A DNA stretch of 64,000 nt from Prescottella equi (GTDB lineage Bacteria > Actinomycetota > Actinomycetes > Mycobacteriales > Mycobacteriaceae). The position numbers and the translations under genes were made by a program. The stretch covers positions 62,001 through 126,000 of the forward strand of contig NZ_LWTX01000004.1 of assembly GCF_002094305.1 (NCBI RefSeq), read 5' to 3'. How positions within the stretch are numbered: the first letter of the stretch is position 1; each line of letters opens with the position of its first letter. Under the pieces are notes generated by a model that saw only the letters and a program-made list of their open reading frames with translations, was not told the origin of the DNA and did no database searches. This document shows, one piece after another, positions 1-64,000 of the stretch.

Positions 1-93
1 CCCTCTTCCGGCGCCGCCGGGATTCGATGCTCCGGGAGCCGCCCTCGTGAACTGTGTGACCACCCGTCCTCCGTGCAGGGAGGTTCGGCGCTG

Positions 94-1017
94 ATGCGGA
101 TCGTCTTCGCCGGGACACCGGAACCGGCCGTGCCGTCGCTGCGACGGCTGATCGAATCCGAGCGGCACGAGGTGGTTGCCGTCGTCACTCGGCCCGACGC
201 CGTTGCCGGCCGGGGCCGCAAGCTGGTGCGTTCGCCGATCGGTCAGCTCGCCGACGAACACGGCATCGAGGTGCTCACCCCGAAGTCGGCGTCGGACCCG
301 GAGTTCCTGGCCCGATTGCAGGAGCTCGCTCCGGACGCCTGCCCGGTCGTCGCGTACGGCAACCTGCTGCCGCGTCCGGTGCTCGACGTCCCCCGGTTCG
401 GGTGGATGAACCTGCACTTCTCGTTGCTGCCCGCGTGGCGGGGAGCGGCGCCCGTGCAGGCTGCCATCAACGCCGGGGACGAGATGACCGGCGCGACGGT
501 GTTCGCTCTCGACGAGGGCATGGACACCGGGCCCGTGTACGGGGTGGTGACGGAAGCCATTCGCACCACCGACACGGCGGGCGCGCTGCTCGCCCGGCTC
601 TCGGAGAGCGGTGCGATTCTGCTCGAGAGCGTGCTCGACGGCGTCGAGGACGGTGCGCTGCAGGCGGTTCCGCAGCCCCGCGAGGGTGTCTCCCACGCGC
701 CCAAGGTGTCGGTCGAGTCGGCGCGGATCCGGTGGGATCAGCCCGCGCTGGCGGTGCACCGCCACGTGCGTTCGGTGACCCCGACACCCGGTGCGTGGAC
801 CATGATCGGTGATCTCCGGGTGAAGATCGGGCCCGTGACACTGGCCCAGGACTCCCTGCCGCCCGGTCGGATCGAGATCCGCAAGGACGGCTTCTACGTC
901 GGGACGTCGACCACCGCGGTCCGGCTCGATCAGGTGCAGCCGCAGGGCAAGAAGCAGATGGCGGCGGTGGACTGGGCGCGTGGTGCGCGTCTCGACGGAG
1001 AGGTTCGGGCACAGTGA
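94..1017 (+). CDS. fmt: Methionyl-tRNA formyltransferase
   Basis: This enzyme transfers a formyl group from 10-formyl-tetrahydrofolate to Met-tRNA(fMet) in the cytoplasm, giving the initiator tRNA. The protein is about 307 residues, the normal family length. It opens with [16 protein letters not shown] and carries the N-L-H-F-S-L-L-P-x-x-R-G-A-A-P block, which supplies the catalytic Asn and His, followed by DEGMDTGPV with the catalytic Asp. A GTG lies 21 bases upstream, but AGGGAGG (77-83) sits at good spacing before the ATG at 94 and the family start matches, so 94 was chosen. The stop overlaps the GTG of rsmB by 4 bp, so the two are probably translationally coupled. The first 93 bases of the window hold no gene I can support. 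Confidence 0.96.
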
Positions 1018-2501
1018 GCGACGAGAAGCGACCGGCACGCCGATCCGGAGGATCCGGTGGCCAGGGAGCGCGCAGTCGGAGCGGGCGTCCCACCGGACAG
1101 GGGCGGCGTAACGAGCGGCCCAAGCAGGCTCGTCGTCCGGACGCCGCCCAGGCCTCGATCGACCAGCCGCGGCGCGCGGCGCGCGACGTGTTGCGTGCGG
1201 TCCGTGAGCGCGACGCGTACGCGAATCTGGTTCTGCCGGGCCTGCTTCGGGAACGACGCCTCGACGGACGCGATGCCGCGCTGGCCACCGAACTCGCGTA
1301 CGGCGCCGCCCGGGCCCGCGGCCTGCTCGACGCGGTGATCGCCGAATGTGCGGGCCGGCCCGTCGAGGAGATCGACGGACCCCTGCTCGACGTCCTCGAG
1401 CTCGGTGCGTACCAGCTGCTGCGGACTCGTATCGCGCCGCACGCGGCGGTCGCGACATCGGTGGACCTCGTGCGCGCCGAAGCCGGCCCGGGCAAGGCGG
1501 GCTTCGTCAACGCGGTACTGCGCCGGGTGTCCGAGAAGACCGAGGACGAGTGGGTCGCCCGCCTGGCCCCGGACGCCGTCGCCGACCCGGTGGGGCACCT
1601 GGCATTCCGCTACGCGCACCCCAAGTGGATCGCGCAGGCGTTCGCCGACTCGCTCGGCGCCGACGCCGCCGAGCTGCAGGACGTGCTGGTCGCCGACGAC
1701 GCTCGGCCGGGAGTCCATCTGGTCGCGCGGCCGGGTGAGATCTCGGCAGAGGAATTGGCGCTGGTCACGGGCGGTGAGGTGGGCCCGTACTCGCCGTACG
1801 CGGTGCACCTCGACGGTGGCGATCCCGGTCTGCTCGACGCCGTGCGCGAAGGGTTGGCCGGTGTTCAGGACGAGGGCAGCCAGCTGGTCGCTCGCGCACT
1901 GACGCTGGCGCCGTTGGAGGGACCCGACACCGGCCGGTGGCTCGACCTGTGTGCCGGGCCCGGCGGGAAGGCGGCCCTGCTCGGGGCGCTCGTCGGCATC
2001 GACGGTGGCCGGCTCGACGCGGTGGAGCCGTCCGAGCACCGGGCGGACCTGGTGCGTAAGACCACCCGCGATCTGCCCGTCGATGTGCACGTCGCGGACG
2101 GTCGCGAGCCTGGACTCGACGGCGGGTACGACCGGATCCTCGTCGACGCGCCGTGTACCGGCCTGGGTGCGCTGCGCCGGCGTCCGGAGGCCCGGTGGCG
2201 CCGGCAACCGTCGGACGTGTCCGGCCTGGTGAAGCTGCAGCGGGAGCTGTTGGCGTCGGCTTTGCAGTTGGTCCGTCCCGGCGGCGTGGTGCTGTACTCG
2301 ACGTGCTCACCGCACGTGTCCGAGACGGTCGCGGTGGTTGCGGACGCGGTGCGGCGTCACGGCGCGGTCGCGCTCGACACGCGCGAGTTGGTGCCCGGGG
2401 TGCCGAACCTGGGTGACGGTCCGGGCGTCCAGTTGTGGCCGCACCGGCACGGCACGGACGCGATGTTCATGGCGGCGCTGCGCCGGCCCCTGGAGAGCTG
2501 A
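1014..2501 (+). CDS. rsmB: 16S rRNA m5C967 methyltransferase RsmB/Sun family
   Basis: A 495-residue protein of the RsmB (Fmu/Sun) family, which methylates C967 of 16S rRNA using S-adenosylmethionine. A basic, low-complexity stretch of about 45 residues precedes a NusB-like RNA-binding domain (roughly 50-190). The C-terminal methyltransferase domain shows [10 protein letters not shown] (SAM motif I), [13 protein letters not shown] with the catalytic PC motif, and [11 protein letters not shown] with the second cysteine. The GTG start at 1014 overlaps the fmt stop. The gene converges on the DUF4235 gene that follows. The basic N-terminal extension is longer than in E. coli but, as far as I know, usual in actinobacteria. 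Confidence 0.95.
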
Positions 2502-2523
2502 TCCGGGGCCGGCGGCGGCGCGG

Positions 2524-2784
2524 TCAGTTCGTCAGCGCGCGGTAGCCCTTCGCTCCGGCCCGGTCGACGGCGGCCTTGACGACGGCGAACACGGCGCCCT
2601 GCAGGGCTGCGGCGACGAGGACCTCGCGGTTGGAGCGGGCGAGGTCCTTGGGGTCGGGGGCGTTGTCGTCGTCCCCGACCCGCTTCCAGATCTGGCGGAA
2701 GGCGGCCCCGGCCAGGATGCCGCCGAGCACACCCGTGGCGAGGGACAGCGGCTTGTACAGGGCCTTCGCGGTCATCTTGTTCAT
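2524..2784 (-). CDS. DUF4235 small membrane protein
   Basis: An 86-residue protein starting MNKMTAKALYKPLSLA. It has two hydrophobic stretches (about residues 12-30 and 54-72) separated by a charged loop with the sequence RQIWKRVGDDDNAPDP. This layout matches the actinobacterial DUF4235 family, whose function is unknown. The upstream sequence on the minus strand contains AAGGAGAT just before the ATG, a good ribosome binding site. It converges with rsmB and lies 73 bp downstream of the methyltransferase gene on the same strand, so it may be read with the four-gene module or from its own promoter. The family assignment is from pattern recognition only. Confidence 0.75.
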   Translation of the reverse strand: MNKMTAKALYKPLSLATGVLGGILAGAAFRQIWKRVGDDDNAPDPKDLARSNREVLVAAALQGAVFAVVKAAVDRAGAKGYRALTN

Positions 2785-2857
2785 GATCGAATCTCCTTGT
2801 CGTCGGTGAATCTCGGTCGTGGTGTGCGGTGCGGGGGCGACGCGCGCGGGCGGTGGG

Positions 2858-3469
2858 TCATCCGACCAGCCCTTCGCGGGCGGCGACGGAGGCGGGGTCA
2901 GCGCTCGCCGGTTCGAACGTCTCGATCAGAACGTCCGGGTCGGCGTAGCGCGCTGTGCGGACCAGTCCGGGCCGGGCGGCGAGAGCGTCGTGGACGGCGT
3001 CGCCGGTCTGCGGATAGTCCGGCACCGGGTGCCGCCAGTGCACGGCGACGATCACGCCGTCGTCGGTCAGATGGTCGTCGAGCTCGTCCAGCGTCCGGTG
3101 CAGTGCCTCGGGCGACAGGTAGTATGCGACCTCGCTCAACACCACCAGATCGAACGAGCCGGCCGGCCAGGGATCTCCCAGGGCCCAGCGCCGGAACGTG
3201 ACGGCGGCACCCGCGAGCCGCACCCGCGCGCGTGCCAGGACGTCGTCGACGACGTCGGTTGCGAGTACGTGGTCGCAGCGGCCGGCCAGCACCTCGGTGA
3301 GATTGCCGATGGAACACCCCGGCTCGAACGCCGACCGGAATCGTCTGCGGGGCAGAACCGCGGCGGTGAGGGCGCGCTTGCGTTCCTCGTACCACCGCTC
3401 GTCGAACTCCCAGGGGTCCGGGGACTGCGAGTACATGTCGGCGAAGTAGTCGTCGGAGAGGCGGTTCAC
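2858..3469 (-). CDS. NodS-like class I SAM methyltransferase
   Basis: A 203-residue class I methyltransferase beginning VNRLSDDYFADMYSQSPDPW. SAM motif I is AFEPGCSIGNLT (about 47-58), followed by an acidic turn (ATDVVDD) and motif IV-like FDLVVLSEVAYYLS. The layout is that of the NodS family, whose rhizobial founder N-methylates a deacetylated chitooligosaccharide. The open frame reaches 3796, but that part is an antisense-style arginine-rich shadow of the PIG-L gene. The GTG at 3469 overlaps the upstream TGA (GTGA), exactly as at the other two junctions of this module. It is the last of four coupled genes, so it probably acts on a product made by the glycosyltransferase and PIG-L enzyme. 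The substrate is not known. Confidence 0.85.
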   Translation of the reverse strand: MNRLSDDYFADMYSQSPDPWEFDERWYEERKRALTAAVLPRRRFRSAFEPGCSIGNLTEVLAGRCDHVLATDVVDDVLARARVRLAGAAVTFRRWALGDPWPAGSFDLVVLSEVAYYLSPEALHRTLDELDDHLTDDGVIVAVHWRHPVPDYPQTGDAVHDALAARPGLVRTARYADPDVLIETFEPASADPASVAAREGLVG

Positions 3470-4245
3470 GGGACGAACACCGTCTCGTGGTCGCGCAACA
3501 GCCGGTCGAGCACGTGGCGCGGCAGGATGGCCCGGTCGGCCGGCGCGGGGGAGAGGTCGGTGATCTGAGAGGTGAACTCCGACACCGCGTCCCGCTTGCA
3601 TCGCTGCCGGTGCCGCGGCGGGTGGAAGGTCCGGGCCCGGTGCCACGGCACGGACGGATCGCCGGGGCGCGACCAGTGCCACAACCACACCGGATACTCG
3701 ATCAGCACCGCACCCGAGCGTCGGGCAGCGTCTGCGGCGGCCCGCCCCGCGGCCTCGTGGTCGGGGTGCCCGTCGTGCCGGAACGGCGCGGCGCACCAGG
3801 CGCCGGGCCGCAGGTGTCCGGCGATGGTCGTCGCGAGGTCCGTCTCGTGGTCGGCGACACGACCGTCGGGCAGGCCCAGGGGTGTCGCGGCGGGCAACCC
3901 CAACCGGTCCGCGGCGCGGAGCGATTCGGTCCGCCGCCGCTCGGCGAGCTCGGTGGGAGTCACGGTCGGCGAATCGGGGTGGGAGGCCTCACCGTCGGTG
4001 ACGGACAGTATCGAGACCGGGACGCCGCGGGCCGCGAGTTCCGACGCGAGCGCGCCGACACCGAGGACCTCGTCGTCCGGGTGCGGCGCGACGACGAGCA
4101 AGTCGGGGCAGGTGTGGACCTCGAGGTGAGGGAAGGCGGTGTGCCCGGACCACACCGATTCCGGGGTACCGCCGGATTCGATCGGTTCGGCGGCGAAGCG
4201 TGCGGTGGCGGCACGGGGTGAGCGAGTGTGTGAGTCGGTGGTCAC
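3466..4245 (-). CDS. PIG-L family N-acetylglucosaminyl deacetylase-like protein
   Basis: A zinc-dependent deacetylase of the PIG-L/LmbE family, about 259 residues. The signature APHPDDE (about 53-59) and a second metal motif, HDGHPDHEA, are both intact. Relatives include MshB and Mca of mycothiol metabolism, which remove acetyl or acyl groups from glucosamine conjugates. The start at 4245 (GTG, VTTDSHTRSP) is preferred because it overlaps the TGA of the upstream gene by 4 bp; the longer frame to 4368 is low-complexity read-through. It is the third gene of the minus-strand module and overlaps the methyltransferase start by 4 bp. No signal peptide is seen, so it is likely cytoplasmic. Confidence 0.88.
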   Translation of the reverse strand: MTTDSHTRSPRAATARFAAEPIESGGTPESVWSGHTAFPHLEVHTCPDLLVVAPHPDDEVLGVGALASELAARGVPVSILSVTDGEASHPDSPTVTPTELAERRRTESLRAADRLGLPAATPLGLPDGRVADHETDLATTIAGHLRPGAWCAAPFRHDGHPDHEAAGRAAADAARRSGAVLIEYPVWLWHWSRPGDPSVPWHRARTFHPPRHRQRCKRDAVSEFTSQITDLSPAPADRAILPRHVLDRLLRDHETVFVP

Positions 4246-5189
4246 GGGATGGTCCTTTCCGGGCGAGAGAGGGCGGAGCCCAGATCGGCGAGGTCGTGTT
4301 CGGCATGGCTCTGCCGGAGGTAGACGGTCAGGTCGGCGACCAGTTGCGCATGGCTTCGGTCGCTGCACAGCGGGCCCGCGCCGAGGGCGCGTCCCACCCG
4401 GTCGACGGTCTCCGTCGCGGCCGCCTCGATCACCGCGCGGACGCGGCGCGCGCGGACGTGGGCTGCTCGTCCGTCGGTAGGATCGCGGTCCAATTCCTCC
4501 GCCGCGACGTCCAGCACACAGTGCGCCGCGTACAGCGCGGCATCGACGGCGCCCAGATGGGCGAGCCGGAACGGGTCGTCACCCACGCGCCGTCGGAGCT
4601 CGTCCGCGACCGCTACCGCGCCGCCGTACCAGCAGGCGGCCACGCCGATCGCACCGTGCCAGAAGCCGGGCCGGTCGAGGTACGCGCCGGGCTCACCGAT
4701 CCGGACGGCGGGGGTGCCGGCGAAGTCCACCGCGCCGGAGTCGCTGGCACCCATCCCGACCGCGTGCCACGTGTCGGGCACGGCGGCGCTGCCCGGGCCG
4801 CGCAGGTCCACCGCGAACAGGGCGCGCTCGCTGTCCGTCCGTGCCGTCACCAGTGCGTGCGTGCAGGAGTGAGCGCCGGAGCACCACAGCTTCCTGCCGT
4901 CGAGCACGTATCCGCCGTCGGTCGCGCGCGCCGTCAGCGCAGGCGCCGGCGGTTCGGCGGCCCACACGCCCCACAGTTCTCCGGGCCGCGGTGACGGCCC
5001 GTGCAGTTCCGCCAGGATGGCGACCGCGTCCGCGTGCGCCTCGAGCAGTCGAGCGCCCACCAGGTCTCGCCGGGCCGCGTCCGCCAGTTCGCTCCATCGC
5101 TTTCTCGTCTGGCCGGAGCCGGGGAGGGGCCACCGCGCCGCGTCGTCGGGGGTGACGGTCGGATGCACCGCCGTCGCGCTCGGCGTCAT
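4242..5189 (-). CDS. Acyl-CoA dehydrogenase-like protein, short form
   Basis: A 315-residue protein related to acyl-CoA/acyl-ACP dehydrogenases but shorter than the usual 380 or so residues. Recognisable parts are the mid-domain stretch YVLDGRKLWCSGAHSCTHAL, where flavin-contacting residues normally sit, and a C-terminal helical domain ending with YLRQSHAEHDLADLG. I do not see the classical YEG-type catalytic glutamate motif, so it may not oxidise acyl-CoA. The ATG at 5189 overlaps the glycosyltransferase stop (ATGA), and its own stop overlaps the PIG-L start. Proteins of this kind occur beside PIG-L deacetylases in other bacteria as I recall, but no role is established to my knowledge. Confidence 0.75.
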   Translation of the reverse strand: MTPSATAVHPTVTPDDAARWPLPGSGQTRKRWSELADAARRDLVGARLLEAHADAVAILAELHGPSPRPGELWGVWAAEPPAPALTARATDGGYVLDGRKLWCSGAHSCTHALVTARTDSERALFAVDLRGPGSAAVPDTWHAVGMGASDSGAVDFAGTPAVRIGEPGAYLDRPGFWHGAIGVAACWYGGAVAVADELRRRVGDDPFRLAHLGAVDAALYAAHCVLDVAAEELDRDPTDGRAAHVRARRVRAVIEAAATETVDRVGRALGAGPLCSDRSHAQLVADLTVYLRQSHAEHDLADLGSALSRPERTIP

Positions 5190-5971
5190 CGCTGCTCCAC
5201 GGACAGTGCCGGGCCGACCGGACCCCGACGAGTGGGCGCCGTGGATCCGGGGCGGGCAGCGATGGAGAGAAGGTGATCGCCGAAGCCGCGCGGTGCCCGC
5301 GGGTCACGCCGATCCGACGTCGTGACGACCGTGTGCTCGTCCCAGGCGACGCGATGACCAGCGCTGCCCAGCCGGGTCACGAGGTCGACGTCCTCTCCGG
5401 TTGCCAGCGCCCGGAATCCCCCGACCGCGTGGTAGACGTCCGCGCGGACACCGAGGTTCGCGCCGTGTACGTGGCCGTGGACCGATCCGCGGCGGCGGCG
5501 ATAGCCGTCGTCGTACCGGCGCCGGGTCTCGCCGTCGTGTGCGGCCCAGTCGACGCGCACGGTCCCGGCCATCGCGTCGTGGTCGGCCCAGTAGGTGAGC
5601 TGGTCGACGAACCAGGAGTCCGGGACGACGGAGTCGGCATCGGTGGTCGAGAACCACACGTCGGGGCGGCCGACGAGACCGCTCGCGGCGAAGCCGGCGG
5701 CGCGTGCGGCGCCGACATTGCGCAGACTCAGCTCCACGAGGGTGATCCCGGCGGGCACGACGAGTGCGGTGTCGTCCGTGCAGGCGTCGAGTACGACCGT
5801 GGTGTGCACCGGCACCGGCGAGCGCTGTGCAGCCCTCTGCAGCGCTCGCAGGCAACGGGGAAGAAGCTCGCGTTCGTCGTGGGCCGGCACGACCGTGACG
5901 ATGCATGTCGGCGCGGGTGTCGCGGCGGTGGTGGGACGGATCGCGGCGGGGTGGTTTGCTGTATCGGACAC
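5186..5971 (-). CDS. Family 2 glycosyltransferase, first gene of four-gene module
   Basis: A GT-A fold glycosyltransferase of about 261 residues. VVPAHDERELLPRCL (about 27-41) is the nucleotide-sugar entry motif, TTDADS (109-114) the metal-binding DxD, and ATGEDVDL (190-197) the ED acceptor-site motif. There are no membrane helices, so it is probably cytoplasmic. The frame opens at 6052, and ATGs at 6004 and 6001 are possible. The GTG at 5971 (VSDTANHP) is chosen because AGGAG lies 5 bases upstream (5977-5981), while the other starts have no ribosome binding site. It leads the module with the acyl-CoA-dehydrogenase-like, PIG-L and NodS-like genes. The sugar donor and acceptor cannot be read from sequence. 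Confidence 0.85.
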   Translation of the reverse strand: MSDTANHPAAIRPTTAATPAPTCIVTVVPAHDERELLPRCLRALQRAAQRSPVPVHTTVVLDACTDDTALVVPAGITLVELSLRNVGAARAAGFAASGLVGRPDVWFSTTDADSVVPDSWFVDQLTYWADHDAMAGTVRVDWAAHDGETRRRYDDGYRRRRGSVHGHVHGANLGVRADVYHAVGGFRALATGEDVDLVTRLGSAGHRVAWDEHTVVTTSDRRDPRAPRGFGDHLLSIAARPGSTAPTRRGPVGPALSVEQR

Positions 5972-5976
5972 AGGGA

Positions 5977-6060
5977 CTCCTGTCGCGGCGATGTGCTGCA
6001 TCATCGGGAGATAATCTGTGTCAAACTTTGCATATTTCCCATTTGTCCGCACGACAACGG
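5977..6060 (-). promoter_or_regulatory. AT-rich leader before the four-gene module
   Basis: The gap between the phosphoketolase stop and the glycosyltransferase gene is clearly richer in A+T than its surroundings. It contains a perfect minus-strand TTGACA (6024-6019), but no good -10 hexamer at the right spacing. AGGAG at 5981-5977 is the ribosome binding site that decides the start at 5971. The module probably has its own promoter here rather than relying on read-through from the phosphoketolase gene. Confidence 0.45.
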
Positions 6061-6067
6061 AGCCGAG

Positions 6068-8458
6068 TCACACCGGTTCGGGCCACACCCAGTTCCGGAC
6101 CTCGGGCATGTCCTCGAGATGCTCGCGCACGTAGTCGTGGTGGCGAGCGAGCATGCGCTCGCAGTAGCCGACGAGATCGGCGGCGCCCTCCGGGCTCCGG
6201 CGGCACCGCCGCAGTGCCTCCATCGCCAGGTGATAGCGACTCATGTGGTTGAGAACGACCATGTCGAACGGCGTCGTCGTCGTGCCCTGCTCGGTGTAGC
6301 CGCGGACGTGGAAGCGATCCGGTCGGACCCGACCGTGCAGCAACTGGTGGAAGGCCCGCGCGTAACCGTGCCATGCGACCACGACGTCGACGTCCTCGGT
6401 GAACAGGCGAGCGAAGTCCTCGTGGGAGCGCCCGTGTGGGTGGACGTCGGGTGGGGCCATCGACATCAGGTCGACGACGTTCACCACGCGGACCCGGAGA
6501 TCGGGAACCTGGCCGCGCAGCAGAGCCGCGGCCGCGAGGATCTCCTCGGTCGGCACGTCCCCGACGCACGCCAGCACGATGTCGGGATCGCCGTCGTCCG
6601 CTGCGGGTGCGGAGTTCTCGGTGCCGGCCCAGTCCCACACGGAGGCGCCGGCCCGGACGTGCTCGCGGGCCTGGTCGAGGGTGAGGTACTGCGGATGCGA
6701 CTGCTTGTCGACCACGACCAGATTCACGCAGTCCCGCGTGGCGAACACGTCCTGCGCCACCACCAGGAGCGAGTTGGCGTCCGGCGGCAGATAGACGCGG
6801 GTGACGCCGCCCGACAGCGAGAGCACCGTGTCGATCAGGCCCGGACCCTGGTGCGAGAACCCGTTGTGGTCGTTGCGCCAGCACGTGGAGGTGAGCAGGA
6901 TGTTCAGGCTCGCGACCGGCGCGCGCCAGTCGAGCGACCGGGCCCGCTCGAGCCACTTGGTGTGCTGGATGGTCATGGAAGCACTCACCATCGCGAAGGC
7001 CTCGTACGTCGCGAACAGCCCGTGCCGTCCGGTGAGCAGATAGCCCTCGAGCCAGCCCTGGCACAGGTGCTCCGACAGCACCTCCATCACCCGTCCGTGG
7101 AGCCCGACATGGTCGTCACCCGGGACGACGGTGCCCGCGGAACACCGTTCGGTGACCTCGAACACGGCGCCCAGTCGGTTGCTGTTCGTCTCGTCCGGGC
7201 AGAACAACCGGAAGTCGTCCGGGTTCGCGACGTAGATGTCACGCAGCATCTCACCGAGCGGCCGCGTCGTCTCGTGGTGGACGGCGCCGGGGAACGGCAC
7301 CTCGACGGCGTAGCGATCGGCGGACGGGACCTCGAGTTCGCGCAGGAGCCGACCACCGTTCGCGTGCGGATTCGCCCCCATGCGCAGGTCCCCGCTGGGG
7401 GCGAGCGCGGCGAGTTCCGGTACCAGCCGTCCCTGCGGATCGAACTGTTCGTCGGGTGCGTACGACCGCATCCACTCCTCGAGTCTCCGCAGATGTTCGG
7501 GGTCGTCACGGACGTCGGCGATGGGCACCTGATGGGCGCGGAACGTTCCCTCGATCTCGAGGCCGTCGACGACGTCGGGCCCGGTCCATCCCTTCGGGGT
7601 GCGCAGCACGATCGCGGGCCAGCGGGGCCGATCGGTCAGCCCGGAGTCGCGGGCGTCGCGCCGGATCCGGGTGATGGCGGTGTGCGCGCGGTCGAGGGTT
7701 TCGGCGAGGTCGCGGTGCACCTCCATAGGGTCGTCGCCCGCGACCAGCACCGCGTCCCAGCCGAAGGCCCGCAGCACGGCGAGCACCTCGTCGTCGGTGC
7801 GCCGCCCGAGCACGGTCGGACCGGAGATCTTGTAGCCGTTGAGGTGCAGAATCGGGAGGACGGCGCCGTCCCGACTGGCATCGAGGAAGAACGGCACCTT
7901 CCACGACGCCGCCAGCGGTCCGGTCTCGGCCTCTCCGTCGCCCACGACGCACGCGACCGTGAGGTCCGGGTTGTCCATCGCCGCTCCGGCCGCGTGAGCG
8001 AGGGAGTAACCCAGTTCGCCGCCCTCGTTGATCGAACCCGGCGTCTCCACCCCGGAGTGGCTCGGGATACCACCGGGTGTGGAGAACTGGCGCGCGAGGC
8101 GCCGCAGACCGGCCTCGTCCGGCGTGACGTCCGGGAACAACTCGGAGTACGTGCCCTCGAGGTACGTGTTCGCGACCACGGCGGGACCGCCGTGCCCGGG
8201 GCCGGCGACGAACAGCACATCGGCTCCGGTGCGCCGGATCAGCCGGTTGAGGTGGACGTAGACGAGCGACAGACCGGGGCTGGTACCCCAGTGGCCGAGC
8301 AGGCGTGGCTTGATGTCCGGCGGAACGAGTGGCCTGCGCAGCAGGACGTTGTCGCGCAGGTAGATCTGGGCGACCGTCAGGTAGTTCGCGGCCATCCAGT
8401 ACCGGTGGAGCAGGCGGAGTTCGTCGTCGGTGTGGTGGTCGTCCGAGCCCGGTGTCAT
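6068..8458 (-). CDS. xfp: Phosphoketolase (xylulose-5-P/fructose-6-P)
   Basis: A thiamine-diphosphate enzyme of about 796 residues, the usual family length. It cleaves xylulose-5-phosphate or fructose-6-phosphate with phosphate to acetyl phosphate plus a triose or tetrose phosphate. The signatures SHSGVETPGSINEGGELG and EGYLLTGRHGLFATYEAF are intact, as is VGDGEAETGP of the cofactor site. The open frame extends to 9031, but the start at 8458 (MTPGSDDHHTDDEL) has GGAGGG (8472-8467 on the minus strand) at good spacing. It is divergent from the alcohol dehydrogenase gene. With the GH65 phosphorylase nearby, it suggests a route from stored or imported disaccharide to acetyl phosphate that bypasses ATP use. 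Confidence 0.95.
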   Translation of the reverse strand: MTPGSDDHHTDDELRLLHRYWMAANYLTVAQIYLRDNVLLRRPLVPPDIKPRLLGHWGTSPGLSLVYVHLNRLIRRTGADVLFVAGPGHGGPAVVANTYLEGTYSELFPDVTPDEAGLRRLARQFSTPGGIPSHSGVETPGSINEGGELGYSLAHAAGAAMDNPDLTVACVVGDGEAETGPLAASWKVPFFLDASRDGAVLPILHLNGYKISGPTVLGRRTDDEVLAVLRAFGWDAVLVAGDDPMEVHRDLAETLDRAHTAITRIRRDARDSGLTDRPRWPAIVLRTPKGWTGPDVVDGLEIEGTFRAHQVPIADVRDDPEHLRRLEEWMRSYAPDEQFDPQGRLVPELAALAPSGDLRMGANPHANGGRLLRELEVPSADRYAVEVPFPGAVHHETTRPLGEMLRDIYVANPDDFRLFCPDETNSNRLGAVFEVTERCSAGTVVPGDDHVGLHGRVMEVLSEHLCQGWLEGYLLTGRHGLFATYEAFAMVSASMTIQHTKWLERARSLDWRAPVASLNILLTSTCWRNDHNGFSHQGPGLIDTVLSLSGGVTRVYLPPDANSLLVVAQDVFATRDCVNLVVVDKQSHPQYLTLDQAREHVRAGASVWDWAGTENSAPAADDGDPDIVLACVGDVPTEEILAAAALLRGQVPDLRVRVVNVVDLMSMAPPDVHPHGRSHEDFARLFTEDVDVVVAWHGYARAFHQLLHGRVRPDRFHVRGYTEQGTTTTPFDMVVLNHMSRYHLAMEALRRCRRSPEGAADLVGYCERMLARHHDYVREHLEDMPEVRNWVWPEPV

Positions 8459-8528
8459 CGAATGCACCCTCCGTTCGCGGGCGAAGGTGATTCCATCCTG
8501 ACCGCTCGCCCCGGCCCCCGCAGGGGAA

Positions 8529-8542
8529 CGGGCCTCGGCCCG
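8529..8542. repeat. 14-bp palindrome in the phosphoketolase/ADH intergenic region
   Basis: CGGGCC and GGCCCG are separated by TC in the 279-bp region between two divergent genes. It is a plausible operator or small hairpin, but GC-rich palindromes are common by chance in this genome. The rest of 8459-8737 shows only the phosphoketolase ribosome binding site and no clear promoter for the alcohol dehydrogenase. Confidence 0.3.
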
Positions 8543-8737
8543 ACCGGTTCCTCCGTTCCCCCTCGTCGTTCCCCCCTTGTTGCGGACGCGCGGAACCAGG
8601 CATCCTGGTAGTGGCGACCGCGGCACCGTCCGGCGATGCCGTGTTCCGGTTCCGCCGGCGCCTTCGCGACGAAGTACGGATCTTGTATGCGGACGGACAA
8701 CTCGCGCACCTCGGCAACCACGATGCCGGCCACCACC

Positions 8738-9739
8738 ATGCGGGCCTGGCGCACGACGAGACCCGGCCCGCTCACCGACCGTCCGCTCGAGCTCGGGCGC
8801 GAGTTGCTTCCGCGTCCGACGAGCAGGGACCTGCTGGTGAAGGTGCTGGCGTGTGGTGTCTGCCGCACCGACCTCCACGTGGTCGCGGGCGAATTGCCGC
8901 CGCACCGGCTCAACGTGGTGCCGGGCCACGAGGTGATCGGCGAGGTCGTCGCGGTCGGTGACGACGCGGGTGGCCGCTTCTCGGTGGGGCAGCGGGTGGG
9001 CGTGGCGTGGCTGCGGGGCACGTGCGGGCACTGCCGGTACTGCGTGCGCGGCGACGAGAACCTGTGCCCCTATTCGACGTACACCGGCTGGGACGCGGAC
9101 GGCGGCTACGCCGAGTACACGACGGTGCCGGTCGACTACGCGCTCGAACTGCCCACCGGCTATCCCGTCGTCGAGCTGGCACCCCTGCTCTGCGCGGGCA
9201 TCATCGGTTATCGCGCGTTGCTGCGGGCGGATCTACCCGAGGGCGGTCGGCTGGGGATCTACGGCTTCGGGGGCAGTGCGCACCTGACCGCGCAGGTCGC
9301 GCTTGCCCGGGGAGCGCGCGTGCACGTGATGACGCGGGGCGAGGAGGCCCGTCAACTGGCGTTCAGTCTCGGCGCGGCTTCCGTGCAGGGTGCCGCGGAG
9401 CCGCCCCCGGAACCGTTGGACTCGGCGATCCTCTTCGCGCCTGCCGGTGACCTGGTCCCGCCGGCGCTGGAGGCGCTCGACGCGGGTGGGACGCTCGCGC
9501 TCGCGGGCATCCACCTCAGCGACATCCCGCCGTTGAACTATCAGCGGGACCTGTTCCGGGAGCGGCAACTGCGGAGCGTGACGGCGAACACACGGGACGA
9601 TGCCCGCGACTTCCTGGCCTTCGCGCAACGGCACCGACTGCGGGTCAGCGCGCACCGCTACCCGTTGGATGCCGCGGACAAGGCGCTCGCCGATCTCGCG
9701 GGCGGTGTGTTCGGCGGCGCCGCCGTTCTCGTGCCGTGA
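8738..9739 (+). CDS. Zinc-dependent alcohol dehydrogenase, MDR superfamily
   Basis: A medium-chain dehydrogenase of about 333 residues. [12 protein letters not shown] carries the catalytic zinc cysteine, PGHEVIGEV the histidine and glutamate, and [15 protein letters not shown] the four structural-zinc cysteines. The nucleotide-binding turn is YGFGGSAHL. The layout resembles AdhA-type enzymes that interconvert alcohols and aldehydes. The frame opens at 8636. [10 protein letters not shown] at 8738 best fits the family N-terminus, but it has no clear ribosome binding site, and ATGs at 8723 or 8689 are possible. It lies beside phosphoketolase (divergent) and GH65 (same strand), so a role in redox balance during carbohydrate use is plausible but inferred. 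Confidence 0.88.
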
Positions 9740-9766
9740 CGACGACGCTGTCCTAGCGTGGACTGA

Positions 9767-9788
9767 GCGGTCCGATCGCGTGGACCGC
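9767..9788. repeat. Inverted repeat between ADH and GH65 genes
   Basis: GCGGTCC and GGACCGC form a 7-bp inverted repeat with an 8-base spacer, 28 bases after the alcohol dehydrogenase stop and 24 before the GH65 start. It could be a weak terminator or an operator. No T-tract follows. Confidence 0.3.
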
Positions 9789-9812
9789 GCCCGCGAGTGG
9801 GAGGACGTCCGC

Positions 9813-12188
9813 ATGATCACTCATCCCGCTTTCACGGTCGAACCGTGGAGCCTGCGCGCCACGAGCCTCGATCTGGACGTCCTGGCCCAGAGCGAATCGT
9901 TGTTCGCGCTCTCCAACGGGCACCTCGGCTGGCGCGGCAACCTCGACGAGGGCGATCCGCACGGGCTGCCCGGCAGCTACCTGTCCGGTGTGTACGAGGT
10001 GCGGCCGATGCCGTACGCCGAACCGGGATACGGGTACCCCGATTCCGGCGAGACGATCATCAACGTCACCGACGGCAAGATCGTCCGCCTGCTCGTCGAC
10101 GACGAGCCGTTCGACGTCCGCCGCGGCCGGGTACTGGCGCACGAGCAGGAACTGGATCTGCGGGCCGGGGTACTGCGCCGCAAGGTCGAGTGGCGTTCGC
10201 CTGCCGGTCGCGCGGTGCGCCTCACCACCACCCGGCTGGTGTCGTTCACCCAACGCACCATCGGGGCGATCGACTACACGGTGGAGGCGCTGGACGGACC
10301 GGCGCACGTGGTACTCCAGTCGGAACTCGTGGCGAACGAACCGATGCCGCAACAGGAGGCAGATCCGCGTGCGGCGGCGGTACTCGCGGAGCCGCTGGTC
10401 GCGGAGGAGCACTTCGACCACGAGGCGCTTGTGCAACTGACCCACACGACCGCCGAGAGTGGTCTGCGGATCGCCGTCGCGATGGATCACGAGGTGACCG
10501 GACCGGGCGTGCACGTCGAGGTCGAGAGCTATCCGGATCAGGGGCGGGTGACGATCACGTCGGAGCTGGCGCGGGGCGAACGCGTCCGCATGGTCAAGTT
10601 CGTCTCGCACGCGTGGTCGGCACGGCGCACCCCGCCCGCGATGCGGGACCAGGTGGCGGGCGAGTTGACGCTCGCGCGTGAGAGCGGCTGGGACGGACTG
10701 GTTTCGGAGCAGCGCGCCTATCTCGACAGGTTCTGGGCGCACGCGGACGTGACTGTGGACGGCGATCCGGAGGTCCAGCAGGCGGTGCGTTTCGCGCTGT
10801 TCCACATCCTGCAGGCGTCGGCCCGCGCCGAGGGCACCGCGATCGCCTCGAAGGGGCTCACCGGACGCGGCTACGACGGTCACGCCTTCTGGGACACCGA
10901 GATGTTCGTGCTGCCGGTCCTGACGTCGGTGCTGCCGCAGGCCGTCGCCGATGCGCTGGGCTGGCGGCATTCGACACTTCCGCGGGCGCGGGAGCGGGCC
11001 CGCCAACTGGGGTTCGCCGGTGCCGCGTTCCCGTGGCGGACCATCACCGGCAAGGAGTGCAGCGGCTACTGGCCCGCGGGCGCCGCCGCGTTCCACGTCA
11101 ACGCGGCGATCGCGCGCGCGGCGATCGGATACATCCGCGCGAACGGGAACGGCGAGTTCGAGCGGACCGTCGGCCTGGATCTGCTGGTGGAGACCGCGCG
11201 GCTGTGGCGGTCGCTCGGTTACTTCGACGAGCGGGGCACGTTCCGGATCGACGGCGTCACCGGCCCCGACGAGTACAGCGCGCTGGTGCGGAACGACCTG
11301 TACACCAACTTGATGGCGCGCGAGAACCTCGATGCCGCGGTGGCCGTCGTGGAGCGTCACCGGTATCGGATGCCCGACCTCGGGGTCACCGACGAGGAGG
11401 TCGGTGGTTGGCGTACCGCTGCGGCGCGGATGTACGTGCCGTACGACGAGCGGCGCGGCGTGCACCCGCAATCGTCCGGATTCACCGATCGGCAGGTATG
11501 GGACTTCGTGGGGACGCCGCCCGAGCACTACCCGCTGCTGCTGCACTACCCGTACTTCGATCTGTATCGCAAGCAGGTCGTGAAGCAGGCGGACGTGGTG
11601 CTGGCGATGCAGTGGGTTCCGGACGAGTTCACCGAGGAGCAGCGAGCGCGGAACTTCGCGTACTACGAGCGGCTCACGGTGCGGGACTCGTCACTGTCCG
11701 CGTGCAGCCAGGCCGTGGTCGCCGCCGACGTCGGTGCCCTCGATCTCGCGTACGACTATCTCGGGGAGACGGCCCTGATCGACCTGTACGACCTCGAGCA
11801 CAACACCAGCGACGGACTGCACCTCGCGTCGCTGGCCGGGATCTGGATCGCGCTCGTCCAGGGGTTCGGCGGTGCACGCCGGCGCCGTACCGGTCTCACG
11901 TTCCGGCCGACGCTCCCGCGCGGCATCGAGCGCCTCGCGTTCGGTGTCGCGGCGGCGGGATGTCGGCTGCGCGTCCAGATCGAGCCCACCGAGACGAGGT
12001 ACCACCTCGTGGTCGGCGACGAGTTGACGGTCCACCACGACGGGGAGCCGGTGACCTTGCACGGCAACGAGGTTCGGGTGATGCCCACGGTCCGGCCGCC
12101 GGCCGGTCCGGTGGTGACGCAACCCGCGGGCCGGGCTCCGGTCCGACGTCGGCCCGGCACCGGCGGTCGCCCGTCACCCGCCGACTAA
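9813..12188 (+). CDS. Glycoside hydrolase family 65 disaccharide phosphorylase
   Basis: A GH65 protein of about 791 residues, full length for the family. GH65 enzymes split alpha-linked glucosides such as trehalose, maltose or kojibiose with phosphate, yielding beta-glucose-1-phosphate, though some are hydrolases. Visible marks are the N-terminal sandwich stretch [15 protein letters not shown], the barrel motif [13 protein letters not shown] and [15 protein letters not shown], which holds the general-acid glutamate. The start at 9813 follows GGGAGG (9799-9804). The frame extends upstream to 9600 only as a shadow of the dehydrogenase. Substrate cannot be decided; trehalose would suit a trehalose-rich actinobacterium. 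No beta-phosphoglucomutase gene is adjacent, which leaves the phosphorylase reading open. Confidence 0.9.
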
Positions 12189-12191
12189 ACT
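12186..12191 (+). promoter_or_regulatory. -10 element for leaderless rpe transcript
   Basis: TAAACT fits the actinobacterial TANNNT -10 and ends 7 bases before the GTG start of rpe. There is no ribosome binding site, so the mRNA probably begins at the start codon. The element overlaps the GH65 stop codon. Confidence 0.6.
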
Positions 12192-12198
12192 CGCCGAC

Positions 12199-12882
12199 GT
12201 GGCAACCCCGATGATCGCACCGTCCATTCTCTCCGCCGACTTCGCGCGCCTGGCCGAGGAGGCCGACGCCGTTGCCGGCGCCGACTGGCTGCACGTGGAC
12301 GTCATGGACGCCCACTTCGTGCCGAACCTGACGCTGGGCCTGCCGGTGGTGCAGAGCCTGCTGAAGGCCACCGACATCCCGCTGGACTGCCACCTGATGA
12401 TCGACGACCCGGGGCGCTGGGCGCCGCCGTACGCGGAGGCGGGTGCGCACAACGTCACGTTCCACGCCGAGGCCACCGACGACCCGATCTCGGTCGCCCG
12501 GGACATCCGCGCCGCGGGCGCGAAGGCAGGCCTGAGCATCAAGCCGAACACGCCGATCGAGCCGTACCTCGAGATCCTGAAGAGCTTCGACACACTGCTG
12601 GTGATGAGCGTCGAACCCGGTTTCGGCGGTCAGTCGTTCATCCCGGCCGTGCTCGACAAGGCGCGTGCCGTCCGCAAGCTCGTCGACGCGGGCGAACTGC
12701 GCCTGCTCGTGGAGATCGACGGCGGGATCAACGCCGACACCGTCGAGCAGGCGGCCGAGGCGGGCATCGACTGCTTCGTCGCCGGTTCCGCGGTCTACGG
12801 CGCGGCCGATCCTGCCGCAGCGGTCCGCGGCCTGCGCGAGCAGGCGGCCAAGGCCTCCCCGCACCTGACGCTGTCGATCTGA
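12199..12882 (+). CDS. rpe: Ribulose-phosphate 3-epimerase
   Basis: This enzyme interconverts ribulose-5-phosphate and xylulose-5-phosphate in the pentose phosphate pathway. The 227-residue protein begins with GTG ([15 protein letters not shown]) and has the family motifs [12 protein letters not shown] (metal His and Asp), LDCHLMI and [13 protein letters not shown] (beta/alpha)8 barrel is expected. The start sits just after a -10 element, consistent with leaderless translation. ribD follows 10 bp after the stop, so ribulose-5-phosphate handling and riboflavin synthesis are probably co-transcribed; ribulose-5-phosphate is also the substrate of RibB two genes later. Confidence 0.97.
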
Positions 12883-12892
12883 CGGCCTCGCG

Positions 12893-13903
12893 GTGACCTC
12901 GCTCGACGCCGCGATGCGGCTCGCGATCGACGCTTCCGAGGCCGCGCGCGGCAGCACCAGTCCCAACCCGCCGGTCGGCGCGGTGATCCTCGACGCGTCC
13001 GGCGCGGTCGTCGGCGTCGGTGCCACCCGGCCGCCGGGCGGGCCGCACGCGGAGGTCGTCGCGCTCGCCGCGGCGGGGGAACGGGCCCGCGGCGGAACCG
13101 CGGTCGTCACGCTCGAGCCGTGCAATCACCAGGGCCGCACCGGTCCCTGCTCGCGTGCGCTGATCGACGCGGGAATCGCGGCGGTGCACTACTCGGTGGC
13201 CGACCCCAACCCGGCCGCGGCCGGCGGCGCCGACACCCTGCGTGCTGCGCGCATCGAGGTGACCGGCGGGCTGCTCGCCGACGACGCCGGACGCGGACCT
13301 CTGCGGGCATGGCTGCACCGGCAGCGAACCGGACGACCCCATGTGACGTGGAAGTTCGCCGCCACGCTCGACGGTCGCAGCGCCGCCGCCGACGGCACCA
13401 GCCAGTGGATCACCGGACCCGAGGCGCGGGCGCGCGTGCACGCCGACCGGGCGCGGCTCGATGCGATCGTCGTCGGAACCGGCACCGTCCTGGCGGACGA
13501 CCCGTGGCTCACGGCCCGGCTGCCCGACGGTTCGCTCGCGCCGCACCAACCGCTGCGCGTGGTCGTCGGCAACCGGCCCGTCCCATCCACCGCGAGGGTC
13601 CTCGACGATGCGGCGCCCACCCTGGTACTTCGCACGCACGACGTCGGCGAGATCCTCTCTGCGCTCGCCGATCAGGACGATGTCCTGGTCGAGGGGGGCC
13701 CGCGTCTCGCGGGCGCCTTCCTCGCGGCGGGCGTGGTCGATCGCGTCCAGGCCTACATCGCGCCGGTGGTACTGGGTGCCGGGTCCCACGCAGTGGAAGA
13801 CGCTGGAGTGTCCACCATCACCGAGGCGCTACGGTTTCGTCGGGAGAACGTCGAGGTCCTCGGCGACGACCTGTTGTTGAACCTGATCCCTCGGGCTCAG
13901 TAG
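12893..13903 (+). CDS. ribD: Riboflavin deaminase/reductase RibD
   Basis: A 336-residue bifunctional enzyme for the second and third steps of the riboflavin branch. The N-terminal deaminase shows the zinc motif PHAEVVAL and LEPCNHQGRTGPC (about 45-90). The C-terminal pyrimidine reductase shows VTWKFAATLDGR, WITGPEARARVHADRA and the NADPH-binding stretch VLVEGGPRLAGAFL. It starts at a GTG 10 bp after rpe and is followed closely by ribE. Length and both domains are normal. Confidence 0.96.
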   Translation: MTSLDAAMRLAIDASEAARGSTSPNPPVGAVILDASGAVVGVGATRPPGGPHAEVVALAAAGERARGGTAVVTLEPCNHQGRTGPCSRALIDAGIAAVHYSVADPNPAAAGGADTLRAARIEVTGGLLADDAGRGPLRAWLHRQRTGRPHVTWKFAATLDGRSAAADGTSQWITGPEARARVHADRARLDAIVVGTGTVLADDPWLTARLPDGSLAPHQPLRVVVGNRPVPSTARVLDDAAPTLVLRTHDVGEILSALADQDDVLVEGGPRLAGAFLAAGVVDRVQAYIAPVVLGAGSHAVEDAGVSTITEALRFRRENVEVLGDDLLLNLIPRAQ

Positions 13904-13930
13904 TTATCGATCCAAGGAGTGAGCGAAGAC

Positions 13931-14542
13931 ATGTTCACGGGAATCGTCGAGGAACTCGGCGAGATCGTCGCCAAGGAAGACCTGGCCGACGCGGCCCGCT
14001 TCACAGTCAAGGGACCGCTGGTCACCTCGGACGCCGGCCACGGTGACTCGATCGCCGTCAACGGTGTGTGCCTGACGGTGGTCGACGTGCTCGACGGCGA
14101 GGCGTTCACCGCGGACGTCATGCGGGAGACGCTGGTCCGCTCCAGTCTCGGCTCCTTGGGGATCGGAAGTCGGGTCAACCTCGAACGCGCCGCCGCAGTC
14201 AACAGCCGGCTCGGCGGTCACATCGTCCAGGGCCATGTCGACGGCACCGGTGAGGTCATCAGCCGTAGCCCGTCCGAGAACTGGACCGTGGTGCGGATCT
14301 CGCTGCCGTCGAGCATTTCCCGGTACGTCGTGGAGAAGGGCTCGATCACCGTCGACGGCGTCTCGTTGACGGTGTCCGCGCTCGGCGGGGAGCCGGGCGA
14401 CGAGTACTTCGAGATCTCGCTGATCCCGACGACGCTGGGACTGACCACGCTCGGCGCTGCCGAGCCCGGCACGCCGGTCAATCTGGAAGTCGACGTCATC
14501 GCCAAGTACGTCGAACGCCTGCACACGGCCGCGGGCCGCTAG
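13931..14542 (+). CDS. ribE: Riboflavin synthase alpha subunit
   Basis: This enzyme dismutates two molecules of 6,7-dimethyl-8-ribityllumazine to riboflavin. The 203-residue protein begins MFTGIVEELGEIV, the standard family opening, and contains the duplicated lumazine-binding barrels (GDSIAVNGVCLTVVD in the first, GSITVDGVSLTVSALGG in the second). A GTG at 13919 is in frame, but AAGGAG covers 13914-13919, so 13931 is the real start at 11-base spacing. It lies between ribD and ribBA. I looked for an FMN riboswitch upstream of the rib genes and did not see one. Confidence 0.96.
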   Translation: MFTGIVEELGEIVAKEDLADAARFTVKGPLVTSDAGHGDSIAVNGVCLTVVDVLDGEAFTADVMRETLVRSSLGSLGIGSRVNLERAAAVNSRLGGHIVQGHVDGTGEVISRSPSENWTVVRISLPSSISRYVVEKGSITVDGVSLTVSALGGEPGDEYFEISLIPTTLGLTTLGAAEPGTPVNLEVDVIAKYVERLHTAAGR

Positions 14543-14550
14543 CCGGAATA

Positions 14551-14573
14551 ACGACCTCGTCACGCGAGGTCGT
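14551..14573. terminator. 9-bp hairpin between ribE and ribBA
   Basis: ACGACCTCG and CGAGGTCGT pair perfectly around a 5-base loop, just after the ribE stop. No run of T follows. It may be a terminator or attenuator that separates ribE from ribBA, or an mRNA-stabilising hairpin. Confidence 0.5.
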
Positions 14574-14649
14574 ACTGTTGAGGTGCATCTGAAGCGATGC
14601 GCCGGGACATACTCGAGCACGCCAGTTCAAGATTTTGGAGCCCAAGCAC

Positions 14650-16846
<2,197 letters not shown>

Positions 16847-16866
16847 ATACCGTCGGTACCGCCGAC

Positions 16867-16872
16867 TAGCCT
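16867..16872 (+). promoter_or_regulatory. -10 element for leaderless uvrC
   Basis: TAGCCT lies 6 bases before the GTG start of uvrC in a short gap with no ribosome binding site, as expected for a leaderless transcript. Confidence 0.55.
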
Positions 16873-16878
16873 GGAATC

Positions 16879-19008
16879 GTGCCCGATCCCTCCACTTATC
16901 GACCCGCGCCGGGAAGCATCCCGGTGGCACCGGGTGTCTACAAGTTCCGCGACCCGCACGGCCGGGTGATCTACGTCGGCAAGGCGAAGAGTCTGCGGTC
17001 GCGACTCAACTCGTACTTCGCCGACGTCTCGTCGCTGCATCCGCGCACCCGGCAGATGGTCACGACGGCGGGCAGTGTCGAGTGGACGGTAGTCAGTACC
17101 GAGGTCGAGGCGCTCCAGCTCGAGTACAACTGGATCAAGGAGTTCGATCCGCGGTTCAACGTCCGTTACCGCGACGACAAGACCTACCCGGTGCTGGCGG
17201 TGACCCTGAACGAGGAGTACCCGCGGCTGTTCGTGTACCGCGGTCCGCGGCGCAAGGGCGTGCGCTATTTCGGGCCCTACTCGCACGCGTGGGCGATCCG
17301 CGAGACACTCGACCTGCTGCTGCGCGTCTTCCCGGCGCGCACGTGCTCGGCCGGAGTGTTCAAGCGGCACAACCAGATCGGCAGACCGTGCCTGCTCGGT
17401 TACATCGACAAGTGCTCGGCTCCGTGCGTCGGCCGCGTGAGTGCGGCCGAGCACCGGGAGATCGTCGAGGACTTCTGCGACTTCCTGTCGGGCCGTACGG
17501 ACCGTCTCGTGCGGCAGCTCGAGACCCGCATGCAGGAGGCGGCCGAGGACCTCGACTTCGAGACGGCGGCGCGCCTGCGTGACGACGTCGGCGCGCTGAA
17601 GAAGGCACTGGAGAAGCAAGCGGTCGTGCTCGGCGACGGCACCGACGCCGACCTGGTGGCGTTCGCCTCCGACGAACTCGAGGTGGCCGTGCAGGTCTTC
17701 CACGTCCGCGGTGGACGCGTGCGTGGACAGCGCGGCTGGGTGGTCGAGAAGGCCGGCGACGTCATCGAACGCGACGCGGTCGCTGCCGACGCCGGGGCGG
17801 AATCGGAGCTGGCGCTGCTCGTCGAGCAGTTCCTCACCCAGTTCTACGGAGAGCAGGCCGCGCTGTCCGACAGCGGCGCGGCGGCCGACCAACCCACGAA
17901 CGCGGTTCCACGGGAGGTGCTCGTGCCCGCGCTCCCGCGGGACGTCGAGGGCCTGCAGCAGTGGCTCGGTGGGCTGCGGGGCAGTTCGGTCAAGCTCCGT
18001 GTGCCGCAACGCGGCGACAAGAAGGCGCTCGCGGAGACCGTCGAACGGAACGCGAAGGAGGCGCTGGCGCAGCACAAGTTGCGGCGCGCCGGCGACTTCA
18101 CGTCGAGATCTGCAGCGCTGCAAGGCATCCAGGAGGCGCTCGATCTCGATTCCGCGCCGCTGCGAATCGAGTGTGTCGACATCAGCCACGTGCAGGGCAC
18201 CGATGTCGTGGCGTCCCTCGTGGTGTTCGAGGACGGTCTGCCGCGCAAGTCCGACTACCGGCACTACGCGATCCGGGAGGCCGCCGGCGACGGCCGCTCG
18301 GACGACGTGGCCAGCATCGCCGAGGTGACCCGGCGGCGCTTCCTGCGGCACAACCGCGACGTCGCGGCCGGCGGCGGTGCCGACGGTGGCGACCAGGCCC
18401 CCGAAGCCGCACTGGATCCGCAGACGGGACGGCCGCGCCGGTTCGCGTATCCGCCGAACCTGTTCGTCGTCGACGGCGGTTCTCCGCAGGTCAACGCGGC
18501 CGCTGAGGTGCTCGACGAACTCGGCGTCACCGACGTCGCGGTGATCGGGCTGGCCAAACGCCTCGAGGAGGTGTGGGTGCCGGGGGAGGAAGATCCGGTG
18601 ATCCTGCCCCGCACCAGCGAGTCGCTGTACCTGTTGCAGCGAATTCGCGACGAGGCACACCGCTTCGCGATCACGTTCCACCGCAGCAAGCGGTCGCGGC
18701 GGATGACGGCGTCGGCGCTCGATTCGGTTCGCGGTCTCGGCGAGACGCGGCGGACCGCGCTCGTCACACACTTCGGTTCGGTGGCCAAGCTGCGCGAGGC
18801 GACGGTCGAGGAGATCACGGCGGTACCCGGCATCGGCGTGGCCACCGCGCAGGCCGTGCTCGCGGCGCTCGCCGAACCGCAATCGGACCGGACCGCGGCC
18901 GTGGCCGAGGCCGAACCCAGCGCAGATGTGGCTGCGGGAGGCGACGTGGTGGGGGATGATGTGACGGACATCGGCGCATCGGAACGAACAGGACACAGTC
19001 GCGAGTGA
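16879..19008 (+). CDS. uvrC: Excinuclease ABC subunit C
   Basis: UvrC makes both incisions in nucleotide excision repair once UvrB has marked the lesion. The 709-residue protein has the GIY-YIG nuclease domain ([20 protein letters not shown], about 20-40), a cysteine-bearing insert (CSAPCVGR), a UVR motif for UvrB contact (about 215-245), the C-terminal RNase H-like domain ([13 protein letters not shown] and [13 protein letters not shown]) and helix-hairpin-helix repeats (about 615-670). An alanine- and acid-rich tail of about 35 residues follows, making it somewhat longer than the mycobacterial protein. The 3' end overlaps rapZ by 4 bp. Confidence 0.97.
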
Positions 19009-19904
19009 ACGACCAGCAGGAACGCGGTGGGGCAGATGTGGAGGTCGCGCTCGTCACGGGTCTTTCCGGGGCAGGGCTGAGCACCGCGGCGAAGGTGCTC
19101 GAGGACCTCGGCTGGTATGTCGTCGACAATCTTCCGCCCGAACTGATCACGCGGATGGTCGAACTCGGCGTCGAATCCGATCCACCGATCCGCCGCCTGG
19201 CTGTCGTCGTCGACGTCCGCAGCCGCCCCTTCACAGGTGACCTGGGGCAGGTCGTCGCGGCGCTCGAAGCCATGCCGGTGCAGATCCGGGTGCTCTACCT
19301 CGAGGCCAACGATCCCGTGCTGATCCGCCGATTCGAGCACGTGCGTCGCAGCCATCCGTTGCAGAGCGACAGCAAGGAAGGCACGCTGTCCGAGGGAATC
19401 GCAGCCGAGCGGGCCAAGCTGGCGCAGGTTCGGGCGTCCGCGGATCTGGTCGTCGACACCTCCGCCCTCGCCGTGCGCGAGTTGCGGGAGAAGATCGAGA
19501 CCGCGTTCGGTGGCGAGGCCAGCAGCGTGATCCAGGTGACGGTGCAGTCCTTCGGTTTCAAGCACGGGCTGCCGATGGACGCCGATCTGGTGTGCGACGT
19601 GCGGTTCCTGCCGAATCCGCACTGGATCCCGGAACTGCGTCCGCACACCGGACTGGAGGAGGCGGTACGGGACTACGTCCTGTCCCGTGACGGTGCCGAG
19701 GAGTACCTCGACACCTTCCGGCGGCTCCTCGAACTGACGACGGCGGGATACCGCCGGGAGGGAAAGCGCTACATGACGATCGCGGTCGGTTGCACCGGCG
19801 GCAAGCATCGGAGCGTCGCGATGTCCGAGGCGCTCGCGGCGCGCCTCGGCACTGAGGACGGCCTGGCCGTCCGGGTCGTCCACCGCGATGTGGGTCGCGA
19901 ATGA
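19005..19904 (+). CDS. rapZ: RapZ/YvcJ-family nucleotide-binding protein with altered P-loop
   Basis: A 299-residue member of the RapZ (YvcJ) family, whose E. coli member controls glucosamine-6-phosphate synthase through small RNAs. The C-terminal domain is well kept: [27 protein letters not shown] and [15 protein letters not shown]. The N-terminal P-loop reads [13 protein letters not shown], where the usual Walker A lysine is leucine (codon CTG). I recall that mycobacterial homologues also deviate here. ATP or GTP hydrolysis may therefore be weak or absent. It is coupled to uvrC and yvcK by 4-bp overlaps; rapZ-yvcK-whiA is a conserved trio in Gram-positive bacteria. Confidence 0.93.
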
Positions 19905-20962
19905 CGGACGCATCGACCACCACCGACTCCCGGGCGCCCCGGATCGTCGCGTTCGGCGGCGGACACGGGTTGTACGCGACCCTGAGTGCGGCGCGTCGGC
20001 TCAGCTCCGACGTGACGGCCGTCGTCACCGTCGCCGACGACGGCGGCTCGTCCGGCCGGTTGCGCAACGAGCTCGGCATGATCCCGCCCGGCGATCTGCG
20101 GATGGCGCTCGCGGCGCTCGCCGCGCAGACCCCTGATGTCCGGTCGTGGACGGAGACCGTGCAGCACCGCTTCGGAGGGTCCGGCGCACTCGCGGGCCAC
20201 TCCGTCGGCAACCTCATCCTCGCGGGGCTGACCGAGGTCCTGGGCGACCCGGTCGCCGCGCTCGACACTGTCGCCCGCCTCCTCCAGGTCGAGGGGCGAG
20301 TGCTGCCGATGTCGACGCAGGCGCTGCAGATCGAGGCCGACGTCGTGGGTCTGGAGACGGATCCGCGGGTCAGCCGGTGCATCCGGGGTCAGGTGGCGGT
20401 GGCGACCACACCGGGCAAGGTGCGCCGTGTGCGTCTGCTGCCGGCCGACCCTCCGGCGTGCCCGGACGCGCTCGCGGCTCTCGGCGCCGCGGATCTCGCG
20501 GTTCTCGGACCCGGATCCTGGTTCTCGAGCGTCATTCCGCACGTGCTGGTTCCCGAACTTCTCGACGGGTTGTTGCGGACGCCGGCCCGGAAGGTGCTCG
20601 TTCTCAACCTGGCGCCGGAGCCGGGGGAGACCGCCGGATTCTCCGCCGAGCGTCATCTGCACGTACTGTGCCAACACGCGCCCGAATTCCGTGTCGACCA
20701 CGTCGTCGTCGATTCGGCGTCGGTCCCGGCGGGTCGCGAGCGTGACCATCTCTGCCGCGCCGCGACACATCTGGGCGCCGAGGTGGTCTACGCGGACGTC
20801 GCCGAGGACGGCACCCACAAGCACCACGCGGGCAAACTCGCGGATGTGCTGGCGGGCCTCGTGGACCGGCGGGCGCCGGCCGGGTCGGCAACCGGATACG
20901 ACGACATCGAACGAGCCACCGAACGGACGGCCGGGGGAAGGGAGAGCGCCTCGTGGCGATGA
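19901..20962 (+). CDS. yvcK: YvcK/GlmR family gluconeogenesis factor
   Basis: A 353-residue protein of the YvcK (GlmR, CofD-like) family, which binds UDP-sugars and steers carbon to cell-wall precursors. Marks include [19 protein letters not shown] at the N-terminus, [14 protein letters not shown] and [13 protein letters not shown], then [17 protein letters not shown]. The ATG overlaps the rapZ stop, and the 3' end overlaps whiA by 10 bp. In M. tuberculosis the counterpart (CuvA, Rv1422) localises to growth sites, as I recall. Confidence 0.95.
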
Positions 20963-21936
20963 CAGCCGAGGTCAAGGACGAGCTCAGCAGGCTCACGGTC
21001 ACGCAGGTCAGCTGCCGCAAGGCGGAGGTGTCGGCGCTGCTCCGATTCGCGGGCGGCCTGCACATCGTCGGCGGCCGCGTCGTGGTGGAGGCCGAGGTGG
21101 ATCTCGGCTCGACCGCCCGGCGGCTGCGCGGCGAGATCCTCGACCTGTACGGATACCAGTCGGACGTGCACGTGCTCAGTGCCGGCGGGCTGCGCAAGAG
21201 TTCGCGATACGTGGTCCGCGTCGCCAAGGACGGTGAGGCGCTGGCGCGCCGGACCGGGCTGCTCGACATGCGCGGGCGTCCCGTGCGGGGGCTGCCGGCT
21301 CAGGTGGTCGGAGGCAGCGTCGGCGACGCGGAGGCCGCGTGGCGCGGCGCCTTCCTGGCTCATGGTTCGCTCACCGAGCCGGGGCGCTCGTCGGCGCTCG
21401 AGATCAGCTGCCCCGGTCCGGAGGCCGCACTGGCGCTGGTCGGCGCCGCCCGGCGCCTGGGTATCGCGGCCAAGGCACGCGAGGTGCGCGGCACCGACCG
21501 GGTGGTGGTCCGCGACGGTGAGGCGATCGGCGCCCTGCTCACCCGGATGGGTGCGCAGGACACGCGCCTGACCTGGGAGGAACGTCGGATGCGCCGCGAG
21601 GTGCGCGCGACGGCCAACCGCCTCGCGAACTTCGACGACGCCAACCTGCGCCGCTCGGCGCGAGCGGCGGTCGCGGCGGCGGCACGGGTGGAGCGGGCGC
21701 TCGAGATCCTCGGGGAGGACGTTCCGGACCATCTGGCGGCGGCGGGCACGCTGCGGGCCAAGCATCGGCAGGCCTCGCTCGAGGAACTCGGCCAACTTGC
21801 GGATCCGCCGATGACGAAGGACGCGGTGGCGGGCCGCATCCGTCGGCTGCTGTCGATGGCGGACCGCAAGGCGAAGGATCTCGGGCTCCCGGACACGGAG
21901 TCCGCCGTGACGCCGGAGTTGCTCGAGGAGGCATGA
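20953..21936 (+). CDS. whiA: WhiA DNA-binding sporulation/division regulator
   Basis: WhiA is a regulator of cell division genes in Streptomyces and is conserved across Gram-positive bacteria. The 327-residue protein has a homing-endonuclease-like N-terminal domain ([20 protein letters not shown] to [12 protein letters not shown]) and a C-terminal helix-turn-helix region ([24 protein letters not shown]). The GTG at 20953 overlaps yvcK; an ATG two codons later is also possible. It ends the uvrC-rapZ-yvcK-whiA run, 141 bp before gap. Confidence 0.96.
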
Positions 21937-22035
21937 CGGCGCCCGGAACGGTCTCGTCGAGGTCACGTTCCGTCCACGGTGTCCTACGCCCGATCCGATG
22001 TCCTCACAGTTGCGCGCCGAACAGCGTCCGCCAAC

Positions 22036-23097
<1,062 letters not shown>

Positions 23098-23117
23098 ACG
23101 GAAGCACTACTACAACT

Positions 23118-24344
23118 ATGTCTGTCAAGACTCTGCAAGACCTGTTGGACGAAGGTGTCGAGGGCCGTACCGTGCTGGTGCGCTCCGACCTGAATGTCCC
23201 GCTGGACAACGGAACCATCACCGATCCGGGCCGCATCATCGCTTCGGCGCCGACCATCTCGGCACTGGCCGAGGCCGGCGCCAAGGTGATCGTGATGGCG
23301 CACCTGGGCCGTCCCAAGGGTGAGTTCGACCCCGCGCTGTCGCTGGCGCCGGTCGCCGCGAAACTCGGTGAGGTGCTGGGGCGCAACGTCCAGCTCGCAG
23401 GTGACGTCGTCGGCCAGGATGCGCTCGCGCGGTCCGAGGGCCTGACGGACGGCGATGTCCTCCTGCTCGAGAACATCCGCTTCGATCCGCGTGAGACCAG
23501 CAAGGACGACGCCGAGCGCGAGGCGCTCGCGAAGGCGCTCGTCGACCTGGTCGACGGGGAAGGCGCGTTCGTCTCCGACGGTTTCGGTGTCGTGCACCGC
23601 AAGCAGGCGTCGGTTTACGACATTGCCAGACTGCTGCCCCACTACGCGGGCAACCTGGTCGCGGCCGAGGTCGACGTCCTGCAGAAGCTGACGCAGGACT
23701 CCGAGCGTCCGTACGCGGTCGTGCTCGGCGGTTCGAAGGTGTCGGACAAGCTCGCGGTGATCGAGGCGCTGGCACCCAAGGTCGACACCCTCGTCATCGG
23801 TGGCGGCATGTACTACACCTTCCTTGCCGCACAGGGTGTTTCGGTCGGTAACTCGCTGTGCCAGGAAGAGATGATCGAGACCTGCAAGGGCCTGCTCGAG
23901 CGCTACGCGGACGTCATCCACATCCCGCAGGACGTGGTGATCGCCGATTCGTTCTCGGCGGACGCCGAGTCGAAGACGGTCTCCGTCCTGGACATCCCGG
24001 ACGGCTGGATGGGACTGGACATCGGACCGCAGTCGGTGGAGCGCTTCGCGGCGATCCTCTCGGGTGCCAAGACGGTGTTCTGGAACGGCCCGATGGGCGT
24101 GTTCGAGTTCGAGAAGTTCGCGGCCGGCACCAAGGGTGTCGCCGAAGCGATCATCGAGGCCACCGGCAAGGGCGCGTTCAGCGTCGTCGGCGGCGGCGAC
24201 TCCGCGGCGGCCGTGCGTCAGCTCGGCCTGCCCGAGGACGGCTTCTCGCACATCTCGACCGGCGGCGGCGCGTCCCTCGAGTACCTCGAGGGCAAGACGC
24301 TTCCCGGCATCAGTGCCCTCGAAGACCGAGCGCTGGAGGACTGA
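23118..24344 (+). CDS. pgk: Phosphoglycerate kinase
   Basis: Phosphoglycerate kinase makes ATP from 1,3-bisphosphoglycerate. The 408-residue protein begins [16 protein letters not shown] and shows [34 protein letters not shown] and the nucleotide-site stretch [16 protein letters not shown]. The frame extends upstream into gap, but the ATG at 23118 matches the family start. The site before it (ACGGAAGC) is weak, so translation may depend on gap. tpiA begins 3 bases after the stop. Confidence 0.98.
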
Positions 24345-24347
24345 GGC

Positions 24348-25148
24348 ATGGCACGTAAGCCTTTGATCGCCGGCAACTGGAAGATGAACCTCAACCATCT
24401 CGAGGCCATCGCTCTGGTGCAGAAGATCGCTTTCTCGTTGCCCGCGAAGTACTTCGAGAAGGTCGACGTGACCGTGCTCCCGCCGTTCACCGACATCCGC
24501 ACCGTGCAGACGCTGGTCGAGGGCGACAAGCTCCTGCTCACCTACGGTGCCCAGGACGTCTCCGCCCACGAGTCGGGTGCGTACACCGGCGAGATCAGCG
24601 GCTCGATGCTGGCCAAGCTGGGCTGCACGTTCGTGGTCGTCGGCCACTCCGAGCGGCGCACGCTGCACGGCGAGTCCGACGAGACCGTCCTCGCCAAGAC
24701 CAAGGCCGCGCTGCGATACGGGATCACCCCGATCGTCTGCATCGGTGAGGGCCTGAACATCCGCGAGGCCGGCGAGCACGTGTCGTTCAACGTTGCGCAG
24801 CTGAAGGCTTCGCTGGCGGGTCTGTCGCCCGACGAGATCTCGAAGATCGTCGTCGCGTACGAACCCGTCTGGGCCATCGGCACCGGCAAGGTGGCCTCGG
24901 CTGCCGACGCGCAGGAAGTCTGCAAGGCGGTGCGTGACACGCTCGCCGAGCTGGCGTCAGCGGAGATCGCCCAGGCCGTGCGGGTCCTCTACGGCGGTTC
25001 GGTCAACGCCAAGAACGTCGGCGAGCTCATCGCTCAGCCCGACATCGACGGTGGCCTCGTCGGCGGGGCCTCGCTCAAGGCGGACGAGTTCGCGACCCTG
25101 TCGGCCATCGCGGCCGGCGGACCGCTCCCGTGGCCGGGTAGCGACTGA
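24348..25148 (+). CDS. tpiA: Triosephosphate isomerase
   Basis: The enzyme interconverts dihydroxyacetone phosphate and glyceraldehyde-3-phosphate. The 266-residue barrel protein has AGNWKMNLN (substrate lysine), VVGHSERR (catalytic histidine), [13 protein letters not shown] (catalytic glutamate) and [11 protein letters not shown] (phosphate site). It ends the glycolytic operon and is followed 5 bases later by a strong terminator hairpin. Confidence 0.98.
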
Positions 25149-25153
25149 ACGAT

Positions 25154-25192
25154 GCGCGGGGCGCGTGGCCGGAAAGGTCACGCGCCCCGCGC
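25154..25192 (+). terminator. Strong hairpin terminator after tpiA
   Basis: Two 14-base arms (25154-25167 and 25179-25192) pair perfectly around an 11-base loop. No U-tract follows, which is normal for actinobacterial intrinsic terminators. It closes the gap-pgk-tpiA operon and faces the convergent phosphatase gene, so it may serve both. Confidence 0.85.
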
Positions 25193-25223
25193 TCTTGGTG
25201 GATCAGGGCGACAGTGTGCAGCG

Positions 25224-26138
25224 TCAGGCGAGCAGTTTCAGTCGGAGCTCGGTGACGGTGCCGATCGTCAGTCCCAGTCCCTCCGTCAGATAGCGGTCGA
25301 ACGAGCCGTAGGTGCGTTCGAGTTCGTCGAACGACGCCTCGAGGTAGCCGGCGTCGACCCCGATCAGCTGCCGGTAGATCTCGGCTGCCTCGGGACCCTT
25401 CGTGGCGGTGATCCGGTCCAGGGTGGCCCGGATCGTCTCGGCGGAGTATTCGTTCGAGAGCAGGTAATCGTCCACGATCGTCTGCCGGGGCACACCGGCG
25501 ATGCCGAGGAGCAGGGCGGTGGCCCAACCGGTGCGGTCCTTGCCGGCGGTGCAGTGGAAGACCTGCGGCCCGGAGGTGTTCGCAAGTTGCGTGAGTAGCA
25601 GTGCGTAGCCGCGGCGGGACGTCTCGTCCGTGACGGTGTCACGGTAACCGGCCTCTACGTAGGCGCGGGCCTCCTCGGGGCTGCGCAGCCCGGCGATGTC
25701 GCCACTGGGGTCGGCCGACAGGACCTGGATCTGCTGGTACCGGACGCCGTCCGGGAGCACGTCCGGGTTCGCGGCGATCTCCTGGTCGGTGCGCAGGTCG
25801 TACACGGCGGTCAGTCCGAGCGAACCGAGTGTCTGCAGGTCTGCAGGCGTCGGGGCGAGAGTGTTCGAGCGATAGAACACGCCGCGGTTGACGTGCAGGC
25901 CGCCGAGACCTTCGTAGCCGGCTCCGGTGCCGGCGATGTCCCGGAAATTGTTCACCGACGCCAGTCTCGGGGTCTCGGGCGTATCGACCGCGGCGGATCC
26001 GGATCCCGACGATCCGAAGCCGGGGAGCGACGACGCTTCGGCGACGACAGGTCCGGCGAGCAGCAGTGCGGCTGTGAGGGCGAGGGTGGTCGTGGCGCGG
26101 GTGCGCGAAAAACGCTTGTCGTGCACAGGTTTCGTCAC
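25224..26138 (-). CDS. Secreted PtpB-like tyrosine phosphatase, copy A
   Basis: A 304-residue exported phosphatase. The N-terminus has a basic region and a hydrophobic core (TTTLALTAALLLAGPVVAEA), a typical signal peptide. The catalytic P-loop is FHCTAGKDRTGWA, the HCxxGxxR(T) motif with cysteine nucleophile and arginine, and upstream NNFRDIAG and VYDLRTDQE are typical of the PtpB/Y_phosphatase3 group. The GTG at 26138 is chosen because AAGGA lies 7 bases upstream; the frame reaches 26213 without a better start. It is downstream of a paralogue of exactly the same length. Target could be a phosphotyrosine protein or a phosphoinositide. Confidence 0.88.
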   Translation of the reverse strand: MTKPVHDKRFSRTRATTTLALTAALLLAGPVVAEASSLPGFGSSGSGSAAVDTPETPRLASVNNFRDIAGTGAGYEGLGGLHVNRGVFYRSNTLAPTPADLQTLGSLGLTAVYDLRTDQEIAANPDVLPDGVRYQQIQVLSADPSGDIAGLRSPEEARAYVEAGYRDTVTDETSRRGYALLLTQLANTSGPQVFHCTAGKDRTGWATALLLGIAGVPRQTIVDDYLLSNEYSAETIRATLDRITATKGPEAAEIYRQLIGVDAGYLEASFDELERTYGSFDRYLTEGLGLTIGTVTELRLKLLA

Positions 26139-26231
26139 AGTGAGTCCTTCCGCGATGGTGGCTTCCGCCCGGAAGGTAGCGCGTGGACGGACGGTCGATG
26201 TGACGCGTCTCACTCAGCGGTTGGGCGCCGT

Positions 26232-26264
26232 GCTGGGCGTGCGCGAGATTCGCTCACGCCCAGC
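26232..26264 (-). terminator. Hairpin between the two phosphatase genes
   Basis: GCTGGGCGTG and CACGCCCAGC pair over 10 bp with a 13-base loop, placed just downstream of phosphatase copy B. It suggests the two copies are not simply one operon. Confidence 0.65.
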
Positions 26265-26281
26265 GCTGTTCGTCTGCGGGG

Positions 26282-27196
26282 TCAGGCGAACAGCTTGATA
26301 CGCAGCTTGGCGATCGTCACCGGCGACAGGTCGAGACCGTCGAGCAGATAGTTCTGCACACTGCCGTACTTCGCCGCGAGCTCGTCGAGGCCCGCCTGCA
26401 GATAGCCGGCGTCCACACCGAGCAGGGGGCGATAGATGTCCGCGACGGCCTGCCCCCGGCTCGCCTTGATGCCCTCGTAGGTGCGTTCCATCGACGCGGC
26501 CGTGTACTCGTTGGTGAGCAGGTAGTCGCTCATGATGTCGGCACCGGAAACCCCGGCGATGCTCTGCAGTAGTGCCGACGTCCAGCCGGTCCGGTCCTTG
26601 CCGGCGGTGCAGTGGTAGACCTGCGGTCCGGCGGTGCTCGCCAAGTCCGTGAGCAGTTGCGCGAAGCCTGCGCGCGCGGCCGGATCGGTGACGAACGAGC
26701 GGTTCATGTCCTGCATGAAGCGTCGGGCGTCGTCGGGGGTCCGCAACTGGGCGACGCCGGCGGCAAGGTCGCCGGACAGAATCGGGATGCGGACGTACTC
26801 GGGTCCGTCGGGGAGCCGGTCGGCCTTCTGCGCCACTTCCTCGTTCGTCCGCAGGTCGTAGACCGCCGACAGCTTCAGCCCGTCGAGGGTGGCGAGGCCC
26901 GCGTCGTCGGGCGTGATCGCGTTCGCGCGATAGAACACGCCGGTGCGCATGTGGCCGAAAGGGGTCTCGTAGCCGGGGCCCGCGACGTCGCGGAAGTTGT
27001 CGACGGTCGCGAGCCGCGGAGCCTCCACCGTCGTCGGAGCCGACGAGCCGAACGTCCCGAGCGAGCCGAACGACGGCAGGTCGACCGACCCGGCGGCCTC
27101 GGCGGCGGCGGTTCCGGCGAACAGGAACGAGCCGGACACGGCGATTGCCGTGGCGGCTCGGGTGGTGCGGCGCAGAGCTGTGGAGCGGTGCGTCAT
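26282..27196 (-). CDS. Secreted PtpB-like tyrosine phosphatase, copy B
   Basis: A second 304-residue secreted phosphatase with the same layout as copy A. The signal peptide core is AIAVSGSFLFAGTAAAEA, followed by DNFRDVAGPGYET, VYDLRTNEE and the catalytic loop YHCTAGKDRTGWTSALL. The ends also match copy A (GVDAGYLQAGLDEL and KLRIKLFA). GAGGAAGG stands 8 bases before the ATG at 27196. The pair arose by tandem duplication, and the sequences have clearly diverged. Both lie on the minus strand between tpiA and secG, which I recall as near neighbours in mycobacteria. Confidence 0.88.
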   Translation of the reverse strand: MTHRSTALRRTTRAATAIAVSGSFLFAGTAAAEAAGSVDLPSFGSLGTFGSSAPTTVEAPRLATVDNFRDVAGPGYETPFGHMRTGVFYRANAITPDDAGLATLDGLKLSAVYDLRTNEEVAQKADRLPDGPEYVRIPILSGDLAAGVAQLRTPDDARRFMQDMNRSFVTDPAARAGFAQLLTDLASTAGPQVYHCTAGKDRTGWTSALLQSIAGVSGADIMSDYLLTNEYTAASMERTYEGIKASRGQAVADIYRPLLGVDAGYLQAGLDELAAKYGSVQNYLLDGLDLSPVTIAKLRIKLFA

Positions 27197-27427
27197 GGTG
27201 AGGCCTTCCTCGTCGGGGTGCTGACAGCACGGAAGGTAGTGCGGCACGTTGTGCCACAAAAGTGGGGCATCTCACTGTGCGGGAGGACTGTGGCGCCCGG
27301 CATCCACCCCCTGGCCGACGCCGAGGCGCTCCGGATGTCGGGCTTGCGGCTCGCCGGGGGAGTACCAGGTAAGCTGGGCGCGCTAGTGGCCGAATTCCGT
27401 CGTGCGTGAAGGGCAGCGAATACCGAA

Positions 27428-27661
27428 ATGGCACTGTTCCTGGACATCCTGCTGGTCATCACCAGCCTGCTGCTGATTCTCCTGATTCTGCTGCATCGCG
27501 GTAAGGGCGGCGGTCTGTCCAGCCTCTTCGGTGGCGGTGTCCAGTCGAGTCTGGCCGGTTCGAGCGTCGTCGAGAAGAACCTCGACCGTATGACGGTCTT
27601 CACGGCGGCGATCTGGCTGATCGCGATCCTCGGCATCGGACTCGAGATCAAGTTCAGCTGA
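27428..27661 (+). CDS. secG: Preprotein translocase subunit SecG
   Basis: A 77-residue inner-membrane protein of the Sec translocon. Two membrane helices (about 4-22 and 56-74) flank a glycine-rich cytoplasmic loop, RGKGGGLSSLFGGG, which is the hallmark of SecG. The 231-bp gap before it separates it from the divergent phosphatase gene; a TAG-rich stretch near 27385 may be its promoter but is not clear. The next gene starts 2 bases after its stop. Confidence 0.95.
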   Translation: MALFLDILLVITSLLLILLILLHRGKGGGLSSLFGGGVQSSLAGSSVVEKNLDRMTVFTAAIWLIAILGIGLEIKFS

Positions 27662-27663
27662 CG

Positions 27664-28074
27664 ATGGCGGGGTACCACAGTTCCGCGACCATCCCCGATG
27701 CTGCTGCGGCGCTGATCGATGCGCCGGAGTTCGCGACGCTCGCCACCGTCGAACCGGGCGGCCAGCCGCAGCTGTCCGTCGTCTGGCTCGAGCGGGACGG
27801 TGACGACGTCCTCATATCCACTGTCCGGGGACGCCGCAAGACGGACAACCTCCTGCGCGATCCTCGTGCGACGGTGCTCATCTACCCGGCGAGTGGCCCG
27901 TACAGCTACGTCGAGATCCGCGGCACCACCACGATCGCCGACGACCCCGGCGGATCCCTCATCCACAAGCTGGCCCGGAAGTACACCGGCGCGCAGCGGT
28001 GGGAACACGACGCCCCCGACACCCCGCGGGTCATCGTCCGGTTGACCCCGTCGAAGGTGATCTGGAAGGGCTGA
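27664..28074 (+). CDS. PPOX-class oxidoreductase, flavin- or F420-dependent
   Basis: A 136-residue split-barrel protein of the pyridoxamine-5'-phosphate-oxidase-like superfamily. Visible segments are [39 protein letters not shown] and [14 protein letters not shown]. This resembles the small mycobacterial Rv1155 group, which binds coenzyme F420 or FMN. True PNP oxidase activity is unlikely at this length. It follows secG by 2 bases, so they are probably co-transcribed. Confidence 0.85.
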
Positions 28075-28115
28075 CGCCGTCGCGTCGTTGCTGTGCGGGG
28101 GACCGGCCGTCGGCC

Positions 28116-28121
28116 GATAAT
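28116..28121 (+). promoter_or_regulatory. -10 element for leaderless ppc
   Basis: GATAAT matches five of six bases of TATAAT and ends 6 bases before the ppc ATG, with only a G-run between, so the transcript may start at or next to the codon. Confidence 0.5.
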
Positions 28122-28127
28122 CGGGGG

Positions 28128-30920
28128 ATGACCGGGACCTCGGATTCATCTGCAGCCTCTTCCGTCACGTCCGCGCCGCGCGCCGCCACCGAGCCGCTGC
28201 GTGACGACATCCGCCTCCTCGGCGGGATCCTCGGCGACATCGTCCGCGAGCAGGCCGGCGAGGACGTCTTCGACCTGGTCGAACGAGCCCGTGTCGAGTC
28301 GTTCCGGGTCCGCCGCTCGGAGATCGACCGGGCCGAGCTGGCCGAGCTCTTCTCGACCGTCGACACCGCCGACGCGATCCCTGTCATTCGTGCCTTCAGT
28401 CACTTCGCGTTGCTTGCGAACGTCGCCGAGGACATCCACCGCGAACGCCGGCGGGCGATCCACGTCCGGGCAGGCGAACCTCCGCAGGACAGCACCCTCG
28501 CGGCCACCTACGCGAAACTCGATGCCGCACCGGTGGATCCGGAGATCGCTGCGGGTGCGCTCGCGGGTGCCCTCGTCGCACCAGTCATCACCGCTCATCC
28601 CACCGAAACGCGCCGACGGACGGTTTTCGAGACCCAGAACCGGATCATGGAACTGATGCGGAGGCGGGAGTGGGTGTCCGTCGATCCCGCCGAGGCAGAC
28701 GCCGTCGACCGGCAGTTGCGGCGGCAGATCCTCACCCTGTGGCAGACGGCGCTGATCCGGCTGTCGCGCTTGCGGATCCAGGACGAGATCGAGGTGGGAC
28801 TGCGGTACTACGACGCGTCCCTGTTCGAGGTGGTGCCGAGGATCAATGCGGAACTGCGCGATGCGCTGCGCAGCCGCTGGCCGGATTCGGGAGTGCTCAC
28901 CGAGCCGATGCTGCGGCCCGGCTCGTGGATCGGCGGCGACCGCGACGGCAACCCGTACGTCACCGCCGACGTGGTCGCACGTGCCACCCACCGCGCATCG
29001 GAGACCGCGCTCGAACACCATCTCGCCGAACTGGAGGTCCTCGAGCGGGAGCTGTCGATGTCGGCGAGGCTGGTCACCGTCACCCCGGAGCTGAACCGGC
29101 TGGCCGACGAGTCCGGTGACGAGTCGGCGTTCCGGGCGGACGAGCCGTACCGCCGGGCCGTGCGGGGCCTGCGGGCGAGGCTCACCGGCACGGCGGCACG
29201 CATCCTCGGTCACCCGGCCGCGCATGCGGTCGCCGGAGAGCTTCCGGACTACCGCGACCCCGCCGAGCTGCTCGCGGATCTCGAGATCATCGACACGTCG
29301 CTGCGCTCGCACGGCGACGGCACCGTGGCCGACGACCGCCTGGCCCAGCTGCGAAACTCCGTGGAAGTGTTCGGGTTCCACCTGTGTGGTCTCGACATGC
29401 GGCAGAACTCGGAAGTACACGAGACGGTGGTGGCGGAGTTGCTGGCCTGGTCCGGCGTACACCCGGACTACGCGTCGCTGCCGGAGGACGAGCGGATCGC
29501 GTTGCTGACGCGCGAGCTGGCGACGCGTCGTCCTCTCGCCGGCCCGCACGCCGAGTTCAGCGAACTCACCACGAAGGAACTCGGCATCCTGCGCGCCGCC
29601 GCCGACGCCGTGGACCGGATCGGCCCCGAGGCGATCCCGAACTACGTCATCAGCATGTGCGAGTCGGTCAGCGACATGCTCGAGGTGGCGATCCTGCTGG
29701 CCGAGGTGGGATTGTTCGACCCGGACGGCGAGGCCGGACCGCGGTGCCCGGTGGGAATCGTTCCGCTGTTCGAGACGATCGAGGATCTGCGGCACGGCGC
29801 GGAAACCCTCACCGCCACCCTGGATGTCCCGCTGTACCGGGCTCTCGTCGCCAACCGCGGGGACAGCCAGGAAGTGATGCTCGGCTACTCCGACTCCAAC
29901 AAGGACGGCGGCTACCTCGCCGCGAACTGGGCGCTGTACCGGGCCGAGCTGGACCTCGTCCGAGTGGCCCGCGAGAAGGGAATCAGGCTGCGACTGTTCC
30001 ACGGTCGCGGCGGCACCGTGGGACGCGGCGGTGGCCCCAGCTACGACGCGATCCTCGCGCAGCCTCCCGGTGCCGTCGAGGGATCGCTCCGGATCACCGA
30101 GCAGGGCGAGATCATCGCCGCGAAGTACGCCGAGCCGCGTCTGGCGCGGCGCAACCTCGAGGCACTGGTGTCGGCGACCCTCGAATCGACCCTGCTCGAC
30201 GTCGAGGGCCTGGGCGACGACGCCGCGCCGGCGTACGCCGTCCTCGACGAACTCGCGGAACTGGCACGGGTCGCGTACGCCGATCTCGTGCACGACACCC
30301 CGGGGTTCGTCGAGTACTTCGAGGCGTCGACGCCGGTCGCGGAGATCGGCGCACTCAACATCGGCAGCAGGCCGGCGTCACGCAAACAGACGCAGTCGAT
30401 CTCGGATCTGCGCGCCATCCCGTGGGTGTTGTCGTGGAGCCAGTCGCGGGTCATGCTGCCCGGCTGGTACGGCACCGGAACGGCGTTCGAGAAGTGGGTC
30501 GGCGACGACGCGGGTCGGCTGGCGACACTGACCGATCTGTACGAGCGGTGGCCGTTCTTCCGAACGGTGCTCTCGAACATGGCGCAGGTGCTGTCGAAGT
30601 CCGACATGGGGCTGGCTGCACGGTATTCCGAACTCGTGCCCGACGCGGAGCTACGCGAAGAGGTGTTCGGCAAGATCTCCGCCGAACACGCGCGCACCCT
30701 CGCGATGTACCGGGCCGTCACCGGTCACGACAACCTGCTGTGGGACAACCCCGCGCTGGATCGGTCGGTGCACAACCGCTTCCCGTATCTCGAGCCGCTC
30801 AACCATCTGCAGGTGGAGCTGTTGCGCCGCTACCGCGCCGGTGACGACTCGGACAATGTCCGGCGCGGGATCCAGCTCACCATGAACGGGCTCGCGACGG
30901 CGCTGCGCAACAGCGGGTAG
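28128..30920 (+). CDS. ppc: Phosphoenolpyruvate carboxylase
   Basis: The enzyme carboxylates phosphoenolpyruvate to oxaloacetate, refilling the TCA cycle. The 930-residue protein has [14 protein letters not shown] with the catalytic histidine, [35 protein letters not shown] and the C-terminal [11 protein letters not shown]. Length is normal. The frame opens upstream at 27999 inside the PPOX gene, but the ATG at 28128 fits the family and sits behind a -10 element. It converges with the MarR gene. Confidence 0.97.
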
Positions 30921-30948
30921 CGCCGGGTCCGCGGCGCAGCCCCGTCCC

Positions 30949-31425
30949 TCAGCGATCCGGTGCGAGCTCGGTTCGGGCGTCGGCGGCGGCCTCGCGCATC
31001 CGGGTGAGGAACGCCGAGACGGTTTCCCGCTCCTCGTGCGAGAACGTCTCGATCGCGGCCACGGCCCGGCCGATCAGCGGGCCGAAGAAGGACCACCCGA
31101 GTTCTTCCGCCTTCGGCGTCACCGTCACCAGGACCCGCCGGCGATCCGCCGTGTCGCGGCCCCGCTCGAGAAGTCCCGCCGTCTCCAGTCGGTCGATCAG
31201 TGCGGTCGTCGAGGCCGAGCTGAGGGACAACTGCCCGCCCAGCCATCCGGGTGTGGACGGAGTGCCGGAACGCGCGGCGTCGAGCAGGCAGATGAGGGCC
31301 CGCAGATCGGTGGTGTGCAGGTCGTTCCGGTTCGCGAACTCTGCGCCCAGGAGGTTCAGTTCGACGGTGAGTGCCCGGACCCGGTGCACGAGCGCCATTG
31401 CGTCGTCGTCCCGACTGTGGGTCAT
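30949..31425 (-). CDS. MarR-family transcriptional regulator
   Basis: A 158-residue winged-helix regulator. The DNA-binding domain is seen in GWLGGQLSLSSASTTALIDRLETAGLLERGRD with the wing DRRRVLVTVTPK. MarR dimers usually repress a divergent gene and release DNA on binding a small phenolic or oxidant. The ATG at 31425 has GGAG about 9 bases upstream; the longer frame to 31542 crosses the promoter. It is divergent from an alpha/beta hydrolase, with a perfect 15-bp palindrome between them. Confidence 0.9.
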   Translation of the reverse strand: MTHSRDDDAMALVHRVRALTVELNLLGAEFANRNDLHTTDLRALICLLDAARSGTPSTPGWLGGQLSLSSASTTALIDRLETAGLLERGRDTADRRRVLVTVTPKAEELGWSFFGPLIGRAVAAIETFSHEERETVSAFLTRMREAAADARTELAPDR

Positions 31426-31471
31426 GCGCGTGGGCTCCGATCCTCGACGTGGTTCTCTCGCTAGTCTAGTC

Positions 31472-31486
31472 TCTCGATCATCGAGA
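31472..31486. promoter_or_regulatory. Palindromic operator between MarR and hydrolase genes
   Basis: TCTCGAT-C-ATCGAGA is a perfect 15-bp inverted repeat. It overlaps the first two bases of GATAAT (31485-31490), a likely -10 for the hydrolase, and lies just upstream of TAGACT (31468-31463, minus), a likely -10 for the regulator. A dimeric MarR bound here would block both promoters. Confidence 0.7.
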
Positions 31487-31507
31487 TAATGGGTTGAGGG
31501 GGACGAG

Positions 31508-32380
31508 ATGAGGCGCGGCACCACCGAAGACTTCGCCGTCACGGCGGCGGGGCTGGGTTTCCTGCAGCGCTACGACCGGGTCCTGGCCAAGTGGCCCGCC
31601 GGGACCGTCGGCGTCGACGTCCCGACTCGGCACGGGATCACCCGTGTCAACGCGTGCGGTCCGACCGATGCGGCGCCGGTAGTGCTGCTGAGCGGCGGCG
31701 GGGCGACGTCGACGTCGTGGTTCGTCGGCGCGAGCCAACTCGCCGACGAGCACCGCGTGTACGCGATCGACTTCCTCGGCGATCCCGGTCGCAGCGTCGT
31801 CGGCGAGCGACTGCGCTCGGTCGAGGACCTGATGTCGTGGCTGAGCGACGTGCTGGGCGCACTCGGGCTCGAATCCGTGGCCGTCGTGGGGCATTCGTAC
31901 GGGGCGATGGTTGCCCTCGCCTTCGCGGTGCGGCACTCCGGACGGGTCGACCGTCTGGTCCTGCTCGACCCGAACTCCTGTTTCGCCGGTTTTCGCCCGG
32001 ACTACCTCCTGCGGGCGGTGCCCCTGCTGTCGCGTCCCACTGCTGCACGGCAGCGAGCGCTGATCGGCTGGGAGACAGCAGGATCGGAGATCGACCGGGA
32101 CTGGCTCGATCTCGTCGCTTACGGCGCCGAACACTTTCCGTCGACGCGGCCGGTCGTGCCCGGACGTCCACGACCGGGGGACCTCGAGCGGGTGGTGTGC
32201 CCGACGACGGTGCTGCTCGCCGGGCGCAGCCGGATCCACGACATCGGGAAGGTGGAGGCGGGTGTCCGGAGGAGACTGCCCCACGCCGGGATCGAGACGG
32301 TGGCCGGCGTCTCGCACTACACCCTGCCGATGGCGGGTGCCGAGTCGACCGTGGCCCTGTCCGACGCCCTGCGCGGGTGA
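31508..32380 (+). CDS. Alpha/beta-fold hydrolase
   Basis: A 290-residue alpha/beta hydrolase. VVLLSGGGATSTSWF is the oxyanion region, VVGHSYGAMVALAF carries the nucleophilic serine (GHSYG), and GVSHYTLPMAG the catalytic histidine. The acid is probably the aspartate in SRIHD. A purine-rich GAGGGGG precedes the ATG. Its divergent MarR neighbour suggests induction by a small molecule, which might be a substrate ester or lactone. The substrate is unknown. Confidence 0.87.
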   Translation: MRRGTTEDFAVTAAGLGFLQRYDRVLAKWPAGTVGVDVPTRHGITRVNACGPTDAAPVVLLSGGGATSTSWFVGASQLADEHRVYAIDFLGDPGRSVVGERLRSVEDLMSWLSDVLGALGLESVAVVGHSYGAMVALAFAVRHSGRVDRLVLLDPNSCFAGFRPDYLLRAVPLLSRPTAARQRALIGWETAGSEIDRDWLDLVAYGAEHFPSTRPVVPGRPRPGDLERVVCPTTVLLAGRSRIHDIGKVEAGVRRRLPHAGIETVAGVSHYTLPMAGAESTVALSDALRG

Positions 32381-32404
32381 GCGGGCGTGGTGGCGTGGTC
32401 CTCG

Positions 32405-32860
32405 TCAGGTGCCGGTGGGCTCGAACGCCAGTGGTGTGACGGTGCCGCTGCCGTCTTCGCCGTCGATCAGCCACGGCACCGAGGAACGGGAGGCGCCGAC
32501 GCGTGTCCACAGGTCCGTCAGCCACGCCGCGGCGGCATCGACGACCGCATCCTCGACGACGAACGGCGCATTGCGGGACATCAGTGGCACGTCGGGTACG
32601 ACCCCGTCCTCCGTGTATACGATGCCGAAAAGGTGTCGGTGGGCGTCGATGTGCTTGTTGAGCGTGAAGTAGTCGGGCCCTTCCAGGCGAACCCAGACGT
32701 CGAACGTGCCCTCACCGTCCTGATCGGGGAACACGTCGATGCACAGTTCGGTCGCCTCCGCCGGCAGCGCATCGAGAATCGCCGACAGTTTCGCGGCAGC
32801 GGCATCGGTGTGTGCGTCCAGCACGGCAGCCAGCGTCGTCAGGTACTCGTCACGGTCCAC
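32405..32860 (-). CDS. Conserved hypothetical protein, possibly DUF6389
   Basis: A 151-residue soluble protein that begins MDRDEYLTTLAAVLDAHTDAAAAKL. It is acidic, with a predicted helical N-terminus and a central beta-rich stretch (ATELCIDVFPDQDGEGTFDVWVRL written here as adjoining parts ATELCIDVFPDQ and DGEGTFDVWVRL). I think it belongs to the DUF6389 group, but that is recall and not firm. It converges on the hydrolase gene. No function can be assigned. Confidence 0.65.
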   Translation of the reverse strand: MDRDEYLTTLAAVLDAHTDAAAAKLSAILDALPAEATELCIDVFPDQDGEGTFDVWVRLEGPDYFTLNKHIDAHRHLFGIVYTEDGVVPDVPLMSRNAPFVVEDAVVDAAAAWLTDLWTRVGASRSSVPWLIDGEDGSGTVTPLAFEPTGT

Positions 32861-32974
32861 TGCCGCAGACTACCGCCGGAATCGTCCCCGCGGTCCGCAG
32901 GGAACCGATCGACCTCCGCCCACGTCCTACTGATCGAACGGAAGAGGTCTGGCGAACGAGAGGGGAGTCGGAAC

Positions 32975-33151
32975 ATGGAGCGACGGCCGAGGGAGACGAC
33001 GTACCGGCGTCTCGGATCGCGTGGCGTGAGCGGACCACGGAGCCGGGCGCTGCTGGCTGCCGGGTGTCGGCCACGCGCGAACGTGACCGACACCGGAGAG
33101 CTTGCGCCGCCGTGGAATCCGGGAACGGCTCTCGAGGACGAGTCGGAGTGA
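32975..33151 (+). CDS. Possible small protein, 58 residues
   Basis: A short frame beginning MERRPRETTYRRLGSRG, with GGGGAG a few bases upstream of its ATG, in an otherwise empty 300-bp gap (32861-33160). The product is basic at the N-terminus and acidic at the end (ALEDESE), with no hydrophobic segment. The ribosome binding site is the main argument for it. It resembles no family I know and may be chance. Confidence 0.3.
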   Translation: MERRPRETTYRRLGSRGVSGPRSRALLAAGCRPRANVTDTGELAPPWNPGTALEDESE

Positions 33152-33160
33152 CCGGTGAGC

Positions 33161-33910
33161 TCAGGAGCGGGGGAGTCCGCTCGCCGCGCCCTCGTCGAGC
33201 AGCCACACGGTCTTCTCGATACCCCGAGCGCCCGCGGCCGGGATCTCGTCGGGACGGGCGCCGCCGACCGCCGCGGCGACCGCGTCGGCCTTCGCCTCAC
33301 CCGAGACGATCAGCCACACCTCGCGCGCAGATTGCAACGCCGGCAGCGTGAGCGTCACCCGCACCGGGGGCGGCTTGGGGGAATCGGTGACCGCCACCAC
33401 CAACTGTTCCGCCTCACGAACCGCGTCGGTGTGGGGGAACAGCGAATTGACGTGCCCCTCTCCGCCCATGCCGAGCAGGTGCACGTCGAACAGGGGACCG
33501 GTGCGGCCGGCGGCGAACGTCTCGAGCACCTCTCCGTACGCGGCTGCGGCCGTGACCGGATCGCTGTTGTACGCGCCGTCCGACGCCGCCATGACGTGCA
33601 CGCGCGCCGGATCGACCGGCACGTGATCGAGCAGTGCCCGGTGCGCCTGGACCTCGTTACGCTCCGGATCGCCGGTGGGCAGGAAGCGCTCGTCGCCGAA
33701 GAACACGTCCAGCGCGGCCCAGTCGATCGCCCCCGGGTCGGCGCGGACATGTTCGAGAAGGGCGATCCCCGTACCGCCGCCGGTGAGGACGACGGCGGCG
33801 GAACCGCGCGACCGTTGGGCCGCGACCACTGCATCGACGAAACGCTCGGCGGCCGCGCGCACGAGGGCGTCGGTGTCGGCGAAGCGGTGAATCTCGTTCG
33901 GATCAGACAT
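33161..33910 (-). CDS. pgl: 6-phosphogluconolactonase
   Basis: This enzyme hydrolyses 6-phosphogluconolactone, the product of Zwf. The 249-residue protein shows VVLTGGGTGIALLEHV, WAALDVFFGDERFLPTGD and HLLGMGGEGHVNSLFPH, all standard for the DevB/SOL family. The start overlaps opcA by 8 bp and it is the last gene of the pentose phosphate operon. Confidence 0.95.
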   Translation of the reverse strand: MSDPNEIHRFADTDALVRAAAERFVDAVVAAQRSRGSAAVVLTGGGTGIALLEHVRADPGAIDWAALDVFFGDERFLPTGDPERNEVQAHRALLDHVPVDPARVHVMAASDGAYNSDPVTAAAAYGEVLETFAAGRTGPLFDVHLLGMGGEGHVNSLFPHTDAVREAEQLVVAVTDSPKPPPVRVTLTLPALQSAREVWLIVSGEAKADAVAAAVGGARPDEIPAAGARGIEKTVWLLDEGAASGLPRS

Positions 33911-34826
33911 ATTCCACCTTCGACAGTCCGGTCAGGGCGGCCTCGTAGATCTCGTCGGGATCGAGACGACGCAGTTCCTCCGCGAGGCAGTCCCGGGTCT
34001 CGCGTCGCGCCAGGGCAACCAGTGCATCCGGCTGCCCGACGCGGCTCAGGGTTGCGGTGGTCTCGACCTGCGGACGGCTGATCGCGATGCGGTCGTCGTT
34101 GGTGAGCTGCAGTTCGACGAACAGCGGACCCGTCTGCCTCCGGACCGGGCCGTCGATACGGTCCGCAAGCCAGCCCGCCAGGATGTCGAGCGCAGGCTCG
34201 GTGGCCAGCCCCGACACCGTCGCAGACACGATCTGCTCGTGCGGCGGCTGATCCAGCGCCGACGTCAGCAGCGCACGCCAGTAGGTGATTCGACTCCACG
34301 CCAGGTCGGTGTCGCCGGCGGTGTACGAGCCGAGTCGGCTCTTGATGGTCGCGGTCGGATCGTCCGCACCGGTCGCATCGGTGATCCGGCGGATCGCCAA
34401 CCGTCCCACCGGATCCAGTGCCGGCACGGTGGGGGCGTCGTCCGGCCACCACGCCACGACGGGGGTGTCGGGCAGCAGGAACGGCACCACGACACTCGCC
34501 TCGTGGTCGGCGAGCTCGCCGAACACGCGCAGGATCACGACCTCGGACGCGCCGGCGTCGCCGCCGACCCGGATCTCGGCGTCGAGATGTGTTTCCTCCG
34601 AACGAGATCCGCGCGCAACGACGATGACGCGACACGGGTGCTCCCGGCTGGCCTCGTTCGCGGCGTCGATGACGTCCTCGGAGTTCTTGCTGTCCCGCGT
34701 GCACACGACCAGCGTCAGGACCCGGCCCAACGTCACGGCGCCACCGGATTCACGAAGCTCCACGAGCTTCTTGTTGATCGCCCCGGTGGTGGTTCCGGGC
34801 AGCTCGATGATCACGGCCTTCTCCAT
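33903..34826 (-). CDS. opcA: OpcA, glucose-6-phosphate dehydrogenase assembly protein
   Basis: A 307-residue OpcA family protein. In cyanobacteria OpcA is an allosteric activator of Zwf, and in actinobacteria it is required for full activity. Recognisable segments are NKKLVELRESGGAVTLGRVLTLVV, FLLPDTPVVAWWPDDAP and YWRALLTSALDQPPHE. It overlaps zwf by 16 bp and pgl by 8 bp, which suits a protein made in fixed ratio with Zwf. Confidence 0.93.
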   Translation of the reverse strand: MEKAVIIELPGTTTGAINKKLVELRESGGAVTLGRVLTLVVCTRDSKNSEDVIDAANEASREHPCRVIVVARGSRSEETHLDAEIRVGGDAGASEVVILRVFGELADHEASVVVPFLLPDTPVVAWWPDDAPTVPALDPVGRLAIRRITDATGADDPTATIKSRLGSYTAGDTDLAWSRITYWRALLTSALDQPPHEQIVSATVSGLATEPALDILAGWLADRIDGPVRRQTGPLFVELQLTNDDRIAISRPQVETTATLSRVGQPDALVALARRETRDCLAEELRRLDPDEIYEAALTGLSKVEYV

Positions 34827-36352
34827 TCACGACCGGTGCGGCGCATCATTTCCTGCGCGGACGGCGGACCCCAGGTTCCTGCCTCGTACGGCTCGGGTTT
34901 GCCGTTCTCCGCCCAGTGCTCGAGGACGGGATCGAGGATCTTCCAGGACAGCTCCACCTCGGCATTGACCGGGAACAGCGACGGCTCACCGAGCAGAACG
35001 TCGAGGATCAGTCGCTCGTAGGCCTCGGGCGACGACTCCGTGAACGCCTGCCCGTAGCTGAAGTCCATGTTGACGTCCCGGACCTCCATGCTCGACCCGG
35101 GCACCTTGGAACCGAACCGCATGGTGACGCCCTCGTCGGGCTGGACCCGGATCACGAGCGCGTTCTGACCGAGATCCTCGGTCATGGTGGCGTCGAACGG
35201 CAGATGCGGCGCCCGCTTGAACACCACGGCGATCTCGGTGACCCGGCGGCCCAGACGCTTACCGGTGCGCAGGTAGAACGGCACGCCCGCCCAGCGGCGG
35301 GTATCCACCTCGAGGGTGATCGCCGCGTAGGTCTCCGTCTTCGAGTCCTTCGCGAAACCCTCCTCCTCGAGGAGTCCGACGACCTTGCGGCCGCCCTGCC
35401 AACCGCCGGCGTACTGGCCGCGGGCGGTGGTCTCGTCGAGCGGTTCCGCGAGGCGGGTCGCCGACAGCACCTTGATCTTCTCCGCCTGCAGTTCGGCGGG
35501 CTCGAAGCTGATCGGCTCCTCCATCGCGGTGAACGCGAGCAACTGGAGCAGGTGGTTCTGGATCACATCGCGCGCCGCACCGATGCCGTCGTAGTAGCCG
35601 GCCCGGCCGCCGAGACCGATGTCCTCGGCCATCGTGATCTGCACGTGGTCGACGTAGTGGGCGTTCCAGATCGGGTCGAACAACTGGTTGGCGAACCGCA
35701 GCGCCAGGATGTTCTGGACCGTCTCCTTGCCCAGGTAGTGGTCGATCCGGAACACGGTGTCCTCGGGGAACACGTTGTTCACGACAGCGTTCAGTTCACG
35801 AGCGCTCTCGAGGTCGTGGCCGAACGGCTTCTCGATCACCACGCGCCGCCACTGGCCGTCCGCCGACTTCGCCAGTCCCGACCGCGACAACTGCTCGCAG
35901 ACCGTCGGGAACTGGGCCGGTGGAATCGACAGGTAGAACGCGTGATTACCGCGTGTCCCGCGTTCGCGGTCCAGTGCGTCGAGAGTGTGCGACAACTCGG
36001 TGAAGGCCTCGGCGTCGTCGAAGCTGCCGTGGACGAAGCGGATGCCCTTCGCGAGCTGCTCCCACACGTCCTCGCTGAAGGGGGTGCGGGAGTGTTCGCG
36101 CACGGCGTCGTGCACCACCTGCGCGAAATCCTGGTCCGCCCAGTCGCGCCGGGCGAACCCGACGAGAGCGAACCCGGGCGGCAGAAGCCCTCTGTTGGCG
36201 AGGTCGTACACCGCGGGCATCAGCTTCTTGCGTGCCAAATCGCCTGTGACCCCGAAGATCACGAGGCCACAGGGGCCGGCGATGCGAGGTAGTCGCCGGT
36301 CCCTGCTGTCCCGGAGTGGGTTGATCCAATCGTCCGCCGCGGGTCCGCTCAC
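34811..36352 (-). CDS. zwf: Glucose-6-phosphate 1-dehydrogenase
   Basis: Zwf oxidises glucose-6-phosphate to the lactone and makes NADPH. The 513-residue protein has the dinucleotide motif VIFGVTGDLARKKL, the catalytic block RIDHYLGKETVQN and EKPFGHDLESAREL. It starts at a GTG only 3 bp after tal. Length and motifs are normal, so it is the main entry to the oxidative pentose phosphate pathway. Confidence 0.97.
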   Translation of the reverse strand: MSGPAADDWINPLRDSRDRRLPRIAGPCGLVIFGVTGDLARKKLMPAVYDLANRGLLPPGFALVGFARRDWADQDFAQVVHDAVREHSRTPFSEDVWEQLAKGIRFVHGSFDDAEAFTELSHTLDALDRERGTRGNHAFYLSIPPAQFPTVCEQLSRSGLAKSADGQWRRVVIEKPFGHDLESARELNAVVNNVFPEDTVFRIDHYLGKETVQNILALRFANQLFDPIWNAHYVDHVQITMAEDIGLGGRAGYYDGIGAARDVIQNHLLQLLAFTAMEEPISFEPAELQAEKIKVLSATRLAEPLDETTARGQYAGGWQGGRKVVGLLEEEGFAKDSKTETYAAITLEVDTRRWAGVPFYLRTGKRLGRRVTEIAVVFKRAPHLPFDATMTEDLGQNALVIRVQPDEGVTMRFGSKVPGSSMEVRDVNMDFSYGQAFTESSPEAYERLILDVLLGEPSLFPVNAEVELSWKILDPVLEHWAENGKPEPYEAGTWGPPSAQEMMRRTGREWRRP

Positions 36353-36355
36353 TGA

Positions 36356-37477
36356 TCAGCTCTCTCGGGCAGCGGCGAGCTGCTGCGAGGTCGCGTCGAG
36401 CAGCTCGTTCCACGAAACCTCGAACTTCTCGACGCCCTCGTTCTCGAGCACCAGGAAGACGTCGGTGAGATCGATGCCGACGGCCGCGAGCTCGTCGAAC
36501 ACCTGCTGCGAGGCGACCGCCGTCCCGGACGTGGTGTCCCCGGTGACCACGCCGTGGTCGGCGACCGCGTCGAGGGTGCTCTCCGGCATGGTGTTGACCG
36601 TGTTGGGCGCAACCAGCTCGGTGACGTAGAGGGTGTCGGGGTACGCGGGATTCTTCACACCCGTCGACGCCCACAGCGCACGCTGGGGGCGCGCGCCGCG
36701 CTCGAGCAGAGCGTGGAAGCGGGCGTCGACCTCGAACACCTCCTGGTAGGCGGCGTACGCGAGGCGCGCGTTCGCCACGCCCGCCTTGCCGCGCAACTCG
36801 AGCGCCTGCGGGGTGCCGATCTTGTCGAGCCGCTTGTCGATCTCGGTGTCGACGCGGGAGACGAAGAACGACGCCACCGAGTGGATCTCGGACAGATCGT
36901 GACCTGCGGTCACGGCAGCCTCGAGCCCGGTCAGGTAGGCGTCCATGACCTTGCGGTACCGCTCCACGGAGAAGATCAGCGTCACGTTGACGCTGATGCC
37001 CTCGCCGATCACCTTCGTGATCGCGGGCAGCCCGGCCTCCGTGGCCGGGATCTTGATGAACAGGTTGGGCCGGTCCACGATCTTCCACAGCTCGACCGCC
37101 TGCGCGACGGTCTTGTCGGCGTCGTGCGCCAGCCGCGGGTCGACCTCGATCGACACGCGGCCGTCCTTGCCGTTGCTGGCCTCGAACTGCGGAGCGAGCA
37201 CGTCGCACGCCGCGCGGACGTCGTCGGTGGTCACCGTGCGGATGGTGTCCTCGACATCGGCGCCGCGGGCCGCGAGCTCACGAACCTGGGCGTCGTAGAC
37301 GTGCCCCTTGCTCAGGGCGGCCTGGAAGATCGACGGGTTGGTGGTGACGCCGACGACGCTCTTGGTGGCGACGAGCTCGGCGAGATTGCCCGACTGGATA
37401 CGGTCCCGCGAGAGATCGTCGAGCCACACCGAGACGCCGGCCTCGGACAGCTTCTGCAGATTCGCGTTCTGAGTCAT
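36356..37477 (-). CDS. tal: Transaldolase
   Basis: Transaldolase transfers a dihydroxyacetone unit between sugar phosphates through a Schiff-base lysine. The 373-residue protein shows [42 protein letters not shown] (lysine in KIPAT) and [15 protein letters not shown]. An alternative ATG at 37489 overlaps the tkt stop (ATGA); 37477 gives the MTQNANL start that matches homologues and is preferred. It is the second gene of the operon. Confidence 0.96.
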
Positions 37478-37485
37478 GGTGCGAT

Positions 37486-39594
37486 TCATCCCTTCACTCG
37501 AGCGAGCGAGCGCTGCGCAGCAGCGGTGACGGCCTCGGCGGTGATGCCGAACTCGCGGAACAGGGTCTTGTAGTCGGCGGACGCGCCGAAGTGCTCGATC
37601 GAGACGATCTCGCCCGCGTCTCCGACGAAGCGGTACCACGGCATCGCGATACCGGCCTCGACCGCGACCCGCGCCTTGACCGTGGGGGGAAGGACGCCGT
37701 CTCGGTACGCCTGGTCCTGCGCGTCGAACCACTCGACACACGGCATCGACACGACGCGAGTGGGAACGCCCTCGGCCTCGAGCGCCTCGCGGGCGGCGAC
37801 GGCGAGCTGCAGCTCCGAACCCGTTCCGATGAGCACGACCTCGGGGGTGCCGGTCGAGGCCTCGGCCAGCACGTAACCGCCGCGCGAGACACCCTCGTAG
37901 TGGGTTCCCTCGAGGACCGGGAGATCCTGGCGGGTCAGGGCCAGGCCGGCCGGAGCGCGGGTGGCCTCGTCGGAACCCTTCTCCAGAACGGCCCGCCAGG
38001 CGTGGGCGGTCTCGTTGGCGTCGCCGGGGCGGACCACGTACAGACCGGGAATGGCCCGCAGTGCCGCCAGGTGCTCGATCGGCTGATGCGTCGGACCGTC
38101 CTCGCCGAGACCGATCGAGTCGTGCGTCCAGACGTAGACCACCGGGGTCTTCATGATCGCCGCGAGACGGACGGCGGGACGCATGTAGTCACTGAAGACG
38201 AGGAACGTGCCGCCGTAGGGGCGGGTCGGGCCGTGCAGGGCGATGCCGTTGAGGATCGAGCCCATCGCGTGCTCGCGAACGCCGAAGTGCAGGGTCCGGC
38301 CGTACGGCTGGGCCTTCCACATGTCCGTCGAGATGGATTCGGGACCGAACGAATCGGAGCCCTTGATCGTGGTGTTGTTACTCTCCGCGAGGTCCGCCGA
38401 GCCGCCCCACAGCTCGGGCAGGACCGGACCGACGGCGTTGAGTACCGCGGCGGACGCCTTGCGGGTGGCCAGGCCCTTGGCGTCCGGCTCCCACGTGGGG
38501 AGGACGTCGGCCCAGTCGGCGGGCAGGTCGCGGCCGGTCAGACGGTCGAGGAGCTTCTTGCCCTCGGGCGCGCGCTGGACCCACTCGTCGTACAGCGCCT
38601 GCCACTCCTTGTGCGCCTGCACGCCGCGATCGACGACCTTGCGAGTGTGCGCGATGACCTCGGGCGCCACCTCGAAGCTCCGCTCGGGATCGAACCCGAG
38701 TGCCTTCTTGACCGCGGCGACTTCGTCGGCGCCCAGAGCGGCGCCGTGCGCAGCGCCGGTGTTCATCTTGGTCGGCGCCGGGTATCCGATGATCGTGCGC
38801 AGCAGGACCAGCGAGGGCCGGTCGGTGACCTCGCGGGCCTTCTCGAGCGCCTGCTCGATGGCCACGACGTTCTCGCCGCCTTCGACGACCTGGACGTGCC
38901 AGCCGTAGGACTCGTAGCGAGCCGCGGTGTCCTCGGACAGCGCGATCGCCGTGTCGTCCTCGATCGAGATCTTGTTGTCGTCGTAGATGACCGTCAGATT
39001 GCCCAGCTGCTGCACCCCGGCGATCGAGGACGCCTCCGACGTCACACCCTCCTCGATGTCACCGTCGGACGCGACGACGTAGATGTGATGGTCGAAGGGG
39101 CTCTCGCCCGGCGCCGCCTCGGGATCGAACAGGCCGCGCTCCCGACGAGCGGCCATCGCCATGCCGACGGCCGACGCCAGACCCTGCCCGAGGGGACCGG
39201 TGGTGATCTCGACACCGCGGGTGTGGCCGTGCTCAGGGTGGCCGGGGGTCTTGGAACCCCACGTGCGCAGCGACTCGAGATCTTCCAGTTCGAGGCCGTA
39301 ACCGGCGAGGTACAGCTGGACGTACAGGGTCAGGCTCGAGTGACCACAGGAGAGGACGAAGCGGTCCCGGCCGATCCAGTCGGCGTCCGCGGGGTCGTGC
39401 CGCATGACACGCTGGAACAGCGTGTAGGCCAGCGGCGCGAGGCTCATCGCGGTGCCGGGGTGGCCGTTGCCCACCTTCTGGACTGCGTCCGCGGCGAGTA
39501 CACGGGCGGTGTCGACGGCTCTGGTGTCCAGGTCGGTCCAATCGGTGGGGTGGACCGGTTGCGTGAGGACGCGGATCTCGTCTGTGATCGACAC
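37486..39594 (-). CDS. tkt: Transketolase
   Basis: A thiamine-diphosphate enzyme that moves two-carbon units in the non-oxidative pentose phosphate pathway. The 702-residue protein has [49 protein letters not shown] (cofactor site) and [19 protein letters not shown]. It starts at a GTG behind AGGAG at about 11-base spacing. It leads the operon tkt-tal-zwf-opcA-pgl, which runs without gaps longer than a few bases, so all are likely one transcript. Confidence 0.97.
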
Positions 39595-39746
39595 GGGCAG
39601 ATGTCTCCTGACATGGTTGTACGTGGAGCCGGAGGTTGTCCGGAGGGTGCAGTGGGCGTCGCCCGACCTCGAGTGCGCCTCCAGCCTAGTGTGCCGCCCC
39701 GATCGGGTCGATTCGGTTCAGGGGTAGCCGCCGTCTACCATCGTTT

Positions 39747-39777
39747 GTAGTAGTGAAGTAGTAAGCGAGGATGTAGT
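39747..39777. repeat. Three GTAGT repeats in the tkt/ctaB divergent region
   Basis: GTAGT occurs at 39747-39751, 39758-39762 and 39773-39777 in the 204-bp gap between tkt and ctaB. The first two are 11 bases apart, about one helical turn. The area is richer in A+T than its flanks and must hold both promoters. A regulator site is possible but not recognised. Confidence 0.35.
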
Positions 39778-39798
39778 CGCGTGGGGCAAGGAGAAAGC

Positions 39799-40788
39799 GT
39801 GCGTACAGGGCATCGGCCGAGCGGACACGGCTTCGGCGGCCCCTCCGGCGCATCCGAGGCGAAGGCTGCGCGGGACACCACCACGCTGTGGGGGCGGGTG
39901 ACGGCGACGATTCTGGCGTACGTCGCGCTGACGAAGCCGCGGGTGATCGAGCTGCTGCTGGTCGCGACCATTCCGGCGATGCTGCTGGCCGATCGCGGGC
40001 ACATCGACCTGGTCCTCATCCTGAGCACGCTGTTCGGCGGCTGGATGGGTGCCGCGAGCGCCAACTCGCTGAACTGTGTGGTGGACGCCGACATCGACAA
40101 GGTCATGAAGCGCACTGCGCTGCGTCCTCTCGCGCGTCAGGCCGTCCCGACCAAGCACGCGTTCGTGTTCGGTATGACGTTGGGCGTCGCCTCCTTCGTG
40201 TGGCTGTGGTGGCGGGCGAACCTGCTCGCGGGCTTCCTTGTCGTCCTGACGATCGCGTTCTACGTGCTCGTCTACACGATGGTGCTCAAGCGCCGCACGT
40301 GGCAGAACGTGATCTGGGGCGGCGCGGCGGGCTGCATGCCGGTCATGGTCGGCTGGGCCGCGGTCACCGGCTCACTCAGCTGGGAGCCGGTGGTCCTGTT
40401 CCTGATCATCTTCTTCTGGACGCCGCCGCACACGTGGGCACTCGCGATGCGGTACAAGGAGGACTACAAGGCGGCCGGCGTGCCCATGCTCCCGGTCATC
40501 GCCTCCGAAACCCACGTCACCAAGCAGATCGTCGTCTACACGTGGGCGACGGTGCTCGCGTCGCTGGCGCTGGTCCCGGCCGCGGGCTGGATCTACGCGA
40601 TCGTCACTCTGCTCGCCGGTGCCTGGTTCCTGTTCGTCGCGCACCAGCTGTACAACAGCGTCCGCGGCGGCACACCGATCAAGCCACTCAAGCTGTTCCT
40701 GCAGTCCAACAACTACCTTGCGGTGGTGTGCTGCGGGCTGGCCGTCGACTCGGTCCTCGGCTGGGACACCATCGGCAGCCTCTTCTGA
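39799..40788 (+). CDS. ctaB: Protohaem IX farnesyltransferase (haem O synthase)
   Basis: CtaB attaches a farnesyl chain to haem b, giving haem O for the cytochrome aa3 oxidase. The 329-residue protein is a UbiA-family prenyltransferase with about eight to nine membrane helices. The Asp-rich motif [15 protein letters not shown] and the second motif [17 protein letters not shown] are intact. A GTG at 39781 is in frame, but AAGGAG (39788-39793) selects the GTG at 39799. It is divergent from tkt and ends at a strong bidirectional terminator. Confidence 0.95.
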
Positions 40789-40795
40789 CCGGACG

Positions 40796-40839
40796 CGTAC
40801 GACGAAGGCCCGCTCTCCGGAGCGGGCCTTCGTCGTACG
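40796..40839. terminator. Bidirectional hairpin between ctaB and qor
   Basis: Two 20-base arms (40796-40815 and 40820-40839) pair perfectly around a TCCG loop. It lies between convergent genes and can end transcripts from both sides. It is the longest perfect hairpin seen in the window. Confidence 0.9.
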
Positions 40840-40847
40840 TGCAGGCG

Positions 40848-41813
40848 TTACGGCACCAGCACGATCGAACCGGTGGTGCGTCGCCCCTCGAGATCCCGGT
40901 GCGCGTCCGCCGCCCGGTCGAGCGGGTAGCTGCCGCCCACCCGCAGCTTCAGCGTCCCGGCCGCGATCGCGTCGAGGACGGCGCCGGCCCGCCACGTGAG
41001 CTCCTCGCGGTCGCGCACGTAGTGGGCGAGGGTCGGCCTGGTGACGAAGAGTGAGCCCCCCGAGTTCAGGCGTTGGAGGTCGAACGGGGGCACCGGCCCG
41101 CTGGCGGCACCGAACAGCACCAGCGTGCCGCGAATGCGGAGCGAGTCGAGGCTGGCATCGAAGGTGTCCTTGCCGACGCCGTCGTACACCGCGGCCACGC
41201 CCTCGCCGCCGGTGAGCTCACGAACCTTGTCGGCGAGGCCGGCGTCGTAGCGCAGGACCCGCCAGGCCCCGGCTTCCCGCGCCAGCGCCTCCTTCTCGTC
41301 CGTCGACACCGTCGAGATGACCTTGACGCCCTTCGCGGCCGCCATCTGTGTCAGCAGCAGTCCCACGCCGCCCGCTCCGGCGTGGACGAGCACCGTCTCG
41401 CCGGCCCGGGCAGGATGAGCGGATTCGATCAGGTAGTGGGCGGTCATGCCCTGCAGCAACGCCGACGCCGCCGACTCGGGCGCGACCGCGTCCGGGACGT
41501 CCACTGCGACGGCGGCCGGGACGACGACCTTCTCGGCGTAACTTCCGGGCGCGGCCGCCCACGCTACGCGGTCCCCGACGCCGAACTCCGACACCTGCGA
41601 GCCCACCTCGAGGACGACACCCGACCCCTCGTCGCCGGGGATGTACGGCACCTCGCGCGCGTATGTGCCGGTGCGGAAGTACGTGTCGATGAAGTTGACG
41701 CCGACGGCCTCGGTGGCCACCAGTAGATCGTTCGGGCCGACCGGCGGATCGGGCACCTCCGAGGGGACGAGAACCTCCGGACCGCCGAACCGGGACACCA
41801 CGATTGCACGCAT
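40848..41813 (-). CDS. qor: Quinone oxidoreductase, zeta-crystallin type
   Basis: An NADPH-dependent quinone reductase of the MDR superfamily without zinc. The 321-residue protein shows GVNFIDTYFRTGTY, GDEGSGVVLEVGSQV, the cofactor turn VHAGAGGVGLLLTQMA and FGAASGPVPPFDLQRL. The zinc cysteine cluster of alcohol dehydrogenases is absent, as expected. It converges with ctaB; I recall the same pair in M. tuberculosis (Rv1451, Rv1454c). Confidence 0.9.
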   Translation of the reverse strand: MRAIVVSRFGGPEVLVPSEVPDPPVGPNDLLVATEAVGVNFIDTYFRTGTYAREVPYIPGDEGSGVVLEVGSQVSEFGVGDRVAWAAAPGSYAEKVVVPAAVAVDVPDAVAPESAASALLQGMTAHYLIESAHPARAGETVLVHAGAGGVGLLLTQMAAAKGVKVISTVSTDEKEALAREAGAWRVLRYDAGLADKVRELTGGEGVAAVYDGVGKDTFDASLDSLRIRGTLVLFGAASGPVPPFDLQRLNSGGSLFVTRPTLAHYVRDREELTWRAGAVLDAIAAGTLKLRVGGSYPLDRAADAHRDLEGRRTTGSIVLVP

Positions 41814-41883
41814 GTTCTTGTTCTACACCGACCCCACGGTCGCGTCGGCGGACGGTCGTGTCGGCTCCGCGGCTACCGCACAG

Positions 41884-41889
41884 TAGTCT
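41884..41889 (+). promoter_or_regulatory. -10 element for the leaderless hypothetical gene
   Basis: TAGTCT ends 6 bases before the ATG at 41896, and no ribosome binding site is present. Confidence 0.55.
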
Positions 41890-41895
41890 GACCCC

Positions 41896-42249
41896 ATGAG
41901 CACCGATACCCAGAGCACCGCTGCGGCCCCGGTCCTGCCCTCGGGCACGGTCGCCGCCATCCGGAAGTTCGTCTCCGAGCACGGCGGATCCGCGAGCGCG
42001 GTCATCCAGCCGGTGGGTCGGGCGGGCGTGCGGATCACGCTCGTCGGCGCCGACGGCATCCTCGGCGACGAGGTCGTCGACAACGTCGCGATCGCGAACG
42101 CGATTGTCGCGTCCATCGACGAGCTCACCGTCTCCGAGTGGGACCGTGCGCTGACGAGCGTCGTGACGCCGCGTAAGGGCCACTTCGCGAAGATGGCCGG
42201 GTGGGTGGCCCATCAGACGCGCTTCCCCAAGGCGCGCAACGAGCGCTGA
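41896..42249 (+). CDS. Hypothetical protein, 117 residues
   Basis: A soluble protein starting MSTDTQSTAAAPVLPSG. After a low-complexity N-terminus, it has a compact region (AAIRKFVSEHGGSASAVIQP, VRITLVGADGILGDEVVDN) and a basic end (HQTRFPKARNER). No family is recognised. It has its own probable leaderless promoter and a strong terminator 8 bases after its stop, so it is an independent single-gene unit between qor and ctaA. Codon use looks like that of its neighbours. Confidence 0.75.
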   Translation: MSTDTQSTAAAPVLPSGTVAAIRKFVSEHGGSASAVIQPVGRAGVRITLVGADGILGDEVVDNVAIANAIVASIDELTVSEWDRALTSVVTPRKGHFAKMAGWVAHQTRFPKARNER

Positions 42250-42257
42250 CATACCGA

Positions 42258-42294
42258 GAAGGCCGGGATCCTGCGATGCAGGGTCCCGGCCTTC
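42258..42294. terminator. Bidirectional hairpin between the hypothetical gene and ctaA
   Basis: Two 17-base arms (42258-42274 and 42278-42294) pair around a GAT loop with one G-T wobble. It separates convergent genes. Confidence 0.85.
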
Positions 42295-42315
42295 GTCGTC
42301 GGTGGGTGCCGCCGC

Positions 42316-43290
42316 TCAGACGGAGGTGACCGCCTCGGCGTCGGTGCGGGCGTCGACCGGCACGCGGACCCGGCCGGCCGCGTACAGGGCCGCGGTCGCG
42401 GCGGTGCAGGCACCCGCGAGCGCGACGTGGATGGTCACCAGTGCTGCCGGGACGTGCGTCCAGAACTGCACCAGCCCGACACACGCCTGCGCGACGACGA
42501 GCCCGACGACTACCTTCAGCCGCAACTTCACCGCGGCGCTCGCACCGACGGCGTAGAGCGCGAAGCCCAGCCCGACGAGCAGAGCGAGGTAGGCGACGAG
42601 CAACTCGGCGTGCAGGTGCACGAGGTTGGTGATGTCGAGGTCGAGACGTTCGACGGTTCGTTCCGGGTTCTTGTCGCCCGCGTGCGGCCCGGCGCCGGTC
42701 ACCATGGTGCCCGCGACGAGCGTGCCGGCCAGTGCGACGCCGGTCAGCGCCGTCAGCCAGCGGAGTTGCTTGGGGAGAGTGGTCACCTCGACGCCGTCGT
42801 CCGGCTGGTCGATCTTGTGGTAGAGCATCACCGACAGCCACACCATCGCCATCGACACCAGCAGGTGCAGCGCGACGGTCCACCAGAGGAGCCCGGTGAG
42901 CACCGTGATGCCGCCGAGGACGGCCTGGGCCACGGTCGACAGTGGCATCAGCCACGCGTAGGTGAGGACCTCGCGACGGCGTCCGGCACGGGTCACGGCC
43001 AGGACGACCGCCGCCGCGGTGGCGACCACCAGGAACGTGAGCAGCCGGTTACCGAACTCGATGAACTGGTGCATCCAGGGCGCCGTGGAGTCGCCGGTCG
43101 GAACGAAGCTACCCGGGTAGCACTGCGGCCACGTCGTGCAGCCCAGACCGGACGCCGTGACCCGGACCACCGATCCGGTGACGGCGATTCCGCCCTGCGT
43201 CACGATCACCGCGATCGCGATCCACTTCTGGACCGCCAGCGACGGCAGCGGTAGACGGTTGACCAGGTTCACAAACCCGCGATACAGCAC
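42316..43290 (-). CDS. ctaA: Haem A synthase (COX15/CtaA)
   Basis: CtaA oxidises the C8 methyl of haem O to a formyl group, giving haem A. The 324-residue protein has eight predicted membrane helices. The cysteine pair in LGCTTWPQCYPGSF and the haem-ligand histidines in PWMHQFIEFGNRLL, VALHLLVSM, LVHLHAELLVAYL and TIHVALAG fit the family. It starts at a GTG 6 bases after a -10 element, with no ribosome binding site. Confidence 0.94.
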   Translation of the reverse strand: MLYRGFVNLVNRLPLPSLAVQKWIAIAVIVTQGGIAVTGSVVRVTASGLGCTTWPQCYPGSFVPTGDSTAPWMHQFIEFGNRLLTFLVVATAAAVVLAVTRAGRRREVLTYAWLMPLSTVAQAVLGGITVLTGLLWWTVALHLLVSMAMVWLSVMLYHKIDQPDDGVEVTTLPKQLRWLTALTGVALAGTLVAGTMVTGAGPHAGDKNPERTVERLDLDITNLVHLHAELLVAYLALLVGLGFALYAVGASAAVKLRLKVVVGLVVAQACVGLVQFWTHVPAALVTIHVALAGACTAATAALYAAGRVRVPVDARTDAEAVTSV

Positions 43291-43296
43291 GCCCCG

Positions 43297-43302
43297 ATGG
43301 TA
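43297..43302 (-). promoter_or_regulatory. -10 element for leaderless ctaA
   Basis: On the minus strand TACCAT stands 6 bases before the GTG of ctaA, fitting TANNNT. Confidence 0.5.
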
Positions 43303-43364
43303 GAGGGCGATCCACTACGAGGTGTAGTTGGCCCCGGTTCGGTCGGTGTGACGTTCGACGGCGC

Positions 43365-44948
43365 TCACGACCCCGACGATCCGGTCGACCCACCGGAACC
43401 ACCGGCGCCGGGAGCGATGGACACGATGCCGGAGATGGTTCCCTGCATGTACCGGCCGTCGTCGGTGATGAGCGCCGACATCTGCAGCGTGTCGCCGAGC
43501 AGCGTGCCGGTAGCCGTCCTGGTGGTCTTCACTGCGCCCGTCTCGGGATCGAGGACGGCGTACGCGAAACCGTCGAGCGGCGTCGTGGTGTCGAGGCCCT
43601 GGCGGACCATCGTGTAGATGTTGCCGTCGGCGATGGACAGGTGCGGGACCGCGGAGCTGCGGACCTGGTTCTGCCATTTCGTCTCGCAGCCGTTGCCGTC
43701 CGCGTCGACGTCCACCCGGGTCATTCCGCCGCGGAACGGCGCCGAGGCGGGCACCGCTTCACCGGCGCCGGCGGGGACCGTCGGGTACGGGTAGCCGTAG
43801 GTGCTTGCGACGAAGACAGAGTTACCGACGCCGATGGGGGAGTTCTCGCTGCCGCTGCCCGACCCGACACTGCCACTCACGCTGCCGGACAGGCTGCCGC
43901 CCGAACCGCCGAAGCTGTCGCTGCTGCCCGACAGGCTGCCGCCGTCACCTGGAGGCAGTACCGGTTCCTTGCAGACCTCCTCGCCGGACGCCGAACGGTA
44001 CACCAGCAGGTTGACCTGGCCGTCGGCGTTGTCGACGATCGTCAGGTACTCGGAGCCGGTCACCGGACCGAAGTAGGTGGGCGTGGAACCGGTGCCCCAG
44101 CTGAGCTGCCCGGGCTTGCGTGCCGATCCTCGGTCGTACTCCCGCCGCCAGTCGATCGCGGGCTGGGCGTCCGGTCCCGCGCTGAGCTGATAGGTGGCGT
44201 GGGTGGTCGCCACCGCGGTGCCGTACTCAGAGGTCGAGATGCTGTTCTGCACCTGCTCGCCGTCCGGCAGTGCAATCGTGCGGGCGGCGCCCTGGGCGTC
44301 GACGGTGCCGACGATCCCGCCGCCCGTCGCGAACCACACGTTGCCCGCCCAGTCCGGTGCGAGACCCGTGACGTTGTCACCGTCCGGGATCGCAGTGGTC
44401 AGATCGACGCTGGTGTCGACGGCGAGCTGCCACGTGCCGTTCACCTGCTCGTGCCCGATGCGCAACAGGTGCCGGGTGCCGTCGACGACGACGAGACGAT
44501 CGTCGGAGTCGAGGTACGCGTACACCCCGCCGAGCAGGCTGCCCTTGGTGAGCTGCAGTTGGGCGAGTGAGCCGCCGACCGGGAATGTCGGCGCCTCCGG
44601 GTCGATCAGGTGGACCGTGGGGTTCTGCCCGATCATCGTCGTGCACAGCGCCACGACCAGACCGTCGGAACCCTGCAGCAGCGTCGGGCAGGCCGACGCC
44701 AGCGGGTACTGCGCGATCGAGACGTCCCCCGTTCCCGGGCCGGCGAGGCGGGTTGCGTCCGAGGAGCCCGCGTCGCCGTGCATGGTCGACGTCCCGTCGG
44801 GGCCGAGGTGCGGGTTCGGGGAAGCGAGCGGGCCCCACACGGGGGCCGCGTCGGCCGTCAGCGGTGCCAGGGCGAGGGCGAGTGCGCCGCACGCCGCGAC
44901 GGAGGTTCGGCGGAGTCCGGTCATCAGGGAATCGGTCACGCCGGTCAT
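43365..44948 (-). CDS. Secreted Gly/Ser-rich protein of unknown function
   Basis: A 527-residue exported protein. The N-terminus has LRRTSVAACGALALALAPL and a likely cleavage near TADAAP (about 31-36). The body holds repeats of beta-strand and Asp/Gly turns (VYAYLDSDDRLVVVDGTRH, NVTGLAPDWAGNVWFATGGG), suggesting a beta-propeller that resembles SMP-30 or NHL folds. A Gly/Ser-rich linker lies at about 335-370 and a second at the C-terminus. Two cysteines flank the linker. It sits between ctaA and an ABC exporter on the same strand. I know no mycobacterial counterpart at this place. The start at 44948 is uncertain; an ATG at 44924 is an alternative. Confidence 0.75.
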   Translation of the reverse strand: MTGVTDSLMTGLRRTSVAACGALALALAPLTADAAPVWGPLASPNPHLGPDGTSTMHGDAGSSDATRLAGPGTGDVSIAQYPLASACPTLLQGSDGLVVALCTTMIGQNPTVHLIDPEAPTFPVGGSLAQLQLTKGSLLGGVYAYLDSDDRLVVVDGTRHLLRIGHEQVNGTWQLAVDTSVDLTTAIPDGDNVTGLAPDWAGNVWFATGGGIVGTVDAQGAARTIALPDGEQVQNSISTSEYGTAVATTHATYQLSAGPDAQPAIDWRREYDRGSARKPGQLSWGTGSTPTYFGPVTGSEYLTIVDNADGQVNLLVYRSASGEEVCKEPVLPPGDGGSLSGSSDSFGGSGGSLSGSVSGSVGSGSGSENSPIGVGNSVFVASTYGYPYPTVPAGAGEAVPASAPFRGGMTRVDVDADGNGCETKWQNQVRSSAVPHLSIADGNIYTMVRQGLDTTTPLDGFAYAVLDPETGAVKTTRTATGTLLGDTLQMSALITDDGRYMQGTISGIVSIAPGAGGSGGSTGSSGS

Positions 44949-45016
44949 TGTCGATCCGGCCGGTCGGTTCCGGGAAGTGTTTCGCCGGACACGCGCCGAA
45001 TGCACGAATACTCGTG

Positions 45017-45814
45017 TCAGACGAACTTGAAAGTCCTGGTCGCGACGAAACCGGTCACTGCGGCCCATGCCGCGAGGATGGCCACGCAAGCGAAGTTGAC
45101 GGTCCCGCCGGTGGCGTCCTCGAGGGCTTGAGCCAGCGCGCCGGAGGGGACGATCTGGGCAGCGATCCGGACGCCGTCGTTGATCTGGTCCGCGAAGATC
45201 ACGCTGCCGATGCCCGCCATCGCGAACCACAGGATGTTCGCGAGGGCGAGGACGATCTCGGCCCGCAGTGAGCCGCCGAGCAGCAGACCCATGCACGCGA
45301 ACGTGACGGTGCCGAGCGCGATCACGACGGCGCCGAGGGCCAGGCCGAGCACGCTCGGCCGCCAGCCGAGCGCGAAGCCGATCGCGCCGAGGATCAGCGT
45401 CTGCATCGCAACGACGATCACCACCGCGGCGCTCTTACCGGCGATGATGCCCCACTTGGGCAACGGGGTCGCGCCCAGGCGTTTGAGCGCCCCGTACCGC
45501 CGGTCGAAGCCGACGGCGATGGCCTGTCCGGTGAACGCGGTCGACATGATCGCCACCATCATCACCGCCGGAACGATCGTGTCGACCCGATCGGTCCCGA
45601 AGTCGCCGATCGGCAGCAGCGTGAGGCCGATCAGCAGCGTGATGGGGATCAACATCGTGATGAGCAGCTGCTCGCCGTTGCGGAGCAGCAGCGTCAGCTC
45701 CAGCTTGGTCTGCGAGGCCAGCATCCGAGCGGGAGGCGCCGGCTGCGGATTCGGGGCGAACGTGCCGGCGGCGAAACGGTTGTCGGCCAAACGTTCGTGG
45801 TTCGTCACGCTCAT
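45017..45814 (-). CDS. ABC transporter permease, ABC-2 type
   Basis: A 265-residue integral membrane protein with about six helices. It has the ABC-2 exporter layout: a cytoplasmic N-terminus, then LLITMLIPITLLIGLTLLP, FDRRYGALKRLGATPLP in a cytoplasmic loop, and four further helices. The ATG overlaps the stop of the ATPase gene (ATGA). The longer frame to 46396 is an arginine-rich shadow. In M. tuberculosis I recall this pair as Rv1457c and Rv1458c. Substrate unknown. Confidence 0.92.
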   Translation of the reverse strand: MSVTNHERLADNRFAAGTFAPNPQPAPPARMLASQTKLELTLLLRNGEQLLITMLIPITLLIGLTLLPIGDFGTDRVDTIVPAVMMVAIMSTAFTGQAIAVGFDRRYGALKRLGATPLPKWGIIAGKSAAVVIVVAMQTLILGAIGFALGWRPSVLGLALGAVVIALGTVTFACMGLLLGGSLRAEIVLALANILWFAMAGIGSVIFADQINDGVRIAAQIVPSGALAQALEDATGGTVNFACVAILAAWAAVTGFVATRTFKFV

Positions 45815-46767
45815 CCCCTCAGATCCCGTCCCGTGAGTTCGAGGAAGACGTCCTCGAGCCGGCGCTGGTCGACCCGGATCTCCGTGGCGAGGGCGTCCTG
45901 ACCCGCGCACCACGACGTGACCGCCGCGACGATGTGTGGATCGATCGCGCCGCGCACGACGTAGTCGCCGGGGGAGACCTCCTGCGCCTGGAAGTCGGCG
46001 GGCAGTGCCGCCTGCAGCGGCGTCAGATCGAGCCCGGGCGGGGCGACGAGGCTCAACAGACCCTCCGCGCCGGTTCGGGTCACCTCGGACGGGGTGCCGG
46101 ACGCGACGATCCTGCCGTGGTCGATGATGACGAGTTCGTCGGCCAGCTCCTCGGCCTCGTCCATCAGGTGCGTGGTCAGCAGCACACTGACACCGTCCCG
46201 GCGCAGCGCGTCGACCAGCTCCCAGACCAGCAGGCGCGCCTGCGCGTCCAGCCCGGCGGTCGGCTCGTCGAGGAAGACCAGTTCGGGGCGTCCGACGAGA
46301 GCGCACGCCAGCGACAGTCGCTGCTGCTGTCCGCCGGACAGACGGCGGTACGGGGTACGGCGGGCGTCCTGCAGGCCGAGGCTGCGCAGCAGCCACTCGG
46401 GATCGAGTGGATTCGCCGAGTACGACGCGACCAGGTCGAGCATTTCGCCCGCCTTGGAACCCGGATATGCGCCGCCGCCCTGCAGCATCACACCGATGCG
46501 TGGCCGGAGGGCCGCCGAGTCGGCGATCGGGTCGAGTCCCAGCACCCGCACCGAACCGGTGTCGGGTGCGACGAAGCCCTCACACATCTCGACGGTGGTG
46601 GTCTTGCCCGCACCGTTCGGGCCGAGGAGCGCGAGCACCTGGGCCCGCTCGACCCGGAGTTCCAACCCGTCGACGGCCCGTACCTCGCCGAACGTCTTGA
46701 CGACGCCCTCGAGCCGCACCGCGGGCTCACCCTTCTTCAACGTCGTCGCCGACGTTCTGCCAATCAC
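45811..46767 (-). CDS. ABC transporter ATP-binding protein
   Basis: A 318-residue ATPase with the Walker A GPNGAGKTTT, signature LSGGQQQRLSLA, Walker B LVFLDEPTAGLD and the switch histidine in LLTTHLMDEAEEL. The C-terminal extension (about 220-318) is typical of drug or lipid exporters of the DrrA/CcmA group. It is coupled to the permease. A gene for mannosyltransferase MptB follows upstream on the same strand with its own promoter. Confidence 0.94.
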   Translation of the reverse strand: MIGRTSATTLKKGEPAVRLEGVVKTFGEVRAVDGLELRVERAQVLALLGPNGAGKTTTVEMCEGFVAPDTGSVRVLGLDPIADSAALRPRIGVMLQGGGAYPGSKAGEMLDLVASYSANPLDPEWLLRSLGLQDARRTPYRRLSGGQQQRLSLACALVGRPELVFLDEPTAGLDAQARLLVWELVDALRRDGVSVLLTTHLMDEAEELADELVIIDHGRIVASGTPSEVTRTGAEGLLSLVAPPGLDLTPLQAALPADFQAQEVSPGDYVVRGAIDPHIVAAVTSWCAGQDALATEIRVDQRRLEDVFLELTGRDLRG

Positions 46768-46775
46768 GAGGATCC

Positions 46776-46781
46776 AGCCTA
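46776..46781 (-). promoter_or_regulatory. -10 element for the ABC exporter genes
   Basis: On the minus strand TAGGCT ends 8 bases before the GTG of the ATPase gene. No ribosome binding site is seen. Confidence 0.45.
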
Positions 46782-46794
46782 AGCCCCGGCCCGA

Positions 46795-48480
46795 TCAGAC
46801 CGGTGCGGTGGTCTGCTGCGCCCGCCACGGCAGCAGGTTCCGGGTGAGGATTATGACGGTCAGGCAGGTGAGGGTCGTCGCCACCGCGGCCTGCACGATC
46901 ATGAACGGCTGATACTCGGCCCCGTTGGGCATCAGGATCACGCCGACGACCGACGAGAAGGCGATGGTCGGGACTCGGAACACCGGCCGGGTCGCCCATG
47001 CGGCCAGCGGGATCACCGCCCAGAGCAGGTACCACGGCTGGACCACCGGGAACAGCAACACGATCGCTCCGAGCGAGACGCCCAGCGCGCCCACCGGGTG
47101 GATGCGGCCGACGAGCACGGCGACCAGCATGCGCAGCGTGATGAATGCCGCGACCAGCGATGCGATCGGGCGGGTCAGGCTCAGCACTGCGGTGGTGTGG
47201 TCGCCGAGTCCCAGCAGGACGCCGACGAGCCCGGTCCCGAGTCCCAGCAGGGTCGGAATGGACATCCAACTGCGCACCTCGGTCGCCGTACCCAGGGTCT
47301 GGGTCCAGCCCATGCCGAGCCCGCTGGCGACACTGACGAAGACGGTCACCGCAATCGCGACCACACCCAGCAGTGCGGCGGCGGACGCGAGTGCCTTCGT
47401 GTTCGAGCCCCACCTGCGGGCGAGCGCCATCCCCACGAACCCGAGCGCGAGCAGGGACGGAATCTTGATCGTCGACGACAGCGCGATCAGCGTCGCACCC
47501 GCCAGCAGCAGCACGAGCGCGCGCCCGCGGATCGGATCCTTGCCCTCGACGGCGCGCAACGCGAGTTCCACGCCGGCGAGCATGAGGCCGATCATCAGCG
47601 CTTCGTTGTGGATCCCGGCGACCAGGTGGAACAGCACGAGCGGGTTCGCGGCGCCGAGCCAGAGGGCACTCACGCTCGACACCCCGCAGCGCCGGGCGAG
47701 CCGGGGCAGCGCCCACACGATCATCGCGACGCCGGCGAGGGCCAGGAGGCGGTGCAGGAAGATGCCCGCCACGATGTTGTCGCCGGTGAGCCAGGTGATC
47801 CCGCGGCCCATCCAGAGGAACAGGGGGCCGTACGGCGCGGGGGTGTCCCGCCAGATGTTGGGCACCGTGCGGGTGAGGACGTGGTCGACGCCCAGTGCGC
47901 CGGCCGGACCGATCTCGTACGGGTCCAGTCCGCGGGCCGTGATCTCGCTCTGGGCGAGGTAGGAGTAGACGTCCCGGCTGAACATCGGCGGCGCCACCGT
48001 GAGCGGGATCACCCACAGGAGCAGCGTCCGATCGAGTTGGGACCGACTGAGCTGGCGGATCGCACGTCCGCCCCGCATGCTGCCGACCGCGAACCGCCCC
48101 AGCAGCAGCCAGGCCAACACGACCATCACCGTGCCGGTCATCGCCATGCTCAGCGTCGCGCTGGGCATGCGGGCGGGAAGTCCGAGGATGCGCAGCCCCT
48201 GGACCGGGTTCTGCAGGACGGGCTGCGCGCCGGCGCCGAGGGCGCCGACCGCCATGAGGACGGCACCGGTCGCGCCGAAGAGGCGAATCCGATGAAGCTG
48301 CCGCGTCTCGTGCCCGTCGAGTCCGGGCGCCTCCGGTTCGTCGCCGTGCAGGCGGTCCGACACGGAGGGTCGGTGGGAGCGGCCGTCGACGCCGAGCGCA
48401 CGCTTGGCGAAGGCGGTCACCTTCTCGGCCCGAGACGGGGCCGGGGCTTCCGACTCGTGTTCCATCTCGGTCTGCGGCAC
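46795..48480 (-). CDS. mptB: Alpha-1,6-mannosyltransferase, MptB type
   Basis: A 561-residue integral membrane mannosyltransferase with about 12-13 helices. MptB uses polyprenyl-phosphomannose to extend the alpha-1,6-mannan core of lipomannan at the outer face of the membrane. After a charged cytoplasmic N-terminus (to about 65), the first outer loop holds PPMFSRDVYSYLAQSE, the GT-C style acidic motif, and later IHNEALMIGLMLAG. It starts at a GTG 7 bases after a -10 element. The product ties the organism to lipoarabinomannan-making mycolata. Confidence 0.88.
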   Translation of the reverse strand: MPQTEMEHESEAPAPSRAEKVTAFAKRALGVDGRSHRPSVSDRLHGDEPEAPGLDGHETRQLHRIRLFGATGAVLMAVGALGAGAQPVLQNPVQGLRILGLPARMPSATLSMAMTGTVMVVLAWLLLGRFAVGSMRGGRAIRQLSRSQLDRTLLLWVIPLTVAPPMFSRDVYSYLAQSEITARGLDPYEIGPAGALGVDHVLTRTVPNIWRDTPAPYGPLFLWMGRGITWLTGDNIVAGIFLHRLLALAGVAMIVWALPRLARRCGVSSVSALWLGAANPLVLFHLVAGIHNEALMIGLMLAGVELALRAVEGKDPIRGRALVLLLAGATLIALSSTIKIPSLLALGFVGMALARRWGSNTKALASAAALLGVVAIAVTVFVSVASGLGMGWTQTLGTATEVRSWMSIPTLLGLGTGLVGVLLGLGDHTTAVLSLTRPIASLVAAFITLRMLVAVLVGRIHPVGALGVSLGAIVLLFPVVQPWYLLWAVIPLAAWATRPVFRVPTIAFSSVVGVILMPNGAEYQPFMIVQAAVATTLTCLTVIILTRNLLPWRAQQTTAPV

Positions 48481-48487
48481 ACGGTGC

Positions 48488-48493
48488 AGCGTA
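48488..48493 (-). promoter_or_regulatory. -10 element for leaderless mptB
   Basis: On the minus strand TACGCT ends 7 bases before the GTG of mptB. Confidence 0.5.
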
Positions 48494-48601
48494 GCGGTGC
48501 GAACGAGGGGTCCCGGCCGGGGTCGTGCGGGCAGGCCCCGAATCGGGTGTGTCCCGGATCACGCAGGTAACCCTTCGTGGACCGATGCGCTTAATTCCGT
48601 C

Positions 48602-48616
48602 ACACTGGTGTTGTGA
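48602..48616 (+). promoter_or_regulatory. SufR-type operator ACACT-N5-TGTGA
   Basis: ACACT-GGTGT-TGTGA matches the inverted repeat reported for M. tuberculosis SufR, as I recall it. It covers the GTG start codon of sufR (48613-48615), so bound SufR would block both initiation of transcription and access to the start. It supports autoregulation of the suf operon. Confidence 0.7.
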
Positions 48617-49359
48617 AATCGGAAGCGGCTCGACGCGCGAGTGGGGAAAGGGCAGGTCACGTGCCTGCTCAGACGTCCACGGGCGCGGCGCTGCCCGTGA
48701 CCGGCGCGCACGAGGGACACACTCGCGCCGCGGTCGTGCAGTTGCTCGTCGAGGAGGGGCCGATCTCGGCCACCGACATCGGCGCGCGACTCGGCCTCAG
48801 TGCGGCCGGTGTCCGACGCCATCTCGACGTCCTCATCGAGGCGGGGGAGGCACAGGAAGCCAGTGCCGCCAGCTGGCGCCAGCGTGGCCGCGGCCGGCCG
48901 GCGAAACTGTTCCAGATCACGGCGGCGGGCCGCGGAAAGCTCGGCCACACGTACGACGATCTCGCGGGCGCGGCCATGCGTCAGTTGCGCGAGATCGGTG
49001 GAGACGCGGCCATCGAGGACTTCGCCCGTCGCCGGGTGCAGTCGATCGTCGGTTCGGTCGCTCCGGTCGACGACGACGAACCGGAGGCCGTCGAGTCGAC
49101 GGCGGAGGAGATCGCCGAGGCGTTCACCTCGGCCGGTTTCGCCGCCTCGATCCGTCCGGTCGGCAACGGTGTGCAGATCTGTCAGCACCACTGCCCGATC
49201 TCGCACGTCGCGGAGGAGTTCCCCGAACTCTGCGAGGCGGAGCGGGCCGCGTTCGCGGAACTGCTCGGCACCCACGTCCAGCAGTTGGCGACCATCGCGA
49301 ACGGCGACTGCGCCTGCACCACCCACGTTCCTCTCGCATTACCCCGAAAGACCTCATAG
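48613..49359 (+). CDS. sufR: Iron-sulfur biogenesis repressor SufR
   Basis: A 248-residue repressor that senses Fe-S cluster status and controls the suf operon. The winged helix is seen in [30 protein letters not shown] and [16 protein letters not shown]. The C-terminal sensor holds QICQHHCPI, a cysteine in FPELCEAE and NGDCACTTH, which together supply cluster ligands. The start is a GTG at 48613 inside a probable SufR operator; a second GTG at 48661 is possible. It is the first gene of the suf operon. Confidence 0.92.
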
Positions 49360-49418
49360 ATGTTCTCTCCGGTGGACAGCTCACACCGGTACGTAACAAG
49401 ACTCCGGAAGGAGCTCGC

Positions 49419-50864
49419 ATGACCGTCACACCAGACCAGGTGACACCCGAGGCGCCCCTGTCTCAAGAAGAGACGATCGCCTCGCTGGGCAACTACGAGT
49501 ACGGCTGGGCGGACGCCGACGTCGCCGGTGCCAGTGCGCAGCGAGGTCTGTCCGAGGACGTCGTGCGGGACATCTCCGCAAAGAAGAACGAACCCGACTG
49601 GATGCTCGACATCCGGCTCAAGGCACTGCGCACCTTCGACAAGAAGCCGATGCCGCACTGGGGCTCGAATCTCGACGGCATCGATTTCGACAACATCAAG
49701 TACTTCGTGCGGTCCACGGAGAAGCAGGCCGAGAGCTGGGAAGACCTGCCCGAGGACATCAAGAACACGTACGACAAGCTGGGCATCCCGGAGGCGGAGA
49801 AGCAGCGCCTGATCGCCGGTGTCGCAGCGCAGTACGAGTCCGAGGTCGTGTACCACCAGATCCGTGAGGATCTCGAGGCGCAGGGCGTCATCTTCCTCGA
49901 CACCGATTCGGGTCTGCGTGAGCACCCGGAACTGTTCCGTGAGTACTTCGGCACGGTCATCCCGGCCGGCGACAACAAGTTCTCCGCGCTGAACACCGCG
50001 GTGTGGTCCGGTGGATCATTCATCTACGTGCCGCCGGGTGTGCACGTCGACATTCCGCTCCAGGCCTACTTCCGGATCAACACCGAGAACATGGGTCAGT
50101 TCGAGCGGACGCTCATCATCGTCGACGAGGGCGCTTCGGTGCACTACGTCGAGGGCTGCACGGCCCCGATCTACAAGTCCGACTCGCTGCACTCCGCGGT
50201 GGTCGAGATCATCGTCAAGAAGGGCGGCCACTGCCGCTACACGACGATCCAGAACTGGTCGAACAACGTCTACAACCTGGTGACCAAGCGCACCAAGGTC
50301 GAGGCGGGCGGCTCGATGGAGTGGATCGACGGCAACATCGGCTCCAAGGTCACGATGAAGTACCCGGCCGTGTGGATGATGGGCGAGCACGCCCGCGGCG
50401 AGGTCCTCTCCGTCGCGTTCGCCGGCGAGGGCCAGCACCAGGACACGGGCGCGAAGATGCTGCACCTTGCGCCGCACACGTCGTCGACCATCGTGTCGAA
50501 GTCGGTGGCCCGCGGCGGCGGTCGCGCGTCGTACCGCGGCCTGGTCCAGGTCAACAAGGGCGCCCACGGGTCGAAGGCGACCGTCAAGTGTGACGCCCTG
50601 CTGGTCGACCAGATCAGCCGCTCGGACACCTACCCGTACGTCGACGTCCGCGAGGACGACGTGACGATGGGTCACGAGGCCACGGTCTCGAAGGTCAGCG
50701 ACGACCAGTTGTTCTACCTCATGAGCCGCGGTCTGACCGAGGACGAGGCGATGGCCATGGTGGTGCGCGGGTTCGTCGAACCCATCGCCAAGGAGCTGCC
50801 GATGGAGTACGCCCTCGAGCTCAACCGCCTGATCGAACTGCAGATGGAAGGGGCGGTGGGCTAG
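49419..50864 (+). CDS. sufB: Fe-S scaffold protein SufB, without intein
   Basis: SufB is the scaffold of the SufBC2D complex. The 481-residue protein shows [40 protein letters not shown] and the C-terminal [22 protein letters not shown]. In M. tuberculosis SufB carries an intein before the cysteine of EGC|TAP, as I recall; here residues 246 and 247 are joined without an insert. GGAAGGAG lies 5 bases before the ATG at 49419. Upstream extension of the frame through sufR is a shadow. Confidence 0.97.
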
Positions 50865-52048
50865 TGAGCACCCCCGTGACGGGAGTACAGGGCGCGGCGG
50901 CCGGCGAGAACGTCGCCCCCGCGACCAACAAGGGTGAGGTCTTCACCTCGTTCGACGTCAACGCGTTCGAGGTGCCCGCCGGCCGGGACGAGGCGTGGCG
51001 CTTCACGCCGCTGCGCCGGCTGCGCGGGCTGCACGACGGCAGCGCCGTCGCGACGGCCCCGGCGGTCGTCGCGGTCCACGGCGACGTCCAGGTCGAGACC
51101 GTCGGCCGTGACGACGCCCGCCTCGGGCAGGGTGGCGTTCCGTTCGACCGGGTTGCCGCGCAGGCCTACTCGTCGTTCGAGTCTGCCACCGTGGTGACCG
51201 TCGGTCGGGAGACCGAGGTGGCCGCTCCGGTCCACATCGAGGTCACCGGACCGGGCGAGGGCGAGGTCGCGTTCGGACACCTGCAGATCCGGCTCGAGGA
51301 GTTCGCGAAGGCCACGATCGTCCTCGACCAGAAGGGCAGCGGCACCTACGCGGAGAACGTGGAGTTCGTGATCGGCGACAGCGCGTCGCTGACCGTCGTC
51401 GCGGTGCAGGACTGGGCCGACGACGCCGTCCACACCGCCGCGCACCACGCTCGGCTCGGTCGTGACTCGGTGCTGCGGCACACGTCGGTGAGCCTCGGCG
51501 GCGACCTCGTTCGCATCACCCCGACGGTCAAGTACGCCGCGCCCGGTGGCGACGCCGAGATGCTCGGCCTCTACTTCGCCGATGCCGGCCAGCACTTCGA
51601 ACACCGGCTGCTCGTGGACCACTCGCAGCCGCACTGCAAGTCCAACGTCGTGTACAAGGGTGCGCTGCAAGGTGATCCGGAGTCGGGCAAGCCGGACGCG
51701 CACACCGTGTGGATCGGCGACGTGCTGATCCGCGCCGAGGCGGAGGGCACCGATACGTTCGAGCTCAACCGCAATCTCGTGCTCACCGACGGCGCGCGCG
51801 CCGATTCGGTGCCGAACCTCGAGATCGAGACCGGCGAGATCGTCGGCGCCGGACACGCCAGCGCCACGGGACGTTTCGACGACGAGCAGCTGTTCTACCT
51901 GCGGGCCCGGGGTATCCCCGAGGACCAGGCCCGGCGGCTGGTCGTTCGTGGCTTCTTCCACGAGATCATCAATCGCATCGCCGTCCCCGAGGTGCGCGAG
52001 CGTCTCGAGGCCGCTGTCGAGGCCGAGCTGGCCGCGGTCGGCGCCTGA
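50864..52048 (+). CDS. sufD: Fe-S assembly protein SufD
   Basis: A 394-residue partner of SufB in the SufBC2D complex. It has the SufBD beta-helix with VEFVIGDSASLTVVAVQDW, EHRLLVDHSQPHCKSNVVYKG and the end motif GHASATGRFDDEQLFYLRARGIPE. The GTG overlaps the last base of the sufB stop (TAG/GTG). A 54-bp gap to sufC contains no obvious promoter. Confidence 0.95.
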   Translation: MSTPVTGVQGAAAGENVAPATNKGEVFTSFDVNAFEVPAGRDEAWRFTPLRRLRGLHDGSAVATAPAVVAVHGDVQVETVGRDDARLGQGGVPFDRVAAQAYSSFESATVVTVGRETEVAAPVHIEVTGPGEGEVAFGHLQIRLEEFAKATIVLDQKGSGTYAENVEFVIGDSASLTVVAVQDWADDAVHTAAHHARLGRDSVLRHTSVSLGGDLVRITPTVKYAAPGGDAEMLGLYFADAGQHFEHRLLVDHSQPHCKSNVVYKGALQGDPESGKPDAHTVWIGDVLIRAEAEGTDTFELNRNLVLTDGARADSVPNLEIETGEIVGAGHASATGRFDDEQLFYLRARGIPEDQARRLVVRGFFHEIINRIAVPEVRERLEAAVEAELAAVGA

Positions 52049-52102
52049 TCCGGTTCGCCGCCCTTACACAGATACTTCGCCGATACCCGCATAGGAAATC
52101 GA

Positions 52103-52876
52103 ATGTCTACGCTTGAAATCCGCGACCTGCACGTCAACGTCGCCAACTCGGACGAGAACGCCGAGCCGATCAACATCCTCAAGGGTGTGAACCTCACCGT
52201 CCGTTCGGGCGAGACCCACGCCATCATGGGCCCCAACGGTTCGGGCAAGTCGACGCTGTCGTACGCGATCGCCGGTCACCCCAAGTACGAGGTGACCTCG
52301 GGCACCATCACCCTCGACGGCGAGAACGTCCTGGAGATGAGTGTCGACGAGCGCGCCCGTGCGGGCCTGTTCCTCGCGATGCAGTACCCGGTCGAGGTGC
52401 CCGGCGTCTCGATGTCGAACTTCCTGCGCACCGCCGCTACCTCGGTCCGCGGCGAGGCCCCGAAGCTGCGGCACTGGGTCAAGGAGGTCAAGGAGGCGAT
52501 GAGCGAGCTCGAGATCGATCCGACCTTCGGTGAGCGCAGCGTCAACGAGGGCTTCTCGGGCGGCGAGAAGAAGCGCCACGAGATCCTGCAGCTGGGCCTG
52601 CTCAAGCCGAAGATCGCGATCCTCGACGAGACCGACTCGGGCCTGGACGTCGACGCGCTGCGCGTCGTGTCCGAGGGCGTCAACCGTTTCAAGGAGCGTG
52701 AGAACGGCGGCATCCTGCTGATCACGCACTACACCCGGATCCTGCGCTACATCGAGCCGGAGTTCGTGCATGTGTTCGTGAACGGCCAGATCGTCGAGTC
52801 GGGTGGACCCGAGCTCGCCGACGAGCTCGAGACCAACGGCTACGTGCGCTTCACCCAGGCCGGGGCGGGAGCGTAG
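52103..52876 (+). CDS. sufC: SufC ATPase
   Basis: The ABC-type ATPase of the SufBCD complex, 257 residues. Walker A is MGPNGSGKSTLS, the signature is NEGFSGGEKKRHEI and Walker B is IAILDETDSGLDVDAL. It has no membrane segment; it drives conformational change of SufB and SufD for cluster assembly. sufS follows 6 bases later. Confidence 0.97.
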   Translation: MSTLEIRDLHVNVANSDENAEPINILKGVNLTVRSGETHAIMGPNGSGKSTLSYAIAGHPKYEVTSGTITLDGENVLEMSVDERARAGLFLAMQYPVEVPGVSMSNFLRTAATSVRGEAPKLRHWVKEVKEAMSELEIDPTFGERSVNEGFSGGEKKRHEILQLGLLKPKIAILDETDSGLDVDALRVVSEGVNRFKERENGGILLITHYTRILRYIEPEFVHVFVNGQIVESGGPELADELETNGYVRFTQAGAGA

Positions 52877-54145
<1,269 letters not shown>

Positions 54146-54147
54146 GA

Positions 54148-54636
54148 GTGCGCCTCGAGCAGATGTACCAGGAAGTGATCCTGGACCACTACAAGCACCC
54201 GCACGGGCGCGGCCTGCGTGATCCGTTCGGTGCCGAGGTGCATCACGTCAACCCGACGTGCGGCGACGAGATCACGTTGCGCGCGCACCTCACCGAGGGC
54301 GAGGACGGCCGGCCGGTGGTCGCCGACATCTCGTACGACGGCCAGGGTTGCTCGATCAGCCAGGCGTCGACGTCGGTGCTGTTCGACCAGATCGTGGGCA
54401 TGCCGCTCGACGAGGCGTTGCGCACCGTCGACGCGTTCAACGAGATGGTCAGCAGCCGCGGCACCGTCGAGGGCGACGAGGACGTCCTCGGCGACGGCAT
54501 CGCCTTCAGTGGTGTTTCGAAGTACCCGGCGCGCGTGAAGTGCGCGTTGCTGGGATGGATGGCTTTCAAGGACGCCGTTGTTCGAATAGTCGACGACGAG
54601 AACGACCTGGCTCGAACCGGAGGACAGACATCATGA
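54148..54636 (+). CDS. sufU: SufU sulfur-transfer protein
   Basis: A 162-residue zinc protein that accepts sulfur from SufS. The three zinc cysteines lie in VNPTCGDEITL, DGQGCSISQAS and ARVKCALLGWMA, with the aspartate in the first motif. It starts at a GTG right after sufS, and its stop overlaps the ATG of sufT. Confidence 0.95.
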   Translation: MRLEQMYQEVILDHYKHPHGRGLRDPFGAEVHHVNPTCGDEITLRAHLTEGEDGRPVVADISYDGQGCSISQASTSVLFDQIVGMPLDEALRTVDAFNEMVSSRGTVEGDEDVLGDGIAFSGVSKYPARVKCALLGWMAFKDAVVRIVDDENDLARTGGQTS

Positions 54637-55037
54637 CGGACGCGCAGACCGAACAGGCGCAGGCGGACAGCACCGCGACGACCGAGGCCGCCGAGTACGG
54701 CGCGACGCTCACCCCGGAGCGACTCGACGAGCTCGAGGAGGCGATGCGTGACGTCGTCGACCCCGAACTCGGTATCAACGTCGTCGACCTCGGTCTGGTC
54801 TACGACTTCAAGGAGATCGACGAGAACGGCATCGACGTCGTGCTGCTGGACATGACGCTGACGTCGGCGGCGTGCCCGCTGACCGACGTCATCGAGGAGC
54901 AGTCCAAGCGGGCGCTGGTGAACGGCAGCCTGTGCGACGAGCTGCGGATCAACTGGGTCTGGATGCCGCCGTGGGGTCCGGACAAGATCACCGAGGACGG
55001 CCGCGAGCAGCTGCGCGCGCTCGGTTTCACCGTCTAG
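54633..55037 (+). CDS. sufT: SufT/MIP18 family protein (DUF59)
   Basis: A 134-residue DUF59 protein that helps mature Fe-S enzymes. Typical segments are MRDVVDPELGINVVDLGLVYD, where the family DPE motif is clear, MTLTSAACPLTDVIEEQ with a conserved cysteine, and VWMPPWGPDKITEDGR. GGAGG (54619-54623) stands 9 bases before the ATG at 54633. It ends the core suf operon. Confidence 0.93.
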   Translation: MTDAQTEQAQADSTATTEAAEYGATLTPERLDELEEAMRDVVDPELGINVVDLGLVYDFKEIDENGIDVVLLDMTLTSAACPLTDVIEEQSKRALVNGSLCDELRINWVWMPPWGPDKITEDGREQLRALGFTV

Positions 55038-55052
55038 AGACGGGCACGCCCG

Positions 55053-55550
55053 GTGGCCGGTGATCTGACCTACAGCGAGGTCGGTGCGACTGCCGGGCAG
55101 CTGCCGGCGGGATACCGCCACATTCGCAAATCGCTTCCGCTCGGACGCGGCGAGGACACGTTCCTCGCCGCGTCCGACGCGTTGATGCGCTGGGACGTCC
55201 ACCGTCGTGCCGGGTTGCGGGTCGAGGCCGACAGCGACCGTGCGGCCCCGGGCACCACCGTCGTGTTGCGGTGGTTCGGGCTGACCATCCCGTGCCGCGT
55301 CGTCTACGTGATCGACGAGCCCGACCGCCGCGGCTTCGCGTACGGGACGTTGCCCGGCCATCCGGAGTCGGGGGAGGAGCGGTTCTGCGTCGAACGCGAC
55401 GCCGACGGCAAGGTCCGGGCGACCATCACGGTGTTCTCCCGCCCGGGACGGTGGTTCACACGCCTGGGTGATCCGGTGGTCCGGGTCGTGCAGAGCGTGA
55501 TGACCGGGCGGTACCTGCGGTGCTTCGTCGCACGTCCCGGCCGGGGATAG
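55053..55550 (+). CDS. DUF1990 (UPF0548) family protein
   Basis: A 165-residue protein of the DUF1990 family. It begins LTYSEVGATAGQLPAGYRH, the usual opening of that family, and holds DALMRWDVHRRAGLRV and IDEPDRRGFAYGTLPGHPE. The fold is thought to be a lipocalin- or START-like pocket; function is unknown. It lies 15 bp after sufT, so it may be read with the suf operon, and it converges on ku. Confidence 0.85.
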   Translation: MAGDLTYSEVGATAGQLPAGYRHIRKSLPLGRGEDTFLAASDALMRWDVHRRAGLRVEADSDRAAPGTTVVLRWFGLTIPCRVVYVIDEPDRRGFAYGTLPGHPESGEERFCVERDADGKVRATITVFSRPGRWFTRLGDPVVRVVQSVMTGRYLRCFVARPGRG

Positions 55551-55557
55551 CGCGGAC

Positions 55558-56397
55558 TCAGGCTCGTTTACGACGCGCGGGCGCCTTCTTCTTCGCCGGC
55601 GCGGGCTTGACCTCCTCGCCGGCGGCCTCGAGGCTGCGCTGCAGTGCCGCCACCAGGTCGACCACCTCGGCGTCCTCGCCGCCCTCTGCACGTTCGGCCG
55701 CCGGGATCACCTTCTTGCCGCCACTGGCGATGGCCTCGTCGAGCAATTGCCGGAGCTGGATCTGGTAGTCGTCGGTGAACTCGGTGGGGTCGAAGTCCTC
55801 GGCCATGCTGTCGACGAGCGTGCCGGCCATCTTCAGTTCCTTGGCCTTCGGCTCCTCGGCGTCGTCGAGGGACGGGAACTCGGCCGCCCGCACTTCGTCG
55901 GGCCACAGGAGCGTCTGGATCACCAATACGCCGTCGCGCTCGCGCAGCGCCGCCAGTCGGGTCTTCTGCCGCAGCGTGAAGTGCACGAGGGCGGTGCGAT
56001 CGGTCTGGGCGAGCGTCTTCGCCAGCAGGACGTACGCCTTGGGCGACGACGAATCGGGTTCGAGGTAGTAGCTCCTCTCGAACAGGATCGGGTCGATCTG
56101 TTCGGTGGGCACGAACTGCAGCACCGGGATCTCGTGCTTCTCGGCGGCGGGGAGCTTGTCGAAGTCCTCGTCGGTCAGGATGACGCGGTCGCCCTCGTCG
56201 GAGTCGTACGCCTTGTCGATGTCGGCGAATTGCACCGTCTGCCCGCATTCGCTGCACACGCGGTTGTACTTGATCCGCCCACCGTCCTTCGCGTGGACCT
56301 GGTGGAAGCGGATGTCGTGGTCCTCCGTCGCGGAGTACACCTTGACCGGCACATTGACCAGCCCGAACGCGATGGAACCCTTCCAGATTGACCGCAT
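55558..56397 (-). CDS. ku: Non-homologous end joining protein Ku
   Basis: Bacterial Ku binds double-strand DNA ends as a homodimer and recruits LigD. The 279-residue protein starts MRSIWKGSIAFGLVNVPVKVY and shows VCSECGQTVQF, VPTEQIDPILFERSYYLEP and MAEDFDPTEFTDDYQ. A lysine-rich tail (PAPAKKKAPARRKRA) follows, as in other actinobacterial Ku proteins. The ATG at 56397 is the family start; the frame to 56457 is spurious. No ligD gene is in the window. Confidence 0.96.
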   Translation of the reverse strand: MRSIWKGSIAFGLVNVPVKVYSATEDHDIRFHQVHAKDGGRIKYNRVCSECGQTVQFADIDKAYDSDEGDRVILTDEDFDKLPAAEKHEIPVLQFVPTEQIDPILFERSYYLEPDSSSPKAYVLLAKTLAQTDRTALVHFTLRQKTRLAALRERDGVLVIQTLLWPDEVRAAEFPSLDDAEEPKAKELKMAGTLVDSMAEDFDPTEFTDDYQIQLRQLLDEAIASGGKKVIPAAERAEGGEDAEVVDLVAALQRSLEAAGEEVKPAPAKKKAPARRKRA

Positions 56398-56567
56398 GCC
56401 CCCACTATTGCCGAGATTGCGGCGCTGTGCGCGGCACGCGGCGGAGATCATCACCATCTCGAGACATTTCGCCGACGTCCGGGCGACTGTTCGGCGTCCG
56501 CGAGGCAGCTGCGGAGAACGCTCGGAGAACGTTGGGTCAACACTTGCGACAATGTGGTGACAATTGG

Positions 56568-56573
56568 TCTAGT
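56568..56573 (+). promoter_or_regulatory. -10 element for the secreted phosphodiesterase
   Basis: TCTAGT lies 7 bases before the ATG at 56581, with TTGCGA 18 bases upstream of it as a possible -35. A leaderless transcript is likely. Confidence 0.45.
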
Positions 56574-56580
56574 CCGATCG

Positions 56581-57588
56581 ATGCTGGTGCCTGTGACGAA
56601 CCACAGCAGTTCCCCCAAGGCCCTGTCCCTCCTCCTCGCTGCCGGCACCCTCGCCGCGGGGGTCGCCGCCGTGACCGCCGGCACCGCCGCCGCGGCGCCG
56701 ACATCGGTCACGAAGACCGTCGTGATCGGACTCGACGGCACCATGCTCGACTACGTCAAGAACGCGAATACCCCCAACCTGCACCGACTGATCGCCGAGG
56801 GCACCAGCGGCCAGTCGTCCATCCTCGGGCACCCCACGATCTCCGGACCGTCCTGGTCGACGATCCTCACGGGGGTGTGGCACACCAAGCACGGCGTGGT
56901 CGACAACTCGTACAGCGGCGCTCGGTACGACGAGTACCCGACGGCGTTCACGCGCATCGAGCAGGCGAACGCGCAGATGCGCACCGCATCGATCGCCACG
57001 TGGGGCGGAATCGCCACGATCTCGAACTCCGGCACCCCGAAGGCCGACGTCGTGGTGTCGACGCCGGATGCCGGCAGCGGTGCGGCGACGGACACGGCGA
57101 CCGCTACCGCGGTGGCCGCCGAGATCGCCGCCAACGGTCCGGACTTCCTGTTCACCCAGCTCGATCAGGTGGACGGCGCGGGGCACTCGTCGGGAACGTC
57201 CGGCGCCGAGTACCTGCCGTCGCTCGAGCGCGTCGACGCCGAGGTCGGCAGGATCGTCGACGCCGTGGACGCCCGCAGCAAGGCGACCGGCGAGAAGTGG
57301 ACGGTGTTGGTCACTTCCGACCACGGCCACAAGCCGAACGGCGGGCACGGCGGCCAGAGTGCCGAGGAGGCAACGACGTTCGTGATCGCACGCGGCGCCG
57401 GCTACCAGGCGGGCGCCACCGACGACGGCTACACGATCGCCGACATCACGCCGACCGTTCTCGACAACCTGGGCATCGCGCAGCCCGCCGACCTCGATGG
57501 GGCGCCGCTGCCGAAGACGCCCACGCCCGCGACGGGCTCGCTCGGACGGCTGCCGTCCTGGATCCCGACGGGTTCGCTGGGGTCCTGA
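56581..57588 (+). CDS. Secreted alkaline-phosphatase-superfamily phosphodiesterase
   Basis: A 335-residue exported protein. The signal peptide core is ALSLLLAAGTLAAGVAAVTA with cleavage near AAAAP (about 38). Metal and nucleophile motifs are VVIGLDGTMLDYV (Asp), ISGPSWSTILTGV, FLFTQLDQVDGAGHSSG (Asp, His) and VTSDHGHKPNGGHGG (Asp, His). This fits type I phosphodiesterase/nucleotide pyrophosphatases. A membrane or wall phosphoester may be the substrate. It starts just after a -10 element and converges with the lycopene cyclase gene. Confidence 0.87.
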   Translation: MLVPVTNHSSSPKALSLLLAAGTLAAGVAAVTAGTAAAAPTSVTKTVVIGLDGTMLDYVKNANTPNLHRLIAEGTSGQSSILGHPTISGPSWSTILTGVWHTKHGVVDNSYSGARYDEYPTAFTRIEQANAQMRTASIATWGGIATISNSGTPKADVVVSTPDAGSGAATDTATATAVAAEIAANGPDFLFTQLDQVDGAGHSSGTSGAEYLPSLERVDAEVGRIVDAVDARSKATGEKWTVLVTSDHGHKPNGGHGGQSAEEATTFVIARGAGYQAGATDDGYTIADITPTVLDNLGIAQPADLDGAPLPKTPTPATGSLGRLPSWIPTGSLGS

Positions 57589-57589
57589 G

Positions 57590-58708
57590 TCACGACCGCC
57601 GGACGCCGGCCCGGGCCAGCGTCCGGCGGATCGGCGGCGACACCGTGCAGAAGAGTTGCCACATGGTCGTAGCAGTTCCACGAACGTCGTCGCGGCCCGA
57701 CAGGTAGGCCCGCTGCCGCTCGGCGGAAAGGGCGAAGAACGCGTCGAAGAACTCCGCGGTCCGAGCGGGATCGAGATCCAGGAGTGCCGACAGGCCCACT
57801 TCTCGCAGCGCGCGGACGGCGCGGGCCTGCCATGGCCACAAGGCCTTTCGTGGGTCGTTCTCGGCCACGAGGGCGGCCACGACGGCGTCGGAGGCCGCCA
57901 GCGACGCCGCGACGCTGTATCCGGTGCCCGGGTGGATCAGTCCCGCTCGGGCACCGAACGCTGCGATCGCGGGACGGGTGTGCGGCGCCTGCACCGGGAA
58001 CCGGACGCGTTCGACCTCGAGGTTCGCCGGCAGCTCGACGCCGCGATTGTCGAGGCGCGCGTCGAGCCGTCGACGCAGTTCGTCCAGTGGCAGCCCGGGC
58101 CGGCCGACCAGGCACGTCTCCTCGAGCAGCACGGTGTCGTCACTCAACGGCACCGCGTACAGGAAAGAGGGGGAATCGGCGGGTGTGGTGCCGTTGTCGG
58201 TCCGCCAGTCCATGAACCAGCAGTCGGCTCCGTCGAGAGCGGGTTTCGCGGCCGCCGCGGGCAGCACGATCCCGAATGCGGTCTGCTCGGCGAACGCCGG
58301 ATCGGGGCGCAATCCGCGGGCGTCGACCACACGACGGGCGCGGATGTCGGCGCCGTCCCGGAGGGTGACGCCGCCGGGCGACACCGCGCCGACGAAGCCG
58401 CGGATCACGTGTGCGTTCGAGATGTCGAGAGCGTGATGCAGTTTCGCGTTGTCGAGGACGCCGTACGCCCGGTCGAGGACGTGGCGCCGGGTGCCCCACG
58501 CCTGCGGACGGCCGACGGTCGAGCGCAGCACGGCCGCTCCGAGCCAGCCGGGCAGCTCGTCCACCCAGGCTGCATAGGTGGGCAGCCACGGCCGGTCCGG
58601 GTGCGGGTCGACGGCCACCACGCTCAGCCCGGCCCGGGAGGCGCGGTGCGCGAGGGCGCGGCCGGCGGGACCGAGCCCGACGACCGCCAGATCGGGTGCG
58701 GCGGTCAG
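57590..58708 (-). CDS. crtL: Lycopene cyclase (CrtL type)
   Basis: A flavoprotein of about 372 residues that closes beta rings on lycopene. The FAD motif is LAVVGLGPAGRALAHRA, then WLPTYAAWVDEL and DCWFMDWRTDNG, which mark CrtL-type cyclases. Rhodococci have a one-ring cyclase of this kind, CrtLm. The only ATG in frame (58765) would give an arginine-rich tail read inside the SDR gene. A CTG at 58708 overlaps the SDR stop (CTGA) and gives a sensible N-terminus (LTAAPDLAVVG), so I propose it as a rare CTG start. No other carotenoid gene is in the window. Confidence 0.8.
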   Translation of the reverse strand: MTAAPDLAVVGLGPAGRALAHRASRAGLSVVAVDPHPDRPWLPTYAAWVDELPGWLGAAVLRSTVGRPQAWGTRRHVLDRAYGVLDNAKLHHALDISNAHVIRGFVGAVSPGGVTLRDGADIRARRVVDARGLRPDPAFAEQTAFGIVLPAAAAKPALDGADCWFMDWRTDNGTTPADSPSFLYAVPLSDDTVLLEETCLVGRPGLPLDELRRRLDARLDNRGVELPANLEVERVRFPVQAPHTRPAIAAFGARAGLIHPGTGYSVAASLAASDAVVAALVAENDPRKALWPWQARAVRALREVGLSALLDLDPARTAEFFDAFFALSAERQRAYLSGRDDVRGTATTMWQLFCTVSPPIRRTLARAGVRRS

Positions 58709-59475
58709 AGCGCGCCCGTCGCGAGCAGCCCGCCGTCGACGCGCACGGTCTCGCCGGTGATCCACGCGGCGTCGTCGGAGACCAGGAAACCGACGAGACC
58801 GGCGACGTCCTCGGGAGTGCCGAGCCGCTTCATCGGATAGATCGACGAGGCCTGGTCCTCACCCGCGGCGACGAGGGCGGCAGCGAACTTGGTCTTGACG
58901 ACGCCCGGGGCGACGGCGTTGACGCGGATCGTCGGTCCGAGCTGCCACGCCAGTTCCTCGGTGAGCCTGATCAGCGCGGCCTTCGAGGCACCGTATGCGG
59001 CGATGACGCCCGTGGACCGGATGCCGGCGACACTCGCCAGGTTGACGACGGCGCCACCGTGCTCACCCATCCACGCCCGGTAGGCCTCCTGCACGTAGCC
59101 CAGCGCCGCGACGACGTTGACGTCGAAGATCTTGCGGATCGCGTCCAGGTCGGCGTCCATCAGTGCGCCGTACACCGGGTTGATGCCGGTGTTGTTGATC
59201 AGGATGTCGAGGGAGCCGAGCTCCGAGACGGTACGGGCCACCGCGTCGCGGCGAGCCTCCGCGTCACCGGCGTTGCCCGCGACGGCGAGTACCTTGCCGC
59301 CGTGCCCGAGGCCGCGCAGTTCCTCCGCCGCCTCCTCGAGCGGTTCCGGTTTGCGGGCGGTGACGACCACGTTCGCGCCCCGGGCGAGGAGTTCGGCGGC
59401 GATGGCCTTGCCGATGCCGCGGCTGGCGCCGGTGACGAGGGCGTTGCGGTCCTGCAGATCCTTCATGCGTGTCAT
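58705..59475 (-). CDS. Short-chain dehydrogenase/reductase, FabG-like
   Basis: A 256-residue classical SDR. The cofactor motif is VTGASRGIGKAIAAEL, then LDILINNTGINPVYG, the catalytic Ser in NLASVAGI and YGASK with Tyr and Lys. It is close to FabG-type 3-oxoacyl reductases, but substrate cannot be told. The ATG at 59475 (MTRMKDLQDRNALVTGAS) sits 8 bases after a -10 element. It is divergent from the ABC-F gene and coupled to the lycopene cyclase. Confidence 0.9.
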   Translation of the reverse strand: MTRMKDLQDRNALVTGASRGIGKAIAAELLARGANVVVTARKPEPLEEAAEELRGLGHGGKVLAVAGNAGDAEARRDAVARTVSELGSLDILINNTGINPVYGALMDADLDAIRKIFDVNVVAALGYVQEAYRAWMGEHGGAVVNLASVAGIRSTGVIAAYGASKAALIRLTEELAWQLGPTIRVNAVAPGVVKTKFAAALVAAGEDQASSIYPMKRLGTPEDVAGLVGFLVSDDAAWITGETVRVDGGLLATGAL

Positions 59476-59483
59476 GGGACCCA

Positions 59484-59489
59484 AAGTTA
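59484..59489 (-). promoter_or_regulatory. -10 element for the SDR gene
   Basis: On the minus strand TAACTT lies 8 bases before the ATG of the SDR gene; no ribosome binding site is present. Confidence 0.45.
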
Positions 59490-59533
59490 GCCGAGTCACC
59501 GGACCGTGGTGTGGCGGCGAGCCGAGGTCACGG

Positions 59534-59539
59534 TAAAAT
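59534..59539 (+). promoter_or_regulatory. -10 element for the ABC-F leader
   Basis: TAAAAT is a good -10 hexamer in the divergent gap between the SDR and ABC-F genes. A start about 7 bases later would leave a leader of roughly 80 bases before the ABC-F gene. Confidence 0.55.
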
Positions 59540-59550
59540 CGGTGGTTCTT

Positions 59551-59619
59551 GTGCCCGATCGCGGGCACGATGACGTCCCGAGGCTCTCTGCCTCGTTGTT
59601 TCGATGGTCGTTCGTTTGA
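59551..59619 (+). CDS. Possible 22-residue leader peptide upstream of ABC-F
   Basis: A GTG-initiated frame, VPDRGHDDVPRLSASLFRWS then FV, begins about 5 bases after the predicted transcript start and ends with a TGA that overlaps the first bases of the ABC-F ribosome binding site. Two hairpins lie inside it (59551-59568 and 59579-59595). This layout is what a ribosome-stalling leader would need, but translation is not shown. Confidence 0.4.
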   Translation: MPDRGHDDVPRLSASLFRWSFV

Positions 59620-59629
59620 GGAGATTTGC

Positions 59630-61261
<1,632 letters not shown>

Positions 61262-61269
61262 GCGCTCCG

Positions 61270-61319
61270 CGCCCGTGCGCCTTTCTGGTAGTTGGGACCA
61301 CGCAAAGGGCGCACGGGCG
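61270..61319 (+). terminator. Hairpin terminator after ABC-F
   Basis: Arms 61270-61281 and 61308-61319 pair over 12 bp, extended by a TTT/AAA pairing with one bulged G. It ends the ABC-F unit. Confidence 0.7.
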
Positions 61320-61337
61320 GCGTAGCTGCTCGTTTCG

Positions 61338-61367
61338 TTGATCACGTGTCGGCGGGTGATCTAGCCT
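61338..61367 (+). promoter_or_regulatory. Promoter for the small HTH gene
   Basis: TTGATC (61338-61343) and TAGCCT (61362-61367) are 18 bases apart, one of the few -35/-10 pairs with normal spacing in this window. GGAGG follows at about 61391 as the ribosome binding site. Confidence 0.55.
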
Positions 61368-61402
61368 GGAATCGAGGCTCGCTCAGCTGACCGGAGGTCG
61401 TC

Positions 61403-61627
61403 ATGGCGGAGAGCACGGGAATCTCGCGGGGGGCACGCATCACCGGGGAATCGCGTGACAAGCTCCGCGACGACCTCAAAGCGCAGTACGAGGCCGGTGC
61501 GAGTATCCGCACCCTTGCGAATCAGACGGGCCGCTCGTACGGCTTCATTCACAACGTGCTCGTCGAGGCGGACGTGACGCTGCGGCGGCGCGGTGGGCCG
61601 AACCGGCGGAAGAAGACCACTGGATGA
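61403..61627 (+). CDS. Small helix-turn-helix protein
   Basis: A 74-residue DNA-binding protein. The helix-turn-helix is in YEAGASIRTLANQTGRSYGF (about 34-53), followed by a basic tail RRRGGPNRRKK. It resembles the short HTH protein I recall as Rv1473A, which also follows the ABC-F gene in M. tuberculosis. The target is unknown. Its stop overlaps the next ATG (ATGA). Confidence 0.88.
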   Translation: MAESTGISRGARITGESRDKLRDDLKAQYEAGASIRTLANQTGRSYGFIHNVLVEADVTLRRRGGPNRRKKTTG

Positions 61628-62043
61628 GATCTGGTTCGGCCGACGGTGAGGCGGGTGCACGGGACCGCGCTCATGGTGCCTGCCAAGGCGAACAGACAGG
61701 GGAGACGGAGCGCGACGGTGCTGCGGACGAGCGGCCGGGTTTCCGATGGGACCTCGCACTCCTGGGCGCGCTTCTCGGAGCGGCCACGTGCGGCGTGGGC
61801 TATTGGCCGGCGAATTCGGTGCTGCGTGAGACGTTCGGCGTCCAAGCGTTCCCGCCCGCTGGTGGCAGCTACTGGATGTGCTGGTGGCTGCCCGTCGTGG
61901 TGGTGATCGGCGTCGTAGGAGTGCTGTTGTTCCCGCGCAGCTCTCGTTCCTTCGCCGGCGGGCTGATCGTGGGACTCGTGGCGGTCGCGGCCGTGATGTG
62001 CCTGATCGGCTACTCCGTCGACAGCATGCCTTTCTCCATGTGA
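61624..62043 (+). CDS. Hypothetical membrane protein, 139 residues
   Basis: A protein with a hydrophilic N-terminus (about 1-40, rich in Glu, Gly and Ala) and three predicted membrane helices (about 43-63, 86-105 and 110-130). A loop between the first two carries GYWPANSVLRETFGVQAFPP. No family is recognised. It is coupled to the HTH gene by a 4-bp overlap, so it is a candidate target or partner of that regulator. Confidence 0.7.
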   Translation: MRSGSADGEAGARDRAHGACQGEQTGETERDGAADERPGFRWDLALLGALLGAATCGVGYWPANSVLRETFGVQAFPPAGGSYWMCWWLPVVVVIGVVGVLLFPRSSRSFAGGLIVGLVAVAAVMCLIGYSVDSMPFSM

Positions 62044-62147
62044 GACGGCTCCATGCGAGACGGCCGCCAGCCAGGTGAGCCCCGCAATGTCGAGGATTGA
62101 GGATCCGACGCGACGGCAATCGGCTCCGGGTCACCGCCGACCGACCG

Positions 62148-62153
62148 TAACCT
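62148..62153 (+). promoter_or_regulatory. -10 element for the small membrane protein gene
   Basis: TAACCT ends 7 bases before the ATG at 62161; no ribosome binding site is seen, so the mRNA is probably leaderless. Confidence 0.55.
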
Positions 62154-62160
62154 GCAACGC

Positions 62161-62532
62161 ATGGCGTGGTTGGTGCTCGTCGCGATGGGAGTCGTGGTGC
62201 TGGTTGCGGTTACGGTGTTGCCGCGGCGCGGGCGGCTCGGTCGCGCGCCCGGGTTCCCCTGGTTCTGGGTGGTGCTCCCCGTCACGTGCATCGCCGTGGC
62301 CGCCACCCTGGGCGTACTCTTCCGGCCCGAGATCGTCACCCACGCGTCGAGCATCTGGTGGGATCGACCGGGCACGGGGTCACCCGGGCCTGGATCGCCG
62401 CAGGGGCAATTCCTTTCGGCCGAGCAGTTCCAGCGCTACACGATGCTGCGGCGGATGCGATTGATCCTGCCCGCCGTATCCGTCGTAGGAATCGGCCTGG
62501 CCGTCGGGGCATGGCGGCGCCGCCGGATATGA
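62161..62532 (+). CDS. Hypothetical membrane protein, 123 residues
   Basis: A small protein with three likely membrane helices (about 3-20, 33-54 and 101-117). The central loop is rich in Gly and Pro (DRPGTGSPGPGSPQG) and is followed by SAEQFQRYTMLRRMR. The end is very basic (WRRRRI). It resembles no family I know. It has its own probable leaderless promoter and converges on the TetR gene. Confidence 0.65.
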   Translation: MAWLVLVAMGVVVLVAVTVLPRRGRLGRAPGFPWFWVVLPVTCIAVAATLGVLFRPEIVTHASSIWWDRPGTGSPGPGSPQGQFLSAEQFQRYTMLRRMRLILPAVSVVGIGLAVGAWRRRRI

Positions 62533-62628
62533 CCGGCTCCGTCCGCCTACTCGCCCGGCTGCACCAGGTCGCTCCCTGCGCCGGCCAAGATGCGCGGTGA
62601 ACTAGAAACCGGCGCGGGGGGCCGGTTC

Positions 62629-63198
62629 TCAGGAATCCTTGCGCCGCACCGATTCTTCGACCAGATCGAGGACGGCCGAGAGATTCTCGGCCCCGTGCCC
62701 CGACGCGATGCGGGCGATGAGACCGTCGAGGACCAGGTCGAGGTAGTCGAGCAGGACGTCGGTGGGCAGGTCGTCGCGCAGACGTCCGGCGGACTTCTGG
62801 CGCTCGAGCCGGCGCACGGTGGCCTCGGTGAGTTCGGCGCTGCGCTGAGTCCAGTCGCGGGCGAACTCGGGATCGGTGCGCAGGCGCCGGGCGATCTCGA
62901 GTCGAGTGCCGAGCCAGTCGAACTGGTCGGGGGACGCGAGCATGTCGCGCATCACCTGGACGAGGCCGCCCTCGGCGACGACGTCGGCCATCCGCTTGGC
63001 GTCCTCGTGGGCGAGCGCGAGGAACAGCCCGTCCTTGTCCTTGAAATGGTGGAAGATCGCACCGCGTGAGAGCCCGGTGGTCTCCTCGAGCCGGCGCACG
63101 GTCGCGCCGTCGTAGCCGTACTGCGCGAAGCACTGGCGGGCGCCGTCGAGGATCTGGCTCCGTCGCGCCGCGAGATGGTCTTCGCTGACCTTGGGCAC
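62629..63198 (-). CDS. acnR: TetR-family regulator, AcnR-like
   Basis: A 189-residue TetR regulator. The N-terminal HTH is ILDGARQCFAQYGYDG then TVRRLEETTGLSRGAIFHHF. In Corynebacterium glutamicum AcnR represses aconitase, and the gene next to acn in M. tuberculosis (Rv1474c) is the same type. The gene order here, acn then tetR, agrees. It starts at a GTG with AAAGGAAG 8 bases upstream, and a 12-bp palindrome overlaps that site. The ligand is thought to be citrate or a metal in corynebacteria; not shown here. Confidence 0.85.
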   Translation of the reverse strand: MPKVSEDHLAARRSQILDGARQCFAQYGYDGATVRRLEETTGLSRGAIFHHFKDKDGLFLALAHEDAKRMADVVAEGGLVQVMRDMLASPDQFDWLGTRLEIARRLRTDPEFARDWTQRSAELTEATVRRLERQKSAGRLRDDLPTDVLLDYLDLVLDGLIARIASGHGAENLSAVLDLVEESVRRKDS

Positions 63199-63209
63199 AG
63201 CCGACTTCC

Positions 63210-63221
63210 TTTCGTACGAAA
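63210..63221. promoter_or_regulatory. Perfect 12-bp palindrome before the TetR gene
   Basis: TTTCGTACGAAA is a perfect palindrome placed 11 bases upstream of the TetR start codon, overlapping its ribosome binding site. It contains the GTAC core I recall in AcnR operators. It could serve autoregulation. Confidence 0.5.
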
Positions 63222-63227
63222 CTGCAA

Positions 63228-63261
63228 CGGCGGGCCCGAGACTGACGTCCCGAGCCCGCCG
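63228..63261 (-). terminator. Hairpin after acn
   Basis: Arms of 15 bases (63228-63242 and 63247-63261) pair with two G-U wobbles in the minus-strand RNA around a 4-base loop. It separates acn from the TetR gene. Confidence 0.75.
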
Positions 63262-63309
63262 TCAGCGCACTGGATGATCCGGAAGGACCCGGATCACACG
63301 ATCAGGTGA

Positions 63310-64000
63310 CTAGCCCCGGATCATGTTGCGCAGCACGTACTGCAGGATGCCGCCGTTGCGGTAGTAGTCCGCCTCGCCGGGGGTGTCGATGCGGACGACC
63401 GCGTCGAACTCGACCTTGCTGCCGTCGGCCTTGGTCGCGGTGACCTTGACCGTCTTCGGGGTGACGCCCTCGTTCAGCTTGGTGATGCCGGCGATGTCGA
63501 ACACCTCGGTGCCGTCCAGGCCCAGCGACGCGGCGGACTCGCCGGCCGGGAACTGCAGCGGCACGACGCCCATACCGATCAGGTTGGAGCGGTGGATGCG
63601 CTCGAACGACTCGGTGATGACGGCCTTGACGCCGAGCAGGCTGGTGCCCTTGGCGGCCCAGTCACGCGACGAACCGGAGCCGTACTCCTTGCCGCCCAGC
63701 ACGACCAGCGGGATGCCGGCCTTCTGGTAGTTCTGCGACGCGTCGTAGATGAACGCCTGCGGCGCACCCTCCTGGGTGAAGTCGCGGGTGTAGCCACCCG
63801 AGACGCCGTCGAGCAGCTGGTTCTGCAGGCGGATGTTCGCGAACGTGCCGCGGATCATCACCTCGTGGTTACCGCGACGCGAGCCCAGGGAGTTGTAGTC
63901 CTTGCGCTCGACACCGTTGGCGTCCAGGTACTGCGCGGCCGGGGTGCCGGGCTTGATCGGGCCGGCCGGCGAGATGTGGTCGGTGGTGACCGAGTCGCCG
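63310..64000 (-). CDS. acn: Aconitate hydratase, 3' part
   Basis: The window ends inside aconitase, which isomerises citrate and isocitrate with a 4Fe-4S cluster. About 230 C-terminal residues are seen, including [52 protein letters not shown] and [14 protein letters not shown], all standard swivel-domain motifs of the AcnA/IRP group. The reading frame continues past 64000. It depends on Fe-S supply and may be controlled by the adjacent TetR regulator. Confidence 0.96.

Follow-up and report, generated by a model that had tools for sequence, protein, structure and literature searches.

In Nod-factor tailoring, NodC, NodB and NodS carry out sugar transfer, N-deacetylation and N-methylation, and NodB belongs to the polysaccharide deacetylase family. 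The thiol pathways of mycothiol and bacillithiol follow a related logic of sugar transfer (MshA, BshA) and subsequent PIG-L deacetylation (MshB, BshB), their glycosyltransferases being of GT4 and not GT2 type. The four-gene set described here lies in a window (the whole stretch of Prescottella equi DNA analysed, 64,000 nucleotides) and codes for a GT2 glycosyltransferase (GT), a protein like acyl-CoA dehydrogenases (ACAD-like), a PIG-L deacetylase and a methyltransferase (MT). It resembles the Nod-factor system in combining GT2 transfer, N-deacetylation and N-methylation, in having a relative of NodS as methyltransferase, and in that a Rubrobacter relative of the set carries a polysaccharide deacetylase, the family of NodB. 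It differs in that no NodA acyltransferase belongs to it, PIG-L stands in for NodB in the window, a flavoprotein is added and related four-gene modules are set among stress genes. With the thiol pathways it shares a PIG-L deacetylase acting after sugar transfer, but it departs from them by its GT2 in place of GT4 and by the absence of a cysteine ligase. A further relative is Acinetobacter baumannii ACICU_02432-02435, whose four gene names match those of the window and which is known from a transcript table (PMC5660220) and a gene map (PMC6240043), the accessible passages of which propose no function for the operon. Within the open-access PMC literature, as far as its accessible text goes, the four genes are mentioned only in these two papers. 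The first-pass annotation knew of no described pathway with this set, and none was found in that literature, where the spelling "PIG-L" was unmatched so that papers using it were possibly missed.

Operon layout and predicted proteins

The operon and its flanking features are given below (overlaps read from the sequence).
5186..5971, minus strand: GT2 glycosyltransferase gene, 261 aa, heading the operon
4242..5189, minus strand: ACAD-like flavoprotein gene, 315 aa
3466..4245, minus strand: PIG-L (LmbE) family deacetylase gene, 259 aa
2858..3469, minus strand: NodS-like SAM-dependent methyltransferase gene, 203 aa
5186..5189, minus strand: GT/ACAD-like stop/start overlap, ATGA
4242..4245, minus strand: ACAD-like/PIG-L stop/start overlap, GTGA
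3466..3469, minus strand: PIG-L/MT stop/start overlap, GTGA
6005..6025, minus strand: TTTGACACAGATTATCTCCCG block upstream of the GT gene, candidate promoter or operator
2524..2784, minus strand: DUF4235 gene (PF14019, 6.5e-28), directly 3' of the operon

All ORFs are open and the overlaps were re-read, confirming the annotation of four minus-strand genes with 4-bp overlaps at all three junctions. Two of three congeners share the TTTGACACAGATTATCTCCCG block, which is unchanged in L093, differs at one position in L006/L094 and is missing from L095. The DUF4235 gene is co-located with the operon in the window and in the three congener genomes (tblastn in L006, L093, L094 and L095). Each of the four proteins scores above the Pfam cut-off: the GT for PF13641 and PF00535, the ACAD-like protein for PF02770, PIG-L for PF02585 (6.3e-26, 91.8 bits) and the MT for the NodS family PF05401 (46.5 bits, gathering score 24). 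No clear membrane helix is present in any of them, the peak 19-residue hydropathy of the GT2 being 1.30. Neither a defence system nor a phage origin was retained: PADLOC gives only mad2, assigned to the MT, and PHROGs match PIG-L and the MT once each and the GT and ACAD-like proteins not at all.

In an alignment of 38 rows the GT2 motifs DAD, GGF and ED are invariant and HGANLG nearly so. The metal/catalytic residues of the PIG-L family are found in its HPDDE and HxDH motifs; HPDDE and DxHxDH are intact in the window protein, with H55, P56, D57, D58, E59, D158, H160, D162 and H163 invariant in 38/38 rows. The nearest solved structures are diacetylchitobiose deacetylases and TT1542, while the best curated matches, BshB1 and BshB2, fall far below cut-off (59 bits against 182.5 for BshB1 model TIGR04001). 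The MshB model TIGR03445 gives 19.3 bits against a cut-off of 224.35, and a genuine MshB scoring 459 is encoded elsewhere in the same genome; on these scores and this separate MshB, identity with the mycothiol or bacillithiol system was rejected. The MT profile matches PDB entry 4isc first (4.4e-70), which is labelled only as methyltransferase, and then NodS (3ofj, 2.5e-26). NodS is thus the best solved relative carrying a named function, in agreement with the first-pass view that the set recalls Nod-factor logic. Membership of the Nod-factor pathway itself was rejected, since nodA, nodB and nodC are absent among the window neighbours scanned (xfp, ADH, GH65, DUF4235, rsmB-like and fmt-like genes) and the MT reaches 55.9 bits against a cut-off of 300 in the NodS equivalog model NF041650.

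The description of the second protein as a short acyl-CoA dehydrogenase stands only in part. Its Pfam match is the middle domain PF02770 alone, neither the N-terminal nor the C-terminal ACAD domain being found, and its best NCBIfam models are of monooxygenase type and all far below cut-off (SfnB, DszC, p-hydroxyphenylacetate hydroxylase, HsaA). Its profile matches in the PDB mix monooxygenases, amino-sugar oxygenases and ACADs; among them are DszC, methanesulfinate monooxygenase, KijD3 (as which we take 4kcf/3m9v), DnmZ and nitrososynthase. Residues Q293 and H295 are invariant in 38 alignment rows, and in an alignment of low confidence its QSHA stretch pairs with QHHA in an HsaA-like protein that the same genome encodes. 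In acyl-CoA dehydrogenases the catalytic glutamate sits in a C-terminal loop; an alignment to an ACAD of the same genome (L003), also of low confidence, has no invariant acidic residue in the aligned region. We tentatively assign the protein as a putative member of the group D flavin monooxygenase type, from weak matches that include ACADs. Ahead of the middle domain it lacks about 50-70 residues relative to the ACAD-fold flavin oxygenases (DszC, KijD3 and others), as estimated from low-confidence alignment offsets, and no flavin reductase gene is present in the window operon.

Conservation, gene order and distribution

The possibility, raised with the first-pass annotation, that the four genes rarely occur together does not hold: 66 of 80 PIG-L-baited loci contain all four, among them L007 of Rhodococcus erythropolis NBRC 15567. 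Their order is GT>ACAD>PIGL>MT in 30, ACAD>PIGL>MT>GT in 33, and in 3 the GT gene is reversed. Overlaps of 4 bp at the junctions exceed chance. They are found at 54 of 65 scored PIG-L>MT junctions in these 66 full loci, at 24/66 ACAD>PIG-L junctions (33 more overlap by another length), at 14/33 MT>GT and at 12/29 GT>ACAD junctions, with starts chosen by script from profile alignments and lengths other than 4 bp approximate. Distance correlations among the four proteins range from 0.49 to 0.76 (37 loci, uncorrected for kinship of species).

The distribution is patchy, 4/14 congeners being positive. The flavoprotein is found in 9/198 Actinomycetota, 18/299 Pseudomonadota and 134 of 248 sampled Mycobacterium genomes. 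Using it as bait, the full set was present in 7/9 positive Actinomycetota, 12/18 Pseudomonadota and 27 of the 40 mycobacterial genomes fetched. Some copies are plasmid-borne, including a four-gene set on a Deinococcus plasmid. Loci incomplete in the stretch examined number 14/80 (PIG-L-baited), 2/9, 6/18 and 13/40, respectively; between one and three genes are missing from the 13 mycobacterial ones. On a Paraburkholderia plasmid, MT and GT occur with no ACAD or PIG-L kin nearby.

PIG-L and MT are joined in a single frame in three genomes: G098 (L099), G606 (L164) and G546 (L165, L166). A Rubrobacter plasmid carries a polysaccharide deacetylase adjoining ACAD, MT, oxidoreductase and GT genes, and no PIG-L kin in its 12.6-kb stretch. 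In Gloeothece, a GT2, an MT of NodS type and a polysaccharide deacetylase are combined in a single protein. The first-pass interpretation is borne out in part: that the coupled genes serve one pathway is supported by the same set in shuffled orders, the PIG-L-MT fusions, the Rubrobacter replacement of PIG-L and the Gloeothece protein. The predicted route is one in which a sugar is transferred, N-deacetylated and N-methylated, with a flavin step in addition.

Stress-gene neighbourhood and expression

The four-gene module keeps company with stress genes, an association overlooked by the first-pass annotation. OtsA, catalase or LigD is encoded within 12 kb of the ACAD gene in 10/30 genomes, at counts of 3, 5 and 3 against 0.14, 0.36 and 0.24 expected, respectively; observed values were read by hand, the families were picked after some loci had been seen and related genomes inflate the counts. 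Two Comamonas plasmids have the order otsA-ACAD-PIGL-MT-GT-otsB. None of the three families is found within 12 kb of the window's own copy.

Of the 28 mycobacterial loci, 12 carry a SigF-like promoter positioned at -52 to -54 (0.08 expected), a pattern refined on these same sequences after the first ones and with counts inflated by related genomes. The first patterns gave 10/28 for GKKT-N14-17-GGGWW (1.2 expected) and 1/28 for the strict GTTT-N14-17-GGGT (0.18 expected). Among 30 GT-first loci, the window's included, seven have GTTT-N13-19-GGGW within 250 bases (1.0 expected), and in two of the seven the site is far upstream. It is not found within that distance of the window GT gene, where a SigF-type site is absent. 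AlgU-type control was set aside as unconvincing (2/23 proteobacterial loci, 0.2 expected, both similar Pseudomonas loci with the site ~200 bases upstream).

ACICU_02432-02435 are marked as one operon and go down 31-62-fold by RNA-seq in two colistin-dependent A. baumannii mutants defective in lipid A, which is not a stress experiment; otsAB and catalase also fall in the same two mutants (PMC5660220). A like four-gene set lies beside blsA in an A. baumannii gene map (PMC6240043). An A. baumannii sequence record has the same four gene kinds in a row, and from names and order these are presumably ACICU_02432-02435. In the accessible part of this one Acinetobacter data set the module is co-expressed with genes for trehalose synthesis and for catalase; elsewhere, mycobacterial promoters and gene neighbourhoods point to probable stress control. 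The GT2 gene MSMEG_1097 is down in a Mycobacterium smegmatis sigF mutant (PMC4694148) and appears in a spray-drying microarray table (PMC5445863) and in a zinc study (PMC7174638), according to the accessible passages. It was not retained as evidence for the stress link, its identity with the operon GT being unsettled.

Proposed pathway and alternative readings

On balance we favour a single operon of four genes that makes a small metabolite linked to stress, most likely an amino-glycoside that is N-methylated and perhaps oxidised as well. The GT2 would attach an N-acetylhexosamine to a small acceptor. PIG-L, judged from family chemistry and its intact catalytic residues, would take off the acetyl group, and the NodS-like MT would methylate the freed amine, as family chemistry and the PIG-L-MT fusions suggest. 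KijD3/DnmZ-type enzymes oxidise at nitrogen; the ACAD-like flavoprotein may oxidise the product, possibly in this manner, which is the weakest step. The product may protect against drying, osmotic or oxidative stress. A bolder version, which we regard as somewhat unlikely, is that of a horizontally spread and previously undescribed N-methylated, flavin-oxidised amino-glycoside made by Nod-factor-like chemistry outside symbiosis. Candidates include a sugar hydroxylamine or a nitrone, which would serve as an osmoprotectant or as a radical trap. The producers would be soil and plant-associated bacteria, mycobacteria, Acinetobacter and members of the Deinococcus group exposed to drying and oxidation.

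The flavoprotein might instead have a separate, co-regulated job, with GT, PIG-L and MT making the sugar. ACAD alone is found at eight of the 40 mycobacterial loci, in genomes with zero MT kin and a single weak PIG-L match at E 1e-15; L164 and L166, which combine the PIG-L-MT fusion with a GT, have no ACAD kin in their 12-kb stretches; and the composite Gloeothece protein has no ACAD domain beside its GT, MT and deacetylase. We nevertheless rate this as rather unlikely, the ACAD gene being kept in the main gene orders and, in deeply branching relatives (L100-L102, Rubrobacter, Deinococcus), still lying next to MT or PIG-L. Decoration of a surface glycolipid or polysaccharide, in which the acceptor of the GT2 would be lipid-linked or part of the envelope and the other three enzymes would tailor the sugar head group, is unlikely. 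Further glycosyltransferases do lie near some relatives (a Sphingobium plasmid; ORFs after the L164 fusion, read from sequence), as does a UDP-galactopyranose mutase near that of D. gobiensis, but the conserved four include no flippase, ligase, polymerase or acyltransferase and the window proteins no clear membrane helix. The drop of the Acinetobacter operon in lipid A-defective mutants would fit such a role (PMC5660220), but in the accessible part of the data the change extends to trehalose and catalase genes, which gives it the look of a regulon shift.

A low-molecular-weight thiol-like redox buffer, with its coupling enzyme encoded elsewhere, would accord with the order of sugar transfer and PIG-L, with BshB1 and BshB2 as best curated matches and with the neighbouring catalases. 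It is very improbable given the missing cysteine ligase, the GT2 type of the transferase, the low PIG-L scores beside a separate MshB, and an N-methylase that would probably hinder amine coupling.

The favoured reading of a stress-linked amino-glycoside concerns a set kept across Actinomycetota and Pseudomonadota, often near trehalose, catalase or DNA-repair genes, which suggests a common and seemingly unnamed stress metabolite. The chemistry of its enzyme families can be tested, which brings a name for the product within reach. If this reading is true, sugar transfer, N-deacetylation and NodS-type N-methylation would be used outside symbiosis.

Organization of the operon and its surroundings

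The sequence of the window bears out the gene order, minus-strand orientation and three 4-bp overlaps described by the first-pass annotation for the genes coding a GT2 glycosyltransferase (GT), an acyl-CoA-dehydrogenase-like flavoprotein (ACAD), a PIG-L deacetylase and a NodS-like methyltransferase (MT).

Sequence features of the operon region (window coordinates)
5189-5186, minus strand, ATGA 4-bp overlap, from sequence
4245-4242, minus strand, GTGA 4-bp overlap, from sequence
3469-3466, minus strand, GTGA 4-bp overlap, from sequence
6068-12188, xfp, zinc alcohol dehydrogenase and GH65 genes adjoining the operon
2524-2861, minus strand, DUF4235 gene and small ORF after the operon

Pfam places GT in GT2, PIG-L in its namesake family and MT with the NodS/SAM methyltransferases, and finds just the middle domain of acyl-CoA dehydrogenases in the ACAD-like protein. 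Their 19-residue hydropathy never exceeds 1.43, so none has a clear membrane helix. Upstream of the operon lies the phosphoketolase gene xfp on the same strand, followed by the zinc alcohol dehydrogenase and GH65 enzyme genes on the plus strand; downstream are the DUF4235 gene and then RsmB- and formyltransferase-type genes. The phosphoketolase, GH65 and DUF4235 genes are also found beside the operon in 3/3 congener genomes examined. In the window, a 26-codon ORF, whose conservation is not apparent in three congeners examined, lies between MT and the DUF4235 gene with a 4-bp overlap at each end.

Co-occurrence and order of the four genes

The PIG-L protein was used as bait against a collection of species genomes and the best 80 of 518 confirmed loci were taken. 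All four genes are present in 66 of these 80; the other 14 lack one to three of them, four (loci L042, L043, L049 and L081) being at contig ends. An ACAD-like profile served as second bait to escape the PIG-L bias. The ACAD-like gene is found in 4/14 genomes from the genus of the window, its own included, with the full set in 4/4. It is present in 9/198 Actinomycetota genomes (own included), of which seven carry all four genes, one of them with a PIG-L-MT fusion, and the remaining two have ACAD and PIG-L or ACAD, MT and GT. Among Pseudomonadota it occurs in 18/299 genomes: 12/18 have all four at >=90 bits in the retrieved stretch (genome G211 being counted via its locus L061), 4/18 carry three, with an adjacent weak PIG-L match in one genome, and two (G356 and G369) have ACAD and MT, with a PIG-L relative ~12 kb away in the former and on another contig in the latter. 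In the Pseudomonadota locus L117 the GT is on the opposite strand, ~2 kb off. Mycobacterium has the ACAD-like gene in 134/248 genomes. All four genes are found in 27 of the 40 retrieved mycobacterial loci; two others have ACAD and PIG-L, two GT and ACAD, and one GT, ACAD and PIG-L. The ACAD-like gene is alone in eight (L131, L142, L143, L148, L154, L155, L156 and L160), whose retrieved stretches hold no GT, PIG-L or MT relatives. Rarity of the set elsewhere, named in the first-pass annotation as arguing against a shared pathway, is thus not what these searches find.

Recurrence of the same gene order is seen in part. The window order GT-ACAD-PIG-L-MT is found in 30 of the best 80 PIG-L-baited loci; elsewhere it is shuffled, with ACAD-PIG-L-MT-GT in 33 and this same arrangement with GT reversed at the operon end in three (Pseudomonas loci L068, L072 and L077). 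Distant members (L100-L102) display yet another order. The content of the set is kept while its order is not.

Individual loci have further particularities. L064, L065, L104 and L105 have a second PIG-L gene immediately downstream of the operon. In the Pandoraea vervacti plasmid locus L087 (~12180-12900) the match to the GT relative is split over two frames, as if interrupted, and no GT is annotated there; the GT of sister plasmid L092 is in one frame.

Enzyme families, fusions and replacements

The HPDDE and DxHxDH residues of PIG-L are invariant in 38/38 aligned rows. The nearest solved chains to MT are 4isc, named only methyltransferase, and then NodS, while GT weakly matches MftF and other GT2 enzymes. 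The ACAD-like protein scores far below cut-off against each of the curated models it matches (SfnB, DszC, p-hydroxyphenylacetate hydroxylase and HsaA). Its PDB profile matches are headed by 5gj7/5z8t (named acyl-CoA dehydrogenase type 2 domain protein) and DszC entries, followed by methanesulfinate monooxygenase, cyclohexanecarboxyl-CoA dehydrogenase, an ACAD, two FAD-dependent oxidoreductases (presumably KijD3), another ACAD-type entry, Rv3094c, a hydroxylase, DnmZ, CarC and nitrososynthase. Its Q293 and H295 are invariant in the alignment. In low-confidence alignments, its QSHA motif faces QHHA of an HsaA-like protein from the window's own genome, and comparison to an ACAD of that genome reveals no conserved acid in the base region.

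PIG-L and a NodS-type MT are coded in a single frame between ACAD and GT in locus L099. Three similar fusions are found in mycobacterial genomes G606 and G546, two directly followed by GT; the GT-ACAD pair of these genomes is at a separate place (L161, L153). In L164 (5647-10649), the G606 fusion is followed by GT2 and by more ORFs resembling glycosyltransferases, which may form a sister cluster for a larger glycoside. A Rubrobacter plasmid codes a polysaccharide deacetylase (PF01522) beside ACAD-like, NodS-type MT, FAD oxidoreductase and GT2 proteins, with no PIG-L kin in its 12.6-kb stretch, and Gloeothece joins GT2, NodS-type MT and polysaccharide deacetylase domains in one 1158-residue protein. 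The presence of two deacetylase families in the same place argues that N-deacetylation and methylation would be steps of one route.

All four kinds of gene occur in Deinococcus gobiensis, where GT is on the opposite strand; in D. radiodurans ACAD, PIG-L and MT are present, and the stretch has no GT relative. The Deinococcus ACAD-like protein is ~780 residues long (L167 1675-4014, L168 2893-5241), and its ~420 amino-terminal residues have no Pfam match at E 1e-4. In a Paraburkholderia plasmid only MT and GT are present, and a catalase-family gene lies 2.3 kb further along.

Stress-gene neighbours, expression and proposed role

Plasmid records of Comamonas endophytica and C. antarctica have the order otsA-ACAD-PIG-L-MT-GT-otsB, and in Acinetobacter ursingii catalase and iron-containing redox enzyme genes precede the four genes, which are followed by otsA/otsB. 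GlgE, maltokinase and catalase are neighbours in a Cupriavidus record, where the PIG-L gene stands apart, and CsbD is close to two Pandoraea copies. Such neighbours are absent from the Methylobacterium and Kitasatospora records examined, the latter having ferritin-like and spore photoproduct lyase genes. Among representative neighbours from the 80-locus set are genes for LigD, catalase, topoisomerase IB, a sigma factor, ADH and a CBM48 enzyme; ABC transporters, EAL/GAF regulators and others also occur. Of the 117 ORFs that flank the Pseudomonadota loci, five match alpha-amylase, two catalase, two OtsA and two OtsB; for the 86 of the Actinomycetota set, one catalase is among the matches listed and OtsA is not among the 25 families listed. 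Within 12 kb, OtsA is found in 3/30 ACAD-baited genomes (0.14 expected), catalase in 5/30 (0.36 expected) and LigD in 3/30 (0.24 expected), their union being 10/30, for families chosen after other loci had been seen and with one genome (G211) already in the first locus set. These ten do not include the window's own genome. The catalase beside the ACAD-like gene of L096 (~4490-5650, genome G109) appears as two adjoining matches, as if interrupted.

Promoter patterns were searched in 28 GT-first mycobacterial loci, with positions counted from the profile start and expectations taken from the same loci. GTTTA-N13-16-KGGMA at -52 to -54 is found in 12/28 (0.08 expected). Another form, GTGT(G)AAA-N11-15-GGCTA, occurs in 8/28 (0.04 expected) at -43 to -50, the loose GKKT-N14-18-GGSNA in 24/28 (1.4 expected) and the strict GTTT-N14-17-GGGT in 1/28; these figures are descriptive because related genomes are involved and the patterns were refined on the same sequences. 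Resemblance to sites shown in PMC4694148 suggests that the patterns are SigF sites. In place of these patterns, TT(T/C)GACACAGATTATCTCCCG precedes GT in the window and 2/3 congeners.

Relatives of ACAD, PIG-L, MT and GT are in a row in an A. baumannii record. PMC5660220 marks ACICU_02432 (glycosyltransferase), 02433 (SAM methyltransferase), 02434 (LmbE) and 02435 (ACAD-related) of this species as one operon, whose expression drops 31-62-fold in two colistin-dependent mutants; otsA/otsB are down 12-50-fold and catalase 22-31-fold in the same mutants (PMC5660220).

The first-pass annotation knew of no described pathway with this set, and searches of open-access PMC full texts likewise found no paper giving it a function. 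The enzyme families and their logic are already known; their combination and setting seem undescribed. Judging by the ACAD-only mycobacterial genomes and the fusion loci without ACAD, the flavoprotein may also have a job separate from the other three. Gene content, its conservation, the fusions, the neighbourhood and one published co-expression are observed. By inference, all four enzymes would act on one small glycoside, whose amine would be freed and then methylated, the flavoprotein would oxidise the glycoside product, and this product would protect under stress.
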